Below, piece after piece: positions 1 to 52,286 of a stretch of 52,286 nt of DNA. Both the position numbers and the translations under genes were made by a program. Within the stretch, counting starts at the first letter, position 1. Every line of letters begins with the position of its first letter. The stretch covers positions 1 through 52,286 of the IMG/VR virus record IMGVR_UViG_3300046000_009647, one strand, 5' to 3'. The notes beneath the pieces were generated by a model. That model was not told the DNA's origin. It saw only the letters and a list, made by a program, of their open reading frames with translations, and ran no database searches. This DNA comes from a virus.

Positions 1-38
1 AGCAAGTGCATTTCCATTTATGCTATAAGACCAATTAA

Positions 39-131
39 AATTAAAGACAGGAGTCGAACCTGTATGAGAGATAACCATTCCTTTATTCCCTCTATCTGTT
101 AATTAGCGTCTACCAATTCCGCCACTTTAAT
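39..131 (-). tRNA. tRNA-Leu-like RNA, degenerate
   Basis: The acceptor strands ATTAAAG and CTTTAAT pair over seven bases, the T arm is ACAGG-TTCGACT-CCTGT, and the D arm is of leucine type (GCGGAATTGGTAGACGC). The anticodon arm does not fold into five pairs and a seven-base loop: only CTA/TAG pairs around a loop holding UAA. The region between anticodon and T arm is about 28 nt, longer than a normal leucine variable arm. It may be a decaying or unusually folded tRNA-Leu. Confidence 0.4.
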
Positions 132-135
132 TTTG

Positions 136-208
136 TATCCCTGACAGGAGTCGAACCTGCAGCTTACGAGGCTTAAACTCGTTGTGTTTACCATTTCACC
201 ACAGGGAT
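136..208 (-). tRNA. tRNA-Leu(UAA), short variable loop
   Basis: Acceptor ATCCCTG/CAGGGAT pairs fully. The anticodon arm ACGAG-TTTAAGC-CTCGT gives UAA, and the T arm is GCAGG-TTCGACT-CCTGT. The variable loop is only five bases (AAGCT), whereas bacterial tRNA-Leu normally has a long variable arm. CCA is not encoded. Confidence 0.8.
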
Positions 209-215
209 ATTTTTG

Positions 216-288
216 TGTGAAAGATGGGACTCGAACCCACAATCTCCTGAATCACAATCAGACGCTTTACCAATTCAGCTACAATCAC
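216..288 (-). tRNA. tRNA-His(GUG)
   Basis: The anticodon arm TCTGA-TTGTGAT-TCAGG gives GUG, the T arm is GTGGG-TTCGAGT-CCCAT, and a G lies directly before the acceptor as expected for histidine. The acceptor GTGATTG/CTTTCAC has two U-U mismatches. Confidence 0.85.
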
Positions 289-304
289 CATGTAAAAATT
301 AGAC

Positions 305-339
305 AACCAATAAGAAGCCCATCCGGCATGAGTTTGGTT
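305..339 (-). other. Hairpin in tRNA spacer
   Basis: AACCAA pairs with TTGGTT (6 bp) and encloses an inner hairpin GCC-GGATG-GGC. It lies between tRNA-Met and tRNA-His. Its form (outer stem, unpaired bases, inner hairpin) recurs in other spacers of the array. It could be a processing signal or a small stable RNA. Confidence 0.3.
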
Positions 340-361
340 TAATCTTCATTTTTTAATTTTG

Positions 362-430
362 TACCGAGTGTTGGATTCGAACCAACCTAAGGGTGGATAT
401 GAGCCATCCTTGATCCCAAGCTCACTCGGT
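362..430 (-). tRNA. tRNA-Met or tRNA-Ile2 (CAU)
   Basis: Acceptor ACCGAGT/ACTCGGT and T arm GTTGG-TTCGAAT-CCAAC pair fully. The anticodon arm GATGG-CTCATAT-CCACC, with one mismatch, gives CAU. The A-U end of the acceptor argues against an initiator. A lysidine-modified isoleucine tRNA cannot be excluded from sequence. Confidence 0.8.
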
Positions 431-434
431 AGTT

Positions 435-809
435 GATAAGAGCCCGTTAACTTATCGTTGTACTTTAGATTTTTTGATCAAGTGTCCTACCACTAAGGCC
501 CCGAACGTACTATTCTACTCCTGCATTCCTTAGATGCGTTGTGAGGACGGGGAACAGGCTTTTATTAGAACCCTCTTTCTTACTTAGCTTCTTAAATTAT
601 TCTATCCACCTTCGCTTTTCGCTAAGCTTCCTATCCATTTAAGACCTTATAAGAGTAGGGTCACGCAGTTAAATCAATTAATATGGACTCCTATTAATAT
701 CGCCCTTTGTAAATAACTACTTGTTGAGAAGCCTCTATGTTGTGTAGACTGTATTTGGTGTATCTACATTTTATGGAACAATTTCCTTTCTCAAGGGAAC
801 AACACATTG
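435..809 (-). other. Unresolved stretch of the tRNA array
   Basis: No protein gene and no convincing tRNA was found here. Tracts look tRNA-derived: a D-arm-like segment at about 484-500 (CCT...AGG around a GG-containing loop), a T-loop-like TTCTAAT near 567-575, and a simple hairpin at 435-456 (GATAAG/CTTATC). A 6-bp hairpin TGTAGA/TCTACA lies near 742-767. It may hold degenerate tRNAs or uncharacterised stable RNAs. Confidence 0.3.
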
Positions 810-895
810 CGGAAAGCAGAATATTCGAAATCCATCCATTTTACTGAACCACTCGCTTAGCAGGCGGTGACAATACCCTGATTGTTTTACTCTCC
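810..895 (-). tRNA. tRNA-Ser(GCU)-like
   Basis: Acceptor GGAGAGT/GCTTTCC pairs with wobbles, the D arm has CAAT/ATTG, and the anticodon loop CTGCTAA gives GCU, but only three pairs of its stem form. The T loop TTCGAAT is canonical with a weak stem. Length of 86 nt and the long variable region fit serine. It may be partly decayed. Confidence 0.5.
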
Positions 896-899
896 ATAG

Positions 900-937
900 A
901 GTGTTGTGGAAGATATCATTCCTGTAGGCCCAACACT
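900..937 (-). other. Hairpin in tRNA spacer
   Basis: AGTGTTG pairs with CAACACT (7 bp) around an inner hairpin GGAA-TGATATC-TTCC. It lies between tRNA-Ile and the tRNA-Ser(GCU)-like gene. Confidence 0.35.
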
Positions 938-953
938 AGCTTATTCTACTTTG

Positions 954-1025
954 TACTCCTAGAAGGAATTGAACCTCCATTTCATCCTTATCAGAGATGT
1001 GTGCTAACCATTCTACTATAGGAGC
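954..1025 (-). tRNA. tRNA-Ile(GAU)
   Basis: Acceptor GCTCCTA/TAGGAGT, anticodon arm CATCT-CTGATAA-GGATG (GAU), and T arm GGAGG-TTCAATT-CCTTC all pair. Confidence 0.87.
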
Positions 1026-1030
1026 AATTT

Positions 1031-1175
1031 GTGCTCATAGCTGGAATCGAACCAGCTTTGTTAATTACCTGCGCAGACACTTACCATACTTTATCTAGAA
1101 TATCGGGCAGTAATTCTTTACCATCATTAACCCACTTCAGGTTGGGGAGCGACCTCACTACCTGTTATACGAGCA
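1031..1175 (-). tRNA. Long tRNA-like RNA with an extra hairpin
   Basis: Acceptor TGCTCGT/ATGAGCA pairs over seven bases and the T arm GCTGG-TTCGATT-CCAGC is perfect, but the acceptor ends are about 144 nt apart. The best anticodon arm is AGGTC-GCTCCCC-AACCT, suggesting UCC (Gly) with C instead of U at position 33 and a very short D arm. The excess lies before the T arm and contains a hairpin with AATTAC/GTAATT. It could be a tRNA with an inserted arm, a tRNA disrupted by insertion, or a chance pairing of parts of two genes. Confidence 0.4.
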
Positions 1176-1183
1176 TTTAATTG

Positions 1184-1256
1184 CGGACCTAGAGGGACTC
1201 GAACCCCCAACCTCGAAGTTAACAGCTTCTCGCTCTACCATTGGAGCTATAGGTCC
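1184..1256 (-). tRNA. tRNA-Asn(GUU)
   Basis: Acceptor GGACCTA/TAGGTCC, D arm with GCTC/GAGC, anticodon loop CTGTTAA (GUU), and T loop TTCGAGT are all canonical. Confidence 0.92.
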
Positions 1257-1262
1257 AGTTTT

Positions 1263-1320
1263 GACTACTACCTGACTCCTTTCGAACTTTACAGGCTCGT
1301 ATCATTCATTCTTAGTAGTC
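1263..1320 (-). other. Hairpin in tRNA spacer
   Basis: GACTACTA pairs with TAGTAGTC (8 bp) around an inner CCTG/CAGG pairing and a TTCGAAA loop that resembles a T loop. The following spacer 1321-1405 holds a D-arm-like CCT...AGG segment and a short AGTAA/TTACT hairpin, but no tRNA I can fold with confidence. Confidence 0.35.
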
Positions 1321-1405
1321 CAAGGCGTTACGCACCCATCTAGTAACTTTACTTCTCTTGAGTCCGGGTAAGGCCTTACCAACTCAGGGGTTGTTTCCTT
1401 GTTTG

Positions 1406-1479
1406 TGGGTCCTGTAGGAATCGAACCTACTCCTCTAGTTCTTCAGACTAGCGTACGCACCAGCTATACAAAAGATCCA
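1406..1479 (-). tRNA. tRNA-Phe(GAA)
   Basis: The anticodon arm CTAGT-CTGAAGA-ACTAG is perfect and gives GAA. The T arm GTAGG-TTCGATT-CCTAC is perfect. The acceptor TGGATCT/AGGACCC has two mismatches. Confidence 0.85.
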
Positions 1480-1484
1480 ATTTA

Positions 1485-1537
1485 CCTACATTAGCGGCTT
1501 TTAGTAAAACTAAACCTTCCATCTACCCTAATGCAGG
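1485..1537 (-). other. Ten-base-pair stem RNA in tRNA spacer
   Basis: CCTGCATTAG pairs with CTAATGTAGG over ten bases including one G-U. Inside it is a second hairpin with TTTAGT/ACTAAA around TTT. The whole is 53 nt, too short for a tRNA and with no T loop. It lies between tRNA-Tyr and tRNA-Phe and is the strongest of the spacer hairpins. Confidence 0.45.
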
Positions 1538-1543
1538 ATTTTG

Positions 1544-1614
1544 TGGGATAGAAGGGAATCGAACCCCCTCGCTAGGCTTTTACAGAGCCGGCCGATACCT
1601 TATCTGCCTATCCC
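1544..1614 (-). tRNA. tRNA-Tyr(GUA), short variable loop
   Basis: Acceptor GGGATAG/CTATCCC pairs fully. The anticodon loop CTGTAAA gives GUA and the T loop is TTCGATT. The variable loop is five bases (AGCGA), while bacterial tRNA-Tyr normally carries a long variable arm. Confidence 0.85.
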
Positions 1615-1620
1615 AATTTT

Positions 1621-1690
1621 GCTCATTACAGGGATTCGAACCCTGACCTACTACTCCACGTAGCCGTGCTTCCTTTACACTATCAATGAA
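1621..1690 (-). tRNA. tRNA, isotype uncertain
   Basis: Acceptor TTCATTG/TAATGAG and T arm CAGGG-TTCGAAT-CCCTG are good. The best anticodon arm, GGCTA-CGTGGAG-TAGTA, gives UGG (Pro) but has G where U33 is nearly universal. A clean tRNA-Pro(UGG) lies at 2050-2121, so the proline reading here is doubtful. Confidence 0.55.
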
Positions 1691-1718
1691 ACTGTTACCT
1701 CAACAAGTCCGGCAAGAC

Positions 1719-1759
1719 CAATCTTTCACAGTATGGCTATGAACTCATGTATCAGATTG
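1719..1759 (-). other. Hairpin in tRNA spacer
   Basis: CAATCT pairs with AGATTG (6 bp). Flanking GGCA and TGCC could extend an alternative pairing. It lies between tRNA-Val and the uncertain tRNA at 1621-1690. Confidence 0.25.
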
Positions 1760-1791
1760 CCGTCTAATACAAACTATCATTCCCATTTTTG

Positions 1792-1862
1792 TACCCCAAG
1801 GAAGAATTGAACTTCCATCTGTTGCATGTAAAACAACGGCCCTACCATTAGACGATCGGGGT
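1792..1862 (-). tRNA. tRNA-Val(UAC)
   Basis: Acceptor ACCCCGA/TTGGGGT, anticodon arm GTTGT-TTTACAT-GCAAC (UAC), and T arm GGAAG-TTCAATT-CTTCC all pair. Confidence 0.92.
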
Positions 1863-1866
1863 ATGG

Positions 1867-1900
1867 TGGCATCGGTATTTTTTATGTAGGTCCTATGCCA
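1867..1900 (-). other. Hairpin in tRNA spacer
   Basis: TGGCAT pairs with ATGCCA (6 bp). The loop contains the palindrome TAGGACCTA. It lies between tRNA-Lys and tRNA-Val. Confidence 0.3.
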
Positions 1901-1913
1901 TGTAACTACTTTG

Positions 1914-1985
1914 TACCCCCACCAAGAGTCGAACTTGGGTTCCCATGTTAAAAGCATGGTACTTTAGCCATTAAGTTATAGGGGC
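1914..1985 (-). tRNA. tRNA-Lys(UUU)
   Basis: Acceptor GCCCCTA/TGGGGGT, anticodon arm CCATG-CTTTTAA-CATGG (UUU), D arm ACT/AGT, and T arm CCAAG-TTCGACT-CTTGG all pair. Confidence 0.95.
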
Positions 1986-1989
1986 AAAT

Positions 1990-2035
1990 CTAATTCTATG
2001 CGTCGGTGCTTATTAGGTGGTGATCTATGAATTAG
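1990..2035 (-). other. Hairpin in tRNA spacer
   Basis: CTAATTC pairs with GAATTAG (7 bp) around a 32-nt loop. It lies between tRNA-Pro and tRNA-Lys. Confidence 0.3.
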
Positions 2036-2049
2036 TAACAGTCTTATTG

Positions 2050-2121
2050 TCGGGTAGAAAGGTGTCGAACCTTCCGCCTCTTGCTCCCAAAGCAAGCGTC
2101 GCACCTCGCGACTCCTACCCG
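2050..2121 (-). tRNA. tRNA-Pro(UGG)
   Basis: Acceptor CGGGTAG/CTACCCG, a strong D stem GTCGC/GCGAC, anticodon arm CTTGC-TTTGGGA-GCAAG (UGG), and T loop TTCGACA support the call. Confidence 0.95.
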
Positions 2122-2129
2122 TTTATTTG

Positions 2130-2201
2130 TTGTCCTATGTGGAATCGAACCACAATTACTTGAGTCAAAGTCAAGTGTAATAACCATTATACCATAGGAC
2201 A
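2130..2201 (-). tRNA. tRNA-Gln(UUG)
   Basis: Acceptor TGTCCTA/TAGGACA, anticodon arm CTTGA-CTTTGAC-TCAAG (UUG), and T arm TGTGG-TTCGATT-CCACA pair fully. Confidence 0.95.
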
Positions 2202-2207
2202 TTGTCG

Positions 2208-2291
2208 AAGAAGGCGTGAGACTCGAACTCACAACGGTGTTACCCGCTACTTGTTTTCAAGACAAGCTCCTGATCCAGCCGGATGCCTTCC
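2208..2291 (-). tRNA. tRNA-Ser(UGA)
   Basis: Acceptor GGAAGGC/GCCTTCT, anticodon arm CTTGT-CTTGAAA-ACAAG (UGA), and a proper long variable arm (CGG...CCG) before T loop TTCGAGT. This is a normal class II tRNA and the first in the direction of transcription of the main array. Confidence 0.95.
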
Positions 2292-2336
2292 TTTTAATTT
2301 TATCCAATATGTCAATGAACTCTTTATCTTTTTAAC

Positions 2337-2353
2337 ATTCGTAATATACGAAT
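2337..2353. promoter_or_regulatory. Perfect inverted repeat before the tRNA array
   Basis: ATTCGTA and TACGAAT are separated by ATA. It lies about 45 nt upstream of tRNA-Ser(UGA) and downstream of the terminator at 2380-2412. A dyad in this place could be an operator or part of the array's promoter region. A TTGACA follows on the minus strand without a well-spaced second box, so I call no promoter. Confidence 0.4.
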
Positions 2354-2379
2354 TTATTTTTGTGTATCCAAACTTTTCT

Positions 2380-2412
2380 AAAAAAAAACCCGAATCTTTT
2401 TTGATCCGGGTT
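2380..2412 (-). terminator. Intrinsic terminator upstream of the tRNA array
   Basis: On the minus strand AACCCGGATC pairs with GATTCGGGTT around A6 and is followed by a run of eight or nine T. It separates the small-protein genes from the main tRNA array. Confidence 0.92.
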
Positions 2413-2445
2413 CTTGTTAGAATTTATATGCTATAATTTCTTATA

Positions 2446-2583
2446 TCATCCCAGATCTGTGTCTTGTTTCGGTTCGTTATTATATGTAAAGCCTACAATA
2501 ACATCTCCACATAACGAATCCGACCATATACTAATGGCTCTATGATTCAGTGATGTTTGTTGTATGTTTTGAATTGCTTTCAT
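2446..2583 (-). CDS. Small hypothetical protein (45 aa)
   Basis: This open frame of 45 codons starts with ATG at 2583 and ends with TGA at 2446, filling the space between the holin-like gene and the terminator. The product begins MKAIQNIQQT and ends in a polar, acidic tail. No family is recognised and no membrane segment is visible. Position inside a tightly packed, same-strand series and immediately before a terminator favours a real gene, but its length allows chance. Confidence 0.45.
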   Translation of the reverse strand: MKAIQNIQQTSLNHRAISIWSDSLCGDVIVGFTYNNEPKQDTDLG

Positions 2584-2596
2584 TTTAATTACGTTA

Positions 2597-2863
2597 TTAT
2601 AGCTTAATGTTTGTTTTAGCTGTGATTCTTCCCCACAAAGCTACTAGTTGTCCTACTGCAAATAATACTCCTGACCATACTTGGTCTACAGCTACTACTG
2701 CATCGTTAGCGTTTAATACTTCATTAGCTGCTCCTTGAACATCTACTTTACCTGCTGTCAAAGCAAATACCACTGCTCCTACAGAAGAGATGATTAAACC
2801 AATAATTGTTTTTGATTGATACCAAGCTTTTGCTTTTTCGAAATTGTCTTGTACGATTCCCAT
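2597..2863 (-). CDS. Holin-like small membrane protein
   Basis: The 88-residue product has two hydrophobic segments (about residues 20-40 and 62-80) separated by a polar loop with acidic residues, and short charged ends. This size and plan fit small phage holins, which form lesions in the inner membrane for lysis, but no family signature is visible. It lies away from the main lysis cassette at 8073-9964. An ATATTTAT motif lies 34 nt before the start, suggesting late expression. It could instead be another small membrane protein. Confidence 0.5.
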   Translation of the reverse strand: MGIVQDNFEKAKAWYQSKTIIGLIISSVGAVVFALTAGKVDVQGAANEVLNANDAVVAVDQVWSGVLFAVGQLVALWGRITAKTNIKL

Positions 2864-2897
2864 TTTATTTTGTGTTTATGTTTGTTATTACTTTATT

Positions 2898-2905
2898 ATA
2901 AATAT
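2898..2905 (-). promoter_or_regulatory. Late-promoter-like motif ATATTTAT
   Basis: It lies 34 nt upstream of the holin-like gene and reads ATATTTATAATAAAG on the minus strand. Twenty exact copies occur in the window, nearly all just upstream of a gene. Promoter function is inferred from position. Confidence 0.5.
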
Positions 2906-2958
2906 ATAGAAAAAATAAAAACGTTAACTTGTTTTTTAACTACCGTTCTTTTGTTAAT

Positions 2959-3240
2959 TTATCCTTTTAATAAATGTTTATTATTCTCAATCTTTGAATC
3001 CAGTTTATCTGCTCTGGAGTCAGTATAGCTGATGCTATCTTTATGTAGATTGTCTACTCTTTCAATTTCTTGATCAATTCTACGATTTACTAATTCATCG
3101 TTTCTTGAAATCCACTCTTCTACATTTCGAATGCTTTCTTCGTTTTGTTTTGCTAAATTTGCTGTTCTAAACGCTACCGCAACTACCCATACAAAGGTAA
3201 CTGCACTAACCCCTAAAACAAATGCTGCTATTTGTTCCAT
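2959..3240 (-). CDS. Membrane-anchored coiled-coil protein
   Basis: The 93-residue product has an N-terminal membrane segment (residues 4-25) and a long charged helix rich in Glu, Lys, Asn and Asp with heptad-like spacing. This is the shape of an inner-membrane spanin or a small phage membrane anchor. It lies between the holin-like gene and a gene for a short lipoprotein (3583-3762), so the pair could act as a split spanin, although two tRNA-like genes lie between them. No family signature is present. Confidence 0.5.
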   Translation of the reverse strand: MEQIAAFVLGVSAVTFVWVVAVAFRTANLAKQNEESIRNVEEWISRNDELVNRRIDQEIERVDNLHKDSISYTDSRADKLDSKIENNKHLLKG

Positions 3241-3281
3241 ATTTTATAGTTTTTGTTTCAAAGAACGGTAGTCTTGAATTT

Positions 3282-3356
3282 GTTGTCAGGGAGGACTCGA
3301 ACCTTAAAGCAACCATACAGGACTCGGCAACCACGCCTCATTACGCCACCTGACTA
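3282..3356 (-). tRNA. tRNA-like RNA, possibly Arg(CCU)
   Basis: Acceptor TAGTCAG/CTGACAA pairs at six of seven positions, and the T loop TTCGAGT is canonical, though its stem has only three pairs. The best anticodon arm, GCCGA-GTCCTGT-ATGGT, has U33 and would give CCU, with one mismatch. It lies apart from the main array, between two small protein genes. Confidence 0.45.
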
Positions 3357-3395
3357 ACTGCATTCCTAAAAATGCAAGAGAATGTGTAACAATTG

Positions 3396-3491
3396 TAGTT
3401 AGGACAGGATTTGAACCTGTGTCTTTTTCCATATCCCCAATAATTTTTTGGGAGGTCAAACGTGATAACCAATATCTTACACCACCTAACT
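3396..3491 (-). tRNA. tRNA-like RNA, isotype uncertain
   Basis: Acceptor AGTTAGG/CCTAACT and T arm ACAGG-TTCAAAT-CCTGT are perfect, and a D arm with GTG/CAC is present. The middle is 96-nt-class long and holds a strong hairpin CCCAA-AAAATTA-TTGGG. That hairpin lacks U33, so it may be a variable arm or an altered anticodon arm. Confidence 0.5.
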
Positions 3492-3582
3492 ATTTTTGCT
3501 CTTATTCTAATACCCCTTTATATCGAGCTAACCTGCTTATCTTTAAATACGAGTTTTTCAAGGGTACAGGTTATTGTGTAAA

Positions 3583-3762
3583 TTACTTTACTGTTTTAGT
3601 TGTATCAACTTGTGGTACCTCCAATGAGGCTGAATCCACTGAAATTGAATCAACTTGAACTGCTGTTGAGTCTGCTGTTGTTACTGAAGCTGGTGCTTCT
3701 ACTTGTTTGCAACCTACTGCTACTAAAGCCATTACGGCTAATACTAAAAATACTTTTTTCAT
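3583..3762 (-). CDS. Small lipoprotein
   Basis: This 59-codon gene starts with ATG at 3762. The product begins MKKVFLVLAVMALVAVGC, a lipoprotein signal peptide with lipobox AVGC, followed by about 40 residues rich in Val, Ser, Thr and Asp with repeated DS and VD pairs. The mature chain would be anchored by a lipidated Cys in the outer membrane. A tiny phage lipoprotein suggests an outer-membrane spanin subunit, or a surface protein that blocks superinfection. The ATATTTAT motif lies 25 nt upstream. Confidence 0.75.
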   Translation of the reverse strand: MKKVFLVLAVMALVAVGCKQVEAPASVTTADSTAVQVDSISVDSASLEVPQVDTTKTVK

Positions 3763-3787
3763 TTTTGTTTTTGTTAATTAATTATAA

Positions 3788-3795
3788 ATAAATAT
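3788..3795 (-). promoter_or_regulatory. Late-promoter-like motif ATATTTAT
   Basis: It lies 25 nt before the start of the lipoprotein gene; the minus strand continues TTATAATTAATT. Confidence 0.5.
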
Positions 3796-3809
3796 ACGAA
3801 CTTTTTTTC

Positions 3810-4094
3810 TTAATCCCAAACTTCTTCGTAAGTTTTTTCAAAAATATCTGGTTTGCATGGATAAAATTCTCCGTTTATTCCTTTGATAATGAAATCACCT
3901 ATTGAAGCTTTCATATTACCTTCAAGGGTCTGTATTGTAAGGTTATTTTGTTCTCCAAAAAACAGTATTCTATTTCCAAACTCGCTAACTAACCATTCTG
4001 GTCTGTCTGATAGCATTACTTGACTTGTCTCTTTATCAAACCCTTTAAATTGAACTGCTTCAACTACAACTGGTTTTTTTCTGTACATTCCCAT
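3810..4094 (-). CDS. Conserved phage protein of unknown function
   Basis: I place the start at ATG 4094 (MGMYRKKPVVVEA), one base after the stop of the upstream gene, rather than at a longer in-frame start that would overlap it. The 94-residue product has the pattern KPVVVEAVQF, a central LEGNMKASIGDFIIKG, and FYPCKPDIFEKTYE near the end. I recognise this as a small protein widespread in unrelated phages, with no known function. It is probably cytoplasmic and co-transcribed with the upstream gene. Confidence 0.7.
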   Translation of the reverse strand: MGMYRKKPVVVEAVQFKGFDKETSQVMLSDRPEWLVSEFGNRILFFGEQNNLTIQTLEGNMKASIGDFIIKGINGEFYPCKPDIFEKTYEEVWD

Positions 4095-4095
4095 A

Positions 4096-4509
4096 TTAGA
4101 ACGTAACTGATGATAGCTCTCTAATGATTGTGGCACTTGGATCAAAGTCTTTATCCAATTGCTTAGCAACAGATAATTCTAATGATTCCCCGTTTTTAAT
4201 CTCTACCCATAATTCTTTTACGAATTTTGAAGATATTACTTTATTGTCTTCGTTTCTCTCTACTGTAAATACAGCTACTTTTGTTTGTCTGTTCATGTTA
4301 TTTGAATTTGTTATTGCTTGTGATAGTGAAGTGTAATCACTTCCGTTACTGTAACTTAGACCACTTCCTCCGGTATGAGGAGTTGACCAATTTCCATCAT
4401 GGTATGTATTAACTATACCATTACAGTTTGTTGTTAGTGTTGTTGATGCATTACTTAGGCTTATTCCTACTGCTTGGCTATATCCTAGTAAATTTGTTTT
4501 ATCGTTCAT
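4096..4509 (-). CDS. Hypothetical protein
   Basis: The 137-residue product has a Ser/Asn/Thr/Gly-rich first half, with NGSDYTSLSQAITNSNN in the middle, and a more regular second half that predicts mixed strands and helices (about residues 75-137). No signal peptide, membrane segment or family signature is visible. The low-complexity half suggests a surface or structural part. It is followed after one base by the conserved gene at 3810-4094, so the two are probably translated from one message. Confidence 0.55.
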   Translation of the reverse strand: MNDKTNLLGYSQAVGISLSNASTTLTTNCNGIVNTYHDGNWSTPHTGGSGLSYSNGSDYTSLSQAITNSNNMNRQTKVAVFTVERNEDNKVISSKFVKELWVEIKNGESLELSVAKQLDKDFDPSATIIRELSSVTF

Positions 4510-4535
4510 AATTTATATTTTATGTAATATACTAA

Positions 4536-5246
4536 TTAATTTTTAAATTTCCAAACAAAACCATAAATACTTTTTCTTTTTCCTGAACAACATTCAGAGA
4601 TCGCTGAAGAAGATTTATTTAAAGATTTTGCTGCTTCACTCGCACTTTCCCATTCTTTAATAAAGTTATTTTGTTTATCAAACTGTAGAATAGGTTTACT
4701 TAAACTATCTTTAACCCAAGATGCTTCTCTACCTATTAATTTATTAGAAATTTTTTTATTCCTTTCAGATTCAATTTGATAATGAATTAAATTAGATTCA
4801 ACGATTTTTAACGCCCTCTTAGGATTTGAATAACATTGATGTCCTGTTTTAGATTGAGTTATTTTTTGGCATGTTTTTTCACTAAATTTAACACCTTTCA
4901 TTCTATTACTAACATCAGGTCTTTTTACACCCTTAAGTTTATTAGAAGTTCCGGGTCTTGGAGTTAAACTCATTTTATTTCGGGTTTCTAAAGAATGTGA
5001 TTCAACACCACCTCCTCCTTTATTTTGATTATATAGATTAAAACCCCAAGTTTTAAATTGTTCTATCCAATAACATTCCCAACGTTTCCAATCACTTTCA
5101 TCTACAAAATCTAATTCAAAAATATTTACTTTCTGTTTTAATCGTTTTTGATGTTGAGATTCCCTTTTAATTAAAGAATTTTTAGTTTTCCCTATGTAAA
5201 TAGGAATCTCATTTTCATCAAAAATGCAATATATATAAACTTTCAT
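4536..5246 (-). CDS. GIY-YIG homing endonuclease with NUMOD segments
   Basis: The 236-residue product starts with the GIY-YIG module: YIYCIF at residues 4-9, then YIGKT at 17-21, and a YWIEQFKTWGFNLYN segment near 60-75 ending in a GGGG turn. A middle region with KGVKRP-like repeats looks like NUMOD3, and the last 50 residues (PILQFDKQNNFIKEW through FVWKFKN) form a NUMOD1/IENR1 DNA-binding unit. Such enzymes cut unoccupied target sites so that the gene is copied in by repair. Here it stands as a free gene between queC and a small hypothetical gene, with its own ATATTTAT motif 26 nt upstream. Confidence 0.88.
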   Translation of the reverse strand: MKVYIYCIFDENEIPIYIGKTKNSLIKRESQHQKRLKQKVNIFELDFVDESDWKRWECYWIEQFKTWGFNLYNQNKGGGGVESHSLETRNKMSLTPRPGTSNKLKGVKRPDVSNRMKGVKFSEKTCQKITQSKTGHQCYSNPKRALKIVESNLIHYQIESERNKKISNKLIGREASWVKDSLSKPILQFDKQNNFIKEWESASEAAKSLNKSSSAISECCSGKRKSIYGFVWKFKN

Positions 5247-5272
5247 ATCATAGTGGTATATGTGGTACTACT

Positions 5273-5280
5273 ATAAATAT
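5273..5280 (-). promoter_or_regulatory. Late-promoter-like motif ATATTTAT
   Basis: It lies 26 nt before the GIY-YIG gene at 4536-5246; the minus strand reads ATATTTATAGTAGTACC. Confidence 0.5.
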
Positions 5281-5298
5281 CATAAAGTTTAAGAAAAT

Positions 5299-6135
5299 TT
5301 AAGAAGCTTGATGATCTGCTAATACTTTAGAAACATGAGCTACTACTTTATCCCAAGAAGCTATACCATCTTCATCCTCATAAATTACAGGATCAGGACG
5401 ACCTAATTTAATAAACGCTTCTACTCTTTCAACTGATGAAGCACTCTTATAATCAGAATTCCCACTTGGGTATGGTTTATAACTCGTATTAGTTCTACTA
5501 TATACTTCGTTAAAGTCTAATCCTAATTCTTCACATAAGATTTGGCCATCAACTAAAATATCATATTTCATTCCTTCAAGATATGGAGTGAAATATCCTA
5601 CTCTTTCAGCATCCCAGTTACCTGCTCTAAAAGCAGCATCATCAGCATCTCTGAATTCTTGTCTACAATCTGGATAAACTCCAAAATCTCCTGCATGAAT
5701 TCCTAAAGCAATATCGCAATTTTCTTTTGTTCTATTAGAAACAGATAAAGCTACTGCTTGTACTATTGAAGCAAACATTTTGTTACGATTAGGAACAACT
5801 GTCTCTTTTTGATTTGATTGCTCATAGTGACCTTCTGGTACTTCTTCACCTCCTGTTACTAAGGCTGAATCTAATAAATCAACTAATCCGTTTAATTGGA
5901 TTTGGCGGTAATTAATAGGTGTTGTCCATTTATCAGACCTTTTAGCGTACTCTACTCTAATATACTCTACTAGTGATTGAGCTCTCTCTAGCTCTACTCT
6001 GTGTTTTTGACCATAGTCAAATGAAATAGCAGTAACTGTGTCATACTCTTTTAGACATCTAAGTAGTAACGTACTGCTATCCATGCCTCCACTCAGTGAA
6101 AGGACTACATGTTTCTTATTTTTGCTCTCCTTCAT
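5299..6135 (-). CDS. queC: QueC-like 7-cyano-7-deazaguanine synthase
   Basis: QueC turns 7-carboxy-7-deazaguanine into preQ0 using ATP and ammonia. The PP-loop motif SGGMDSS is at residues 15-21, FDYGQKHR follows near 40, and VVPNRNKMF and AGDFGVYPDCR match the family. I prefer the start MKESKNKK at 6135; an in-frame ATG at 6159 would overlap the upstream gene further. The C-terminal region that normally binds zinc through four Cys reads TNTSYKP and SDYKSASSVERVEAF, so all four ligands appear lost. It is the last gene of the operon with the DpdA-like transglycosylase, which suggests a role in DNA modification rather than tRNA queuosine. Confidence 0.88.
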   Translation of the reverse strand: MKESKNKKHVVLSLSGGMDSSTLLLRCLKEYDTVTAISFDYGQKHRVELERAQSLVEYIRVEYAKRSDKWTTPINYRQIQLNGLVDLLDSALVTGGEEVPEGHYEQSNQKETVVPNRNKMFASIVQAVALSVSNRTKENCDIALGIHAGDFGVYPDCRQEFRDADDAAFRAGNWDAERVGYFTPYLEGMKYDILVDGQILCEELGLDFNEVYSRTNTSYKPYPSGNSDYKSASSVERVEAFIKLGRPDPVIYEDEDGIASWDKVVAHVSKVLADHQAS

Positions 6136-6454
6136 AAATCTTTTTTCCAAAATATTCATCTAAAAATTCTCTACGATACAAATGTACTGTCCCTTTGTAA
6201 GCAGGATTTTCAATATGTCTTTCGTGGATAGTTTCTTTAAGCTTTACAGCAACATTATTTACTTCTGCTCCTAATTGTTTTCCTGCTGCTCTACCTAAAT
6301 AGTCATAAAGCGACATCATGTAAGGTTTTTGTTCCATAACTTTTTGTTCCATAACTGGTTCTGTGATTAAATTAATAATTTCTAATACGTTTTGTTTTGT
6401 AAAAATCGAACTTGGTGATGATTTGATCAATAATGATACTAATTTTTTGTCCAT
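6116..6454 (-). CDS. Hypothetical protein in the deazaguanine operon
   Basis: The 112-residue product is mostly helical, with a Met/Gln repeat (VMEQKVMEQKP) near residues 34-45 and the segment LYDYLGRAAGKQLG after it. A basic, aromatic tail follows (HLYRREFLDEYFGKK). I do not recognise a family. Its start lies inside the end of the upstream 50-codon gene, and its end overlaps the start of queC, so expression should be coupled. The leader ends in AAAGTTATG. Confidence 0.6.
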   Translation of the reverse strand: MDKKLVSLLIKSSPSSIFTKQNVLEIINLITEPVMEQKVMEQKPYMMSLYDYLGRAAGKQLGAEVNNVAVKLKETIHERHIENPAYKGTVHLYRREFLDEYFGKKIYEGEQK

Positions 6455-6591
6455 AACTTTAATTTATTTTTTATTGCAAATTTAATATATGAAAAATATC
6501 CTGCTACTCCAACAAAAAGTGCAGAAAGGTTAAAAATGTGGGGATGATTTTCCCCACAAGTTCCACAAATATGATTTATAACTTCGGTCAT
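6439..6591 (-). CDS. Small membrane protein with CxxC
   Basis: This 50-codon gene starts at ATG 6591, overlapping the TGA of the gene before it (ATGA), and ends with TAG at 6439, inside the next gene. The product has ICGTCGENHPH near the N-terminus (a CxxC with two His, a possible metal site) and a hydrophobic stretch LSALFVGVAGYFSYI. The two start-stop overlaps make it likely to be real despite its size. Function is unknown. Confidence 0.6.
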   Translation of the reverse strand: MTEVINHICGTCGENHPHIFNLSALFVGVAGYFSYIKFAIKNKLKLWTKN

Positions 6592-6728
6592 TTTTTTAAT
6601 TTTTCTAATTTCCAAGGATGGAAGGTTATATCAAGGGTTTCAGGACCAAACTCAGCCATTCTTTGATAGCTATACCCAAACCAACTAAGTGGTCGGTTTA
6701 CTAATTGTATTAAATAAAACTTTATCAT
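6588..6728 (-). CDS. Small hypothetical protein (46 aa)
   Basis: The gene starts at ATG 6728, overlapping the TGA stop of the DpdA-like gene, and ends in TGA overlapping the ATG of the next small gene. The product begins MIKFYLIQLVNRP and ends in basic residues (FHPWKLEKLKK). Small phage proteins ending in a FHPW-like motif are common, but I know no function. The overlaps on both sides argue for real, coupled translation. Confidence 0.6.
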   Translation of the reverse strand: MIKFYLIQLVNRPLSWFGYSYQRMAEFGPETLDITFHPWKLEKLKK

Positions 6729-7513
6729 TGATTACAAAATTCTTTAAATTTATTTATATTAAATATAATATCTTCTAATTTGGAATCCAAATTTTCTTCC
6801 ATAAATTCTTCAATCTTTTCTTTGGGTTTTTCTAATAAACCTGTTTCAGTATATCTTATACCTAAAGCACCACAAATAATTGGGTTTGAAGTATCAACTG
6901 AATTAACAACGGTAGGGATTGCGTCTCTATAAAATGTAAATTCTTGTGGAGTAGAAGCTCCTAATAAATGAATATAGTGATGATCCTTAATTACATTTTG
7001 GGATAATAAAAATTGTATAAGTAATACTCTCCCAACAGATTGATTAGCTAAAACATTTTCTGATCCTCCTAATTCTTGATAAACAATAGAGGAATGATTA
7101 AATGCAAAATGAGTATAACCTAAATCAACACATTGTTGGTATAATAAATGTATATCACTCACGGTTTTTCCTTGCAATACTACCATTAATTTAGTACGCA
7201 TCGGCATCTTATATTGTAACCAATGTTTAGCATTTTTAGCCGTGATTGTTGAATCATTCCACTCGTCAGGAACAATAAAAATATCAGGTTTAATTAAATC
7301 AATTTTTTCAAGTAAATCTTGAGTAGTATGAGTTACTCCCTCAAATAATCCATTATCACAGATTATGAATCTGTCTCTTTCTCGAGCATCTAAAAAATAT
7401 TGTCTGTAATCAGAGTATTTATCCAACAAGTGGGGTAAACAATAGTCAAAATTATTCCATTCATGGCTATATTCCATTAGGGTTAAGGGTAATTCGTGTG
7501 AAATTTTAATCAT
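6725..7513 (-). CDS. dpdA: DpdA-like DNA deazaguanine transglycosylase
   Basis: The 262-residue product has the layout of the TGT/DpdA superfamily, which swaps a guanine base for a 7-deazaguanine. CDNGLFEG at residues 52-59 matches the DSGGFQ-type motif with the first catalytic Asp (D53). VPDEW is at 81-85, MVVLQGKT at 110-117, and NSVDTSNP at 204-211 holds the likely nucleophile (D207). HLLGAS at 182-187 fits the family's late barrel strand. At 262 residues it is shorter than tRNA-guanine transglycosylases and lacks their zinc site, as expected of phage DpdA. It overlaps the upstream gene by 8 nt, and queC ends the same operon. Confidence 0.82.
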   Translation of the reverse strand: MIKISHELPLTLMEYSHEWNNFDYCLPHLLDKYSDYRQYFLDARERDRFIICDNGLFEGVTHTTQDLLEKIDLIKPDIFIVPDEWNDSTITAKNAKHWLQYKMPMRTKLMVVLQGKTVSDIHLLYQQCVDLGYTHFAFNHSSIVYQELGGSENVLANQSVGRVLLIQFLLSQNVIKDHHYIHLLGASTPQEFTFYRDAIPTVVNSVDTSNPIICGALGIRYTETGLLEKPKEKIEEFMEENLDSKLEDIIFNINKFKEFCNQ

Positions 7514-8021
7514 AACGTGATTGTAAATGTTTTAATGATTTTGGTAAATAAAATTTATTATAAGGGTATTTTTGTTGTAAGTGAATGTACAACTCTTCTA
7601 GTGTACCATCAAATTCTCCCATTAGAGTTTTTACTTCATCTTTAGTAATTTTGAAGTTTTTAGATAATTCAATAGCAATAGATTCTAATCTATTATCTTC
7701 TTCCTTGTAGTGATCTTCTAATAAACGTTTTCTACGTGAACGAAGTAATGAAGTTTCCTCTACATATCGTCCCATATCATCTAAACCAAATTTATTGTAA
7801 ATTTTATTCATTTCATGCTCACACCACATAGCTTGATAGTTGTAGTGAGAGTAATTAAAATCACCATTTTTAATCCGGTCTAATATAAAGGATTGTTTAG
7901 ATAAAGAAGGTTTTGGATCGTCATACATTCTCCACCACCTAAAAGCATTGTAATTTAATTTACGTAACTTTTTAAATTTTTTCTCTAATTGTTCTTGTGA
8001 GTAAGAAGGATTGTATATCAT
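7506..8021 (-). CDS. Hypothetical protein, first gene of the dpdA operon
   Basis: The 171-residue product is basic and mostly helical, rich in Tyr, Lys and Arg. Features include YNAFRWWRMYDDPKP near residues 24-38 and a Glu/Arg-rich helix around 95-115. No family is recognised. It overlaps dpdA by 8 nt, so the two are translationally coupled; its basic charge would fit DNA binding, perhaps as a partner that guides the transglycosylase, but this is inference. The leader ends in AATAAAAGTTATG. Confidence 0.6.
   Translation of the reverse strand: MIYNPSYSQEQLEKKFKKLRKLNYNAFRWWRMYDDPKPSLSKQSFILDRIKNGDFNYSHYNYQAMWCEHEMNKIYNKFGLDDMGRYVEETSLLRSRRKRLLEDHYKEEDNRLESIAIELSKNFKITKDEVKTLMGEFDGTLEELYIHLQQKYPYNKFYLPKSLKHLQSRYD
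8011..8021 (-). promoter_or_regulatory. Start region with AAAAGTTATG leader
   Basis: The minus strand reads AAAATAAAAGTT directly before the ATG at 8021. Identical or near-identical leaders precede the genes starting at 6454, 18649, 19443, 21778 and 26015, and one lies 6 nt upstream of the start at 14932. It resembles the RegA target of T4, which includes the start codon. Function is inferred. Confidence 0.4.
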
Positions 8022-8044
8022 AACTTTTATTTTAATACTTAAAT

Positions 8045-8068
8045 GTACGAAGGCTCCCTTAGGGAGCC
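8045..8068 (-). terminator. Hairpin between lysis cassette and dpdA operon
   Basis: GGCTCCC pairs with GGGAGCC around TAA, just after the stop of the spanin-like gene. The minus strand continues TTCGTACATTT, so the T run is weak. Confidence 0.5.
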
Positions 8069-8072
8069 AAAT

Positions 8073-8474
8073 TTATTTTATAAAGAGATACCCTGAGGTA
8101 ATTACTCCAACTAGTGTACCTAGTTTATATAAAAAGGTTTTTGTTCTTTGTTTTTTTATTTCATCTCGTAGATCACTAGTCATATGTTCGTACTGACCAA
8201 TTTGTAATTCTTGTTGACGAATGATGTATTGGTTATTCTCGTCTTTATCATTCAGTAACTCAATGATTGTATCCTTATGCTCATCTCTTTCTTCTAACTT
8301 ATTTACTACAGTTGATAGTAAATCATTTTCAGCTACACATCCATCATAACGTACTAATTCCTTAGCTGCTTGTCTGGCTACTTTACTCGGTAGGCAAACT
8401 GTCTTTGTATCTGCTTGTGAAAAACAGTTCAAGTTCACTATCAGAAAGCTTGTCAATATTATTAGCTTTTTCAT
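8073..8474 (-). CDS. Secreted coiled-coil protein, spanin-like
   Basis: The 133-residue product has a signal peptide (residues 1-20, ending NCFSQA), a long charged coiled coil (about 40-110), and a C-terminal membrane segment (114-133, YKLGTLVGVITSGYLFI). A periplasmic coiled coil tethered at one end is the plan of spanins, which fuse inner and outer membranes in the last step of lysis. No lipobox is evident. Its first 92 nt overlap the end of the upstream gene in another frame, an arrangement known from Rz/Rz1 pairs. Confidence 0.6.
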   Translation of the reverse strand: MKKLIILTSFLIVNLNCFSQADTKTVCLPSKVARQAAKELVRYDGCVAENDLLSTVVNKLEERDEHKDTIIELLNDKDENNQYIIRQQELQIGQYEHMTSDLRDEIKKQRTKTFLYKLGTLVGVITSGYLFIK

Positions 8475-8736
8475 TTGTTTGTTTTTTTATGATTGTTACT
8501 GTTTTATTAATTTGGTGAATTTCATTTGTAATTGTAACTACTTTATGTGTTACTGAATCTATTTTAGTGTCTATTTCACGATTGACTACTAGGGCTGAGT
8601 CTATTTCAGTTTGGAGTGATTCAATCTTATCTATAAATCCTTTAACGTCTGTTCTAATACTATTTGTATTAAAAATGCTGTATCCTACTAGTACTAATAC
8701 TATGATTAGCAGTATGTTTTGTTTATTCTGTAACAT
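8383..8736 (-). CDS. Membrane-anchored coiled-coil protein, Rz-like
   Basis: The 117-residue product has an N-terminal membrane segment (residues 7-24, ILLIIVLVLVGYSIF) and then a continuous coiled coil rich in Ile, Val, Asp, Thr and Lys up to about residue 100. This is the plan of an inner-membrane spanin. The gene overlaps the holin gene by 14 nt and the downstream secreted coiled-coil gene by 92 nt, as in a lysis cassette. Confidence 0.6.
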   Translation of the reverse strand: MLQNKQNILLIIVLVLVGYSIFNTNSIRTDVKGFIDKIESLQTEIDSALVVNREIDTKIDSVTHKVVTITNEIHQINKTVTIIKKQTNEKANNIDKLSDSELELFFTSRYKDSLPTE

Positions 8737-9148
8737 CTCTTTGTCCTTTATGATTATCGAATTTATCTAATATTTGAGTAAGTAATTCATTTTTTACAAC
8801 ACCCACCATTGAAGCATTCTTTAATACTGAGATTAGTTGGAACACTAGGAAAGGTGCCATTATGGTTTCACTCAACCAAGCTGTTCCTGTAAATCCTTTT
8901 TCAATTGCTAATATGCAAGCAAGCATTATTACCCAGAATCCAAATGTTCTTAACACACTTAGGGCTTTATAAGTTTTAAATCCCTCTCTCTTTATTCCTG
9001 CCCATACACCAAAAAACCCATCAGCAAATACAACAACACTCACAGCAAGAAATTGCTCAGCATTATCTGAAGTTAGATTAAAAAAATAAGTGCCAATAAA
9101 GGCTAAGATTGTTGACATTGATAGTATAATTATTAATCCTGTTTTCAT
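8723..9148 (-). CDS. Holin, multi-spanning
   Basis: The 141-residue product has four hydrophobic segments (about residues 3-24, 31-50, 65-84 and 93-110), with GFFGVWAGIKREGFKT between the second and third, and a polar tail. This resembles phage holins that release endolysin from the cytoplasm. It starts 5 nt after the end of the endolysin gene, which supports the call. Confidence 0.72.
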   Translation of the reverse strand: MKTGLIIILSMSTILAFIGTYFFNLTSDNAEQFLAVSVVVFADGFFGVWAGIKREGFKTYKALSVLRTFGFWVIMLACILAIEKGFTGTAWLSETIMAPFLVFQLISVLKNASMVGVVKNELLTQILDKFDNHKGQRDVTE

Positions 9149-9153
9149 AATAA

Positions 9154-9762
9154 CTATTTTATGTATTCATAATACTTCTTAGTTCTAATAGCTCGATCTT
9201 CCAAACCATGAGTTCCACCATTTACTCTTCTAGTTAATGCAAGAATTGATGCATCATCAACTACTTTACATAAGTTCCACAGTTTATTATTATTAAAAAA
9301 GAATATTGCTGATTCAAAAGAATATAGTGTCGCTACTAGGTCTGGATTGGTTATTATTTCTGGTTTTTGTAGGTACTTGGAGAATGCTGTGTAATTATCT
9401 TTTCCTGTTAATTGAAGAGCTCCTCTTCCTCTAAACTTCCAACCATCACCAGATGCCTCATTACCATTACCCATTCTTGATGCATAAACCCTATTGGCAA
9501 TCTTTTGAGGGTTTTTAGCATATGATTCTTCTAGTGTGCCTGGAAAATACTTTGAGAAGGTTTTTTGTAAACCCTCTGCAGAATAGTTTAAATTCTCTGA
9601 GAGTATTGTAAATCCCCCAGTTTCGTGTGCTGTTTGACCGAAGAAGTGGGCAGCAGCTGTTGGAGTTAACCTAAAATACTCCATTGCCTTTTTCATTGTA
9701 GTTGGACCAAAATTACCGTCAGGAGTAGCTCCTATCTTTTGTTGTAAACTTTTTAAACTCAT
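9154..9762 (-). CDS. Endolysin, GH19 chitinase-like
   Basis: This 202-residue enzyme should cut the peptidoglycan glycan strand during lysis. The GH19 fold is shown by AHFFGQTAHETGGF (residues 38-51, with the catalytic Glu), ENLNYSAEGL (56-65), ASRMGNGNEASGDGWKFRGRGALQLTG from about 94, and VNGGTHG near 180. No signal peptide is present, so it needs a holin; holin-like genes lie on both sides. The N-terminal LQQKIGATPDGNFGPTTMK segment looks like a short peptidoglycan-binding motif. Confidence 0.92.
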   Translation of the reverse strand: MSLKSLQQKIGATPDGNFGPTTMKKAMEYFRLTPTAAAHFFGQTAHETGGFTILSENLNYSAEGLQKTFSKYFPGTLEESYAKNPQKIANRVYASRMGNGNEASGDGWKFRGRGALQLTGKDNYTAFSKYLQKPEIITNPDLVATLYSFESAIFFFNNNKLWNLCKVVDDASILALTRRVNGGTHGLEDRAIRTKKYYEYIK

Positions 9763-9763
9763 A

Positions 9764-9964
9764 TTATTCTTGATTTGTATCCTCTACAAAGAAACTTGTT
9801 ATTACTTTACCTAAAATACCACATATCATAGATGTAATTGCCAGAGCAGGTTCATCAATAAAAGCTGTGTACCCTGTAATTAGTGTTGAGATACTTAATA
9901 AGGCATTACCTATTTGTTTCCACAATTTAGGAGTAGGTGATTTAAGTCTGTTTAGTAGGTTCAT
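9764..9964 (-). CDS. Small holin-like protein
   Basis: I place the start at ATG 9964 (MNLLNRLKSPTPKLW), because a longer in-frame start would lie inside the terminator at 9997-10023, and because an ATATTTAT motif is 25 nt before this ATG. The 66-residue product has an amphipathic basic start and two membrane segments (about residues 17-34 and 40-58). It is one base from the endolysin gene. Its size and place suggest a pinholin or antiholin. Confidence 0.6.
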   Translation of the reverse strand: MNLLNRLKSPTPKLWKQIGNALLSISTLITGYTAFIDEPALAITSMICGILGKVITSFFVEDTNQE

Positions 9965-9989
9965 GGTAGGTTTAAGTTTTAGGTTTACA

Positions 9990-9997
9990 ATAAATAT
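9990..9997 (-). promoter_or_regulatory. Late-promoter-like motif before lysis cassette
   Basis: ATATTTATTGTAAACC on the minus strand lies 25 nt before the first lysis gene and directly after a terminator, where a promoter is needed. Confidence 0.55.
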
Positions 9998-10023
9998 AAA
10001 AAGCCCCAATGTTAATTGAGGCT
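9997..10023 (-). terminator. Intrinsic terminator after nrdA
   Basis: AGCCTCAAT pairs with ATTGGGGCT (one mismatch) around a 4-nt loop and is followed by TTTTT. It separates nrdA from the lysis cassette. Confidence 0.87.
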
Positions 10024-10046
10024 CTTTTGTAAAATTGTATTAATTT

Positions 10047-11777
10047 TTAACCTTCACAGGAAATGCAAGCGCTTTCAGCTGTTCTATTTAAATTATCACC
10101 TCGCAATACTGATTCAGTACGTAAGTAATATAGAGTTTTAATTCCTAGTTTATGTGCTTCTTTATGTACTGCACTAATGAATTTAGGAGTATCATTTGGA
10201 TCAAAACATAAATTTAAAGACATTGCTTGATCTACATATTTTTGGCGAATTGCATTTTGTCTTACTAAATCCATTTGATTAATCTCTTTAAATGTTAAGA
10301 ATACTTCTTTTTCTTCTTGAGATAAAATGTAATCCGGTAATCCTAATACAGAGCCTTGATCTTTTAAGATTTGATCCCAAATACTATCAATATTAAACCC
10401 TTTAGATTCAAGTAATTGCTCTAATATTCGGTTTTTCTTAATGAATACACCTTTGGCTGTTTTTAAGTTGTAAACATTAGCTGGGATTGGTTCAACTGAT
10501 GGTGAAACACCACCTGAAATGTGAGCATTAGATACAGTTGGGGCAATTGCTAAATGATGTGTATGTCTTAATCCTGTTCCTTTACACCATTCTGGTTCTC
10601 CGTACAATTCTGCTTGTTCTTTAGAGGCTCTTAATGCTCCTTGCTCAATAAAATCAAACATCAATCTAGTGTAAGTGTCAGCTGGTATTCCTGTGAATGG
10701 TAAGTTTTTAGATTGTAAAAATGTATGCCATCCTAATACTCCTAAACCAATTGCTCTACCTTTAACAGCAGATCTTACAGTATTTTCAAAGAATTTAATG
10801 TTTTTAGCACGATCAATAAATTCTTGTAATGCACCTTCTAAAAACCATGTAGATAGTTCAGGTAAGTCCATTCCATTTTCAAATTTGTAATCTTTCCATT
10901 CATCCCATCTAGCAAGATTTAATGAAGATAAACAACAAATAAATGAGTGTAATTCATCTGTGTAAAGTGCAATTTCAGAACAAATGTTCGTCATTGTTAC
11001 TTTTAAATTATTGTTTTTGTATGGTTGAGGGTTAGCATTATTAACGTTATCTTCAAACATAATATAAGGTTCACCTGTCTCTAAACGTGTTTTAAGAATT
11101 TCACCCCATAATTTTAATGATTTTGGGTCTCTTTCTTCAAGTTTGTTCATAAAGACATCATCAATTACAACACATTGGTGTAAATTTAAACATTGTCTAT
11201 TAACATCACCTTTTGGTCGTCTAATTCCTAAGAATTCTTCAATATCTGGGTGATTAATTGATAAATTAACTGATGCTGCTCCTCTACGTACTGAACCTTG
11301 GTTTGTAGCTAGGATAGTTGAGTCAAACATTTTAGCCCAAGGTACAATACCTTCAGAAGTACCATTATCTTTAATCATTTTACCTCTACCTCTAATACGA
11401 GATAAACCAATACCAACTCCACCACCTTGTGAAGTTAATCTCATTAATTCTGAATTAGAGCCGGCAATTCCTTCAATTGAATCTTCTACATCAATACCAA
11501 AACATGAAATAGGCATACCTCTTTCTGTCCCCATATTTGATAATACAGGAGATGCTAAACATAACCAGTTTTTAACTAGGGCTTCATAAAAGAAAGGTTG
11601 TAAGTCTTTACGTTTTAATCTTCTTGCTGATGCTTTACTTACTCTTAAAAATGCTTTAAATGCATCTTCTTCAGGTAAAAGATATCCTTTAGAGATAATA
11701 TCTAATCCTATTTGATCCATCCAATTAGGGTAATTTTTGCCCTTAACCCAGTGGGTTGTGTCTACGTGTACGCTCAT
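10047..11777 (-). CDS. nrdA: Ribonucleotide reductase large subunit
   Basis: NrdA reduces ribonucleotides to deoxyribonucleotides with NrdB, feeding phage DNA synthesis. The redox Cys is in ISCFG (C92), the thiyl-radical Cys lies in TNICSEIAL (C266, with N264 and E268), and its partner is in ICCLSSLNL (C281/C282). The C-terminal shuttle pair is CISC at 571-574. At 576 residues it is much shorter than the roughly 750 of bacterial class Ia enzymes: the N-terminal ATP cone is missing, so feedback inhibition by dATP at that site should be lost. An HNH gene separates it from nrdB. Confidence 0.95.
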   Translation of the reverse strand: MSVHVDTTHWVKGKNYPNWMDQIGLDIISKGYLLPEEDAFKAFLRVSKASARRLKRKDLQPFFYEALVKNWLCLASPVLSNMGTERGMPISCFGIDVEDSIEGIAGSNSELMRLTSQGGGVGIGLSRIRGRGKMIKDNGTSEGIVPWAKMFDSTILATNQGSVRRGAASVNLSINHPDIEEFLGIRRPKGDVNRQCLNLHQCVVIDDVFMNKLEERDPKSLKLWGEILKTRLETGEPYIMFEDNVNNANPQPYKNNNLKVTMTNICSEIALYTDELHSFICCLSSLNLARWDEWKDYKFENGMDLPELSTWFLEGALQEFIDRAKNIKFFENTVRSAVKGRAIGLGVLGWHTFLQSKNLPFTGIPADTYTRLMFDFIEQGALRASKEQAELYGEPEWCKGTGLRHTHHLAIAPTVSNAHISGGVSPSVEPIPANVYNLKTAKGVFIKKNRILEQLLESKGFNIDSIWDQILKDQGSVLGLPDYILSQEEKEVFLTFKEINQMDLVRQNAIRQKYVDQAMSLNLCFDPNDTPKFISAVHKEAHKLGIKTLYYLRTESVLRGDNLNRTAESACISCEG

Positions 11778-11782
11778 GTTTA

Positions 11783-12505
11783 TTAATTAATTTTTCTTTT
11801 TCTATTGATTACTTTTTCATAAACCTTGCCATAATTTGGGTTAGATTCAAATTTAATTTCAAACCCTTCCCATTTAAAGGGTTTATTACATTTAGGATTT
11901 TTTAGTATTTTACCTTTATTTACCCAATTTCTTATAGTTAATTCATTCAGACCCCATTTTATTAAAGATTTAATGTTTTTAAATTCTAATTGATTATCTA
12001 AAGGATCTATAAGAATATATTTACCTTTACTTGTTCCAAAATTACCAGCTAATTCACCTGGCCTTTTAACACCATACATTGGATGATTAGGGCCTTCCAT
12101 AGGTTTAATAAACTTTAAATAGAATTCTTCATTAGATAAATTTTGAATATTTTTTATCATAGTTTTTCTCCTTTCTTCTATTATTTCAGGAGACCAATTT
12201 TTATTATTCAAACTTTCTTTAATTCTTTTAATTTTTAATTCCTCTACAGCTTGTTTTTTTGTTTTACTTACTCCACTCATTAATCTATAAGATATCCAAT
12301 TACTATTAGTAGGTTTCCACTTATATAATAGATAATGAGCAAACACATGTTGTTCATATGTAAGTAAGATTAAATTACTTTTATCATCACTTCCTTTATC
12401 AGATCTAGGAAGGATATGATGATTGTGATAAATTTCACCTTCTATTTTTAAATTCTCTTTACATCTATCTATATGAGTATTATATAAAGTTTCCCAGTTT
12501 ATCAT
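11783..12505 (-). CDS. HNH homing endonuclease between nrdA and nrdB
   Basis: The 240-residue product has an N-terminal HNH module: YHNHHILPRS (residues 26-35), then SNLILLTYEQHVFAHYLL. A NUMOD3-like GPNHPMYGVKRPGELAGNF is at about 138-156, and a helix-turn-helix-like segment with NUMOD1 features follows (FKNIKSLIKWGLNELTIRNW). It is a free-standing mobile gene in the intergenic gap of the nrd operon, a site also used by mobile genes in other T4-like phages. An ATATTTAT motif lies 17 nt upstream. Confidence 0.88.
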   Translation of the reverse strand: MINWETLYNTHIDRCKENLKIEGEIYHNHHILPRSDKGSDDKSNLILLTYEQHVFAHYLLYKWKPTNSNWISYRLMSGVSKTKKQAVEELKIKRIKESLNNKNWSPEIIEERRKTMIKNIQNLSNEEFYLKFIKPMEGPNHPMYGVKRPGELAGNFGTSKGKYILIDPLDNQLEFKNIKSLIKWGLNELTIRNWVNKGKILKNPKCNKPFKWEGFEIKFESNPNYGKVYEKVINRKRKIN

Positions 12506-12522
12506 AATATATTATTTGATAA

Positions 12523-12530
12523 TAAATATC
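12523..12530 (-). promoter_or_regulatory. Late-promoter-like motif ATATTTAT
   Basis: It is 17 nt before the HNH gene at 11783-12505 and reads ATATTTATTATCAAA on the minus strand. Confidence 0.45.
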
Positions 12531-12559
12531 AAGACTTTTTTGAAAAACGTCATTTTGTT

Positions 12560-13510
12560 TTATAGATCTGACCAGTCGGCTACAGATTTAGCATAATCAG
12601 TTACACGGGAAGCAAAGAAATCAGTATGACTCTTTCCTGAAGTTAAGTGACCAAACCATTCCATTTGTTTAAGTTGGTTAGGATCTATATCGTTGTATAC
12701 AGAAGAGTATCCAAGTTCTATCATTTTTTCATTTGCTCTAGCTTTGATGAAGTTTTTCAATTGATCTACATTTAGACCTTCAACTGATCCCATTTCAAAT
12801 GCTTTGTCAATGAAATTAAATTCTAATTGAACTGATAAATGACATGCTTCTGTTATTTTGTTTCTTAGTTCGTCTGTGTTTAATTCAGGCTGTTCACTTA
12901 GTAATGTTCTAAATAACCAACAGCCCGCTTGTGAGTGAAGTGATTCATCTCTTACTGACCACTCTACAATTTGTCCTGTACCTTTCATTAAGTTTCTCAA
13001 CTGAAAAGACATTAAAATCGCGAATGAAGAGAATAGATTAACACCCTCCGTGAATGCAGAGAATATAGCCAAAGATTGCGCTCTTTCTTCGATAGTATCG
13101 TTAGGAATTGATAGTAAACGCTCAATTTTAGCTGATGAGGCTTCATCTTCTAAAAATGCTGCAAAATCTTCTAATCCTAATTCTTCATTTAAACGAGCAT
13201 AAGCATGAGCGTGAATTGCTTCAAATGAACCAAAAGTAGAAGTCATTGCTACTATTTCAGGTTTAGGAAACCATTTAGAAACATTTGAAGACCAATAATC
13301 GTTTACATGTACTTCAGTTTGAGCAAATCCTTTTAAAATATTACCTATTAGGTTTTTTTCGGATTCAGAAAGTTTTTGTTTCCAATCATTTAAATCAGAA
13401 GCTAATGGTACCTCATCTGCCAACCAGTGGACTCTTTGCTGGTTTAAATAATAATCAAATGCTTCTTGGTATTCAAAGGGTTTGTAATAGTGACGTGGTT
13501 CAGTTAACAT
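12560..13510 (-). CDS. nrdB: Ribonucleotide reductase small subunit
   Basis: NrdB carries the di-iron centre and tyrosyl radical that NrdA needs. Ligand residues are visible in FEAIHAHAY (E97, H100), with radical Tyr at Y104, in FTEGVNLF (E155), and in RDESLH (E189, H192). The first ligand position, QTEVHV, holds Glu (E66) where E. coli has Asp84. The length of 316 is normal for phage NrdB. The gene lies between the helicase and the inserted HNH gene. Confidence 0.95.
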   Translation of the reverse strand: MLTEPRHYYKPFEYQEAFDYYLNQQRVHWLADEVPLASDLNDWKQKLSESEKNLIGNILKGFAQTEVHVNDYWSSNVSKWFPKPEIVAMTSTFGSFEAIHAHAYARLNEELGLEDFAAFLEDEASSAKIERLLSIPNDTIEERAQSLAIFSAFTEGVNLFSSFAILMSFQLRNLMKGTGQIVEWSVRDESLHSQAGCWLFRTLLSEQPELNTDELRNKITEACHLSVQLEFNFIDKAFEMGSVEGLNVDQLKNFIKARANEKMIELGYSSVYNDIDPNQLKQMEWFGHLTSGKSHTDFFASRVTDYAKSVADWSDL

Positions 13511-13539
13511 AATTTTTTTTAATTTTAAAAGACGTGGTT

Positions 13540-13547
13540 ATAAATAT
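13540..13547 (-). promoter_or_regulatory. ATATTTAT motif before nrdB
   Basis: It lies 29 nt before nrdB and touches the stop codon of the helicase gene. This would allow nrdB to be transcribed late as well as by readthrough. Confidence 0.4.
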
Positions 13548-14932
13548 TATTCAGATTCATTACTTAAACTAAAGTTTTTGAATAAATCACTCATTGCATT
13601 CTTCTCAGTAGGTGAAATTCCTCCAAATTTAGATGCAGGTGCTTGTGGTTGGTTTTTGTAATCTTCAGTATCATCATACTCTCCTAATACTTCAATATGA
13701 CCACAAGAAGTATCAATATTGACATTGTAGGTCATACCATCAGGTCCGTAACGATTCTTTTGAATGTGCCATCTTCCTGTACCTTCTGTTTTGTCTTTCT
13801 TCAATCTTGATTGAGACATACCAAAATCTACAATAGCTTGTTTTTCATATGAACCTGCTGATTTATCACCTTCTACAATCTCATCTTTAGCACCTGCTCT
13901 ATTTACTTGTGAAACAGACCAAATAGGTAAATTTAATTCTTTGGCTAAACCTTTAGTTCCATAATGTAAATCATCAATTTCTTCCTTCTTTTCCTTACGG
14001 CGTGAAGGTGGTTTTAATAAATCAACATAATCAATTAAAATCAAATCAGGTGAAAAACCTAAATCCATTGTTTTCTGAATATGTGATTTAATTGTAGTTA
14101 ATGATGCTCCTTTAGCGGGGTATTCTTTGATGATAATATTATCGTCATATTCCTCTAACATTTCTTTAATTTTATCTTGGTAATTGTGAATATCACTTAC
14201 AGAGATACCTGTATAATAAGCATCGTACCTTTTACCAACATAATCTTCACCTAATTCTAGAGTGTAATGAATTACTTTGTAACCTAATGAACCAGCAAAT
14301 GCACCTAATGCTACTAAATCCCATGATTTACCACCACCAGGACCACCGTAAATTAAACCATAATCACCTCCACCTAAACCACCTTGCAGTAATGTATTTA
14401 AAACGGTCCAAGGTGTAGGTACTACTTTTCTACTTGATTCTCTATAACGAGATTCAATATCTTTTTTATACTCATGACCTAAATTTTTATCAGCACCTGC
14501 TTTTAAAGCATTATCAATTAAAATTCGAATATCATCGTAATGACCACTTTTTAGTAAGTCTACTGAATCGATTAGAGCATTTTTTAATAATTGATTTTTG
14601 CAGAAATTAGAGAATTCTTCTTCAACATACTCTTGATCATCATATTGGGTAGTATAAACTAGTTTTAACTGTTCTTTTACAGCTGTTTGTAAAATATCAT
14701 TGTCAATTTTTTTAATTTCAATCTTTAAAGTATCTAAAGTTGGAGTTGTATGATATTTGTCAAAATAATTTAAGGTTTCAGTTAAAACCCATTTATGACC
14801 AGGGTGTTCGAAATGGCTATCATCAATAATGTCTCTGACATTAAGTAGAAATGCTTTATTTTTAAGTAAAGAACTAATTACTTTTATTTGGAAAGTAGGA
14901 CCGTAATCCTTTAAGGACGAAAATGCAACCAT
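13547..14932 (-). CDS. 41: Replicative DNA helicase, gp41/DnaB-like
   Basis: The 461-residue protein should unwind the fork as a hexamer and partner a primase. The N-terminal helical domain covers about residues 1-150. The RecA-like motor follows: Walker A GGPGGGKS (196-203), a glutamate after LELGEDY near 228, Walker B LILIDYVD near 300, and a sensor segment SVSQVNRAG. The tail is disordered. The genes before it are T4-type replication genes, though an HNH gene interrupts the series. The AAAAGTT leader occurs 6 nt further upstream than in other early genes. Confidence 0.92.
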   Translation of the reverse strand: MVAFSSLKDYGPTFQIKVISSLLKNKAFLLNVRDIIDDSHFEHPGHKWVLTETLNYFDKYHTTPTLDTLKIEIKKIDNDILQTAVKEQLKLVYTTQYDDQEYVEEEFSNFCKNQLLKNALIDSVDLLKSGHYDDIRILIDNALKAGADKNLGHEYKKDIESRYRESSRKVVPTPWTVLNTLLQGGLGGGDYGLIYGGPGGGKSWDLVALGAFAGSLGYKVIHYTLELGEDYVGKRYDAYYTGISVSDIHNYQDKIKEMLEEYDDNIIIKEYPAKGASLTTIKSHIQKTMDLGFSPDLILIDYVDLLKPPSRRKEKKEEIDDLHYGTKGLAKELNLPIWSVSQVNRAGAKDEIVEGDKSAGSYEKQAIVDFGMSQSRLKKDKTEGTGRWHIQKNRYGPDGMTYNVNIDTSCGHIEVLGEYDDTEDYKNQPQAPASKFGGISPTEKNAMSDLFKNFSLSNESE

Positions 14933-14985
14933 TTATATAACTTTTATTTTGTGTGTTTGTAATTTGTAATATATGTAAAAGATGT

Positions 14986-15576
14986 TTAATATCCTAACAT
15001 TTTATTACTTTTCTTTCTATTATCTTCTTTCCAAAGTGGTTGGAAGTTAGTGTAATGATTTAACTTATAAATTTCTTCTTCATTCTTAGCTGATGAAATA
15101 GGTATTATATGGTCTATTTCCCATTCACCATGGTTTTCTAGAGTCATACCTTCAACAAATTGCGATTTTAAATGTTGGGTAAAATCTTCTAAAGTGCAAC
15201 CTAATACTTCTTCTGTTTTTTTTCCTTTTTTATAACTTCCTTTTAAACAATTTTTAAATGAAATTAAAATTAATGATCTAATATTATGAGTTAACCTGAT
15301 ATCAGGATCATTTTTCATTCTAGTTTTTTGATATTCTTTCCTATAACTTGTAGACTTTATATAATTATTTTTAGTATAATTTTTATCATAATCAGGGTTA
15401 TTATCTCTCCAATTTTTTAAATATAATAAGGTTTGAACTTTATTATTTTTTTGGTATTGAGTAACTCTAATTTTATCACAAGATTTACAATAATTATTTT
15501 TTTTATCCTTATTAGATTTATTTGAAGAAAAACTATCTAAAGATTTTTTAATTTTACATTTACTACATTTTTTCAT
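14986..15576 (-). CDS. HNH endonuclease with zinc ribbon (pseudoknot-associated copy 1)
   Basis: The 196-residue product starts with CSKCKIKKSLDSF and NYCKSC, two CxxC pairs that should bind zinc, then a basic linker, then the HNH core WEIDHIIPISSA, with YTNFQPLWKEDNRKKS at the end (about residues 150-190). It is closely related to the HNH protein at 31331-31954. Both genes share an 80-nt leader that folds as a pseudoknot. The gene is inserted between the RNase H and helicase genes. Confidence 0.88.
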   Translation of the reverse strand: MKKCSKCKIKKSLDSFSSNKSNKDKKNNYCKSCDKIRVTQYQKNNKVQTLLYLKNWRDNNPDYDKNYTKNNYIKSTSYRKEYQKTRMKNDPDIRLTHNIRSLILISFKNCLKGSYKKGKKTEEVLGCTLEDFTQHLKSQFVEGMTLENHGEWEIDHIIPISSAKNEEEIYKLNHYTNFQPLWKEDNRKKSNKMLGY

Positions 15577-15585
15577 TTGAAATAA

Positions 15586-15666
15586 GAAACCTACAGCTTT
15601 CAGGGTCGCGGTCCTTACTTGCTATAGGTTCTAAATTAATATTTTATATTTGCACCGCGACAATGC
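15586..15666 (-). ncRNA. Pseudoknot leader RNA, copy 1
   Basis: On the minus strand GTCGCGGT (15661-15654) pairs with ACCGCGAC (15612-15605), and AACCTATAGC (15630-15621) pairs with GCTGTAGGTT (15597-15588). The strands interleave, giving an H-type pseudoknot; an A/T hairpin (AATAT/ATATT) can form in the long loop. It ends 11 nt before the HNH start and begins 4-6 nt after an ATATTTAT motif. The copy at 31965-32045 has compensatory changes. The wobble pair shows that the minus strand is the functional one. Confidence 0.75.
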
Positions 15667-15670
15667 ACGT

Positions 15671-15678
15671 ATAAATAT
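15671..15678 (-). promoter_or_regulatory. Late-promoter-like motif before pseudoknot
   Basis: ATATTTATACGT on the minus strand is followed after a few bases by the conserved GCATTGTCGCGG, as expected if transcription starts at the edge of the structured RNA. Confidence 0.55.
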
Positions 15679-15688
15679 TGAAAACCTA

Positions 15689-16717
15689 TTATTTTTTATG
15701 AGAGTATTTAGTTAAGTATGAAAAGTTAGAACTTAACCAAAATTCTATATTGGGGGAGATTTGCCTTTCTAGTAAATCTGATTTATGTAATTGTAAAAAT
15801 CTTGCTTGATTTAAAGTATAAGGATTTTCATCTATTAATCTTTCCAATACAATTTCATCAGGTTCAGGAATGTTTGGATTTTCTAAAGACATTAACTGCT
15901 CATTAATCATTAATTGTCCTCTAAAATTCCATACATTACCATAAATGCCATTTTCTTCATGACTTTCTAAACTTTTAGAAATAATTTCCTTTAATGTTAC
16001 TTTTTTATCTCCTGTAATTTCAGGGAATAATTTGTATAATTTTTTAGGACCTAATCCTTTAACTCCAGGTAAGTTATCAGAACTATCACCCATTAGCACT
16101 TTGTAATTAATGAAGTTTTGAGGCCATAATCCATACTCATCAAATACTTCTTTGGGTCCATAGAATTTTTTCTTAATTGGAGAGTATACTTGTACTGTAT
16201 CACTACACAATTGTAAGAAATCTTGATCGGCTGACATTATAATGGACGAGTCAAATCTAGGGGCTAAGTAACCAATTAAATCATCTGCTTCTAATTTATC
16301 TCTAGTTATAATGCTGATTGGTAATGTTTTTAGATAATCAATTAATCTTAGCATTTGTTGAGATAACGATGCAGATTCATCTGCTAAGTCATCAAATGAA
16401 GACCAATTTGTAATTCTTTTTAATTTACGATTACCTTTATAATCAGCATACAAATGTTTTCTATTTGTAGTATTTCCTTCACCATCAAAAACACATATTA
16501 CTCTAGTAGGTTGTACTAAATTTACAACGTAAGCTAATGATCTTAAAAATCCAATCATACCCCCAACGTGTGTTCCTTGTGTGTTTGTACTGTTTATAAC
16601 AGCAAATGACCTTAGGAAAGTATTCATACTATCCACTAACAAAACCCTACTGTTTAAATGTAGAGTTTCTGTTTGTGAATCTTCTTTTATGTTGTTTAAA
16701 AGATCTTTATAATCCAT
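15689..16717 (-). CDS. rnh: 5'-3' exonuclease, T4 RNase H-like
   Basis: The 342-residue FEN-family nuclease should remove RNA primers and flaps from lagging-strand fragments. Metal-binding Asp residues are visible in LLVDSMNTF (near 28), CVFDGEG (near 100), LEADDLIGY (near 165) and SADQDFLQL (near 185). The helix-hairpin-helix segment is LPGVKGLGPKKLYKLFPEI, near 220-240. Two bases separate it from uvsX upstream, consistent with an operon. Confidence 0.93.
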   Translation of the reverse strand: MDYKDLLNNIKEDSQTETLHLNSRVLLVDSMNTFLRSFAVINSTNTQGTHVGGMIGFLRSLAYVVNLVQPTRVICVFDGEGNTTNRKHLYADYKGNRKLKRITNWSSFDDLADESASLSQQMLRLIDYLKTLPISIITRDKLEADDLIGYLAPRFDSSIIMSADQDFLQLCSDTVQVYSPIKKKFYGPKEVFDEYGLWPQNFINYKVLMGDSSDNLPGVKGLGPKKLYKLFPEITGDKKVTLKEIISKSLESHEENGIYGNVWNFRGQLMINEQLMSLENPNIPEPDEIVLERLIDENPYTLNQARFLQLHKSDLLERQISPNIEFWLSSNFSYLTKYSHKK

Positions 16718-16719
16718 AA

Positions 16720-17790
16720 TTAAATTTCAGATGTGTCCACTCCTAAGAAATCAAGGTTTTCTTCTTCAACTATATCAAAATCATCGCTTCCTAAGATACT
16801 AGCCCAATTTTTAGAGTGTTCTTTTTTATATTTGTTTATCTCATTAGGTGAATTTTTAATAAACCCATGAGCAGTACTTACAATAGTACCTTTAGCTGTT
16901 ACACCTGTTACGTGATTTTTATCACAAGATACTTTTGTTTTCAAGGCAAATTCAATTTCCTTACCGTTTTTAGTGGCTTTTACTTTTTGAGTACCAGGAC
17001 TAGTTACGTTACCAAAGGTAATAATGAATGAGGCATCAAAAAACATACTATCGCCGCCTTTATTCCTGAGTTTAGGCTGAGCCATTGGCATAAGTGCTGG
17101 TTCAACCCATACTTTATTTACGCAAAGCATTGTATTAGTGTATGATTGTGATTCTTTACGAGACATAATCAATCTTTGATTGATAAAGTTAGCAAATTGT
17201 TGAGACATTGCTCCTGCATTCCACATTGGTGAGTTAGAGTTTTTCTCAATACTCATTTTACATGGAATAGATCCAATTGAATCCCATAAAAACAATAAAT
17301 CATAAGGTAAATTACCTTTCTTTTGCTCGTCTAATAAATCAGCCATAAATGCTGCTACATCTTCAATACATTGTAAAGATTCTCTATCAGCATAAATAAA
17401 GAAACCTTTATAGTCTTTATTACCATTTTCATCAATAGTTTCACCTAAATCAAATCCCATTGCAGACCAGTGTTCCCAACTGTGTTTCATCTCAGTGATG
17501 ATGATAACTGGTAGTACATTAGTTTTTTGTGCTTCGATTGCAGCTTCAATCAGTAATGTAGTTTTACCTGTATTACTGTGACCTCTAACTAAAGTTATAT
17601 GTCCTTTAGGAATACCAGGCATTTCTAACATTTCAGAAACAGGTTCAGTAAATTTAATCCATGCTTGTGGTTTAAAATTAGATGAACTTTGTCCTAGATT
17701 TTTACCTTTTTTGAACTTATCAAGTGAGAAAGTCCCAGTAACTGCCTTTCCGATATTACCGGAAAGGCTTTCTGTTTTTTTACCGGCCAT
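16720..17790 (-). CDS. uvsX: RecA-like recombinase UvsX
   Basis: UvsX forms filaments on single-stranded DNA and drives strand exchange for recombination-dependent replication in T4-like phages. Walker A is GHSNTGKT at residues 70-77, LLFLWDSIGS is the Walker B strand near 165, and NQRLIMSRKESQSYTNTML fits the following helix. The length of 356 is close to T4 UvsX. It lies 7 nt after gene 32, whose product is its natural partner. Confidence 0.93.
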   Translation of the reverse strand: MAGKKTESLSGNIGKAVTGTFSLDKFKKGKNLGQSSSNFKPQAWIKFTEPVSEMLEMPGIPKGHITLVRGHSNTGKTTLLIEAAIEAQKTNVLPVIIITEMKHSWEHWSAMGFDLGETIDENGNKDYKGFFIYADRESLQCIEDVAAFMADLLDEQKKGNLPYDLLFLWDSIGSIPCKMSIEKNSNSPMWNAGAMSQQFANFINQRLIMSRKESQSYTNTMLCVNKVWVEPALMPMAQPKLRNKGGDSMFFDASFIITFGNVTSPGTQKVKATKNGKEIEFALKTKVSCDKNHVTGVTAKGTIVSTAHGFIKNSPNEINKYKKEHSKNWASILGSDDFDIVEEENLDFLGVDTSEI

Positions 17791-17797
17791 AAATTAA

Positions 17798-18649
17798 TTA
17801 ATTGTCACCAAATAAGTCATCAAACTCATCAGCGGTTGGGATTTCTTTTTTAGCTGGGAATGCTTTATTCGCAGTTGGTTTTTTAGTATCTAACTCAAAT
17901 TTAGATGGTGGTGGTGTTGTTGATGGCTCAAAATCTGTAGCAGGTCCATCCATAATGCTTCCTTCTTCTTTAGCTTCTTCTTCTGGGTTTAACCATTCAG
18001 CTAAGAATTGTTTAATTTCTTCAAAAGTATAACGTTTTGAAAATGAAACAGGATCGGGTTGTGTTTCCAACCATTTATTTAACTCATCATTATCATTGCA
18101 TAATGGTGTAGTTTTTAAAGCAGGCATAATACGAGATTTATTGTACTCAGTTCCTGTAGTTTCAGGTCCTACTGTTTCAATTTTCATATCTCTACCTTCC
18201 ATAATATCGGTAAAATCTCCGATATCTTCATCAGCAGCTAATGATAGTAATGATTGATAAATTTCCTTACCAAATTCCCATAAACGTACTCCTTTGTCTT
18301 CTTCACCTCTAACTATAACAGGAGCAAAAACTCTCATTTTTGGTTCAAGTTTTTTAGCTAGTTTCCAGTTTTCAGGTTCTTTAGTTTTACGAAGTTCTTT
18401 AGAAAATTCGATAATTGGGTCTTTTTCACCAAAGTTTGAAGGTGAAATAATTGTTCTTTTCCCGATTCCATAATGGAAGTATAATTCTCTAAATGGATTT
18501 TCGGGGTTGTACTTTGAAGGAACAAACCTTACTAAGGCTTTTCCAACTGTGGGTTTCCAAAAGCTTAATGCTTTTTCATTGTTTTTCATGCCACCTCCTT
18601 TAGGTGCGGATAGGGCATTCAACTTGTTTTGAATCAAGTCTAAATTCAT
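17798..18649 (-). CDS. 32: Single-stranded DNA-binding protein, gp32-like
   Basis: The 283-residue protein should coat single-stranded DNA at forks and recombination sites. It opens with a helical, basic N-terminus, followed by ALSFWKPTVGKALVRFVPSK, typical of the gp32 core. The tail is acidic (TADEFDDLFGDN), used by gp32 to bind replication partners. The Cys/His zinc site of T4 gp32 is not visible. The leader ends in AAAAAGTTATG, like other early genes. It is followed by uvsX. Confidence 0.9.
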   Translation of the reverse strand: MNLDLIQNKLNALSAPKGGGMKNNEKALSFWKPTVGKALVRFVPSKYNPENPFRELYFHYGIGKRTIISPSNFGEKDPIIEFSKELRKTKEPENWKLAKKLEPKMRVFAPVIVRGEEDKGVRLWEFGKEIYQSLLSLAADEDIGDFTDIMEGRDMKIETVGPETTGTEYNKSRIMPALKTTPLCNDNDELNKWLETQPDPVSFSKRYTFEEIKQFLAEWLNPEEEAKEEGSIMDGPATDFEPSTTPPPSKFELDTKKPTANKAFPAKKEIPTADEFDDLFGDN

Positions 18650-18738
18650 AACTTTTTAAATTTAAATGTTAAAACTAATTTATGTGATCGTAAATATAAT
18701 GAAGATAATTCAGGCAGCCAAATATTTTTACAAAGTAA

Positions 18739-18969
18739 TTATTTTCTAGGTTTTGAGAAAACAGATATTACTATTTTACCATCTTCTATAGAAATTTGGT
18801 TTTGATATACTTGGTCAAATCCTAATACATCTCTTAAGTCTTGATTTAAAGGCAATTTTCTAAACATAAATTTTACCTTTTCTAAGTCTTCTTGAGATAT
18901 TTGAGTAGGGGCAAATTCTGTTCCTTCTAATAATTGTTGTTTTGCTTTCTTTAAATTGAAATCTTCCAT
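18739..18969 (-). CDS. Hypothetical protein (76 aa)
   Basis: The product is charged, with an N-terminal helix (NLKKAKQQLLEG) and a C-terminal strand pair (ISIEDGKIVISVFSKPRK). I recognise no family. It lies between gene 32 and a hypothetical gene, 3 nt from the latter, in the replication cluster. The protein at 21859-22080 also begins with a short M-E-x-F-N start, but further similarity is not evident. Confidence 0.6.
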   Translation of the reverse strand: MEDFNLKKAKQQLLEGTEFAPTQISQEDLEKVKFMFRKLPLNQDLRDVLGFDQVYQNQISIEDGKIVISVFSKPRK

Positions 18970-18972
18970 AGC

Positions 18973-19443
18973 CTATAATGTAATTATTTTAAAAATTTTT
19001 GTATCTAAACGCTTTAAATCTCCTGCGTGTGTTAATAATATACAATTTCTATAATCAGTCCAATTGATTGTATATGAAGTATCCAATACCCCATCATTTA
19101 ATGATTTGATTAAATCATTTAAAGCATTAATAGTGTAAAGGGTATTTGATTCTTTCTTTCTATGTAATAAAATTGTATTACCCAATAGCCCATTAGACAT
19201 GTTGTTATGATCTATGTTATAAGTGCAAACGTATTCCTCTGTAGAGGCAACGTATAGAACAAATATCTTATTAAATAAGATTTTGTATTGGGATTGTATA
19301 TGGGATAAAGTACTTTCCAAGTCGTTTTTACTTGAAAACGTACAAAATAGTTTGTTGTTCATGTTATTTAAATCGGGACATATAACATCCATGTCATACT
19401 GGAAATAAATATATGAGGGGTCTATAACCTGTGTATTAATCAT
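18973..19443 (-). CDS. Hypothetical protein in replication cluster
   Basis: The 156-residue product has alternating hydrophobic strands and helices, with LYTINALNDLIKSLNDG near residues 102-118 and TINWTDYRNCILLTHAGDL after it. No motif identifies it. Its leader is an exact AAATAAAAGTTATG, so it is likely regulated with gene 32 and the polymerase. It does not resemble T4 RegA in the parts I can compare. Confidence 0.6.
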   Translation of the reverse strand: MINTQVIDPSYIYFQYDMDVICPDLNNMNNKLFCTFSSKNDLESTLSHIQSQYKILFNKIFVLYVASTEEYVCTYNIDHNNMSNGLLGNTILLHRKKESNTLYTINALNDLIKSLNDGVLDTSYTINWTDYRNCILLTHAGDLKRLDTKIFKIITL

Positions 19444-19472
19444 AACTTTTATTTATACTTTGCTTAAATTGT

Positions 19473-20375
19473 TTATTTATTTTTATATTTCCAAATATAT
19501 CCTTTAGAAGTTTTAATATTTCCTTTACAACACATGACAATTCCTGAGGAGTATATATGAAGATTGGTTTCTATTTCTTTTATATTATTCCATTCTTTAA
19601 TAAATTCTCCATTTTTATTAAATTGTAAAATTTTCTTTTTAGGTTTCAATTCAAAATTAAAATCTAATGGAGAGGTTTTATATCTCCAAATAAAATTATT
19701 AGAGGTTTCTTGGAGCTTATTACAACATGCATAGATATCTGATAGGTTAGTATTAGTATATTTGGAAGCTTTAGTTATACTGTCCCATTCTTGTATAATA
19801 TTACCTTTTAGATCGTACTGTATAACTGATTTTCCTTTTCTATCTTTAGAAAAGATAAAATTGTTATTAATTTTATCAAAATCAAATCTCCAAATAAAGT
19901 TAAAAGCATATTTTGTTTGTTTTCTACAATTAGCTAATATGTTAGAAGCTTTTAATCCTAATTTATTTTCTACACAAATTGCTCCATCCCATTCTTTAAT
20001 AAAATTACCTTCTAAATCATATTGGATTATTTTTTTCTTCCCAACCCCTTTTCTAGCTAATTTAATTTTTTCCCTTGTATTCTTTGTATGAAATTCTACC
20101 CCACTTCCACCGCACATTTGTTTATTTTGTAAATCAAAACCCAAATATCTAAAATATTCTATCCAAAATGATTCTAAGGGTTTCCAATACTTTCTATTTA
20201 AAGAATTAACTTCATCAATATAAGTAAAAATTAAATCTTTACCAAATCTTTTTTTATGGTTATTTTTTCTAAATTTGTTATTAGTTTTACCTATATAAAT
20301 TTTATTAGGATCTCCGTAACAATTAGTAATTAGGTAAATTTTTGTAGTTTGAGGAAGAGTTGTAATATTTATCAT
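19473..20375 (-). CDS. GIY-YIG homing endonuclease with three NUMOD1 repeats
   Basis: The 300-residue product has a GIY-YIG module at the N-terminus (IYLITNCY at 13-20, then YIGKTNNKF at 27-35, with ESFWIEYFRYLGFDLQN near 68-84 and a CGGSG turn). Three repeats of a DNA-binding unit follow, each opening with a form of IQYDLEGNFIKEWD and closing with IWRF, IWRY or IWKY. The usual number is one or two, so DNA reading may be extended. It lies between the polymerase and a hypothetical gene, with the ATATTTAT motif 27 nt upstream. Confidence 0.88.
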   Translation of the reverse strand: MINITTLPQTTKIYLITNCYGDPNKIYIGKTNNKFRKNNHKKRFGKDLIFTYIDEVNSLNRKYWKPLESFWIEYFRYLGFDLQNKQMCGGSGVEFHTKNTREKIKLARKGVGKKKIIQYDLEGNFIKEWDGAICVENKLGLKASNILANCRKQTKYAFNFIWRFDFDKINNNFIFSKDRKGKSVIQYDLKGNIIQEWDSITKASKYTNTNLSDIYACCNKLQETSNNFIWRYKTSPLDFNFELKPKKKILQFNKNGEFIKEWNNIKEIETNLHIYSSGIVMCCKGNIKTSKGYIWKYKNK

Positions 20376-20402
20376 TGTTGTATGTTTAATTGTGTTGCAA
20401 CA

Positions 20403-20410
20403 ATAAATAT
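20403..20410 (-). promoter_or_regulatory. Late-promoter-like motif ATATTTAT
   Basis: It lies 27 nt before the GIY-YIG gene at 19473-20375 and reads ATATTTATTGTTGCAAC on the minus strand. Confidence 0.5.
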
Positions 20411-20420
20411 TACTTCTTTA

Positions 20421-20438
20421 AGCCTCTATTCAGAGGCT
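20421..20438. terminator. Hairpin at the end of the polymerase gene
   Basis: AGCCTCT pairs with AGAGGCT around four bases and overlaps the polymerase stop codon. The minus strand continues TTAAAG, a poor T run; the plus strand continues TTTTATTTTTTT. It may be an inefficient terminator or protect the 3' end. Confidence 0.4.
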
Positions 20439-21778
20439 TTTATTTTTTTAAGGTTATCATAATCATACCCCCAAGAAATTCTAACCTTAAACCCAAAACT
20501 ATTTTCTAATAAATTCTTAATTTCTTTTAATACCTCCTTCCCATCTTCTCTGCTATAATCCACTAAAATTGAATCATATGTGTAAAGTATAATATTACTT
20601 TTCTTGTTCTCCAAATACTTTAACACATTTTTTATCGAATTTACATTATAAAAAGTCTCCCCTGATTGTATAATGTAATTCAATAATTTTTGAGGTGTAA
20701 CGTTTTCAATACCTTGTGCAAATAATTTTCTCCCTCCAACTAATTTTATATATCCCAGAGAATTAAAATCTTGATATATCTTATCTGTATATTCTTTTAC
20801 CTTAGCAAAAAACGGTATATCTTTGTATTGCTCAAACACTCCTCCATATAGTTGTTTGAATGTTAATTCTTTAGAGGCTTGATATTGCTCTGGAGTTAAT
20901 TCCTCAGTTTTAAAATACATTTTTCCTAAATGAGTATGAACCGAGGCCTCTGTAAACTCATATCCAATTTGTTTTGCTAAAATGCGTGGATGGTACGAAT
21001 CGTAATCAAATTCAAATAAAACATCATTTTGAGGTATAAAAGAAGCTCTTTGCCCGTTGTTTTTATTTAAAGCCGCAAAGTTAATTCCGTTAAATGAGTT
21101 TGAAGGACGAGAAGTAAAATTATTTAAGTTAAATTGTGTGTAAATTTTATCTTCTTTTACATTGAATTTAATGTTTTGTAGGGTAAAATTCTCGTTAAAA
21201 ACAGGCATATCTAACGTTATACCTTGTTTTTCAATACCGTAGAACACTTTAATATAATCCTCGTTATAATACGGGATTTCATGTTGTTTTTCGGTCCATT
21301 GTTGTACTAAATTATAAATACATTCTTGAGTCTCATAATGTTTAGAAATAGGGATAATCGAATTTAAATAAGGTTTATCTCCATAAAGTCGTTCGAAATG
21401 AGTGTGTATATTGGTATAACAATCTTGTATATACGGAGTGGTTTGGGTGGCGTGCAGTGATAGCAAATTTATATCTTGCACTTTACTTTCTAAAAATTCT
21501 TCACCTATTAAATGAGCAGTTGTTTTTTTATCTAAAACGTAAATTAATTCGTGTTTTAGAAGAAATTCTTTTACTTTTTCTAAGCTTAAATAAAATCCTT
21601 CACTATGATTTATAGTTAGTATTAATCCTTTACCATGTTTGGGTTTATAGTAAATTAATGATACTTCCGTTAGTATAGGGTGATAATTTGGTGATAGCGG
21701 GATAACATTAATATAGCATTCTTCCGATATTGGAAGGTGTGATAATTGATCTTGTGTTTCTACTATCCAAAATGACAT
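20426..21778 (-). CDS. Family A-like DNA polymerase
   Basis: The 450-residue protein has the palm motifs of family A polymerases. Motif A is FEFDYDSYHPRILA (metal Asp D258). Motif B, SKELTFKQLYGG, aligns K303, F307 and Y311 with K758, F762 and Y766 of E. coli Pol I. NYIIQSGETFY near 367-377 matches helix Q. Motif C is TYDSIL (D402) in place of the usual HDE. The N-terminal 170 residues may be a reduced exonuclease domain without clear active-site residues. T4 itself uses a family B polymerase, so this is a notable replacement. The leader ends in AAAGGTTATG. Confidence 0.82.
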   Translation of the reverse strand: MSFWIVETQDQLSHLPISEECYINVIPLSPNYHPILTEVSLIYYKPKHGKGLILTINHSEGFYLSLEKVKEFLLKHELIYVLDKKTTAHLIGEEFLESKVQDINLLSLHATQTTPYIQDCYTNIHTHFERLYGDKPYLNSIIPISKHYETQECIYNLVQQWTEKQHEIPYYNEDYIKVFYGIEKQGITLDMPVFNENFTLQNIKFNVKEDKIYTQFNLNNFTSRPSNSFNGINFAALNKNNGQRASFIPQNDVLFEFDYDSYHPRILAKQIGYEFTEASVHTHLGKMYFKTEELTPEQYQASKELTFKQLYGGVFEQYKDIPFFAKVKEYTDKIYQDFNSLGYIKLVGGRKLFAQGIENVTPQKLLNYIIQSGETFYNVNSIKNVLKYLENKKSNIILYTYDSILVDYSREDGKEVLKEIKNLLENSFGFKVRISWGYDYDNLKKIKASE

Positions 21779-21799
21779 AACCTTTATTTTTGTGTAATA

Positions 21800-21822
21800 T
21801 AAAAAGGCTCCCTATGGGAGCC
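21800..21822 (-). terminator. Intrinsic terminator before the polymerase gene
   Basis: GGCTCCC pairs with GGGAGCC around ATA and is followed by TTTTT. It ends the baseplate-side transcript and isolates the replication genes. Confidence 0.88.
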
Positions 21823-21858
21823 TAATTTATTTTAATGTATTTTTAAAATTTATTCTTA

Positions 21859-22080
21859 TTAATCTTTTTCATTGAAAATTGATATAACATCGTTTAATAC
21901 CTCTAAAATTTCATCCTCAGTAAAATCTTCCATTTTATTCTTAATAACTTGATATATATCTTTCATTAATTGGGTTTTTTTCTGAAAGTTATTAGTTGAG
22001 GATTCTTCTACATCTGAGGGTGTATTTTCTTTTAGTAGTGTATTTTTTGTTAAGTATTCTTTAAAATTGAAATTTTCCAT
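21859..22080 (-). CDS. Small acidic hypothetical protein
   Basis: The 73-residue product begins MENFNFKEYLTKN, has a Ser/Thr/Asn-rich middle and an acidic helical end (FTEDEILEVLNDVISIF). No family is recognised. It follows the 76-residue gene upstream by 4 nt and precedes a strong terminator, so the two probably share a transcript. Confidence 0.6.
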   Translation of the reverse strand: MENFNFKEYLTKNTLLKENTPSDVEESSTNNFQKKTQLMKDIYQVIKNKMEDFTEDEILEVLNDVISIFNEKD

Positions 22081-22084
22081 TTTT

Positions 22085-22315
22085 TTATTTTTTTAGTTTA
22101 GCTTTAAATGAAGATTGGATTGATAATCTTCTTGCTTTTTCTTTAGCTTTTTTGATTGCATCTGTTTCAGAAGTTGCTTTTACTTCTATAGTATCAAAAT
22201 CTGTATCATCTCCATCTTTACCATAACGGTATGAATATTCAACTTCGTATGTTTGTTCTCCAGTTGATTCTGTTATTATGGTTTCTAAAATATCTTTTAA
22301 TTTAATGCTACTCAT
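22085..22315 (-). CDS. Small hypothetical protein (76 aa)
   Basis: The product begins with a short helix (IKLKDILETIITEST), then a strand-rich segment (YEVEYSYRYGKDGDDTDFD) and a basic helix (TDAIKKAKEKARRL). The pattern of strand followed by an Ala/Lys helix resembles small DUF-type proteins in phages, but I cannot name it. An ATATTTAT motif lies 13 nt before the start. Confidence 0.6.
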   Translation of the reverse strand: MSSIKLKDILETIITESTGEQTYEVEYSYRYGKDGDDTDFDTIEVKATSETDAIKKAKEKARRLSIQSSFKAKLKK

Positions 22316-22328
22316 ATTTAATTTTTCA

Positions 22329-22336
22329 ATAAATAT
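22329..22336 (-). promoter_or_regulatory. Late-promoter-like motif ATATTTAT
   Basis: It lies 13 nt before the gene at 22085-22315 and reads ATATTTATTGAAAAATT on the minus strand. The spacing is the shortest of the set. Confidence 0.4.
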
Positions 22337-22348
22337 ATGAAAAGTATT

Positions 22349-22945
22349 TTACTTAGCAAACTGGGTTGGATTACTTAGGTATTGTTTTATGCCTATAAAA
22401 TTCTTTTCTGCTTGGTTTAGTATTTTTTCATTAGTATCAATTATACCAGGTCTTACTTTAATTCCATTTACTAATTTATCATTTAGAGGACCTGAAATTT
22501 GCCATTGAATGGAAATTGCTCTCCAAACTGAGTAATTAAGATTATCTCGTTGTTTAGTTAAGTTATCAAAAGTGGTTTTGTCTATTTCCATTACTCTAAA
22601 TTGAGTACCACCTTTTTGTCTTGCGATATATCTTGTAATTCTACCTACTTTATAGTCTGCTTCTGTTGGAGAAGGAGTAAAAGGGGTAGGATCAACTAAA
22701 TTAGCATCTACACTAGAATTTAATTGTTTATAAGATTCAACTGTAACATCTCTAAACCCACTGTTTGGTGGGATGTAAGTTAGCAATGGTGTTGAGGAAC
22801 CTTCATTGGGACTAATTCCTGTAAAAGATTCACCATTGAAAGTAGTATAGTAAGGACCAGTATAATCTTTACCCTCAGGAGTTGTAAATTGACCAGGGTT
22901 AGCTGTTTGATTAGTTACTATACGTGATTTTGGGAAGTATTTCAT
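22349..22945 (-). CDS. Probable baseplate-associated structural protein
   Basis: The 198-residue product has a Gly/Thr/Pro/Tyr-rich first half and a more helical second half (EKILNQAEKNFIGIKQYL). Segments such as GRITRYIARQKGGTQFRVMEID suggest a structural protein. It has no family signature I know. It follows the tail-lysozyme gene in the baseplate cluster, so it is likely a baseplate or tail-tip component. Confidence 0.5.
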   Translation of the reverse strand: MKYFPKSRIVTNQTANPGQFTTPEGKDYTGPYYTTFNGESFTGISPNEGSSTPLLTYIPPNSGFRDVTVESYKQLNSSVDANLVDPTPFTPSPTEADYKVGRITRYIARQKGGTQFRVMEIDKTTFDNLTKQRDNLNYSVWRAISIQWQISGPLNDKLVNGIKVRPGIIDTNEKILNQAEKNFIGIKQYLSNPTQFAK

Positions 22946-22958
22946 TTTTATTTACTTT

Positions 22959-23903
22959 TTAACCCCAATATAATGGGTCTTTAGCATCATTAAATCTATT
23001 GTAAAAGTTTGTTGCAAATTTACTTCTGTCAGCAGCTCCATATTTAGGTTCATTAAAGTAAACATCCGGGCCTCTGTTACAACCATAACAAACTTCTACA
23101 GTTTTAGCAAATAAATAAGCAGCATCACTAGCATTTGGTGAATTTCTAACTTCTCTTAACCAAGTTTTATAAGTTGGGTACTTATTTAATAAATAACTGA
23201 TTTGTGCTTCAACGGTATTACCTATAATATTAAAAACAGTATTGGCATCTTTGGTACCTCCATTTATAAATTTACCATTCCATTGAATTAACCCTAATGA
23301 AGGGTAACCATTTGTATCTTTTTTATTTATAGCTTTAGGATTAAATATACTTTCTTTTTGTATATTACCCATAGCACCTGCTGCTGCTATTTTACTTAAT
23401 CCTGATTGTTTTAGTAGGTTTTTTACAGTTAATTGATTGGCTGATGATTGAGTAGTAGATATAGTATTTAATTCTCCTCCTACATTTTGAAAATCAGATA
23501 GAGTTTGGGATTTTTGTTTATCTTTAGCGTCTTGAATTTGTTTTTTTTCAGCTTCAGTTAAGGGTTCAAATCTAATATTAAGAGTTTGACCTGTTATCTT
23601 AGTTGTCCATTTATTTTCACCAAAATTTTGCTCTATAGTATGCAAAATAAAAGCTATTTTTTGTTTTCCTTTATCAGTACCTGTTTGAATTATATAAGAT
23701 GAAGGTAATGAATCTGAAGGTATAACAAAGGCTGAGTGAGGGATTATTCCACTTAATCCATCCATTTCTAAACTAAAATCTAATGGTAGTATAACTCCAG
23801 AGTTAAAAGCATTATCATCTCCTGATTTTAATGGATCAGAAAATACTTCTCTGTATGAATTTAGACATGAATCTGTTTTATCTGTGTTAAGTATTAGTGC
23901 CAT
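22959..23903 (-). CDS. Baseplate hub protein with tail lysozyme domain
   Basis: The 314-residue product has an N-terminal hub-like segment (GLSGIIPHSAFVIPSDSLP near residues 49-67, then ILHTIEQNFGENKWTTKITG) and a C-terminal phage tail lysozyme domain (about 165-314). The latter contains AAGAMGNIQKES, with the likely catalytic Glu, SLGLIQWNG, and YLLNKYPTYKTWL. It should cut peptidoglycan locally during DNA injection, the role of gp5 in T4. The N-terminal part looks like the end of a larger hub protein, consistent with the adjacent hub gene. Confidence 0.82.
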   Translation of the reverse strand: MALILNTDKTDSCLNSYREVFSDPLKSGDDNAFNSGVILPLDFSLEMDGLSGIIPHSAFVIPSDSLPSSYIIQTGTDKGKQKIAFILHTIEQNFGENKWTTKITGQTLNIRFEPLTEAEKKQIQDAKDKQKSQTLSDFQNVGGELNTISTTQSSANQLTVKNLLKQSGLSKIAAAGAMGNIQKESIFNPKAINKKDTNGYPSLGLIQWNGKFINGGTKDANTVFNIIGNTVEAQISYLLNKYPTYKTWLREVRNSPNASDAAYLFAKTVEVCYGCNRGPDVYFNEPKYGAADRSKFATNFYNRFNDAKDPLYWG

Positions 23904-23906
23904 AAA

Positions 23907-26015
23907 TTATAATCCTCCTCCTATGCGGCTATTATTAACTCTATTAGTTTCCTGTTGAGTTTGTTGTTTAGCGGCTTCAGCTGCAGCTGCATTTTCCTTA
24001 TCAGTTTTAGCACCTCCAACCCCACCATATATTTCTTCTATATACGTTCTTAATTCTATATATCTTTGTTCTACAGTACTATCAGTACTAACATTTTTAT
24101 TAAGATCATTAGCAGAATCTACTACTACAGTATCTAATCTGTTATATAAACCTTTATTTAAATGTGAAAAAGCTAAAGCATTTTCTGCTCCTTGTACTCC
24201 ATAAGGTTGAGCTTGTGCTGCTACTACAACCATAGCTGCAGTATTAGGAGAAATTTTAGAGGTATAATTAAAATTATAAACTATACTTTTTTTACCTAAA
24301 ATTGGTATTTCAGTATAATTTGGGATAAGTTGACCAGACCCTACTGTTCTTCTATCATCTAATATCCTTACACAAGATGTATCATCATCAGGGACTATTC
24401 TAAACTCATTATAACCACCTGTAGCTTTAGAAATTCCATCCAAAATATCTTTAACTAAATCAATAAAATATACATCACCTTTTGTATTACTTGTTCTCCA
24501 TTTTTTCATTAAAGATGCAACCCAATTAATGTTTACTAAAGTATACATAAATCTACCTCCAGTACCATCATTATCAAAAAATGGAAAATTAGTTTGTATT
24601 TCATCAAAAATTGTAGAAGTTATTCCAAAAGGTAATTGGTTTGAACCAATTAAGCATATTGAAGGATCTAGAGAACAATGCCCTTGAAATGTATAACATC
24701 TATTTGTATCAGGATTTACATCTATATAATTATAAGGTTTAGAATTACTGTTTTCATCTGATTTTTGTTGTAATCCTCCAGTATAGTTTATTAGTAGTAG
24801 TAAATGACCTAAAGTAATATAAACTTGTTCTAATCCAGGTTTAGTAACATCATTTTGATTTAAACCTTCCCCATTAATTTCATATCCCATAACTAATCTG
24901 TTGAAAAAAGTAGTGGGGTTTATTGCTAGAACTTTTAAATCTATAAAACCATTTAAGCCAGTATTTTTATTCATACCAGGTTCATTTATTAAACGATAAT
25001 TAAATCCCTTTTTAATTAATTCTGAGTTGGAATCAAAATTAATAATATTAATATGAGGTTTAAATATATAATCTAACCATTTTTTATAGGTATCATCATA
25101 ATCCGTTTTAGCTCCTGTAACATTATCTTGATTAACTACATTATTTTGGTAAATATAATATAAAGCATTATTTAATAATGATAAATTAGCATCTGCTACA
25201 ACCGGGTATATTGAACCTGTATTATTTGAGCCAGTAGCTGTAGATTTAAATTCTCCTGATAGATTTACTTTTAGTGATTCTAATATATCTCCTGCTCCTA
25301 CTAATTGTACTTGACATTTAAATTTTCCGTTACCGTCAAGTGTGTAAGAGAAGTTTTTAACTGTTCCCCAAGAAGCATCGTAATTTCCACTATGTTTTTT
25401 TCGGTAAGTGGTTATTTCTTCCATTAGGTCTTCTTTAGTTTTAATACCATAGAAAGGAAGGGGTTGAGGGGTAGTTTCTATTTTTCCTGTAGTGTTATCA
25501 ATATAATTTGTATGACCCCATTCAACTAAAATACCAAATCCTAATTTCATATAAAGAGCCTCCATTATATTGAGTTGCTCCATATTATGGCATACAAAAT
25601 TAAATGTAGTTTCTTTTAATGTACCTAATTTACCTCCAGTTTTAATAGAAATGTCAATTAAGCCAGGCATAGGAACTAAACCAAAATTAGTTCCTCCTAT
25701 ACCATAAGCTCCATCAGGACCTACTCCTGCACGTAAAGTATAAGTGTCTGATCCTCCTAAGTGATTTAGTACTCCTCCTTGAAGGATGTACTTTTTAGAT
25801 AATTCGTCTCCTTCTAACCCTTGATATCTTTTATTTCCAGATAATACGTTAGCACCTGAACTAATTCTAATCCAAACGTTTCTATTTGATAACCAATTTA
25901 GTTCTGAGGAAGATCTATAGTCTTGATTAAGTAAAGCTTTACGTTTTTCTATTTGGGTGGAAACATAGGGTTGAAAGGGGGAACCTGCGATATTAGTATA
26001 ATCTAAATCGGCCAT
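23907..26015 (-). CDS. Baseplate hub structural protein
   Basis: The 702-residue protein lies between the wedge gene (gp53-like) and the tail lysozyme gene. Segments PGLIDISIKTGGKLGTLKETTFNF and EALYMKLGFGILVEWGHTNY (about residues 118-170) are typical of large hub proteins of Bacteroidetes myophages. The end is Ala/Gln/Asn rich. By position it would correspond to gp27, but sequence similarity to T4 gp27 is not visible to me. The leader ends in AATAAGTTATG. Confidence 0.65.
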   Translation of the reverse strand: MADLDYTNIAGSPFQPYVSTQIEKRKALLNQDYRSSSELNWLSNRNVWIRISSGANVLSGNKRYQGLEGDELSKKYILQGGVLNHLGGSDTYTLRAGVGPDGAYGIGGTNFGLVPMPGLIDISIKTGGKLGTLKETTFNFVCHNMEQLNIMEALYMKLGFGILVEWGHTNYIDNTTGKIETTPQPLPFYGIKTKEDLMEEITTYRKKHSGNYDASWGTVKNFSYTLDGNGKFKCQVQLVGAGDILESLKVNLSGEFKSTATGSNNTGSIYPVVADANLSLLNNALYYIYQNNVVNQDNVTGAKTDYDDTYKKWLDYIFKPHINIINFDSNSELIKKGFNYRLINEPGMNKNTGLNGFIDLKVLAINPTTFFNRLVMGYEINGEGLNQNDVTKPGLEQVYITLGHLLLLINYTGGLQQKSDENSNSKPYNYIDVNPDTNRCYTFQGHCSLDPSICLIGSNQLPFGITSTIFDEIQTNFPFFDNDGTGGRFMYTLVNINWVASLMKKWRTSNTKGDVYFIDLVKDILDGISKATGGYNEFRIVPDDDTSCVRILDDRRTVGSGQLIPNYTEIPILGKKSIVYNFNYTSKISPNTAAMVVVAAQAQPYGVQGAENALAFSHLNKGLYNRLDTVVVDSANDLNKNVSTDSTVEQRYIELRTYIEEIYGGVGGAKTDKENAAAAEAAKQQTQQETNRVNNSRIGGGL

Positions 26016-26021
26016 AACTTA

Positions 26022-26342
26022 TTATATATTATTTGATTGATCAAATTTTGATAAAACTCCTGCTAAATCTTTAGGTATTCTTAAATATACTGCTGTTGGA
26101 GGATAAACTGAATCGCCTGCTAAGTTATTAACCATAGCTATAACCCACCATAAAGTAGCATCTCCATAAAAATCAAATGCTATATTGTCTAATCTATCTG
26201 TTACTCCTGTTAAAATGTAAGTATCATCAGCTTGGGCTTCAATATCAGGATAGTATGTTGGAACATACATTGTTTTACCTGAGGTTGAAGTTACTCCTGT
26301 ATCGTTTTTAGTAGTGGAGATGGATTGATATCTACTTGGCAT
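26022..26342 (-). CDS. 53: Baseplate wedge protein, gp53-like
   Basis: The 106-residue product has the segment DRLDNIAFDFYGDATLWW followed by VIAMVNNL, the LysM-like signature of gp53, which joins wedges in the T4 baseplate. It is shorter than T4 gp53 (about 196 residues). It lies between the tube-initiator-like gene and the hub gene, and an ATATTTAT motif is 15 nt upstream. Confidence 0.8.
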   Translation of the reverse strand: MPSRYQSISTTKNDTGVTSTSGKTMYVPTYYPDIEAQADDTYILTGVTDRLDNIAFDFYGDATLWWVIAMVNNLAGDSVYPPTAVYLRIPKDLAGVLSKFDQSNNI

Positions 26343-26357
26343 GGTTTATGTTTTGAT

Positions 26358-26365
26358 ATAAATAT
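26358..26365 (-). promoter_or_regulatory. Late-promoter-like motif ATATTTAT
   Basis: It lies 15 nt before the gp53-like gene and reads ATATTTATATCAAAAC on the minus strand. Confidence 0.5.
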
Positions 26366-26391
26366 CAAAAGATAAAAAAAATTAATTTAAA

Positions 26392-28716
26392 TTATAAACC
26401 TGCTGCTTCAGTAGCTTCAATTTTCGCGTCATTAATAACATTATTTACTAATGAAGAAGGTGAACCTGTTGATACTGATCCATTAGGAGCAGTAACATCC
26501 CAATAAAAGAAACCTTGTTGTTGAGCTCTGTTCACTTCCCAAAGAGCAGTTCCTGCAGGACCTGTAACATTACCTGAAATATAAACGGAACCTGGTATCC
26601 AAGATTCTGATGGAGCAGCTTGTGTTGTAGTTGTAGTAGATGTTGGTGCAGTATTTACATCATTAGTTGTATTAGTAACTGGAGGAGTATTTGTGTTAGT
26701 ATCAGCCCCAAAGGTAGTTGTAGATCCTGGAGTATTAGGAGTTGTTAATGTTGAGGGTGTAGTTGTAGGTTGAGTTTTACCTTGTTCATTAAATTTAAAA
26801 TCACCTCTTTGTAAATAATTATTAGCTATTTTTTCAGAAATTATAATTGGTTCTTTAAGACCTCTTTGTGGTAATTTATCCATTATAGGTTTAAAGTTCA
26901 TTTGAATTTTTAATATTTGTGGTACTTCCATTTGTAATTGGTCTCCACTAGCATTAACATCACCATTATTTTCCTTTCTTAGCTCAGGTTGTCTCATTTT
27001 AATTTCCCAAGGATAATTATCATCTACACTTATATTCATAGAAGTAATAACACCTGTAGTTCTATAAAAATATTCTCCTATAGTTAATTTATGAAGACTA
27101 CCTCTCATAAATCCTGTACCTTCTTGATAATCTGGGTGTAGAGTAGATGCTAAATAATTTACTTTTTGGTAAATTTTCTCCATTTCTTGAACAGATTGAG
27201 CAGCCACTATAAAAGTAAATCCAACATCTCTTGTGAATCCTTGGTAAGTATAGAAGTTTTCACCTCTACCCATATATTTTTGTGCATTCCAATCAGCCCC
27301 TATATTATCTGAAAAATTAGTAATGTAGGCTCTGAAGTGCATTCTATTAGTTTCGTCAGGGTAACCATTATCTATAACTTCTATACAAAATTTGATTAAA
27401 TCTCTAACTGAAGGGTCATCTTGTTCAACTGGGTCTCCTATATCTCTTCTATAAATGGGAGACATATTAATTTGATCTTGCCCATCTTTATATTCATCAT
27501 AAAAACTATTTCTTTTATCATTAGGTCTAGTCCCTGGATTACCAACTCCAATTCTAGATTCTATTTTGAATCCAGTATTATTAGGACCTTTTGTATTATA
27601 ACTAACTGAATTGGCTAAAACTGAAGCATTAGTTTGAGCTCTAAAATCTTGAGTTTTTCCAAAAGCTGCTATATCTTCATTCTTTTTAGAAGATAATAAC
27701 TTACTATAAGCCATTGTATTCCCAAAAGAATTTATATCTGCTATATCAATAGGAACATTTTCAGGTCTTATATAATCTGGAGATGATTGTTGGTATAAAT
27801 TTTTAGGGTAATTTCCAAATTCAGTTTTAGTAAAATCTAAATTACCCCTTACATTAGAAAAATCTGGTGGTGGTGGTAAATCGGAAGTTGGAGTAGTTAC
27901 AGAACTTGGAAATGTTTGAGCTCTAAATCTATAAGGAAATAAATTTCCTGTTAATCCCTCAATAGAATTGGTTTTAATATAATCTGATAGACCTAAAGTA
28001 TTTAAATATCTAGTTGAGCTATCAGGTATTTTTACAGATGAATTAGTATTTGTAGTTCTGAAAATAGTAGTATTACCATCTCCATATAATGAATCAGGTC
28101 CTCCTACATAATCAAATAGTACATTATCGTCAAATGCAGATATTCCTAATTTAGTTATAGTAGAATCAAGAGATAACCCTGTTGTATCAGTACTAATTTT
28201 TGAATTAAAAAGAGCTACTAATCTATTTTGATTAGTATCTTTATGTGATACAATATACTCGTATTTAGCTTGAGGATTATCTGCTCCTAATTCATTAGTG
28301 TTAGCACCGGCTCTTGGAATGTGAATTCCACTTCCTTGTTCGAGTACTTGTGCTAATAAATTAGCGTTTAAATTGTATGTTTGTGTGTTTAATCTAGATG
28401 CAAAACCTCCAGTTTCAATTTTAGGATTTGACTTTTGTAATTGGACTTGTTTTGTAGTAAATGTAGTACCCTTAGGAAAATCAGTTAAAAAACGGGATAT
28501 TCTTACAGTATCTTCAGTAGATGCTACGGTCCAATATTGTCCTCCTCTTAATGGCCAATCCGCGCTGTTTCTCGCTATACCAGCAAGATATTCACCCGCA
28601 GGAGAATCTTCGGGTAAGCCGGTTTGGATATAAGGTAGTCCACTAGCACCACCCCCTTGAGTGTCATTTCCAAACCTTAGTGACTTTAAATTTGTTCTAA
28701 GGTTAATTAAGCTCAT
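26392..28716 (-). CDS. Large baseplate or tube-initiator-like protein
   Basis: The 774-residue protein has a Gly/Asn-rich N-terminal half and, near residues 440-600, a region with FRAYITNFSDNIGADW, GRGENFYTYQGFTRDVGFTF and QEMEKIYQKVNYLAST, which matches the style of tail tube initiator proteins (gp48/gp54-like) in T4-type phages. A Thr/Pro/Asn-rich linker (about 650-700) leads to a short C-terminal domain. It sits between tape measure and gp53-like genes. It may be a fusion of tube initiator and other baseplate parts. Confidence 0.6.
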   Translation of the reverse strand: MSLINLRTNLKSLRFGNDTQGGGASGLPYIQTGLPEDSPAGEYLAGIARNSADWPLRGGQYWTVASTEDTVRISRFLTDFPKGTTFTTKQVQLQKSNPKIETGGFASRLNTQTYNLNANLLAQVLEQGSGIHIPRAGANTNELGADNPQAKYEYIVSHKDTNQNRLVALFNSKISTDTTGLSLDSTITKLGISAFDDNVLFDYVGGPDSLYGDGNTTIFRTTNTNSSVKIPDSSTRYLNTLGLSDYIKTNSIEGLTGNLFPYRFRAQTFPSSVTTPTSDLPPPPDFSNVRGNLDFTKTEFGNYPKNLYQQSSPDYIRPENVPIDIADINSFGNTMAYSKLLSSKKNEDIAAFGKTQDFRAQTNASVLANSVSYNTKGPNNTGFKIESRIGVGNPGTRPNDKRNSFYDEYKDGQDQINMSPIYRRDIGDPVEQDDPSVRDLIKFCIEVIDNGYPDETNRMHFRAYITNFSDNIGADWNAQKYMGRGENFYTYQGFTRDVGFTFIVAAQSVQEMEKIYQKVNYLASTLHPDYQEGTGFMRGSLHKLTIGEYFYRTTGVITSMNISVDDNYPWEIKMRQPELRKENNGDVNASGDQLQMEVPQILKIQMNFKPIMDKLPQRGLKEPIIISEKIANNYLQRGDFKFNEQGKTQPTTTPSTLTTPNTPGSTTTFGADTNTNTPPVTNTTNDVNTAPTSTTTTTQAAPSESWIPGSVYISGNVTGPAGTALWEVNRAQQQGFFYWDVTAPNGSVSTGSPSSLVNNVINDAKIEATEAAGL

Positions 28717-28719
28717 TTA

Positions 28720-29007
28720 TTATACTGGTAGATTATCTATGTATCCTTGTCCTGGATTGCTTCGGTATTGAGCTGTGTTGAGTGGATCTTTTTCTTCTAA
28801 TTGAGAAGGGGCATAAGTTACTGCAGGGGCTTGTAAGCCTTCAACTCCACCTACAATAATATTACTAGATATATTTGGTTGCCCATTAACAGAAAATAAA
28901 TTATGACGAGTGAATCCTGGAAGATTTTGTTGTACAGTTGAAGGAACTGGTCCTCCGCTGTATCCGTAATTGCTTACTCCTGAGTTTAATAAATTAAGTA
29001 ATCCCAT
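28720..29007 (-). CDS. Small structural protein of baseplate cluster
   Basis: The 95-residue product is rich in Gly, Asn, Pro and Tyr, with GGPVPSTVQQNLPGFTRH and RSNPGQGYIDNLPV, and has no predicted helix of note. Composition fits a small tail or baseplate component. It is placed 3 nt before the large baseplate gene and has its own ATATTTAT motif 25 nt upstream. No family is recognised. Confidence 0.55.
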   Translation of the reverse strand: MGLLNLLNSGVSNYGYSGGPVPSTVQQNLPGFTRHNLFSVNGQPNISSNIIVGGVEGLQAPAVTYAPSQLEEKDPLNTAQYRSNPGQGYIDNLPV

Positions 29008-29032
29008 TTTATGTTATGTTTTATTGTTTATA

Positions 29033-29040
29033 ATAAATAT
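29033..29040 (-). promoter_or_regulatory. Late-promoter-like motif ATATTTAT
   Basis: It lies 25 nt before the gene at 28720-29007 and reads ATATTTATTATAAACAAT on the minus strand. Confidence 0.55.
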
Positions 29041-29047
29041 TAATAAA

Positions 29048-31294
29048 TTATATTTTACGTGTAGCTATTCCCATTGGTGTTTGTAATCGACTTGATACTG
29101 CTACTCCATCTAAGTTAGATTGTACTGTGACTTTAGATACAGCTTGTGCTAAATGAGTTCCTAATTTTTCATAATCAATTATAGCAGTAGGAGAAGTAGT
29201 TTGGGTTGGAGGTGCAGATTGTGTTCTTATATTAGGTGATACAGCTAATCCATCACCTACGCTAGTAATAGCAGTTGCTCCATAACTATCAGTAATAGTA
29301 AATGGACCTTTACTAGAAGGAGCAATACCATCTTGAACTCTTGATTCTCTTCCTGCTTCAGTAAATCCCAAATTAGCTCCATAATTTTGTTGAGCACTTA
29401 CTTCAGCTTTTCCTATTTGCTTTATAAAAGCAGATCCACCTTTAAAAGCATCAGATTTACCAAAAAATATTGTACCCAATAAATATTTTATACCATTTAC
29501 TATATCTTGGATAGCTGCTACTCCTACAAGAGTTGCTTGAATCATAGGATCTAAAATAGACATTATAGGTCCTAATAGTTCAAATACAGATGCAAATATA
29601 TCTATTATAGGCATTAAAGCTTGAACTACAGTAACAAATATTTCTTTTAATTTTTCAATAGAAGCATTAAATCTGTCTTGTATTGAAGCTGAAGCCATTT
29701 GTCTATCTAATTCATCTTGTCCTAATTCAGCAATAGCTTGAGCACTAAATCCTTGTTCTTTTAATAGTGCTAATTTTTTTCTATTTTCTTCAGTATCACC
29801 ACCAGTTAATTTAGATAAAGCTGCTTGTTCTAATAACATTTCTCCTAACTGGTCACGAGATAATCCCATAGCTTGGGCTACTGATTCTTGTTGCAGGACA
29901 TTCATTCCTGCAAATTTGGTTTGGTCTATACCTTGTTTTGTTAATTCTTGTGAAAGACCTGCTATATTATTAGTTAAAGCATAATATCTTGCTCTTTCTA
30001 GGTTTAATTGTTTACCTGTTAGTACTTCTGCTTCAAATTCAGCTGCAATAGAGGATTCAATATTTAATAATGAATCTTGTATTCCTTTTATTTCATTTAA
30101 TTCTAAACCTACTTTTTTAGCAGCAAAAGCAGCTTCAATTAATTTTTTAGGTTGAGCAGCAAAAGTAGCTAAAATTCCTTTGGAAGTTTTTGATATACCT
30201 TCTATTAATTGTTTTTCATTAATAGCAGTATTATTAACTAGATTTAAAGCTTTAGCTTGACCTAAAAACGAAGTTACAATGTTTTTAGAAGACTGGCCAG
30301 TAGCTAAAGATAATTTAGAAATTTGAGTAGCAGCTTCTACACTATAAAATGCTTGTTTAGTAAGTTCAGTTTGAGTTAGTAATAGTTCTTCACTTAAATT
30401 AGCATTAGTACCTAAAGCAGTATTTATTTGATTAAAAGATTCGTTTATACCTTTAGTAGTAACAAAAATATTACCACTTGCATTAGCTATGGCATTAAAT
30501 TCTGAGTTTAATTGGGTTGCTTCTTCATAGGATATACCCATAGATTTAGCAGTATCTCCAGCTAAATTATCTAATTTTAAAAAGGAATCAATCATGAGTC
30601 CAATTGCTACCTGTATAAAATTAGCTTTGGATAAAACTTCTTTAAAATTACCTCCTAAATTTTTAGTATAGGTAGCCCATATATTAGTTCTTTCCCCATT
30701 TAATTCATTTTGAATAGCTATTTTACGAGTATCTTCAAGAGCTTTATTAAAACCTAAATCAGGAAGACCTAATTTTTTTAGAGATTTATCTAAGCCCCCT
30801 AATATTTGTGGGGCTAAACCTAATTGTGTTTTTAAATTATTATCTACTTCATCTAATATTCTAACTTGATTATTTAACTCTTCTGTATAAGATTGATTTA
30901 TTAAAACTAAATCTTGGTATTGTTGGTTTAATTCATTTGCTTGAGAAATAGCTTCAGCAGTTCCTATTTTTCTTAAAGCCTCTGTACTAACTTCAATAGA
31001 ACGAAGTTTAGCAGCTCTAGCTTCTATTTGTTTTTGGATATCAGCTTGTTTTAAGGCTCCTTGATTTAGTTTTTCAAAATTATCTGCTAATTTAGAAGAT
31101 TCCCTAGCTGCAGATTTAATTGAGTTAGATATATCTTTTTGAAATGATTTTATTATAGTATCCGAAGCATTTAGAGCATTCGCAAACATGTCTTGAATAT
31201 TAGCCGCGACGGATCTGAATGTTTCTTCAGTTACCGCAGCTATATCTATTATATCTTGTCGTGTTTGATTTAAATTAGGTTGGTTTTGAGCCAT
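29048..31294 (-). CDS. Tail tape measure protein
   Basis: The 748-residue protein is almost wholly helical in its first 550 residues, rich in Ala, Gln, Leu and Lys, with coiled-coil segments. Hydrophobic stretches near residues 540-600 (VTVVQALMPIIDIFASVFELLG) could enter the membrane. This is the plan of a tape measure, which sets tail length and is released at injection. By position it is the gp29 counterpart, following the chaperone-like genes and preceding baseplate genes. An ATATTTAT motif lies 19 nt upstream. Confidence 0.85.
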   Translation of the reverse strand: MAQNQPNLNQTRQDIIDIAAVTEETFRSVAANIQDMFANALNASDTIIKSFQKDISNSIKSAARESSKLADNFEKLNQGALKQADIQKQIEARAAKLRSIEVSTEALRKIGTAEAISQANELNQQYQDLVLINQSYTEELNNQVRILDEVDNNLKTQLGLAPQILGGLDKSLKKLGLPDLGFNKALEDTRKIAIQNELNGERTNIWATYTKNLGGNFKEVLSKANFIQVAIGLMIDSFLKLDNLAGDTAKSMGISYEEATQLNSEFNAIANASGNIFVTTKGINESFNQINTALGTNANLSEELLLTQTELTKQAFYSVEAATQISKLSLATGQSSKNIVTSFLGQAKALNLVNNTAINEKQLIEGISKTSKGILATFAAQPKKLIEAAFAAKKVGLELNEIKGIQDSLLNIESSIAAEFEAEVLTGKQLNLERARYYALTNNIAGLSQELTKQGIDQTKFAGMNVLQQESVAQAMGLSRDQLGEMLLEQAALSKLTGGDTEENRKKLALLKEQGFSAQAIAELGQDELDRQMASASIQDRFNASIEKLKEIFVTVVQALMPIIDIFASVFELLGPIMSILDPMIQATLVGVAAIQDIVNGIKYLLGTIFFGKSDAFKGGSAFIKQIGKAEVSAQQNYGANLGFTEAGRESRVQDGIAPSSKGPFTITDSYGATAITSVGDGLAVSPNIRTQSAPPTQTTSPTAIIDYEKLGTHLAQAVSKVTVQSNLDGVAVSSRLQTPMGIATRKI

Positions 31295-31313
31295 AATAAT
31301 CTTAATATATAAT

Positions 31314-31321
31314 ATAAATAT
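31314..31321 (-). promoter_or_regulatory. Late-promoter-like motif before tape measure gene
   Basis: It lies 19 nt before the start codon and reads ATATTTATATTATATATT on the minus strand. Confidence 0.5.
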
Positions 31322-31330
31322 AAAACTTAT

Positions 31331-31954
31331 TTATTCTTTTATAAATTTATCTCCTTTACTTCTATTATCTTCTTTCCAAAGGGGTTGTAAATTAGTGTAG
31401 TGATTTAATTTATAAACATCTTTTTCGTTTTTAGCAGAAGCTAAAGGTATTATATGATCAATTTCCCACTTTCCATGATTTTCTAAAGTCATACCTTCTG
31501 TAAATTTAGATTGTAAATGATGGATGAATTCTTCTAAGGTACAACCTAATATTTCTTCAGAATGTTTAGATTTAATCCAACCTTTTTTATGTTGTCTTAA
31601 AAATGAATCTTTAATTAAATTTCTAATACTACCTTTGAGCTTAAATATTGGATCAGTATTTCTTCTGATTTTATGATACTCATTAATTAAGGGTTGTTTT
31701 TCTTTATGTTTTGCAAGTATTAAATTTTTATTCTTATTATAATAACCCTTCCAATATTTTTCATAATAATTAGGGTTATTAACTCTAAATATAGCATCAG
31801 TAATTTTTTGTTTTTGGGATAAAGTTTTCCAATTTTCTTTTTTATATAATTTAGTACATTCTTTACATTTTACATCTTTACCATCTTTAGTTTTAGGATG
31901 GTTGTAAAAACTATCTAAAGATTTTTCAATTTTACATTTATTACACTTTTTCAT
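31331..31954 (-). CDS. HNH endonuclease with zinc ribbon (pseudoknot-associated copy 2)
   Basis: The 207-residue product has the same plan as that at 14986-15576: CNKCKIEKSLDSF and CKECTK at the N-terminus, a basic linker, and WEIDHIIPLASA with YTNLQPLWKEDNRSK in the HNH core (about residues 155-200). It is inserted between the tape measure gene and the small gene upstream. Its leader carries the pseudoknot at 31965-32045, so gene and leader seem to have been duplicated or moved together. Confidence 0.88.
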   Translation of the reverse strand: MKKCNKCKIEKSLDSFYNHPKTKDGKDVKCKECTKLYKKENWKTLSQKQKITDAIFRVNNPNYYEKYWKGYYNKNKNLILAKHKEKQPLINEYHKIRRNTDPIFKLKGSIRNLIKDSFLRQHKKGWIKSKHSEEILGCTLEEFIHHLQSKFTEGMTLENHGKWEIDHIIPLASAKNEKDVYKLNHYTNLQPLWKEDNRSKGDKFIKE

Positions 31955-31964
31955 TTTTGATAAA

Positions 31965-32045
31965 GAAACCTATGGTTTTCAGGGTCGCGGTCCTTACTTA
32001 CCATAGGTTCTAAATTAATATTTTATATTTGCACCGCGACAATGC
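31965..32045 (-). ncRNA. Pseudoknot leader RNA, copy 2
   Basis: GTCGCGGT (32040-32033) pairs with ACCGCGAC (31991-31984), and AACCTATGGT (32009-32000) pairs with ACCATAGGTT (31976-31967) perfectly. Relative to copy 1 the second helix has A-U to G-C and C-G to U-A changes, plus G-U to A-U. Loops AAGTAAGG and CCTGAAA are identical in both copies, which suggests that they are functional. Confidence 0.75.
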
Positions 32046-32049
32046 GGAT

Positions 32050-32057
32050 ATAAATAT
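32050..32057 (-). promoter_or_regulatory. Late-promoter-like motif before pseudoknot
   Basis: ATATTTATATCC on the minus strand runs directly into the conserved GCATTGTCGCGG, with the same spacing as in copy 1. Confidence 0.55.
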
Positions 32058-32066
32058 TTAAATTTA

Positions 32067-32300
32067 TTAAGATTTATTACTTACTGTTGTATTATATGTA
32101 CTGGAAGCTGGAATATTAGGTCTAGCTACCTCTGTGGCATTTTTATTAGTTAACTGATTATTTTGTTTTTCTATTTGTTCTTGTTCTTTATCATACCATT
32201 CTTTTAATTTTTGAAAAGTAAAATTTCGGAGCCAAATAGGCATTTCATAAACAGTATCCCAAGTGTATCCTCCCTTACCATGAAATACTATTTCATTCAT
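32067..32300 (-). CDS. Small tail protein, chaperone position
   Basis: The 77-residue product has GGYTWDTVYEMPIWLRN then FTFQKLKEWYDKEQEQIEK near the middle and a disordered Asn/Thr/Ser tail. It lies between the gp26-like gene and the tape measure gene, the place of tail assembly chaperones in many phages (and of gp51 in T4-type hub genes). It is a separate frame with its own ATG, 19 nt after the preceding stop, so no programmed frameshift is needed. Confidence 0.55.
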   Translation of the reverse strand: MNEIVFHGKGGYTWDTVYEMPIWLRNFTFQKLKEWYDKEQEQIEKQNNQLTNKNATEVARPNIPASSTYNTTVSNKS

Positions 32301-32319
32301 TTGGGAAAATAAATTTATT

Positions 32320-33063
32320 CTATAGGTTGATGTCAGGCCAAAAAAAGTTTAAAGAAATAGGTACTGTGATGTCCTCCCCGCCATCACCTTGAATTGTTAA
32401 ATCTACATCAGGAGAAATTCGTTTAATTTCTTGACGCAATGATCTTGAATCTCTAGCTAATAATTCATTATCAACAAATTCTCTAACTACTTTTCGGTCT
32501 GTGTTTCCACCAACTGAAGTAATCATGTATTTTAAACGAGTAGATAATTCAGGTGCACCACCATTTGGATATAGTTTTTTAAGCCCTTTTAATTCCTGTT
32601 CTATCGCGGATTCATCACCATGTGTTAATAGTTTAAATCCAACTTCTATACCTGAGGAGGGTAATGTATAGTAGAAGTTATTTCCTTTAGTGTAATCTAC
32701 ATCTTCAGGTAATTCTTTGTCTTTTAATGTAGTTAAATCTACATTATAATGTACTCCACCTGAATCAAATTCATAATCTTGACCATACCCTAAAATACGA
32801 GAAGCAATTAGGATAGCATTTTTATCACCAATTACCATATCTTTTAGATCTACTTTAGAAACAATTAATGATTCTAATAGTTTGTCTAAAACAGTACCTT
32901 GTTGAATGTAGTTTTGGTTAGTTAAGATATCTTCCTCTTTTGCTCGCATATATCTCATTTCTATTTTTCCACTAGATAAAGGGTTTTCTTTAGAGTAAAG
33001 TAAACCTTTTGAAGGTAATTCTACAGTTTCGGTAGGATACGTAACTTTGTTTTGTGATTCCAT
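32320..33063 (-). CDS. 26: Baseplate hub protein, gp26-like
   Basis: The 247-residue product contains ELPSKGLLYSKENPLSSG followed by KIEMRYMRAKEEDILTNQNY and QGTVLDKLLESLIV (about residues 16-70). These are the hallmarks of the gp26-like baseplate hub family seen in cyanophage T4-like genomes. The role is probably hub assembly or tail chaperone function. It precedes the small gene and tape measure gene, in keeping with tail assembly. Confidence 0.75.
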   Translation of the reverse strand: MESQNKVTYPTETVELPSKGLLYSKENPLSSGKIEMRYMRAKEEDILTNQNYIQQGTVLDKLLESLIVSKVDLKDMVIGDKNAILIASRILGYGQDYEFDSGGVHYNVDLTTLKDKELPEDVDYTKGNNFYYTLPSSGIEVGFKLLTHGDESAIEQELKGLKKLYPNGGAPELSTRLKYMITSVGGNTDRKVVREFVDNELLARDSRSLRQEIKRISPDVDLTIQGDGGEDITVPISLNFFWPDINL

Positions 33064-33072
33064 ATTTTTAAT

Positions 33073-33717
33073 TTATTTGTTTGATTTATTTCTATTTCCT
33101 ATTTGGTCATTATAACCAAAAGATTCAGCTATTTTTGTTGTTTTAAATAATGGTTGTAAATTGGTATAATTAAAACATTCTTTTTGTTGTTTTTCTTCAG
33201 TTAAATTAAATTTAGAACAAGGTATTATATGATCTATTTCCCATATTTCTCCATGATTATCCCACGTCATTTCGGGTTTAAATAAAGATTCTAAATAATG
33301 TTTTAATTCATTAACTGAGCAGTCTAATAAATCTATGATAGATTGGATTTTGAATTGATTGGTAATAGCATTATAAAACCTACTTCTAAGATTATCTTTT
33401 ATTCTATATTCAATATCACTATTATATTTTTTACTTTTCCATTCTTTTTGATAATTGGGATTATTTTTCCACCATTTATCTATAGATTGTTTTTTCTTTT
33501 CAAAGTTATTTATATTATATTGTTTATTATAACTAGATATATATTCTTTATTATTATTTAACCATTCTTTATGTCTATTTTGTATTCTATCTTTATTTTG
33601 TTCTTTATACAATTTATGACAGGGTTTACAAATATAATGATACCCATCCTTTTGTCTTTTATTTTTAACAAAATTATTTAATGGTTTTTCCAAACTACAT
33701 TTAGTACATGTCTTCAT
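33073..33717 (-). CDS. HNH endonuclease with zinc ribbon
   Basis: The 214-residue product begins with CTKCSLEKPLNNF and YHYICKPC (two CxxC pairs), and has a Lys/Asn/Tyr-rich basic middle. The HNH core is IWEIDHIIPCSKF followed by NYTNLQPLF (about residues 155-195). It is more distant from the copies at 14986 and 31331 and lacks their pseudoknot leader. It lies between tail tube and gp26-like genes. An ATATTTAT motif is 23 nt upstream. Confidence 0.87.
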   Translation of the reverse strand: MKTCTKCSLEKPLNNFVKNKRQKDGYHYICKPCHKLYKEQNKDRIQNRHKEWLNNNKEYISSYNKQYNINNFEKKKQSIDKWWKNNPNYQKEWKSKKYNSDIEYRIKDNLRSRFYNAITNQFKIQSIIDLLDCSVNELKHYLESLFKPEMTWDNHGEIWEIDHIIPCSKFNLTEEKQQKECFNYTNLQPLFKTTKIAESFGYNDQIGNRNKSNK

Positions 33718-33740
33718 CTTGTATTACGAGGATATCAGCC

Positions 33741-33748
33741 ATAAATAT
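33741..33748 (-). promoter_or_regulatory. Late-promoter-like motif ATATTTAT
   Basis: It lies 23 nt before the HNH gene at 33073-33717, just after a strong terminator. Confidence 0.5.
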
Positions 33749-33756
33749 AGCAAAAT

Positions 33757-33784
33757 AAAAAAAGCTCACAAATAAATGTGAGCT
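33757..33784 (-). terminator. Intrinsic terminator after tail tube gene
   Basis: AGCTCACA pairs with TGTGAGCT around TTTATT and is followed by seven T, then ATTTT. Confidence 0.95.
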
Positions 33785-33807
33785 CTTTCCTATTATTTTT
33801 AAATTTC

Positions 33808-34296
33808 CTAAAAATTCAAAATGCAATAATCCATAGCTATTGTCATTGAGATTTCAGCTGCAGCTTCACCTTGTGACCAATCATAGTCTCCAAATGTTGC
33901 TGATTTGATAAATGCACCTTTAATAATCCATTCACCTACTACATCACCTACAGGACCTAAAATATTCATTGTTAAGTCTTTTTTATAGAAATCTGAATAT
34001 CCATCTCTACCTGTTACTGATTCGTGAGATAAACGCATCCATTCCATTACTGCTTGTGAACCAGCAGGAGCGATTGGATCGTATAGGGCTAAAGTCATAT
34101 CGTTCCATTTTACTTTACCTTTAATTTTACGGTAAACATTGATATGATCTAGTGTGATTTCACCTGCATCGAATCCTGGAGCTGAAGCTTTCTTAATTAA
34201 GTAAGCTGGGATTCCATCTACATATAGTATGAATCTATTTGATACCTTAGGTTCGAATGCGGTAAACATTATCTCATTAGGATTTAGTACTGCCAT
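33808..34296 (-). CDS. 19: Tail tube protein
   Basis: The 162-residue protein matches gp19-type tube monomers in length and pattern: FEPKVSNRFILYVDGIPAY (residues 14-32), VYRKIKGKVKWNDMTLALYDP (54-74), and FIKSATFGDYDWSQG near 129-143. These build the hexameric rings through which DNA passes. It follows the sheath gene and has its own ATATTTAT motif and terminator, fitting high independent expression. Confidence 0.93.
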   Translation of the reverse strand: MAVLNPNEIMFTAFEPKVSNRFILYVDGIPAYLIKKASAPGFDAGEITLDHINVYRKIKGKVKWNDMTLALYDPIAPAGSQAVMEWMRLSHESVTGRDGYSDFYKKDLTMNILGPVGDVVGEWIIKGAFIKSATFGDYDWSQGEAAAEISMTIAMDYCILNF

Positions 34297-34333
34297 GTTA
34301 TATTTTGTGTTATTTTATTATTATTTGTTTATA

Positions 34334-34341
34334 ATAAATAT
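34334..34341 (-). promoter_or_regulatory. Late-promoter-like motif before tail tube gene
   Basis: ATATTTATTATAAACAAA on the minus strand lies 37 nt before the start, directly after the sheath terminator. Confidence 0.6.
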
Positions 34342-34345
34342 TAGG

Positions 34346-34370
34346 AAAAAAAGCCCTTTTATTAGGGCTT
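34346..34370 (-). terminator. Intrinsic terminator after tail sheath gene
   Basis: AAGCCCT pairs with AGGGCTT around six bases and is followed by a run of T. Confidence 0.95.
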
Positions 34371-34385
34371 TAATCCTAAACTTTT

Positions 34386-36467
34386 TTAGTCAAAAGATGC
34401 ACCAGTTGGTGTAACATTAAAGTCTAATATGATAAACTCAGCAGTTCTAGTAGGTTGAATAAAAATCTGACCTACTAATTGATTTCTATCAATTACATCA
34501 GCAGTATTATTTGAATCATCCATTACCACTTTATAAGCGTATAAGCCTTGTCTTTGTTGGATTGAATCCAAGTAAGGATTTACTTGTCTTAAGAATCTGT
34601 TTCTTGTAGCAGCTGTGTTTTGTTCGAATACTAATCCGTTAGCTACTTGACCAATGTATGATTTTAATTCGATTAATAATCTTCTAACATTGATTCTGTC
34701 TAAAGCAGATGCTTTTTTCTGTAATGTTTTCTGACCGTATGCTACTACACCTTGTCCAGGGAAGGTAGCTAATGAATTAACTTTACCAGCATATAGAGTA
34801 TCTCTATCAGATGGAGCTAATTTTCTTTCAGCTTGAATTACACTTAATCCACCTCTAGTAAATCCTGCAGGAGCGAACCATGGAGCACCTACTCTATCAT
34901 TATAAGCATAAACACTTGGAATGATTGTTGATGGTGGAACCCATGTTAATTTTCCTGTATTAGGAGCACTAATTTGAACCCATGGATAATAAGTTGCTGC
35001 ATATGAACTATCAATTGTAGTTGCATTGTTGATTACTGTAGCTACATTATTTCCAAAAGCAGACATGTCTACAATAGCGATACAATCTCCTCTATCAGTA
35101 GCCATATTAGTTATTGAAGTAATAATTGCATTTCCTGTTGTAGCTGTAATACCTGGAGTAGTAATTATGTTAAATTTAAATTCATCAACGTTACCTAATA
35201 ATGAAATTGATGAGGTATAATCTGAATTTGATAAACCATAAACTCCACAGTTTGAACCTGCAGCTCCACCAAATGATCCACTTTGTGGGGTTGGTAATGA
35301 AGAAGTATAAGATGCTACTGGATTTCCATTATTATCAAAATAATTTGGGGTAGTATAAGTAACTGATTTTATTCTTACATATCTTGATTTATTAGTATAA
35401 TCTCCTGTTGTTTGGACATATCCATTATCTGTAGTAGTAGATTGGTTACCAATTACTGCTTCAATATAATTTAATTGGTTTGGATCTAATGATAAACCTG
35501 TCCATTGTTCTAATACTACTTTAGAATTTTGATTATCATCTCCTCTTCGGATTAATAAATCAAATGTACCACTACCTGAACTAGGATTAACAATTTCAAA
35601 TCTAAGATTATTAACTGAGCCTGAAGCTAATGAGCTTGAAGTTTCAGTACTAAAACTATTATTAATAGCACCTTGAGATAAAGTTTCTAATATAAATACT
35701 GTACTTGGAGTACTATCCGAACCCCCTGAAAATGCAGATGATGTTGGAGCTCCAATACCATAACTACTAGTCAAAGATAAATTATTATATATAGTACCGG
35801 CCTGTGTTGAAGTAAATACAATTCTATTACCTAAAAGAGAAGCAGATACTAAACTAGAAACTTCAGTACCTGAAGTGTTAATACTATTAATTAATAAAGT
35901 AGCCCATTGGGACGTAGAAGTTATAGCATTACTACCATCAAAATCTCCATCACCTACTCCTAAATCAAAATAATTGTTAAAAGAATCATACTGGTAAGAA
36001 CCTGTAGAAAGGTAAGGGTTATTTCTAATTGTATAGTTAACACCACCAAAATCTGTATTTCCTACTATTAAGATATTATTCCAAGAACCTGTTGAAGAGG
36101 ATTGAGTAACAAATGATGCAGAAGCAAATGCTCCAACTACTAATGCAACATTACTAGAAGCGCTAGAAGTTGCAGGAGCAAATGTACCGCTTACGGCTCT
36201 TTGTACTAATAAAGTAGTTCCACCTTGTTGAAAATAATTATAAGCAGAGATTGATGTTAAATATTCGTAAGATGCTCCACCACTGATGAAAGACCCACCG
36301 AACTTATTTAAATAGTCGCTATAAGAAGTAACTAAGGTTGGAATTCTAACAGGACCGGATACAGTAGGTCCTATAATAGCTGCTCCTGCAGTAATAGGGC
36401 CTTGAGTAATCTGTGATTGGTCATTTTCTCTAGTTAGAACACCTGGAGATAATAATGTTTCAGCCAT
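34386..36467 (-). CDS. 18: Tail sheath protein
   Basis: The 693-residue protein has the sheath pattern: LLSPGVLTRENDQSQITQGP at the N-terminus with TAGAAIIGPTVSGP after it, and the conserved C-terminal region with APWFAPAGFTRGGL (near 525-540), then RDTLYAGKVNSLATFPGQG, NVRRLLIELK and FEQNTAATRNRF. A long Ser/Thr-rich inserted domain lies between. It contracts to drive the tube into the host. The ATATTTAT motif is 38 nt upstream. Confidence 0.95.
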   Translation of the reverse strand: MAETLLSPGVLTRENDQSQITQGPITAGAAIIGPTVSGPVRIPTLVTSYSDYLNKFGGSFISGGASYEYLTSISAYNYFQQGGTTLLVQRAVSGTFAPATSSASSNVALVVGAFASASFVTQSSSTGSWNNILIVGNTDFGGVNYTIRNNPYLSTGSYQYDSFNNYFDLGVGDGDFDGSNAITSTSQWATLLINSINTSGTEVSSLVSASLLGNRIVFTSTQAGTIYNNLSLTSSYGIGAPTSSAFSGGSDSTPSTVFILETLSQGAINNSFSTETSSSLASGSVNNLRFEIVNPSSGSGTFDLLIRRGDDNQNSKVVLEQWTGLSLDPNQLNYIEAVIGNQSTTTDNGYVQTTGDYTNKSRYVRIKSVTYTTPNYFDNNGNPVASYTSSLPTPQSGSFGGAAGSNCGVYGLSNSDYTSSISLLGNVDEFKFNIITTPGITATTGNAIITSITNMATDRGDCIAIVDMSAFGNNVATVINNATTIDSSYAATYYPWVQISAPNTGKLTWVPPSTIIPSVYAYNDRVGAPWFAPAGFTRGGLSVIQAERKLAPSDRDTLYAGKVNSLATFPGQGVVAYGQKTLQKKASALDRINVRRLLIELKSYIGQVANGLVFEQNTAATRNRFLRQVNPYLDSIQQRQGLYAYKVVMDDSNNTADVIDRNQLVGQIFIQPTRTAEFIILDFNVTPTGASFD

Positions 36468-36505
36468 TTTTTATTGTTATTTTAATTAGTTTAATTTGTT
36501 TGATA

Positions 36506-36513
36506 ATAAATAT
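36506..36513 (-). promoter_or_regulatory. Late-promoter-like motif before tail sheath gene
   Basis: ATATTTATTATCAAACAAA on the minus strand lies 38 nt before the start codon. Confidence 0.6.
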
Positions 36514-36538
36514 TAAAAAAAGGCTCAAAACCTATAAT

Positions 36539-36790
36539 TTAGGGATAAGTTATCTCACCTGTTTTTAAATCAATTTGAACATCACCATAAGTTTCTTTAA
36601 GTCTTTTACTTAATTCATTCTCAGCTGTAAGAATTTGATCAAATAATTGTTTTAAGTATTGTTCTTCTTTTTCAATTTGTAGTTTTTTAAATCCTACTTG
36701 CCCTAATTGTGCAATTAATGTTTCAGATTGTGATTGAAAATCTTGTAATTCTTGTAATTCTGTTTCTTGTAACTTTGTTGGTTTAATCAT
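36539..36790 (-). CDS. Small coiled-coil protein
   Basis: The 83-residue product is a long helix rich in Gln, Glu, Leu and Lys (about residues 5-65), followed by a short strand pair (YGDVQIDLKTGEITYP). Proteins of this form are common in Bacteroidetes phages near tail genes, without known function. The coiled coil suggests an assembly factor. It lies between the fibre gene and the sheath gene. Confidence 0.6.
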   Translation of the reverse strand: MIKPTKLQETELQELQDFQSQSETLIAQLGQVGFKKLQIEKEEQYLKQLFDQILTAENELSKRLKETYGDVQIDLKTGEITYP

Positions 36791-36814
36791 AACGTTGTTT
36801 TATTTAATTTATTT

Positions 36815-38578
36815 TTAGAATAATGCATTCCAAGTTGTCCCATCGTAGTAATATAGAATACTAGCTCCTGCTGATCCTGAAGCTATTATCATACCTTCTA
36901 CGGGAGTTGGTGTTGTTGTTCTTCGTTGTAATATTAGAATATCGTTTAGTCTCGTTGATCCTGATACATCTAAGGTATAGGATGGTGTTGAAGTTCCTAT
37001 ACCTACTCTAGCATCAGATACTGAACCTGAGGATGGGTTACCAGTTGTTGTTGAGTACGATCCGGTTGCAAAAATTATTCCCCCTAAGTTAATTGCATTA
37101 CTTTGTTGTGGAGCTAGGGTTATATTTGTACCTATTATAATATTATTTGAACCTATGCTATTAGATGCTGTACTAGCAAGTCCTACTTGGTACCCCAGTA
37201 GTGTTGTATATGATGCACTTACTGCTAACTGACCTGCAGCATATCCTAAAAAATTACTATTATTTGCATTAACTGCGTAACGGCCGGTGTATTGTCCTAT
37301 AAAGTTTGACCTAGAAGCACTTGTTTCTTGACCTGTTTCTAATCCTAAGAAATTAGAACCCTCAATATTTACTGTATTTCGTCCTGCTCTATTTCCTAGA
37401 AAATTTGAATATCCTATATTGTTTGAAGCCCCACCAGCATTCCATCCCAACATAATTGATGCTGTTACGTTTGTTGTTGAGCTTGCTGGCCCTCCAGGAG
37501 GTGCTGTTGAGTATAGTGTACCTAAGTCAATGTTATTATTATATACTTCTATTGGACTTGTGTTTGGTGCCCAAGAAGCACTTAATGCTTGAGTAGCATA
37601 GGATGCAGTAGTTGAAAATGAAGCTGTTCCAAATAGTGAACCTGTTATTGAACCCGACACATTTAGTGAACCTGTTATTTGAAACTGAGAACCTGAGGCG
37701 AATACTAAATTTCTTCTTGCATTATCTGCCGTACCATTTCCTATAATAAAAGCAGCCTCTGCTGATGATGTTATATTAAACTGACCTTGTACATGTTGGT
37801 AATTACCTAATGCTATTGTTGAATTCCCTTCAGCATGTGAGTGTGATCCTGAAGCTAAGGTGTCATATCCTTCAGCATGGGATTTTTCACCTCTAGCTTC
37901 TGTATTATTTCCTTCAGCATGTGAATAATCTCCTGATGCTGTTGTATAATTTCCCTCAGCATGTGATCCTATTCCGGATGCTAGGGTATATTGTCCTTCG
38001 GCGTGTGAATAATTATTTGATGCAGTTGTAACATTTCCTTCAGCATGTGAGCCTATTCCTGAAGCTATTGTAGAGTCTCCTTCAGCATGAGCTGAAATAT
38101 TAGTTGCTTTGGTATTTGATCCTTGAGCATAAGAAAAATTTCCTGATGCCGTAAGGTTACTACCTTGAGTAAATGAATATAATCCTGTAGGGGTACTAGT
38201 GCCTAAAGTTAAACTTGAAGAATTATATATAAATTTAAAACCAGAATTTCCAGCTAAAACACTACCACTATTATATTGGACTTGTGTATCAGATCCCCCA
38301 GGTTGAGACACACTCATTGTAACTCCTAATGAAGCTGAGGCTAGATATGATAATTGTCCTGTAGTAGGATCATATGTAATTACATTAGCTCTAGAGGTAT
38401 TAGGTAATCCTTTTAAAAAGGTTGAACCTGTAACATTTAATGAACCAGATGTAGAGAGTGAACCTGTTATAATTATATCAATAGGAGTAACTCCATTTAA
38501 AGCATTTATTACTCTTAATAGATGTTCTGAATGGATTATTTGCCCTACTGCAATTCCTGATGTACTTATTGTAGCCAT
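36815..38578 (-). CDS. Tail fibre with YadA-head-like repeats
   Basis: The 587-residue protein has an N-terminal SGIAVGQIIHSEHLLRVI segment, which recurs as the base of fibres. Residues about 150-265 hold eight or so repeats of 14 residues around the core SHAEG (with TTASGNYSHAEG-like spacing), the left-handed roll of trimeric autotransporter heads. A second set, around NFLGxxAG, follows at 380-470. The end (VGIGTSTPSYTLDVSGS and YYYDGTTWN) is typical of trimeric fibre tips. It probably binds host receptors. Confidence 0.82.
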   Translation of the reverse strand: MATISTSGIAVGQIIHSEHLLRVINALNGVTPIDIIITGSLSTSGSLNVTGSTFLKGLPNTSRANVITYDPTTGQLSYLASASLGVTMSVSQPGGSDTQVQYNSGSVLAGNSGFKFIYNSSSLTLGTSTPTGLYSFTQGSNLTASGNFSYAQGSNTKATNISAHAEGDSTIASGIGSHAEGNVTTASNNYSHAEGQYTLASGIGSHAEGNYTTASGDYSHAEGNNTEARGEKSHAEGYDTLASGSHSHAEGNSTIALGNYQHVQGQFNITSSAEAAFIIGNGTADNARRNLVFASGSQFQITGSLNVSGSITGSLFGTASFSTTASYATQALSASWAPNTSPIEVYNNNIDLGTLYSTAPPGGPASSTTNVTASIMLGWNAGGASNNIGYSNFLGNRAGRNTVNIEGSNFLGLETGQETSASRSNFIGQYTGRYAVNANNSNFLGYAAGQLAVSASYTTLLGYQVGLASTASNSIGSNNIIIGTNITLAPQQSNAINLGGIIFATGSYSTTTGNPSSGSVSDARVGIGTSTPSYTLDVSGSTRLNDILILQRRTTTPTPVEGMIIASGSAGASILYYYDGTTWNALF

Positions 38579-38598
38579 TTATAGTAATATATTTTGTA

Positions 38599-38606
38599 AT
38601 AAATAT
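38599..38606 (-). promoter_or_regulatory. Late-promoter-like motif ATATTTAT
   Basis: It lies 20 nt before the fibre gene at 36815-38578 and reads ATATTTATTACAAAAT on the minus strand. Confidence 0.5.
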
Positions 38607-38652
38607 TAAGGAATTATTTAATGGTTTAAGTTTATTAATTTAGAGATAATTT

Positions 38653-39018
38653 TTATATTAAAAATTTCAAAATTGCAAGTACTACTGCAGCACCTAAAAT
38701 ACCACCATAACTTCCCATATGAATATCAACCTGGTCCCATTCAGTACCATATAATTTACTTCTTATCCCCTCTCTAACGCCATTAACAACGTAAGCTCCG
38801 AATCCACCAACGAATAGTTGAAATAGTACTCCAACATCATCTAAGTCAAAAAATAATATTAACACTATTATAGAAGGTACTGTTAATACCAAAGACCAAA
38901 GCAAATGTTTGTAATATGCTCTAGTTATAAATTCAGGTGTTTTTATAAACTTTATATCAGTAAAATATGTTACTATATTTTTTTTAATTATTGGGCAAAT
39001 TGGGCATTGTATTTTCAT
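38653..39018 (-). CDS. Hypothetical membrane protein
   Basis: The 121-residue product has a CPIC pair near the N-terminus, then three hydrophobic segments (about residues 39-57, 66-82 and 103-120), with short basic loops. No family is recognised. It lies between the secreted T9SS-type protein and a tail fibre gene. It may have entered with the host-like genes upstream, or be a phage superinfection or lysis-related protein. Confidence 0.55.
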   Translation of the reverse strand: MKIQCPICPIIKKNIVTYFTDIKFIKTPEFITRAYYKHLLWSLVLTVPSIIVLILFFDLDDVGVLFQLFVGGFGAYVVNGVREGIRSKLYGTEWDQVDIHMGSYGGILGAAVVLAILKFLI

Positions 39019-39030
39019 AATTTTATTTTT

Positions 39031-42000
39031 TTATATTTTTATAAATCTTATTGTTTTGTTATCTAATCTTAGCAAATATAGACCTTTATTTAATGTATTT
39101 GTGTTTACTATAATTGTATTCTCATTGTACTTAGTATACTCTACTTTATATGTTTTTCCTAATATGTTATAAACTTTTAAAATTTTACCCTTGAAGTTTT
39201 TAATGTATAGGTTGTTGTTTGTTGGATTAGGATATACAACTATTTCACTATTTGCTGCTGGGATATTTGTTAATAATAGGTTAGTATAAACTAATTCAAA
39301 TCTATCGTTAAATTCACCTATTTCGCTTGTAAAAGTGTAAGGTAAGTTATGTAGCACACCATTATCTTTTATGTAAACATTATCTATATTATTTAAACTA
39401 TCGATAGATATTGTAAATGTTTCAGCTACTGCTGTTTCATACCCTAATTTAACAACATCGTTTAGGTTATAAGTTCCTCTAGCTTGGATATCATATTTAT
39501 CTCCATTCTCAATAGAATAGAATTTAATTGGTGTTTTAGCTATTAGAATTTTAGCATCAAAACCTTTATTATAAGCTAAAGAAGTGTCATCTCGATATCC
39601 AATTAATTGTTGTGAGAATAGCCCCAAACTTGTTGACATATTCAACCAAACTTTATTAATTTCTTGAGTTCTAAAAAAAGCCACAGCTGTCGTGTTAACA
39701 TAAGCGTTAGACATTAATGAAGGTGTAAAAACTAAATTAGCGTTATTTTCAGCTTCAACAAAGAAACCTTGACAACTTCCAATAACGTTGGTAGGTACTT
39801 TACCACCAAATGTTGCTGCCACACCACCAAGTTTTGTATATCTTGCATAATCATTCACAGAGAAATTAAACATTTCTAACCCAGAATATGATGTACTTAA
39901 TGTGTTAGTATGTGTCCAGAAAAATAGAGTACCTGAAATGTTGGTGATGTTGGCATCAATAAAGTCATTTGAATTGATAGCAGCTGGAAATGGGTTACCA
40001 ATAAGGTTTTTATCATCATTAGTCTCCAATAAATTTGCGCTTAATCCTATTGGAGTTGTAATAACACCTGTGTTTAATTGACCTATGAAATTAACAATTT
40101 CAATTCTAGGATAAGTGCCTGTTGGTATTAAAGATTTTATCATAGAAATATATCCTTTTCCTTTAACCATAATATCACTAGGTAAAACATTTGTCCAAGC
40201 ATCATCATTATCATCTTGACCATCAGGTAGGTTTGATAAAAAGGTGTTTTGGTATCTAGTTTCAATATCAAAAAAGTTAGATGTGTTAAAAGTATAGGTA
40301 TGGTTTGGTTCCCACTTAGTAGCTAGTAGTGAATTTCCAATACTGCAATTTACAGGTGATGACCAATAAGTATAATCATAACGTTTCATTGGTGTAGTTC
40401 GTCTTTCAATATTTATGATACCTGTAGAAATACAAGTAGGTGAAATTGGAATTAAAGATCCACCAGATTTAACTTGTAAAGAACCAAAAGTATCAACGGT
40501 GATAATATCTCCACTAACACTACAATATTCACCAGAAGTGATAATTAAACTAGCTCCACTAGTTACAAATAAATCGCAGCAGTCAATAGATCCATCATTA
40601 GACGTGTCATAGAGTCCGTTAATTACTGCTGTTCTGTTTGATAAGGGAATACCAGCAGACCAAGAACTTCCATCCCAAGTAGTTATTGCACATCCGGCAT
40701 TTATAATATTAATAGTTTGGTTTAAATTATTATATCCTGTTGTTGCTTCAAAAACAATATCTGAATTAGCCAATTTTATACTATATTCAGGTCTTGATTC
40801 TAGATTAGGATCGGCAATGTGTAAATATAAGCTATATTGTCCATCAGGTATGTCTTTTACCAATGATTGAGAAAATGAGTGTGTTGTTCTCCAAAATCTT
40901 GGATCAACGGTTAATAGTTTTTTGTATTCGGTCCCTGAGGTATTTCTAAAAACAAGGTATACATTTTTATTAGATGTTACATTACCGTAACCTGTATTGG
41001 TTATGTTCATAGTAAAATCAATTGTTGTACCTATATTAATAGTTGTTGAATTTAATTGTAATCTATATCCTAGGTTTTTAAGTATTGTATTATAATGACC
41101 AGATGCAATCCAATCATTCCAAGCATTTGGGAAATAATCTCTATTTAAAGTTGAGAAGTTTAAAACATCTAACTCTACAACAGCATTGGCACCAGTAGTT
41201 CGTATTCCACTGTTACATGGATTAATTCCATTTGTTTCACCATTCATAGGTAAATATTGACTAGCGTTACTTATTAGCAAATAATCCGTGGTACCAACAG
41301 GGTTAACACAATTATTAATTTCATAAGTTCCCATATCACCATCTTCATTAAGAAAAGCATCGTTGTAAAATCCAACCCTAGCTAACGGTGTATTTTGGTA
41401 AGCAGTAACATCAGTTAGTAGTGTACTTCCGTACATTTTACGTTTTGCTGTTGCATATCTAACTTGAATAGGTAAGTTGCCAAAATTAGATAACATTGCA
41501 TCAACAACTTCTTTTCTATTTAACCACTGAGTATTACTTATATTTCCTTCATCACCAAATTCAGGACTTCCATCAGTATCACTACTAGTACTACCACCTG
41601 TATAATACCATTCACCATAAACACCAATAAAACCACATTGTACTGATACCATAATGTCTTTATTTAAGTTAATTATAGCAGAAAGTTGTGATATATGGTT
41701 TAATATAGTTTGTTTGTTTGGTTGTACTACTGCATCATAATTGGTAGTGTATGCAGGTCTAACTATTACTTTTAACCCAGCATTTCTTATTCTATTAAAA
41801 TCTGTCTGTACGTTAGTTAGGTACGTTGAATTAATAACACTATTATTACTAATAAATTCACCTAACATCAAATACCTATAGACAACAGTTATTTTATCGG
41901 TACCAGTTCTCCAACCAGTTAATGTTGCTTGATTAATTGGACTATACGTTCCGGAACTACTTACATTCTTTGAATATTTTTGTAATCCTCTTTCAGGGTT

Positions 42001-42090
42001 AGAGAAGTTAGAAGAATCGGTAGTATAGTTAACTGTCTGTGAAAAACTAATGTAAGTTGTTAATAGGAAAAGGAGAATTAGTTGTTTCAT
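39031..42090 (-). CDS. Secreted DUF4874/DUF4832-like protein with T9SS sorting domain
   Basis: The 1019-residue protein begins with a signal peptide (residues 1-18, ending ISFSQ). NPERGLQKYSKNV follows (residues 31-43), then KITVVYRYLMLGEF, LKVIVRPAYT and FIGVYGEWYYTG, the signature of the DUF4874/DUF4832 pair, thought to be a sugar-active barrel. A beta-rich middle follows. The last 75 residues (VVYPNPTNNNLYIKNF, then LKVYNILGK and GLYLLRLDNK) are a type A sorting domain for the type IX secretion system. The start overlaps the stop of the upstream gene. It is host-like cargo in a phage fibre region. Confidence 0.85.
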   Translation of the reverse strand: MKQLILLFLLTTYISFSQTVNYTTDSSNFSNPERGLQKYSKNVSSSGTYSPINQATLTGWRTGTDKITVVYRYLMLGEFISNNSVINSTYLTNVQTDFNRIRNAGLKVIVRPAYTTNYDAVVQPNKQTILNHISQLSAIINLNKDIMVSVQCGFIGVYGEWYYTGGSTSSDTDGSPEFGDEGNISNTQWLNRKEVVDAMLSNFGNLPIQVRYATAKRKMYGSTLLTDVTAYQNTPLARVGFYNDAFLNEDGDMGTYEINNCVNPVGTTDYLLISNASQYLPMNGETNGINPCNSGIRTTGANAVVELDVLNFSTLNRDYFPNAWNDWIASGHYNTILKNLGYRLQLNSTTINIGTTIDFTMNITNTGYGNVTSNKNVYLVFRNTSGTEYKKLLTVDPRFWRTTHSFSQSLVKDIPDGQYSLYLHIADPNLESRPEYSIKLANSDIVFEATTGYNNLNQTINIINAGCAITTWDGSSWSAGIPLSNRTAVINGLYDTSNDGSIDCCDLFVTSGASLIITSGEYCSVSGDIITVDTFGSLQVKSGGSLIPISPTCISTGIINIERRTTPMKRYDYTYWSSPVNCSIGNSLLATKWEPNHTYTFNTSNFFDIETRYQNTFLSNLPDGQDDNDDAWTNVLPSDIMVKGKGYISMIKSLIPTGTYPRIEIVNFIGQLNTGVITTPIGLSANLLETNDDKNLIGNPFPAAINSNDFIDANITNISGTLFFWTHTNTLSTSYSGLEMFNFSVNDYARYTKLGGVAATFGGKVPTNVIGSCQGFFVEAENNANLVFTPSLMSNAYVNTTAVAFFRTQEINKVWLNMSTSLGLFSQQLIGYRDDTSLAYNKGFDAKILIAKTPIKFYSIENGDKYDIQARGTYNLNDVVKLGYETAVAETFTISIDSLNNIDNVYIKDNGVLHNLPYTFTSEIGEFNDRFELVYTNLLLTNIPAANSEIVVYPNPTNNNLYIKNFKGKILKVYNILGKTYKVEYTKYNENTIIVNTNTLNKGLYLLRLDNKTIRFIKI

Positions 42091-42338
42091 AATTTTATAT
42101 ATTTTTTTGTTTTTTTATTAAATTTGAATTTCAAGTATACTTTGTCTGAGTAGTAATATAGCATGTTTTTACTTATTCTAACTGAATTATCGTTTTCTAA
42201 GTATAGGATAGTGTCTTTATATAATAATTTTTTATCAACTATACGTAATGTTTCTTTATTGTATACTACACTTTGCTTATTAATCTTAATTTGAGAAAAA
42301 CAAATTGTACTTAAAAGTAATATTACTATTAATTTCAT
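42087..42338 (-). CDS. Small secreted protein
   Basis: The 83-residue product has a signal peptide (MKLIVILLLSTICFSQ) and a short mature part of alternating strands rich in Lys, Tyr and Leu. It overlaps the 1019-residue protein by ATGA and the upstream gene by a few bases, so all three are translated in series. Both secreted proteins have the same style of signal peptide ending in FSQ, typical of flavobacteria. Function is unknown. Confidence 0.65.
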   Translation of the reverse strand: MKLIVILLLSTICFSQIKINKQSVVYNKETLRIVDKKLLYKDTILYLENDNSVRISKNMLYYYSDKVYLKFKFNKKTKKYIKL

Positions 42339-42697
42339 AGTTTTAAGTTAGATTGTCTGTAGCTAAAATTTGTTATTCCTAAATCTAATATTTTTTGATT
42401 ACACTCTGCTCTAAGTCTATCTCTCTCATCAATTGCTGATTGTGGAATAGGTATACCATCTATACTTATTTTTTCAATGTGTTTTCTTAAAAGGTCTGAG
42501 ATAAGTCCTGTATAATATAAATCTATTTCTAGTGCCTCATCAACAAGGTCTTCCTGAAATACATAATTGCTTTCAAATATCTCTCCATCTGCCCTTAAAT
42601 AATCAACATAAGCCACATACAATGTACTACTTTCATCCATTGGAATAACTTGGCTATTCTCATCAATTATTTTTCCATATTTAGTTCTGTAGTACAT
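42335..42697 (-). CDS. Hypothetical protein of fibre region
   Basis: The 120-residue product opens MYYRTKYGKIIDENSQVIP, has an acidic middle (FQEDLVDEALEIDLYYTG) and a helical end (AIDERDRLRAECNQKILDLG). No family is recognised. It lies 2 nt after the large fibre gene and overlaps the small secreted gene, so it may be a fibre assembly factor. Confidence 0.55.
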   Translation of the reverse strand: MYYRTKYGKIIDENSQVIPMDESSTLYVAYVDYLRADGEIFESNYVFQEDLVDEALEIDLYYTGLISDLLRKHIEKISIDGIPIPQSAIDERDRLRAECNQKILDLGITNFSYRQSNLKL

Positions 42698-42699
42698 AA

Positions 42700-44922
42700 T
42701 TATTGATTTTTTACGTTACCAATTGCGCCACCATCTAAATAACTTGCAATAGCCGCTGTTGCATTATTAGATATCCAAGTTAATAACTGAATTACGCCCG
42801 TTGCATAATTAGGTATGTTTGTTGCTAATGTGTTTGTAGTTGATATACTTGCGCCAGTTGCAATAGTTACCCTTTCAACTGTTACAATATAAGTAGTAGT
42901 TGTTTGCTCAATAGTAATAAAGTAATTGTATTGTGAATCGGTACAAGGGTAAGAACTGCCTAAATCAATTGTTGTAGCTGTTCCACTTGCATCATTATGA
43001 ACAACGTGCATATTAGTACTACTTGATAGTTGACAAACTCCTACAACATCCGTTAATGTTGATGGTTCAACGTTAGTAGGTGCTACAAATTGATTGCCTT
43101 TTGAAATTCCTGAAAAGAAACGTTGTCCTGATACATTAGAATTAAATTGTATTTTTCTAGTAAATACAACTTCTAACCCTGTTAAAATTAATGCATCATT
43201 TCGTCTTGAAAAAGCAAGTATTCCAGGGACGATTGTTGTATTAAAAGATATCATTCCCCTTGTTAATACTCCATTATTTAATAAAGTAAAACTGTTTGCC
43301 ATAATTCTTTCTGAATAACCAAAACCAGAAGATAATCCTGTTGAAACTGTATTAGGGACAAACCAAAAATAATTATCTCGCATTATAGCTTTTTGAATAG
43401 AATCAAAAATTAATGTAGATGTATTTTGTTTATTGTTAAATGTTGTCCAATCTGTTGAACTTAGTATACCACTACTGCTAACACTTGCTGTTGGTAAATT
43501 ATTATAAGTTGTTGCAGTAATTGATCCTGTTACAGTTAAAGAACCAGTTACTCTATGTGTATCAGTAATGGCACTTCCTAAAGTTACTCCAGTACCTGTC
43601 ACTGTAAATTCATCTACACTTGCACTTGATACAGTAAATTGTGTTGGAGAAACTGAAGCTGTTACACTTCCTGTTGCTAGTTGTGATAAATTTAATCCTG
43701 TTATTGCTGAGGCTGGTATTGAGTTTAGATTTGCTCCTGAACCCGAGAATGAACCTGAGAATTGACCACTGAACGATCCTGTGTTTGATAGGAATTGATC
43801 TACTCTATTGGCTGTTACTATTAATGAAGGGATACCTGGTACTACTCCAAAACCTGCTTCAGCATGTAATCTTACATTAGCATCTGGAGAATACCACATT
43901 AATTGAAAATAGTCATTTGCTGCAGCATTAACAAAGAAATTCCATGCTGCTACATAATGTGCTCCATTACCAACTAATTGTATTGATGTTGCAGTATCTG
44001 TTAAATTTGTTCCATTTTTTCTTAACCAAATCCATATTTCATCTGTTCCTGAATCTGTTTTATCTACTTGAGCAGAAAATTGTATATCATATACTCCAGC
44101 ATTTTCTGTTTTAATATAAGTGTTAAAAGGATTTGTTGATCCTGATACTGATACTCCGTTTGTAATGTCTGTTGTATTTAAGGACATTGAACGAGCTGTA
44201 CCCGCTACATTAGTTTGTGTTTGAGTAGAATAAAACGATCCATATGAACCGGTTGCTGTATTAAATCCACCACCACCTGATGTTGAAGAAATAGTTACTT
44301 GTCCTAAACCATTGGTTGGTGATAGTGTTACATTTGGTCCTGCTAGTAATTGTGTTACTCCTCCGTTTAAGGCAGTTGTAGCTATTATTGCATTAGTAGC
44401 CCAACTTGCAGTACCAAATAAAGATCCTGTTATGCCTTGAGTTACGTTTAGAGAGCCTGTTATTACTTGATTTCCTATAAAGGTGTTAGAACCAGTTGTA
44501 GCAAGTGAACTTGTATTTATACTCTGTCCTGGTAAATTAATTAAACCACTTCCATCTCCTCTAAAACTTCCTGTAAAGCTACCTGTGTTATAGCTACTTG
44601 TAAATGAGTTAAATGATGAAGTTGTAACTAGTGAACTTGTGTCTATTGTTTGTGAAGGTGCCCAAGAAGCACTTATTGCAAATGAACTTGATACTGATCT
44701 TGAAGAACTTATAGCAAAAGATGAGCTAGTACTAAATGAACTTGATATAGACTTACTGGCCCAACTAGAAGTACCAAATAAAGAACCAGTAAATCCTTGA
44801 GTTGCAGATATACTTCCAGTTACTCCTAACGAACCTGTAATGAGTGCAGAACCCGTGTATGGAAATACCGATGATGTAGTTTCTTGTTTACCTCTTGAAA
44901 ATTCGTAGAATCCGTTATTCAT
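42700..44922 (-). CDS. Tail fibre with jelly-roll domain
   Basis: The 740-residue protein starts with repeats of the type ITGSLGVTGSISA and SSFAISSS (Ser/Gly/Thr-rich fibre shaft). Residues about 210-375 (FYSTQTQTNVAGTARSMSL to PGIPSLIVTANRV) look like a C1q/TNF-type jelly roll that may bind receptors. Another shaft segment follows, and the last 250 residues form a separate domain (FWFVPNTVSTGLSSGFGYSE onwards). The shaft repeats recur in the genes at 36815 and 45367, so the three could form one fibre assembly. Confidence 0.78.
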   Translation of the reverse strand: MNNGFYEFSRGKQETTSSVFPYTGSALITGSLGVTGSISATQGFTGSLFGTSSWASKSISSSFSTSSSFAISSSRSVSSSFAISASWAPSQTIDTSSLVTTSSFNSFTSSYNTGSFTGSFRGDGSGLINLPGQSINTSSLATTGSNTFIGNQVITGSLNVTQGITGSLFGTASWATNAIIATTALNGGVTQLLAGPNVTLSPTNGLGQVTISSTSGGGGFNTATGSYGSFYSTQTQTNVAGTARSMSLNTTDITNGVSVSGSTNPFNTYIKTENAGVYDIQFSAQVDKTDSGTDEIWIWLRKNGTNLTDTATSIQLVGNGAHYVAAWNFFVNAAANDYFQLMWYSPDANVRLHAEAGFGVVPGIPSLIVTANRVDQFLSNTGSFSGQFSGSFSGSGANLNSIPASAITGLNLSQLATGSVTASVSPTQFTVSSASVDEFTVTGTGVTLGSAITDTHRVTGSLTVTGSITATTYNNLPTASVSSSGILSSTDWTTFNNKQNTSTLIFDSIQKAIMRDNYFWFVPNTVSTGLSSGFGYSERIMANSFTLLNNGVLTRGMISFNTTIVPGILAFSRRNDALILTGLEVVFTRKIQFNSNVSGQRFFSGISKGNQFVAPTNVEPSTLTDVVGVCQLSSSTNMHVVHNDASGTATTIDLGSSYPCTDSQYNYFITIEQTTTTYIVTVERVTIATGASISTTNTLATNIPNYATGVIQLLTWISNNATAAIASYLDGGAIGNVKNQ

Positions 44923-44932
44923 TTATTTTGTT

Positions 44933-45364
44933 TTATGATGGTTGATCGTATGTTCCACCTTCTATAATTATTGATACTTGTGATGGGGCTGTTGAGGATA
45001 GTGCTAATTGTCCTCCTGGAGGTAATATTAACCCTTCAGTAAATTCAAATATAGCTGAGGGTATTGGAGTTTCTTGTGTTATTGCAACATCTGCTGTTAT
45101 ATATTTTGAAGTAAGACAATTGTGTTTATCTCCAATAACATCGTATACGTACAAATCTATTCTTTGGGATGGTGGGGTTTCTCCGATTTTTCCATTGGTA
45201 TTTATTGTTATTTTAGTAATCATGCTACCGTATGTTGAATTATCTGTGTATATATTAGTTACATTACTTGTATTGTATGTGTTATTTTGATTCTCTGTAG
45301 GAAGTGTTCCTAGACTAATTAAAATAGGTATTGCTGTGAATATTGGTTGTCTATTTATTGCCAT
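44933..45364 (-). CDS. Hypothetical fibre-associated protein
   Basis: The 143-residue product is strand-rich, with an N-terminal AINRQPIFTAIPILISLGT, an Asn/Thr-rich segment, and GLILPPGGQLALSSTAPSQV near the end. This layout is seen in small structural proteins with a jelly-roll fold, but no family is certain. It lies between two fibre genes with small gaps. Confidence 0.55.
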   Translation of the reverse strand: MAINRQPIFTAIPILISLGTLPTENQNNTYNTSNVTNIYTDNSTYGSMITKITINTNGKIGETPPSQRIDLYVYDVIGDKHNCLTSKYITADVAITQETPIPSAIFEFTEGLILPPGGQLALSSTAPSQVSIIIEGGTYDQPS

Positions 45365-45366
45365 TT

Positions 45367-45921
45367 TTATATAAAGTTTAAATTATTGTAAATATTAATG
45401 GTTGTGTGTTTACTTTGTTCTAATTCTTGAGCTCGTACTATATATGCATAATCACCACTATTTACTTCTCCTTCGTTTATTTGTTGTACAGTGGCTGCAT
45501 TAAACCCATTTAAGGTATTAGTTTGATTTGAAATTGAAGAACTTATTGCAAAAGATGCACTTTGTGCTTGTTGAGCAAATGAGCTTGAAACAGATATTGA
45601 TGAACTTATTGAAAATAAAGCAGTACCAAATAAAGAACCAGTAAAACTTCCTGTAAAACTTCCTGTGTTGTAAGAAGAAGTAAAAGCATTAAATGACGAA
45701 GTAGTTACCAAAGATCCAGTATTAATCGAACCAGATGGACCTGGTGGCCCTTGTGGTCCTGGAGGACCTTGTGGTCCTGAAGTAATTACTTCTACTACTG
45801 TAGTAATAGGTTGTACTATATTAACTACATTTGGATTAGTAGGATCAGTTACAACTATTTGATTATTAGTTGTATTGACTTCTACAGTATTAGTATTTAA
45901 TGTTATATTTACTTGAGACAT
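45367..45921 (-). CDS. Fibre protein with collagen-like segment
   Basis: The 184-residue product has an N-terminal strand region, a collagen-like GPQGPPGPQGPPGPSG at about residues 49-65, and then the same shaft repeats as the large fibre (SLVTTSSFNAFTSSYNTGSF). The Gly-X-Y repeat should trimerise the protein. It starts in the stop of the upstream gene and may be an adaptor between baseplate and fibres. Confidence 0.75.
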   Translation of the reverse strand: MSQVNITLNTNTVEVNTTNNQIVVTDPTNPNVVNIVQPITTVVEVITSGPQGPPGPQGPPGPSGSINTGSLVTTSSFNAFTSSYNTGSFTGSFTGSLFGTALFSISSSISVSSSFAQQAQSASFAISSSISNQTNTLNGFNAATVQQINEGEVNSGDYAYIVRAQELEQSKHTTINIYNNLNFI

Positions 45922-46310
45922 TATAATGGTCTTGTTGTTTCTCTACTTAAAATAACTTGTCCTTCTAATATACGTGTTGTTATAGGACAGGATCCTACAC
46001 TACCTGAAAATATTTCTAAATCATATCTAGCATTTGGGAAATTTAAAGCCGAAGATGAACATGCTGATATAAAAATTCCAATATATCCTGAGCTAGCACT
46101 ATTCATATTTAATCCTGTTCCATCAGAAGCTAATGAACTTGAAAGAGTTATATAGGTTGTAGGATTATTATCAGCATAGTTGCTTCTAATTTGCATAGCT
46201 GCTCCATACCCTGTTAAATTTATAGCACTACCACTTACATCCTTATATTGCATTTTAAAGTCTACTGTAGTACCTTGTTCTATTGTGAAATTATATAATC
46301 CTGCTGACAT
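45921..46310 (-). CDS. Baseplate or fibre adaptor protein
   Basis: The 129-residue product has IEQGTTVDFKMQYKDVSG near residues 9-26 and LTGYGAAMQIRSNY after it, a pattern found in N-terminal domains of upper baseplate and receptor-binding adaptors. The rest is Ser-rich. It is joined to the collagen-like gene by a one-base stop/start overlap and lies 2 nt from the gp15-like gene. Confidence 0.6.
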   Translation of the reverse strand: MSAGLYNFTIEQGTTVDFKMQYKDVSGSAINLTGYGAAMQIRSNYADNNPTTYITLSSSLASDGTGLNMNSASSGYIGIFISACSSSALNFPNARYDLEIFSGSVGSCPITTRILEGQVILSRETTRPL

Positions 46311-46311
46311 G

Positions 46312-47184
46312 TTATATTATTTTTTCTGTAAAAATTGTTTTAGTTACGTTGTAAGATTTTGGGTTTGGTCCTGCTTGAGCAACATTTATTGTATCTGGTA
46401 TAATGTATCCTTGAAGAGTTAAAGTAATTTCACTTCTATTTGCTCTATCCGATGCATTTTCTAATAGAACCGGGGTTGGGAATGAAGTTATTACTGCTCT
46501 AAATTGATATCTTTCAGGATCACCCCAATATGAATCCGAAGCAAATTCTAATGCTTCTATAATTTTATTCATTTGTTGAACGTAATCTGTATAAATTGAT
46601 AATTTATAAGTTAAAGTAATGTAATCAGGTATTATTCCTAAAATGTATTCTTTTTGTTGTTTTTGTCCTCTTAAAACAGAAAAATTATCGTATACATTTC
46701 TTTGAGAATATTGTTTTTCAAAGTATTGTACATTATGAACTACATTACCATCTAATTTATTACCCAAAGTTCTATTTTTTTCAAATGATTCTCTCTTAAA
46801 CATGATTAAAGGAACCATTGTTTTACCGTTTTTATCACGATAAAACCCGTCGGCTTGAATCGATTTCCATCTTTCCGGCGAACCATATATAATTGGAACT
46901 GTTATTTGTCTATCGTTTTGAGTTACCGTAGGTTTTATTACATTTTCTAGGTAATACAAAATAGCATCATCATGGTCTTCTAACCCAATATTAATTAATT
47001 GAGTATCATCATCCTTTAATGATACTTCAAATGCTCTATTAAATTCAGGTTGACCTGGTTGTACATCAATTGAATAGGTTGAATTAGGATTAGAATAAGG
47101 TTGTATCTCTCTTTCAGGTTCCACATAAGGTTCTGAAAGAGTAGTTAAAAATTCACGTTTATTTAATGGTCTTGGTTTTTCCAT
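46312..47184 (-). CDS. 15: Tail completion and sheath stabiliser, gp15-like
   Basis: The 290-residue protein resembles T4 gp15 in order of features: QITVPIIYGSPERWKSIQAD (about residues 88-107) corresponds to the gp15 strand IRVPITYAS, and TLTYKLSIYTDYVQQMNKIIEAL (near 190-212) to YELSIFTRYEDDMFQIVEQIL. GSPERW also fits related phages. It caps the tube and sheath at the neck. It overlaps the gp14-like gene by one base. Confidence 0.85.
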   Translation of the reverse strand: MEKPRPLNKREFLTTLSEPYVEPEREIQPYSNPNSTYSIDVQPGQPEFNRAFEVSLKDDDTQLINIGLEDHDDAILYYLENVIKPTVTQNDRQITVPIIYGSPERWKSIQADGFYRDKNGKTMVPLIMFKRESFEKNRTLGNKLDGNVVHNVQYFEKQYSQRNVYDNFSVLRGQKQQKEYILGIIPDYITLTYKLSIYTDYVQQMNKIIEALEFASDSYWGDPERYQFRAVITSFPTPVLLENASDRANRSEITLTLQGYIIPDTINVAQAGPNPKSYNVTKTIFTEKII

Positions 47185-47681
47185 TATAATCTATTTTCTC
47201 TTAATCCAACACGTTCTGGGCGAGTGTAGAAGCATTCTAATGTTATTGATAAACTTTTACCAGCATCAGGTACTCCGTTTTCACTTGTATAAGCATAGTC
47301 AGGATCTTTTCCTACTATTAATTGATTTTCGTTTACATTATTAACCTCGTAATAATCTTCGTTCCATAAAATGATATCACCTACTGAAGGTTCAACATTG
47401 GCTGCTTGTAAATGATATTTTAAGAATCTTACATTTAAATTTCTTGTGAAATCCATTCCAAAGTCTTCAGTTACAGGAGCGGTATCACCTCTTTCTAGTA
47501 AACAGTTTATTAAAACAGGACCTGTGAATCTTTTATTTAAATTTTCACCATACATGTTTGATGGTGTTTCATCTAAAATTACTTGATAATATCCTACTTT
47601 TTGTTCAATAACTTGTCCTAACAATTCCTTGTTAACGTTATGAAACATATCGATATCACGAGAGCGTCCAAAGTAAGCCAT
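47184..47681 (-). CDS. 14: Neck protein, gp14-like
   Basis: The 165-residue product begins MAYFGRSRDIDMFHNVNKEL, has MYGENLNKRFTGPVLINCLL near residues 43-62, and VGDIILWNEDYYEVNNVNENQ followed by VGKDPDYA near 102-130. These fit gp14 or head-completion proteins of T4-type phages, although it is shorter than T4 gp14 (256). The order gp13-gp14-gp15 is conserved here. Confidence 0.75.
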   Translation of the reverse strand: MAYFGRSRDIDMFHNVNKELLGQVIEQKVGYYQVILDETPSNMYGENLNKRFTGPVLINCLLERGDTAPVTEDFGMDFTRNLNVRFLKYHLQAANVEPSVGDIILWNEDYYEVNNVNENQLIVGKDPDYAYTSENGVPDAGKSLSITLECFYTRPERVGLRENRL

Positions 47682-47682
47682 A

Positions 47683-48849
47683 TTATCCTATAAAAATTGT
47701 CATTGGCACATTTAATAAGGTAGATTGCATAGCATCATTTTCAGCTTTTTTCCTTTCTAATTGATTTTTACGTGAAGCCTCGTCTAAATCAGTGCGTAAT
47801 TTTTCAATTAACGCGACTTGTAATTCTCTAGATTTATTTAATAAATCTGCCTGATTTAACGTTACTTCCGCACCCGGTATAGGTACTTGAGTGTATTTAC
47901 CCCTAATAAGTCCTAATGTTTCAGCCGCTAATGCTAATGTATATTCAAATATCCAATATCTACCAGGAGCATTTACATTTGAGTAAGTAGGGTTTTCATA
48001 AGGTACATTTGAAATATCAGTAATTAAATTGTCTCCTGAGCCTGCTCCATGAGAAGCTATTACGCTATCTCTTTCTGATACTTTAATGTATTCAAAAAAT
48101 ATCATTCTATCTGATGTTGGGATAGGGAATATTTTTAATTTATTATTTACAATATTAAATGAGAATGCACTTCTTCTAATTTGATCATTCAATTCAATTG
48201 CTTGAATTGTAGCTATATCATAGTTTAATGGCATTAACATAAAGTTAATAGCCGGAGATTTATTACCAAATCCAAATGCATCTAACAATTGTTGTGATCC
48301 GTATCCTGTTCCTGCGTATGGGTCAAAGTATCTTACAATAGCAGGAGCATTTTCATAAAATACTGTTTTTATCTCAATTGAATCATTTCCTGATATTACT
48401 CCAGAAGATGAAGCCCAAGCTGCTAAGTCGTAATCCTGAAGACCCGCTGTCATACGGAATGAACCTGTATAGTAAGCTACATTACCTCCTACACCTGCTT
48501 CAGTACCATAGTTTTGAGCAATTCTAATTAAATTACCTAAGTTAGGAGTTATAACTGAGTTATTTAAAGGTATATCGTTTGGGTTAGCTTCTAATGATAA
48601 GAAATTATTTCTAATTTGATATAAGTAAACTTCGTTTCCGTAGGTTGTTACAGCAGCTTCAAAACAGGCAAAGAATTGGTTACCATCCATTTCAACATCC
48701 ATTGAAGGATATCCTAAACGAGTAGCACAAAATTTTGCTACCTTCACAGCATCTACCTGGAATTGGTAATCATTGTCATAAAATCCAAATGGAGTTGAAG
48801 TACCTTGAGTAAAGGTAGCAGTTCCTGCCCATAATTGTGAATTAGCCAT
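47683..48849 (-). CDS. 13: Neck protein, gp13-like
   Basis: The 388-residue product contains FQVDAVKVAKFCATRLGYPS (residues 29-48) and NQFFACFEAAVTTYGNEV (57-74), helical segments typical of head-tail connector adaptors, and a segment FPIPTSDRMIFFEYIKV near 240. It lies just after the capsid and PhoH genes and before gp14- and gp15-like genes, the place of gp13 in T4. Length is somewhat more than T4 gp13 (309). An ATATTTAT motif is 15 nt upstream. Confidence 0.72.
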   Translation of the reverse strand: MANSQLWAGTATFTQGTSTPFGFYDNDYQFQVDAVKVAKFCATRLGYPSMDVEMDGNQFFACFEAAVTTYGNEVYLYQIRNNFLSLEANPNDIPLNNSVITPNLGNLIRIAQNYGTEAGVGGNVAYYTGSFRMTAGLQDYDLAAWASSSGVISGNDSIEIKTVFYENAPAIVRYFDPYAGTGYGSQQLLDAFGFGNKSPAINFMLMPLNYDIATIQAIELNDQIRRSAFSFNIVNNKLKIFPIPTSDRMIFFEYIKVSERDSVIASHGAGSGDNLITDISNVPYENPTYSNVNAPGRYWIFEYTLALAAETLGLIRGKYTQVPIPGAEVTLNQADLLNKSRELQVALIEKLRTDLDEASRKNQLERKKAENDAMQSTLLNVPMTIFIG

Positions 48850-48864
48850 ATTATATTATTTAAT

Positions 48865-48872
48865 ATAAATAT
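48865..48872 (-). promoter_or_regulatory. Late-promoter-like motif ATATTTAT
   Basis: It lies 15 nt before the gp13-like gene and reads ATATTTATATTAAATAAT on the minus strand; it would serve the neck gene series. Confidence 0.5.
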
Positions 48873-48873
48873 T

Positions 48874-49560
48874 TTAGTCTCTGAAGTCTTGGTATACTTT
48901 TAGTATAGGTGAAACTATCTCATGTCTATGATTAGCTTTTAATGCAAATACTTTAAATCCTTTTACTTGTTCTTCAACTCTAGTTAGAAATGAAAATCCA
49001 GTTTCTTTCTTAATTTTTAAATCGATTTGAGCTAAATCTCCACAAACAACCATTTTGGATCCTTTACCAAGTCTCCCTAATACTGTTTCCATTTGATCGT
49101 GAGTTACATTTTGTGCTTCATCCACTATCACAAATGAATTAACAAATGTTCTTCCTCTCATAAATGCAAATGGTACAATTTCAATATTGCCATACTCTAA
49201 TTCTTTATCTACCTTTTCTTTACCATATAGCATGTATAAGTTGTGATAAATTGGAGCTAGCCAAGGATCCATCTTTTCTTTTAAATCACCAGGTAAAAAA
49301 CCTAATTCTTCTTTAGCTACAGTTGGTCGGGTTATAACAATTTTTTCCACCTCTCGGTTAAATAACATATCAAGAGCCGCTTGTACTGCCACTAGTGTTT
49401 TTCCTGAACCTGCCATCCCTTTTAGAACGACTACTGGATTTTCTACAATAAGAGCTTTTGCTAGTTTTTGTTCTTCATTAAGTTGTAGGTTAAACTTAAT
49501 TGGGTTTTTAGGTTTTCTTTTTGGAGTAAAAACCTCATCGGTGTGGTGGTTTGAAGCCAT
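48874..49560 (-). CDS. phoH: PhoH-like ATPase
   Basis: The 228-residue protein has Walker A GMAGSGKT (residues 48-55), IVITRPTVAKEELGFLPGD (74-92), MRGRTFVNSFVIVDEAQN with Walker B DEAQN (about 134-151), and sensor VVCGDLAQID. PhoH proteins are RNA helicase or nuclease-like ATPases common in T4-like marine phages, with uncertain role. It lies between capsid and neck genes. The ATATTTAT motif is 22 nt upstream. Confidence 0.93.
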   Translation of the reverse strand: MASNHHTDEVFTPKRKPKNPIKFNLQLNEEQKLAKALIVENPVVVLKGMAGSGKTLVAVQAALDMLFNREVEKIVITRPTVAKEELGFLPGDLKEKMDPWLAPIYHNLYMLYGKEKVDKELEYGNIEIVPFAFMRGRTFVNSFVIVDEAQNVTHDQMETVLGRLGKGSKMVVCGDLAQIDLKIKKETGFSFLTRVEEQVKGFKVFALKANHRHEIVSPILKVYQDFRD

Positions 49561-49582
49561 ATAATAACGTTTATTGTTTAAT

Positions 49583-49590
49583 ATAAATAT
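49583..49590 (-). promoter_or_regulatory. Late-promoter-like motif before phoH
   Basis: ATATTTATATTAAACAAT on the minus strand lies 22 nt before phoH, right after the terminator at 49594-49620. Confidence 0.55.
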
Positions 49591-49593
49591 GAC

Positions 49594-49620
49594 AAAAAAA
49601 GACCTAACTTGCGTTAGACC
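49594..49620 (-). terminator. Intrinsic terminator at end of HNH gene
   Basis: GGTCTAAC pairs with GTTAGGTC around GCAA and is followed by seven T. The stem includes the last codons of the HNH gene. Confidence 0.9.
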
Positions 49621-50155
49621 TCTTATTTGATTTTTTTCTGTTTTCGGTTATAGTAAGGGGTTGGGTGTTAGAGAAGTGGAAAGCTTTATTGGCTTCTTCA
49701 GATATACTTAAATCAAATGATGAGATTGGTATAATATGGTCTATCTCCCAGTATATTCCATAATTTTCCCAGTTCATTTCAGGCTTAAATTGAGCTGAGA
49801 TGTGATCGTTATATTCTTGTAAGGTACAACCAATGTATTTAATTACACTTTGAGTTTTATTTTTAATGTGATAACGAAGTAATGTCTGAATGTTATCTCT
49901 TAATCTGTAATTATTGTTTTTAGCTCTGTGTTTTTTCATAGCTAATCTCATTCCAATTTTTATTTTTTCTTTATTATTGGTACGGTATTCTTTATAGTAT
50001 GATTCTCTTGAAATTTTACCCGTATTATGATAATATTTTTTTCCTATATCATACGAACATACCTTACAGTATCTATGTAAGCCATCTTTTTCAGCTTTAC
50101 GTTTTACAAATTCAGTTTCATCTTTTTCTAATTCACATCTTTTACACTTTTTCAT
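49604..50155 (-). CDS. HNH endonuclease with zinc ribbon
   Basis: The 183-residue product begins CKRCELEKDETEF and has YCKVCSYDIGK (two CxxC pairs). The basic middle leads to the HNH core YWEIDHIIPISSFDL, with FSNTQPLTITENRKKSNK at the end (residues about 135-180). It is inserted between the capsid and phoH genes. The gene is bounded by a promoter-like motif and a terminator, so it is a self-contained unit. Confidence 0.87.
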   Translation of the reverse strand: MKKCKRCELEKDETEFVKRKAEKDGLHRYCKVCSYDIGKKYYHNTGKISRESYYKEYRTNNKEKIKIGMRLAMKKHRAKNNNYRLRDNIQTLLRYHIKNKTQSVIKYIGCTLQEYNDHISAQFKPEMNWENYGIYWEIDHIIPISSFDLSISEEANKAFHFSNTQPLTITENRKKSNKRSNAS

Positions 50156-50170
50156 ATCTTATTGTTTATT

Positions 50171-50178
50171 ATAAATAT
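50171..50178 (-). promoter_or_regulatory. Late-promoter-like motif ATATTTAT
   Basis: It lies 15 nt before the HNH gene at 49604-50155 and reads ATATTTATAATAAACAAT on the minus strand. Confidence 0.5.
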
Positions 50179-50216
50179 ATGAAAAGCCCGGAATTTAACA
50201 GAAAGTTATGAACAAT

Positions 50217-50246
50217 AAAAAAAAAATGCCTAGCTTTTGCTAGGCA
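50217..50246 (-). terminator. Intrinsic terminator after major capsid gene
   Basis: TGCCTAGC pairs with GCTAGGCA around AAAA and is followed by ten T; the strongest terminator of the window. Confidence 0.97.
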
Positions 50247-50270
50247 CTTTTAAAATATTCTAAGATATTA

Positions 50271-51962
50271 TTAGATAGAGTTAGTGTTTGTCACAATTAC
50301 TTTACCATAAAACTCTGGACGTACCATTTTCTTAGCATATCTTGTCATAATACCTTTCCTTGGTGAGAAAGTATTTGGATCATATACTAATGGAGTCATA
50401 ATCAACGGAACGTATGGAGCATAAACAGCACCTGATTCCAAGAATTGATTACCTCTGAATCCCATCAAGATAGTGTTTTCTAGCATGTAAGGATTTTTGT
50501 AAACTTTATATCTAGAGTTTAAAGCACCAATTTTCTGAACACCAAATGCATAGCTCATTTTAGCTGAATCACCATCTGTATCAGCAGCAAATCCAGGGAT
50601 AGATTCTAATACTGTAGCAACTGTTGGAGAAACAACAATAAAGTTAGCACCACCTCTTAAAGTTCTTTGGTGGATGATGTTAGAGATTTTTTGCAATTTA
50701 ATTCCTAAAGTTTGGAACCAAGACATTTGAGTGTAATACAAACCTGAGTTAGCACTGTTTGGAACAACTCCACCAGCAGCAGTAACAGTAGTACCTACTT
50801 GAGCAGACCAGAATTCAACTTGGTTTGTTGGAACATTTTGGATCAACATATCTAAGATTTCAAGGTCAATCTCTAATGAGATGTACTCTGATAAGATAGA
50901 AGTTAATTCAGCTTCAGCATCAAGTGGGTGGAATGCATTTAAATCTTGAGAGAACTCAGGAGTCCATTGTGCTTTCAATTTACGTGTTTTAGCAACAATC
51001 GCTTCTGAACGCATTTGAACGTTAATTTCTGGAATAACAATCGAAGTTGTTGATTCAGCATTAGGGTAACCAGCACCTTGATTATCTTCAAAATCACCTC
51101 TTGAGTTATCAGCTGGGCCTTTACCATACAATACTTGAGTTAAAGCAGCTTGAGCTGTTGCTACCTCAGCAGTTGAAGCAGTAAAGAAATAAGTAATATT
51201 TCCAGAAACTAAATTCAATTGTGTAAATTGTGGTAATTGTTTAGCTACTGTAAATGCACCTGAACCTGAAACTGAGAATGAGCGAATACCATTTATATCA
51301 AATCCTGGAAGACTTGAAGTTGGTAATGTTAAAGCTTTAATAGTACCTGCGGCTTGAGAAGCAGATAAATCAGCATCATAAGAAATATCAGCCCATGAAG
51401 CTGTAGTAGCAGTTAAAGTTGCTTTTGTTGCAGCAGCTTGTAATAAAGTACCACTTACAAAAGATCCTGAGAATGGGTTAATTGAGTATCCAAATCTACC
51501 TGCACCATATAAACCACCTGCTCTATCGTTACCGAAGTTAGCTGTTTGGTTACCATACAATGAGTTAGTACCTGCTGTAGTGTTGAATGGATCTACGTTA
51601 GTTCCATATTGGAAATCTAAGAAGAATACCAAACCAGCTGGTAAGCTCATAGGTTGAACAGAAACAAACTCTTTAGCAGCTAATTGACCAAATACTTTAC
51701 GTACTAATGGTAATGCTACAGCAGCGTATTGCTCACCTGTTCCAGCGGTAAAAGTACCACCTGTTCCTGTAGCAGAAGATTCTACTACTAATTGTTTTGC
51801 TTGGTTTTCTAAGATGATAGCCATGTTAGACTTATCAGTTTCATTAGAAATACCTTCTAAAAGACCTGATTTACCCCATTTTCCAGCTAATCTGGAAGCA
51901 TCTTTTTGTATAGATGTGTATGGGTTTGCGGTCTCTAATAAAGAATTAATCATGTTTGACAT
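50271..51962 (-). CDS. 23: Major capsid protein
   Basis: The 563-residue protein matches gp23 of T4-like phages in size and layout: SNMAIILENQAKQLVVESSA near residues 45-64, VALPLVRKVFGQLAAKEFVSVQPM near 82-105, GLVFFLDFQYGT after that, and the conserved AKTRKLKAQWTPEFSQDLNAFH near 325-346 with EAELTSILSEYISLEID after it. YGKVIV is close to the end. The first 60 or so residues are likely removed by the head protease, as in T4. It is followed by a strong terminator. Confidence 0.97.
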   Translation of the reverse strand: MSNMINSLLETANPYTSIQKDASRLAGKWGKSGLLEGISNETDKSNMAIILENQAKQLVVESSATGTGGTFTAGTGEQYAAVALPLVRKVFGQLAAKEFVSVQPMSLPAGLVFFLDFQYGTNVDPFNTTAGTNSLYGNQTANFGNDRAGGLYGAGRFGYSINPFSGSFVSGTLLQAAATKATLTATTASWADISYDADLSASQAAGTIKALTLPTSSLPGFDINGIRSFSVSGSGAFTVAKQLPQFTQLNLVSGNITYFFTASTAEVATAQAALTQVLYGKGPADNSRGDFEDNQGAGYPNAESTTSIVIPEINVQMRSEAIVAKTRKLKAQWTPEFSQDLNAFHPLDAEAELTSILSEYISLEIDLEILDMLIQNVPTNQVEFWSAQVGTTVTAAGGVVPNSANSGLYYTQMSWFQTLGIKLQKISNIIHQRTLRGGANFIVVSPTVATVLESIPGFAADTDGDSAKMSYAFGVQKIGALNSRYKVYKNPYMLENTILMGFRGNQFLESGAVYAPYVPLIMTPLVYDPNTFSPRKGIMTRYAKKMVRPEFYGKVIVTNTNSI

Positions 51963-52001
51963 AATAATGTAATTTTTAGATTTTTGTTGTTTTTAATTTT
52001 T

Positions 52002-52286
52002 TTAAATAATACCAGCAAGTTTTTGCATTCTGGTAATGAATTCGTTGTTTTCAACGATTGGTTTTCTGTCAGCAACACCAGCGGGTTTAGAAGCAAATGA
52101 AAGAGATTCTTTAATTGGATTCTTTTTAGATTGAGTAGCTGTTAGAGATTCTTGTAATGTTTCAAAGATGTTTTTAGTTTCTTTAACTGTTTCAGCTCTA
52201 TCAAAAGCGTTGATAACTTTTACTTTTTGAGCTTCTGTTAAGTTTTTAGATTTGAACAACTTATTAACGAATAACAATTTTGCATT
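52002..52286 (-). CDS. 22: Prehead scaffold protein, C-terminal part, gp22-like
   Basis: The frame is open to the window edge without a start, so only the last 94 codons are present. The visible part is helical and charged (KSKNLTEAQKVKVINAFDRA, then ETKNIFETLQESL) and ends EFITRMQKLAGII, similar to the end of gp22-type scaffolds. Its place directly before the capsid gene fits gene 22. The scaffold fills the prehead core and is degraded at maturation. Confidence 0.7.
   Translation of the reverse strand, partial: NAKLLFVNKLFKSKNLTEAQKVKVINAFDRAETVKETKNIFETLQESLTATQSKKNPIKESLSFASKPAGVADRKPIVENNEFITRMQKLAGII

Follow-up and report, generated by a model that had tools for sequence, protein, structure and literature searches.

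The stretch of DNA analysed here (the window, 52,286 nucleotides) contains two copies of what appears, on comparison with viral contigs, to be a new family of structured leader RNAs, widespread among phages and apparently undescribed. The topology, borne out by covariation, is that of two hairpins, the loops of which are joined by a 7 bp kiss. We give about even chances to the reading that this is a cis-regulatory 5' leader of phages acting as a kissing-hairpin attenuator, in which the second hairpin and the U-tract behind it would form an intrinsic-terminator module.

The two leaders and their fold

The two leaders (copy A, 15586–15666; copy B, 31965–32045) are both present on the minus strand and are near-identical, as the first-pass annotation had described and as the alignment of the two copies confirmed. 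In copy A, the promoter-like motif AATATTTATA (15670–15679), recognised from the distribution of the motif in the window, is followed by a first hairpin, P0 (15651–15667). Its stem is formed by UGCA (15664–15667) and UGCA (15651–15654), and its loop consists of UU and the kissing strand P1, GUCGCGG (15655–15661). P1 pairs with P1' (15605–15611) in the loop of hairpin 2 (15588–15630), for which both covariation and predicted folds argue. Hairpin 2 is built of P2 (15621–15630 with 15588–15597), a loop E (AGUA, 15616–15619, opposite GAAA, 15598–15601) and the inner helix P3 (AGG/CCU, 15613–15615 with 15602–15604). The U-rich tract UUUCUUAUUU (15580–15589) lies directly after P2', the 3' strand of P2. 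The gene behind it (14986–15576, minus strand, 196 aa) encodes an HNH-type endonuclease, matching the PHROG endonuclease VII profile with an E value of 1.3e-23 and carrying the motif DHIIP...NxxPLW...N.

On the same strand, copy B has the promoter-like motif AAATATTTATA (32049–32058, from the same motif distribution), P0 (32030–32046) with the kissing strand GUCGCGG (32034–32040), and hairpin 2 (31967–32009), which contains P2 (AACCUAUGGU, 32000–32009, with ACCAUAGGUU, 31967–31976), loop E, P3 and P1' (31984–31990). It ends in the U-rich tract UUUCUUUAU (31960–31968), and its HNH-type endonuclease gene (31331–31954, 207 aa) was 52% identical to that of copy A in a batch alignment. Hairpin 2 of copy B is supported by compensatory changes relative to copy A and by covariation in the R2 family. 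The window also contains 11 tRNA genes, clustered at 135–2291 on the minus strand (ARAGORN).

The pairing strands that the annotation had proposed were all found in the sequence. The complement of GTCGCGG(T), (A)CCGCGAC, is located downstream in both leaders; that of AACCTATRGY (GCTGTAGGTT or ACCATAGGTT) sits just before the HNH gene, P2' ending about 11 nt before the ATG; and the ATATTTAT motif is directly upstream of each leader. Three P2 pairs differ between copies A and B (A-U to G-C, C-G to U-A and U-G to U-A), and all three keep pairing, while the segments AAGTAAGG and CCTGAAA are identical in both copies. The proposal of an H-type pseudoknot had to be revised, however: in most members the first strand lies in the loop of its own hairpin, P0, so that the contact is a kiss between two loops and not a plain H-type pseudoknot.

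Covariation and extent of the family

Homologues were collected by pattern scans of viral contigs. The first loose pattern, made from the unchanged segments, returned mostly chance matches, yet also the first six true homologues, which were quite different in sequence and had the same pairings. Requiring a T-run after the stem gave about 20 further loci, and later patterns let the inner three pairs change. The scans yielded more than 120 distinct members (127 unique members were counted), and the true family is much larger, since one scan alone gave at least 95 members among the matches listed.

The compensatory changes that had been noted between the two copies were borne out by these homologues. 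Using P2 and P3 alone, blind to the kiss, 112 unique hairpins were picked, against a single one in reversed sequence. A 6–8 nt Watson-Crick complement of the apical loop was found upstream of 111 of these 112 hairpins, compared with about 10 when loops were swapped between members; in the remaining hairpin (L183) the complement is present with one G-U pair. In the wider member set the kiss occurs in 40 distinct sequences. The P0 stem is conserved, covaries across members and is clearly better than in swapped controls, and of the 127 members, 111 had P0 and 116 had P2 in their minimum-energy folds. Among 44 diverse sequences, 97.6% of the P2/P3 cells were paired versus 58.7% in shuffles, and both-sided changes were seen somewhere in 12 of the 13 P2/P3 pairs. 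Since the homologues keep the pairings in the face of the reversed-sequence and shuffle controls and of these double-sided changes, chance can be excluded. G-U pairs far exceed A-C combinations in P2 (160 versus 4), showing that the fold belongs to the sense RNA, that is, to the coding strand. Homologues that break either helix were sought; instead, both helices were kept, also within the window's own lineage, where L559 has a third version of P2 (AUGAU/AUCAU), and L629 keeps P2 and has changed P1 to GUCGGAG/CUCCGAC and P3 to GAG/CUC. L591, L592, L596 and L637 form a subtype in which the P0 hairpin is longer and the kiss has sequences such as AATGCAA.

P3 occurs in eight pairings, including GAG/CUC, AGG/CCU, GGG/CCC, AAG/CUU, CAG/CUG, UGG/CCA and GGU/ACC. 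Because these inner three pairs vary, AAGG...CCUGAAA is no fixed sequence; the unchanged segments reported for the two copies are indeed conserved, and resolve into AGUA/GAAA plus a covarying 3 bp helix. Across members only AGUA/GAAA and one closing pair are invariant. We read AGUA opposite GAAA as the mark of an internal loop of the loop-E (sarcin-ricin) type.

In Rfam 15 no leader from the window or from 32 member loci matched a family above its gathering threshold, in agreement with the earlier remark that no known class fits, and the only matches at threshold were tRNAs, one tmRNA and GOLLD. The GOLLD RNA (L176, 591–1077) and the tmRNA (L163, 3840–4167) are located on leader-carrying contigs. 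Matches below threshold in a sensitive scan of the leader (HIV_GSL3, SpF39, RT-14 and others) were chance-like, and HDV-like, hammerhead, preQ1, SAM-II and guanidine-III RNAs were considered and dropped as the leader does not have their conserved cores. No published description of the leader RNA was found in the open-access literature. When most of the leaders were compared with GenBank phages by blastn, no match resulted; ten further isolated phages gave no convincing member, and a match in a Polaribacter phage lacked the fold. In one 102-kb phage contig there were three matches to leader-core patterns (L434, L438 and L602).

For bacterial hosts, a covariance model search of 301 genomes scored only 21 candidates each and was uninformative; pattern searches, which covered the most frequent cores followed by a T-run, were used instead. 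Not one true member turned up among their matches in about 800 Bacteroidota host genomes, and a scan of 84,980 species with the AAGG core gave one true member among 109 matches. As far as these searches reach, the leader would thus seem to be a phage feature. These counts also weigh against the proposal that the RNA senses a ligand. Loop-loop contacts and E-loops occur in the aptamers of glutamine, purine and lysine riboswitches, so that the kiss and loop E could in principle form an aptamer for a small molecule. However, nearly all invariant bases belong to AGUA/GAAA, whose role is structural, and no metabolic gene was found downstream of the leaders. The glutamine riboswitch (glnA / downstream-peptide) does have an E-loop of the AGUA/GAA type and a long-range pairing, but its topology differs from that of the leader and it gave no match in the Rfam scans. 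A riboswitch is therefore very improbable, and a host-type riboswitch, as found before host metabolic genes, is unsupported.

Putative promoter, U-tract and proposed mode of control

A TAnn(n)TTTG box, the Bacteroidetes -7 promoter element, starts 9–16 nt before P0 in 70 of 111 members and 17–24 nt before it in 7. In the window, 20 of the 22 sense-strand copies of ATATTTAT are intergenic, mostly 14–39 nt before a start codon, and all three antisense copies are in coding sequence; the distance of 95–96 nt at the two HNH genes stands out from the rest. The 20 intergenic sites, on the gene strand, precede most transcription-unit starts, and ATATTTAT looks like the promoter element of this phage. 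As the box or motif sits just upstream, the RNA very likely begins with P0, the promoters being assigned by motif and position.

At the other end of the leader, the fractions of T at the successive positions after P2' were 0.98, 0.95, 0.83, 0.82 and 0.81 in the 127 members, in which a perfect U-run is over-represented because most were found by patterns demanding five T's. In a scan without the T requirement, all 15 new members had a run of at least three T's, and 12 of the 15 one of at least five. The tract is interrupted in the window's lineage (UUUCUUAUUU). A stable stem is directly followed by a U-tract, as in an intrinsic terminator or attenuator. In 109 of 112 cases an ORF begins with an ATG shortly after the leader, with P2' ending about 3–25 nt before most start codons, and the helix contains neither this ATG nor a ribosome-binding site.

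Based on this layout, attenuation could proceed as follows. With transcription starting from the TAnnTTTG/ATATTTAT promoter upstream, P0 would be made first; some 20 nt later hairpin 2 would form, with P2, the AGUA/GAAA loop E, P3 and a loop of 7–8 nt. As the RNA emerges, this loop would kiss that of P0 through 7 bp and P2' would run into the U-tract. The kiss may then tune how efficiently hairpin 2 halts RNA polymerase, and this efficiency would set how strongly the endonuclease or replication gene behind it is expressed. Conjectural in this scheme are the termination itself, whether the kiss promotes or hinders it, and any signal or effector. The loop of such a terminator, 21–24 nt including loop E and P3, would be unusually large, and no conserved alternative (antiterminator) helix was seen by inspection. 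Known intrinsic terminators and leader attenuators share with the leader its place between promoter and gene and a stable stem with a U-run directly behind it; the leader differs from them in its loop-E interior, in the 7 bp contact of its loop with that of the preceding hairpin, and in the lack of a visible antiterminator.

The first-pass annotation had suggested control of endonuclease translation. Of the ideas it offered, control of expression fits best, but attenuation of transcription accounts better for the U-tract. In a translational scheme the kissing structure near the start codon would restrict, up to a given moment, the access of ribosomes or the decay of the mRNA, perhaps while bound by a phage or host protein through loop E. 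The short distance between P2' and the start codon and the downstream genes, which encode enzymes whose dose matters, are compatible with this. There is also a precedent in the mRNAs of the T4 homing endonucleases I-TevI, segB and mobE, in which RNA structure before the gene, in the form of hairpins near the start, governs expression (PMC2988022). The T4 hairpins, however, are simple, hide the ribosome-binding site on early transcripts, are made only on read-through transcripts, have neither kiss nor loop E and form no shared family across unrelated genes; the leader RNA very likely begins at a promoter, its helix holds neither the start codon nor a ribosome-binding site, and the conserved U-run at the base of the stem would be left unexplained. 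We consider translational control unlikely.

A second precedent is putL of phage HK022, which lies just behind an early promoter and folds into two stem-loops within about 70 nt (PMC9378689). The leader likewise has two stem-loops at what would be the 5' end of the transcript, and its size, place and tie to early replication genes match those of putL; it might act from there on RNA polymerase, making it resistant to later terminators. But put RNAs belong to an enterobacterial phage, act on later terminators, and have no terminator-like 3' U-tract and no described kiss. Moreover, homing cassettes of a single gene have no obvious need for processive antitermination, and sequence conservation of the leader is limited to loop E, which makes a put-like role quite unlikely.

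The promoter of its own, the terminator-like end and the compact, stable fold would also suit a small RNA of 75–95 nt, acting in trans, if transcription mostly ended at the U-tract and the gene were expressed from read-through. Against this, the kissing loops are already taken up by pairing in cis, a further conserved seed in single-stranded form is absent, and the start codon is nearly always close behind. The leader copies of one contig have different kissing sequences, which argues for a private pairing in cis. A trans-acting small RNA is in our opinion improbable, and attenuation in cis is preferred.

Downstream genes, mobility and related RNAs

The 105 downstream proteins included 33 HNH_3, 28 NUMOD4, 9 DUF6291, 5 NUMOD3 and 4 GIY-YIG proteins; primases, helicases and others were among the rest, and PHROG profiles added replication-initiation and replisome-organizer proteins. 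The link with HNH genes made from the window is therefore real, but the leader is not confined to endonucleases: the same leader precedes unrelated genes and also heads phage replication operons. Isolated phages carrying it are Croceibacter phage P2559S, Flavobacterium phage 11b, the Flavobacterium elemoE and elemoF phages and Olleya phage Harreka_1; in elemoF it heads the operon for replication initiation and primase/helicase.

The gap between the exonuclease and helicase genes of the window is 760 bp and holds leader and HNH gene, whereas it is 15–33 bp in relatives with a 95–98% identical exonuclease or helicase. The insertion, which brings promoter motif, leader and HNH gene together, also gives the 5'-3' exonuclease gene a recoded set of final codons (window 15689–15760, compared with L498, L501, L524 and L532). 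By this comparison, in which close relatives have the empty site, the window leader is part of a mobile insertion along with its HNH gene; unoccupied sites and a recoded exonuclease end look typical of a free-standing homing gene. In L508 and L521, different HNH genes occupy the same site behind a promoter-like AATATTTAT, without the leader RNA, indicating that the leader is useful and not obligatory for homing genes.

The joint movement of leader and HNH gene in the window could recall an RNA that serves the HNH protein as a guide or in mobility, or a self-cleaving ribozyme, both of which had been raised at the outset. That this RNA also precedes GIY-YIG, replication and other genes, and that the HNH genes just mentioned have no leader, argues against a guide. 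As for a ribozyme, the few invariant positions amount to no conserved catalytic core, and no Rfam ribozyme matched. Either role is scarcely credible.

The closest known RNA, and the one informative lead from Rfam, is TEG147 (RF03535), a cis-regulatory RNA of Staphylococcus aureus, the consensus of which shares hairpin 2: a stem, G-AGUA, a short inner helix, a loop, GAAA, a stem and a U-tract. Leaders scored 25.7, 25.4 and 19.4 bits against this model, not reaching the gathering score of 56.1; the leaders L374 and L377 are such matches below threshold, with the same loop-E hairpin and U-tract. TEG147, reported from a genomic island (PMC3053349), differs in its longer apical loop, in the absence of an upstream kissing hairpin from the 60-nt model and in its phylum. 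The likeness may reflect kinship or convergence, and it is possible that this terminator design extends beyond the phages of Bacteroidota.

Structured leaders of Bacteroidota phages have been little described. The present family has more than 100 sequenced members, strong independent covariation in four helices and members in cultured phages of Flavobacterium, Croceibacter and Olleya; it is ready to enter Rfam, and points to the promoters and gene starts of phages whose genomes otherwise lack annotation. More tentatively, at clearly less than even chances, an intrinsic terminator that is gated by a private kiss of its loop with that of the preceding hairpin could represent a new class of phage regulatory RNA, a common module of the replication operons of flavobacterial phages that has been captured many times by homing endonucleases, with the kiss or loop E as the handle for a timing factor of phage or host. 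If the kiss gates termination, the attenuator would be physically unusual in its design. The leader offers a testable handle on the control of replication genes, and on how selfish endonuclease genes are expressed at a tolerable level.
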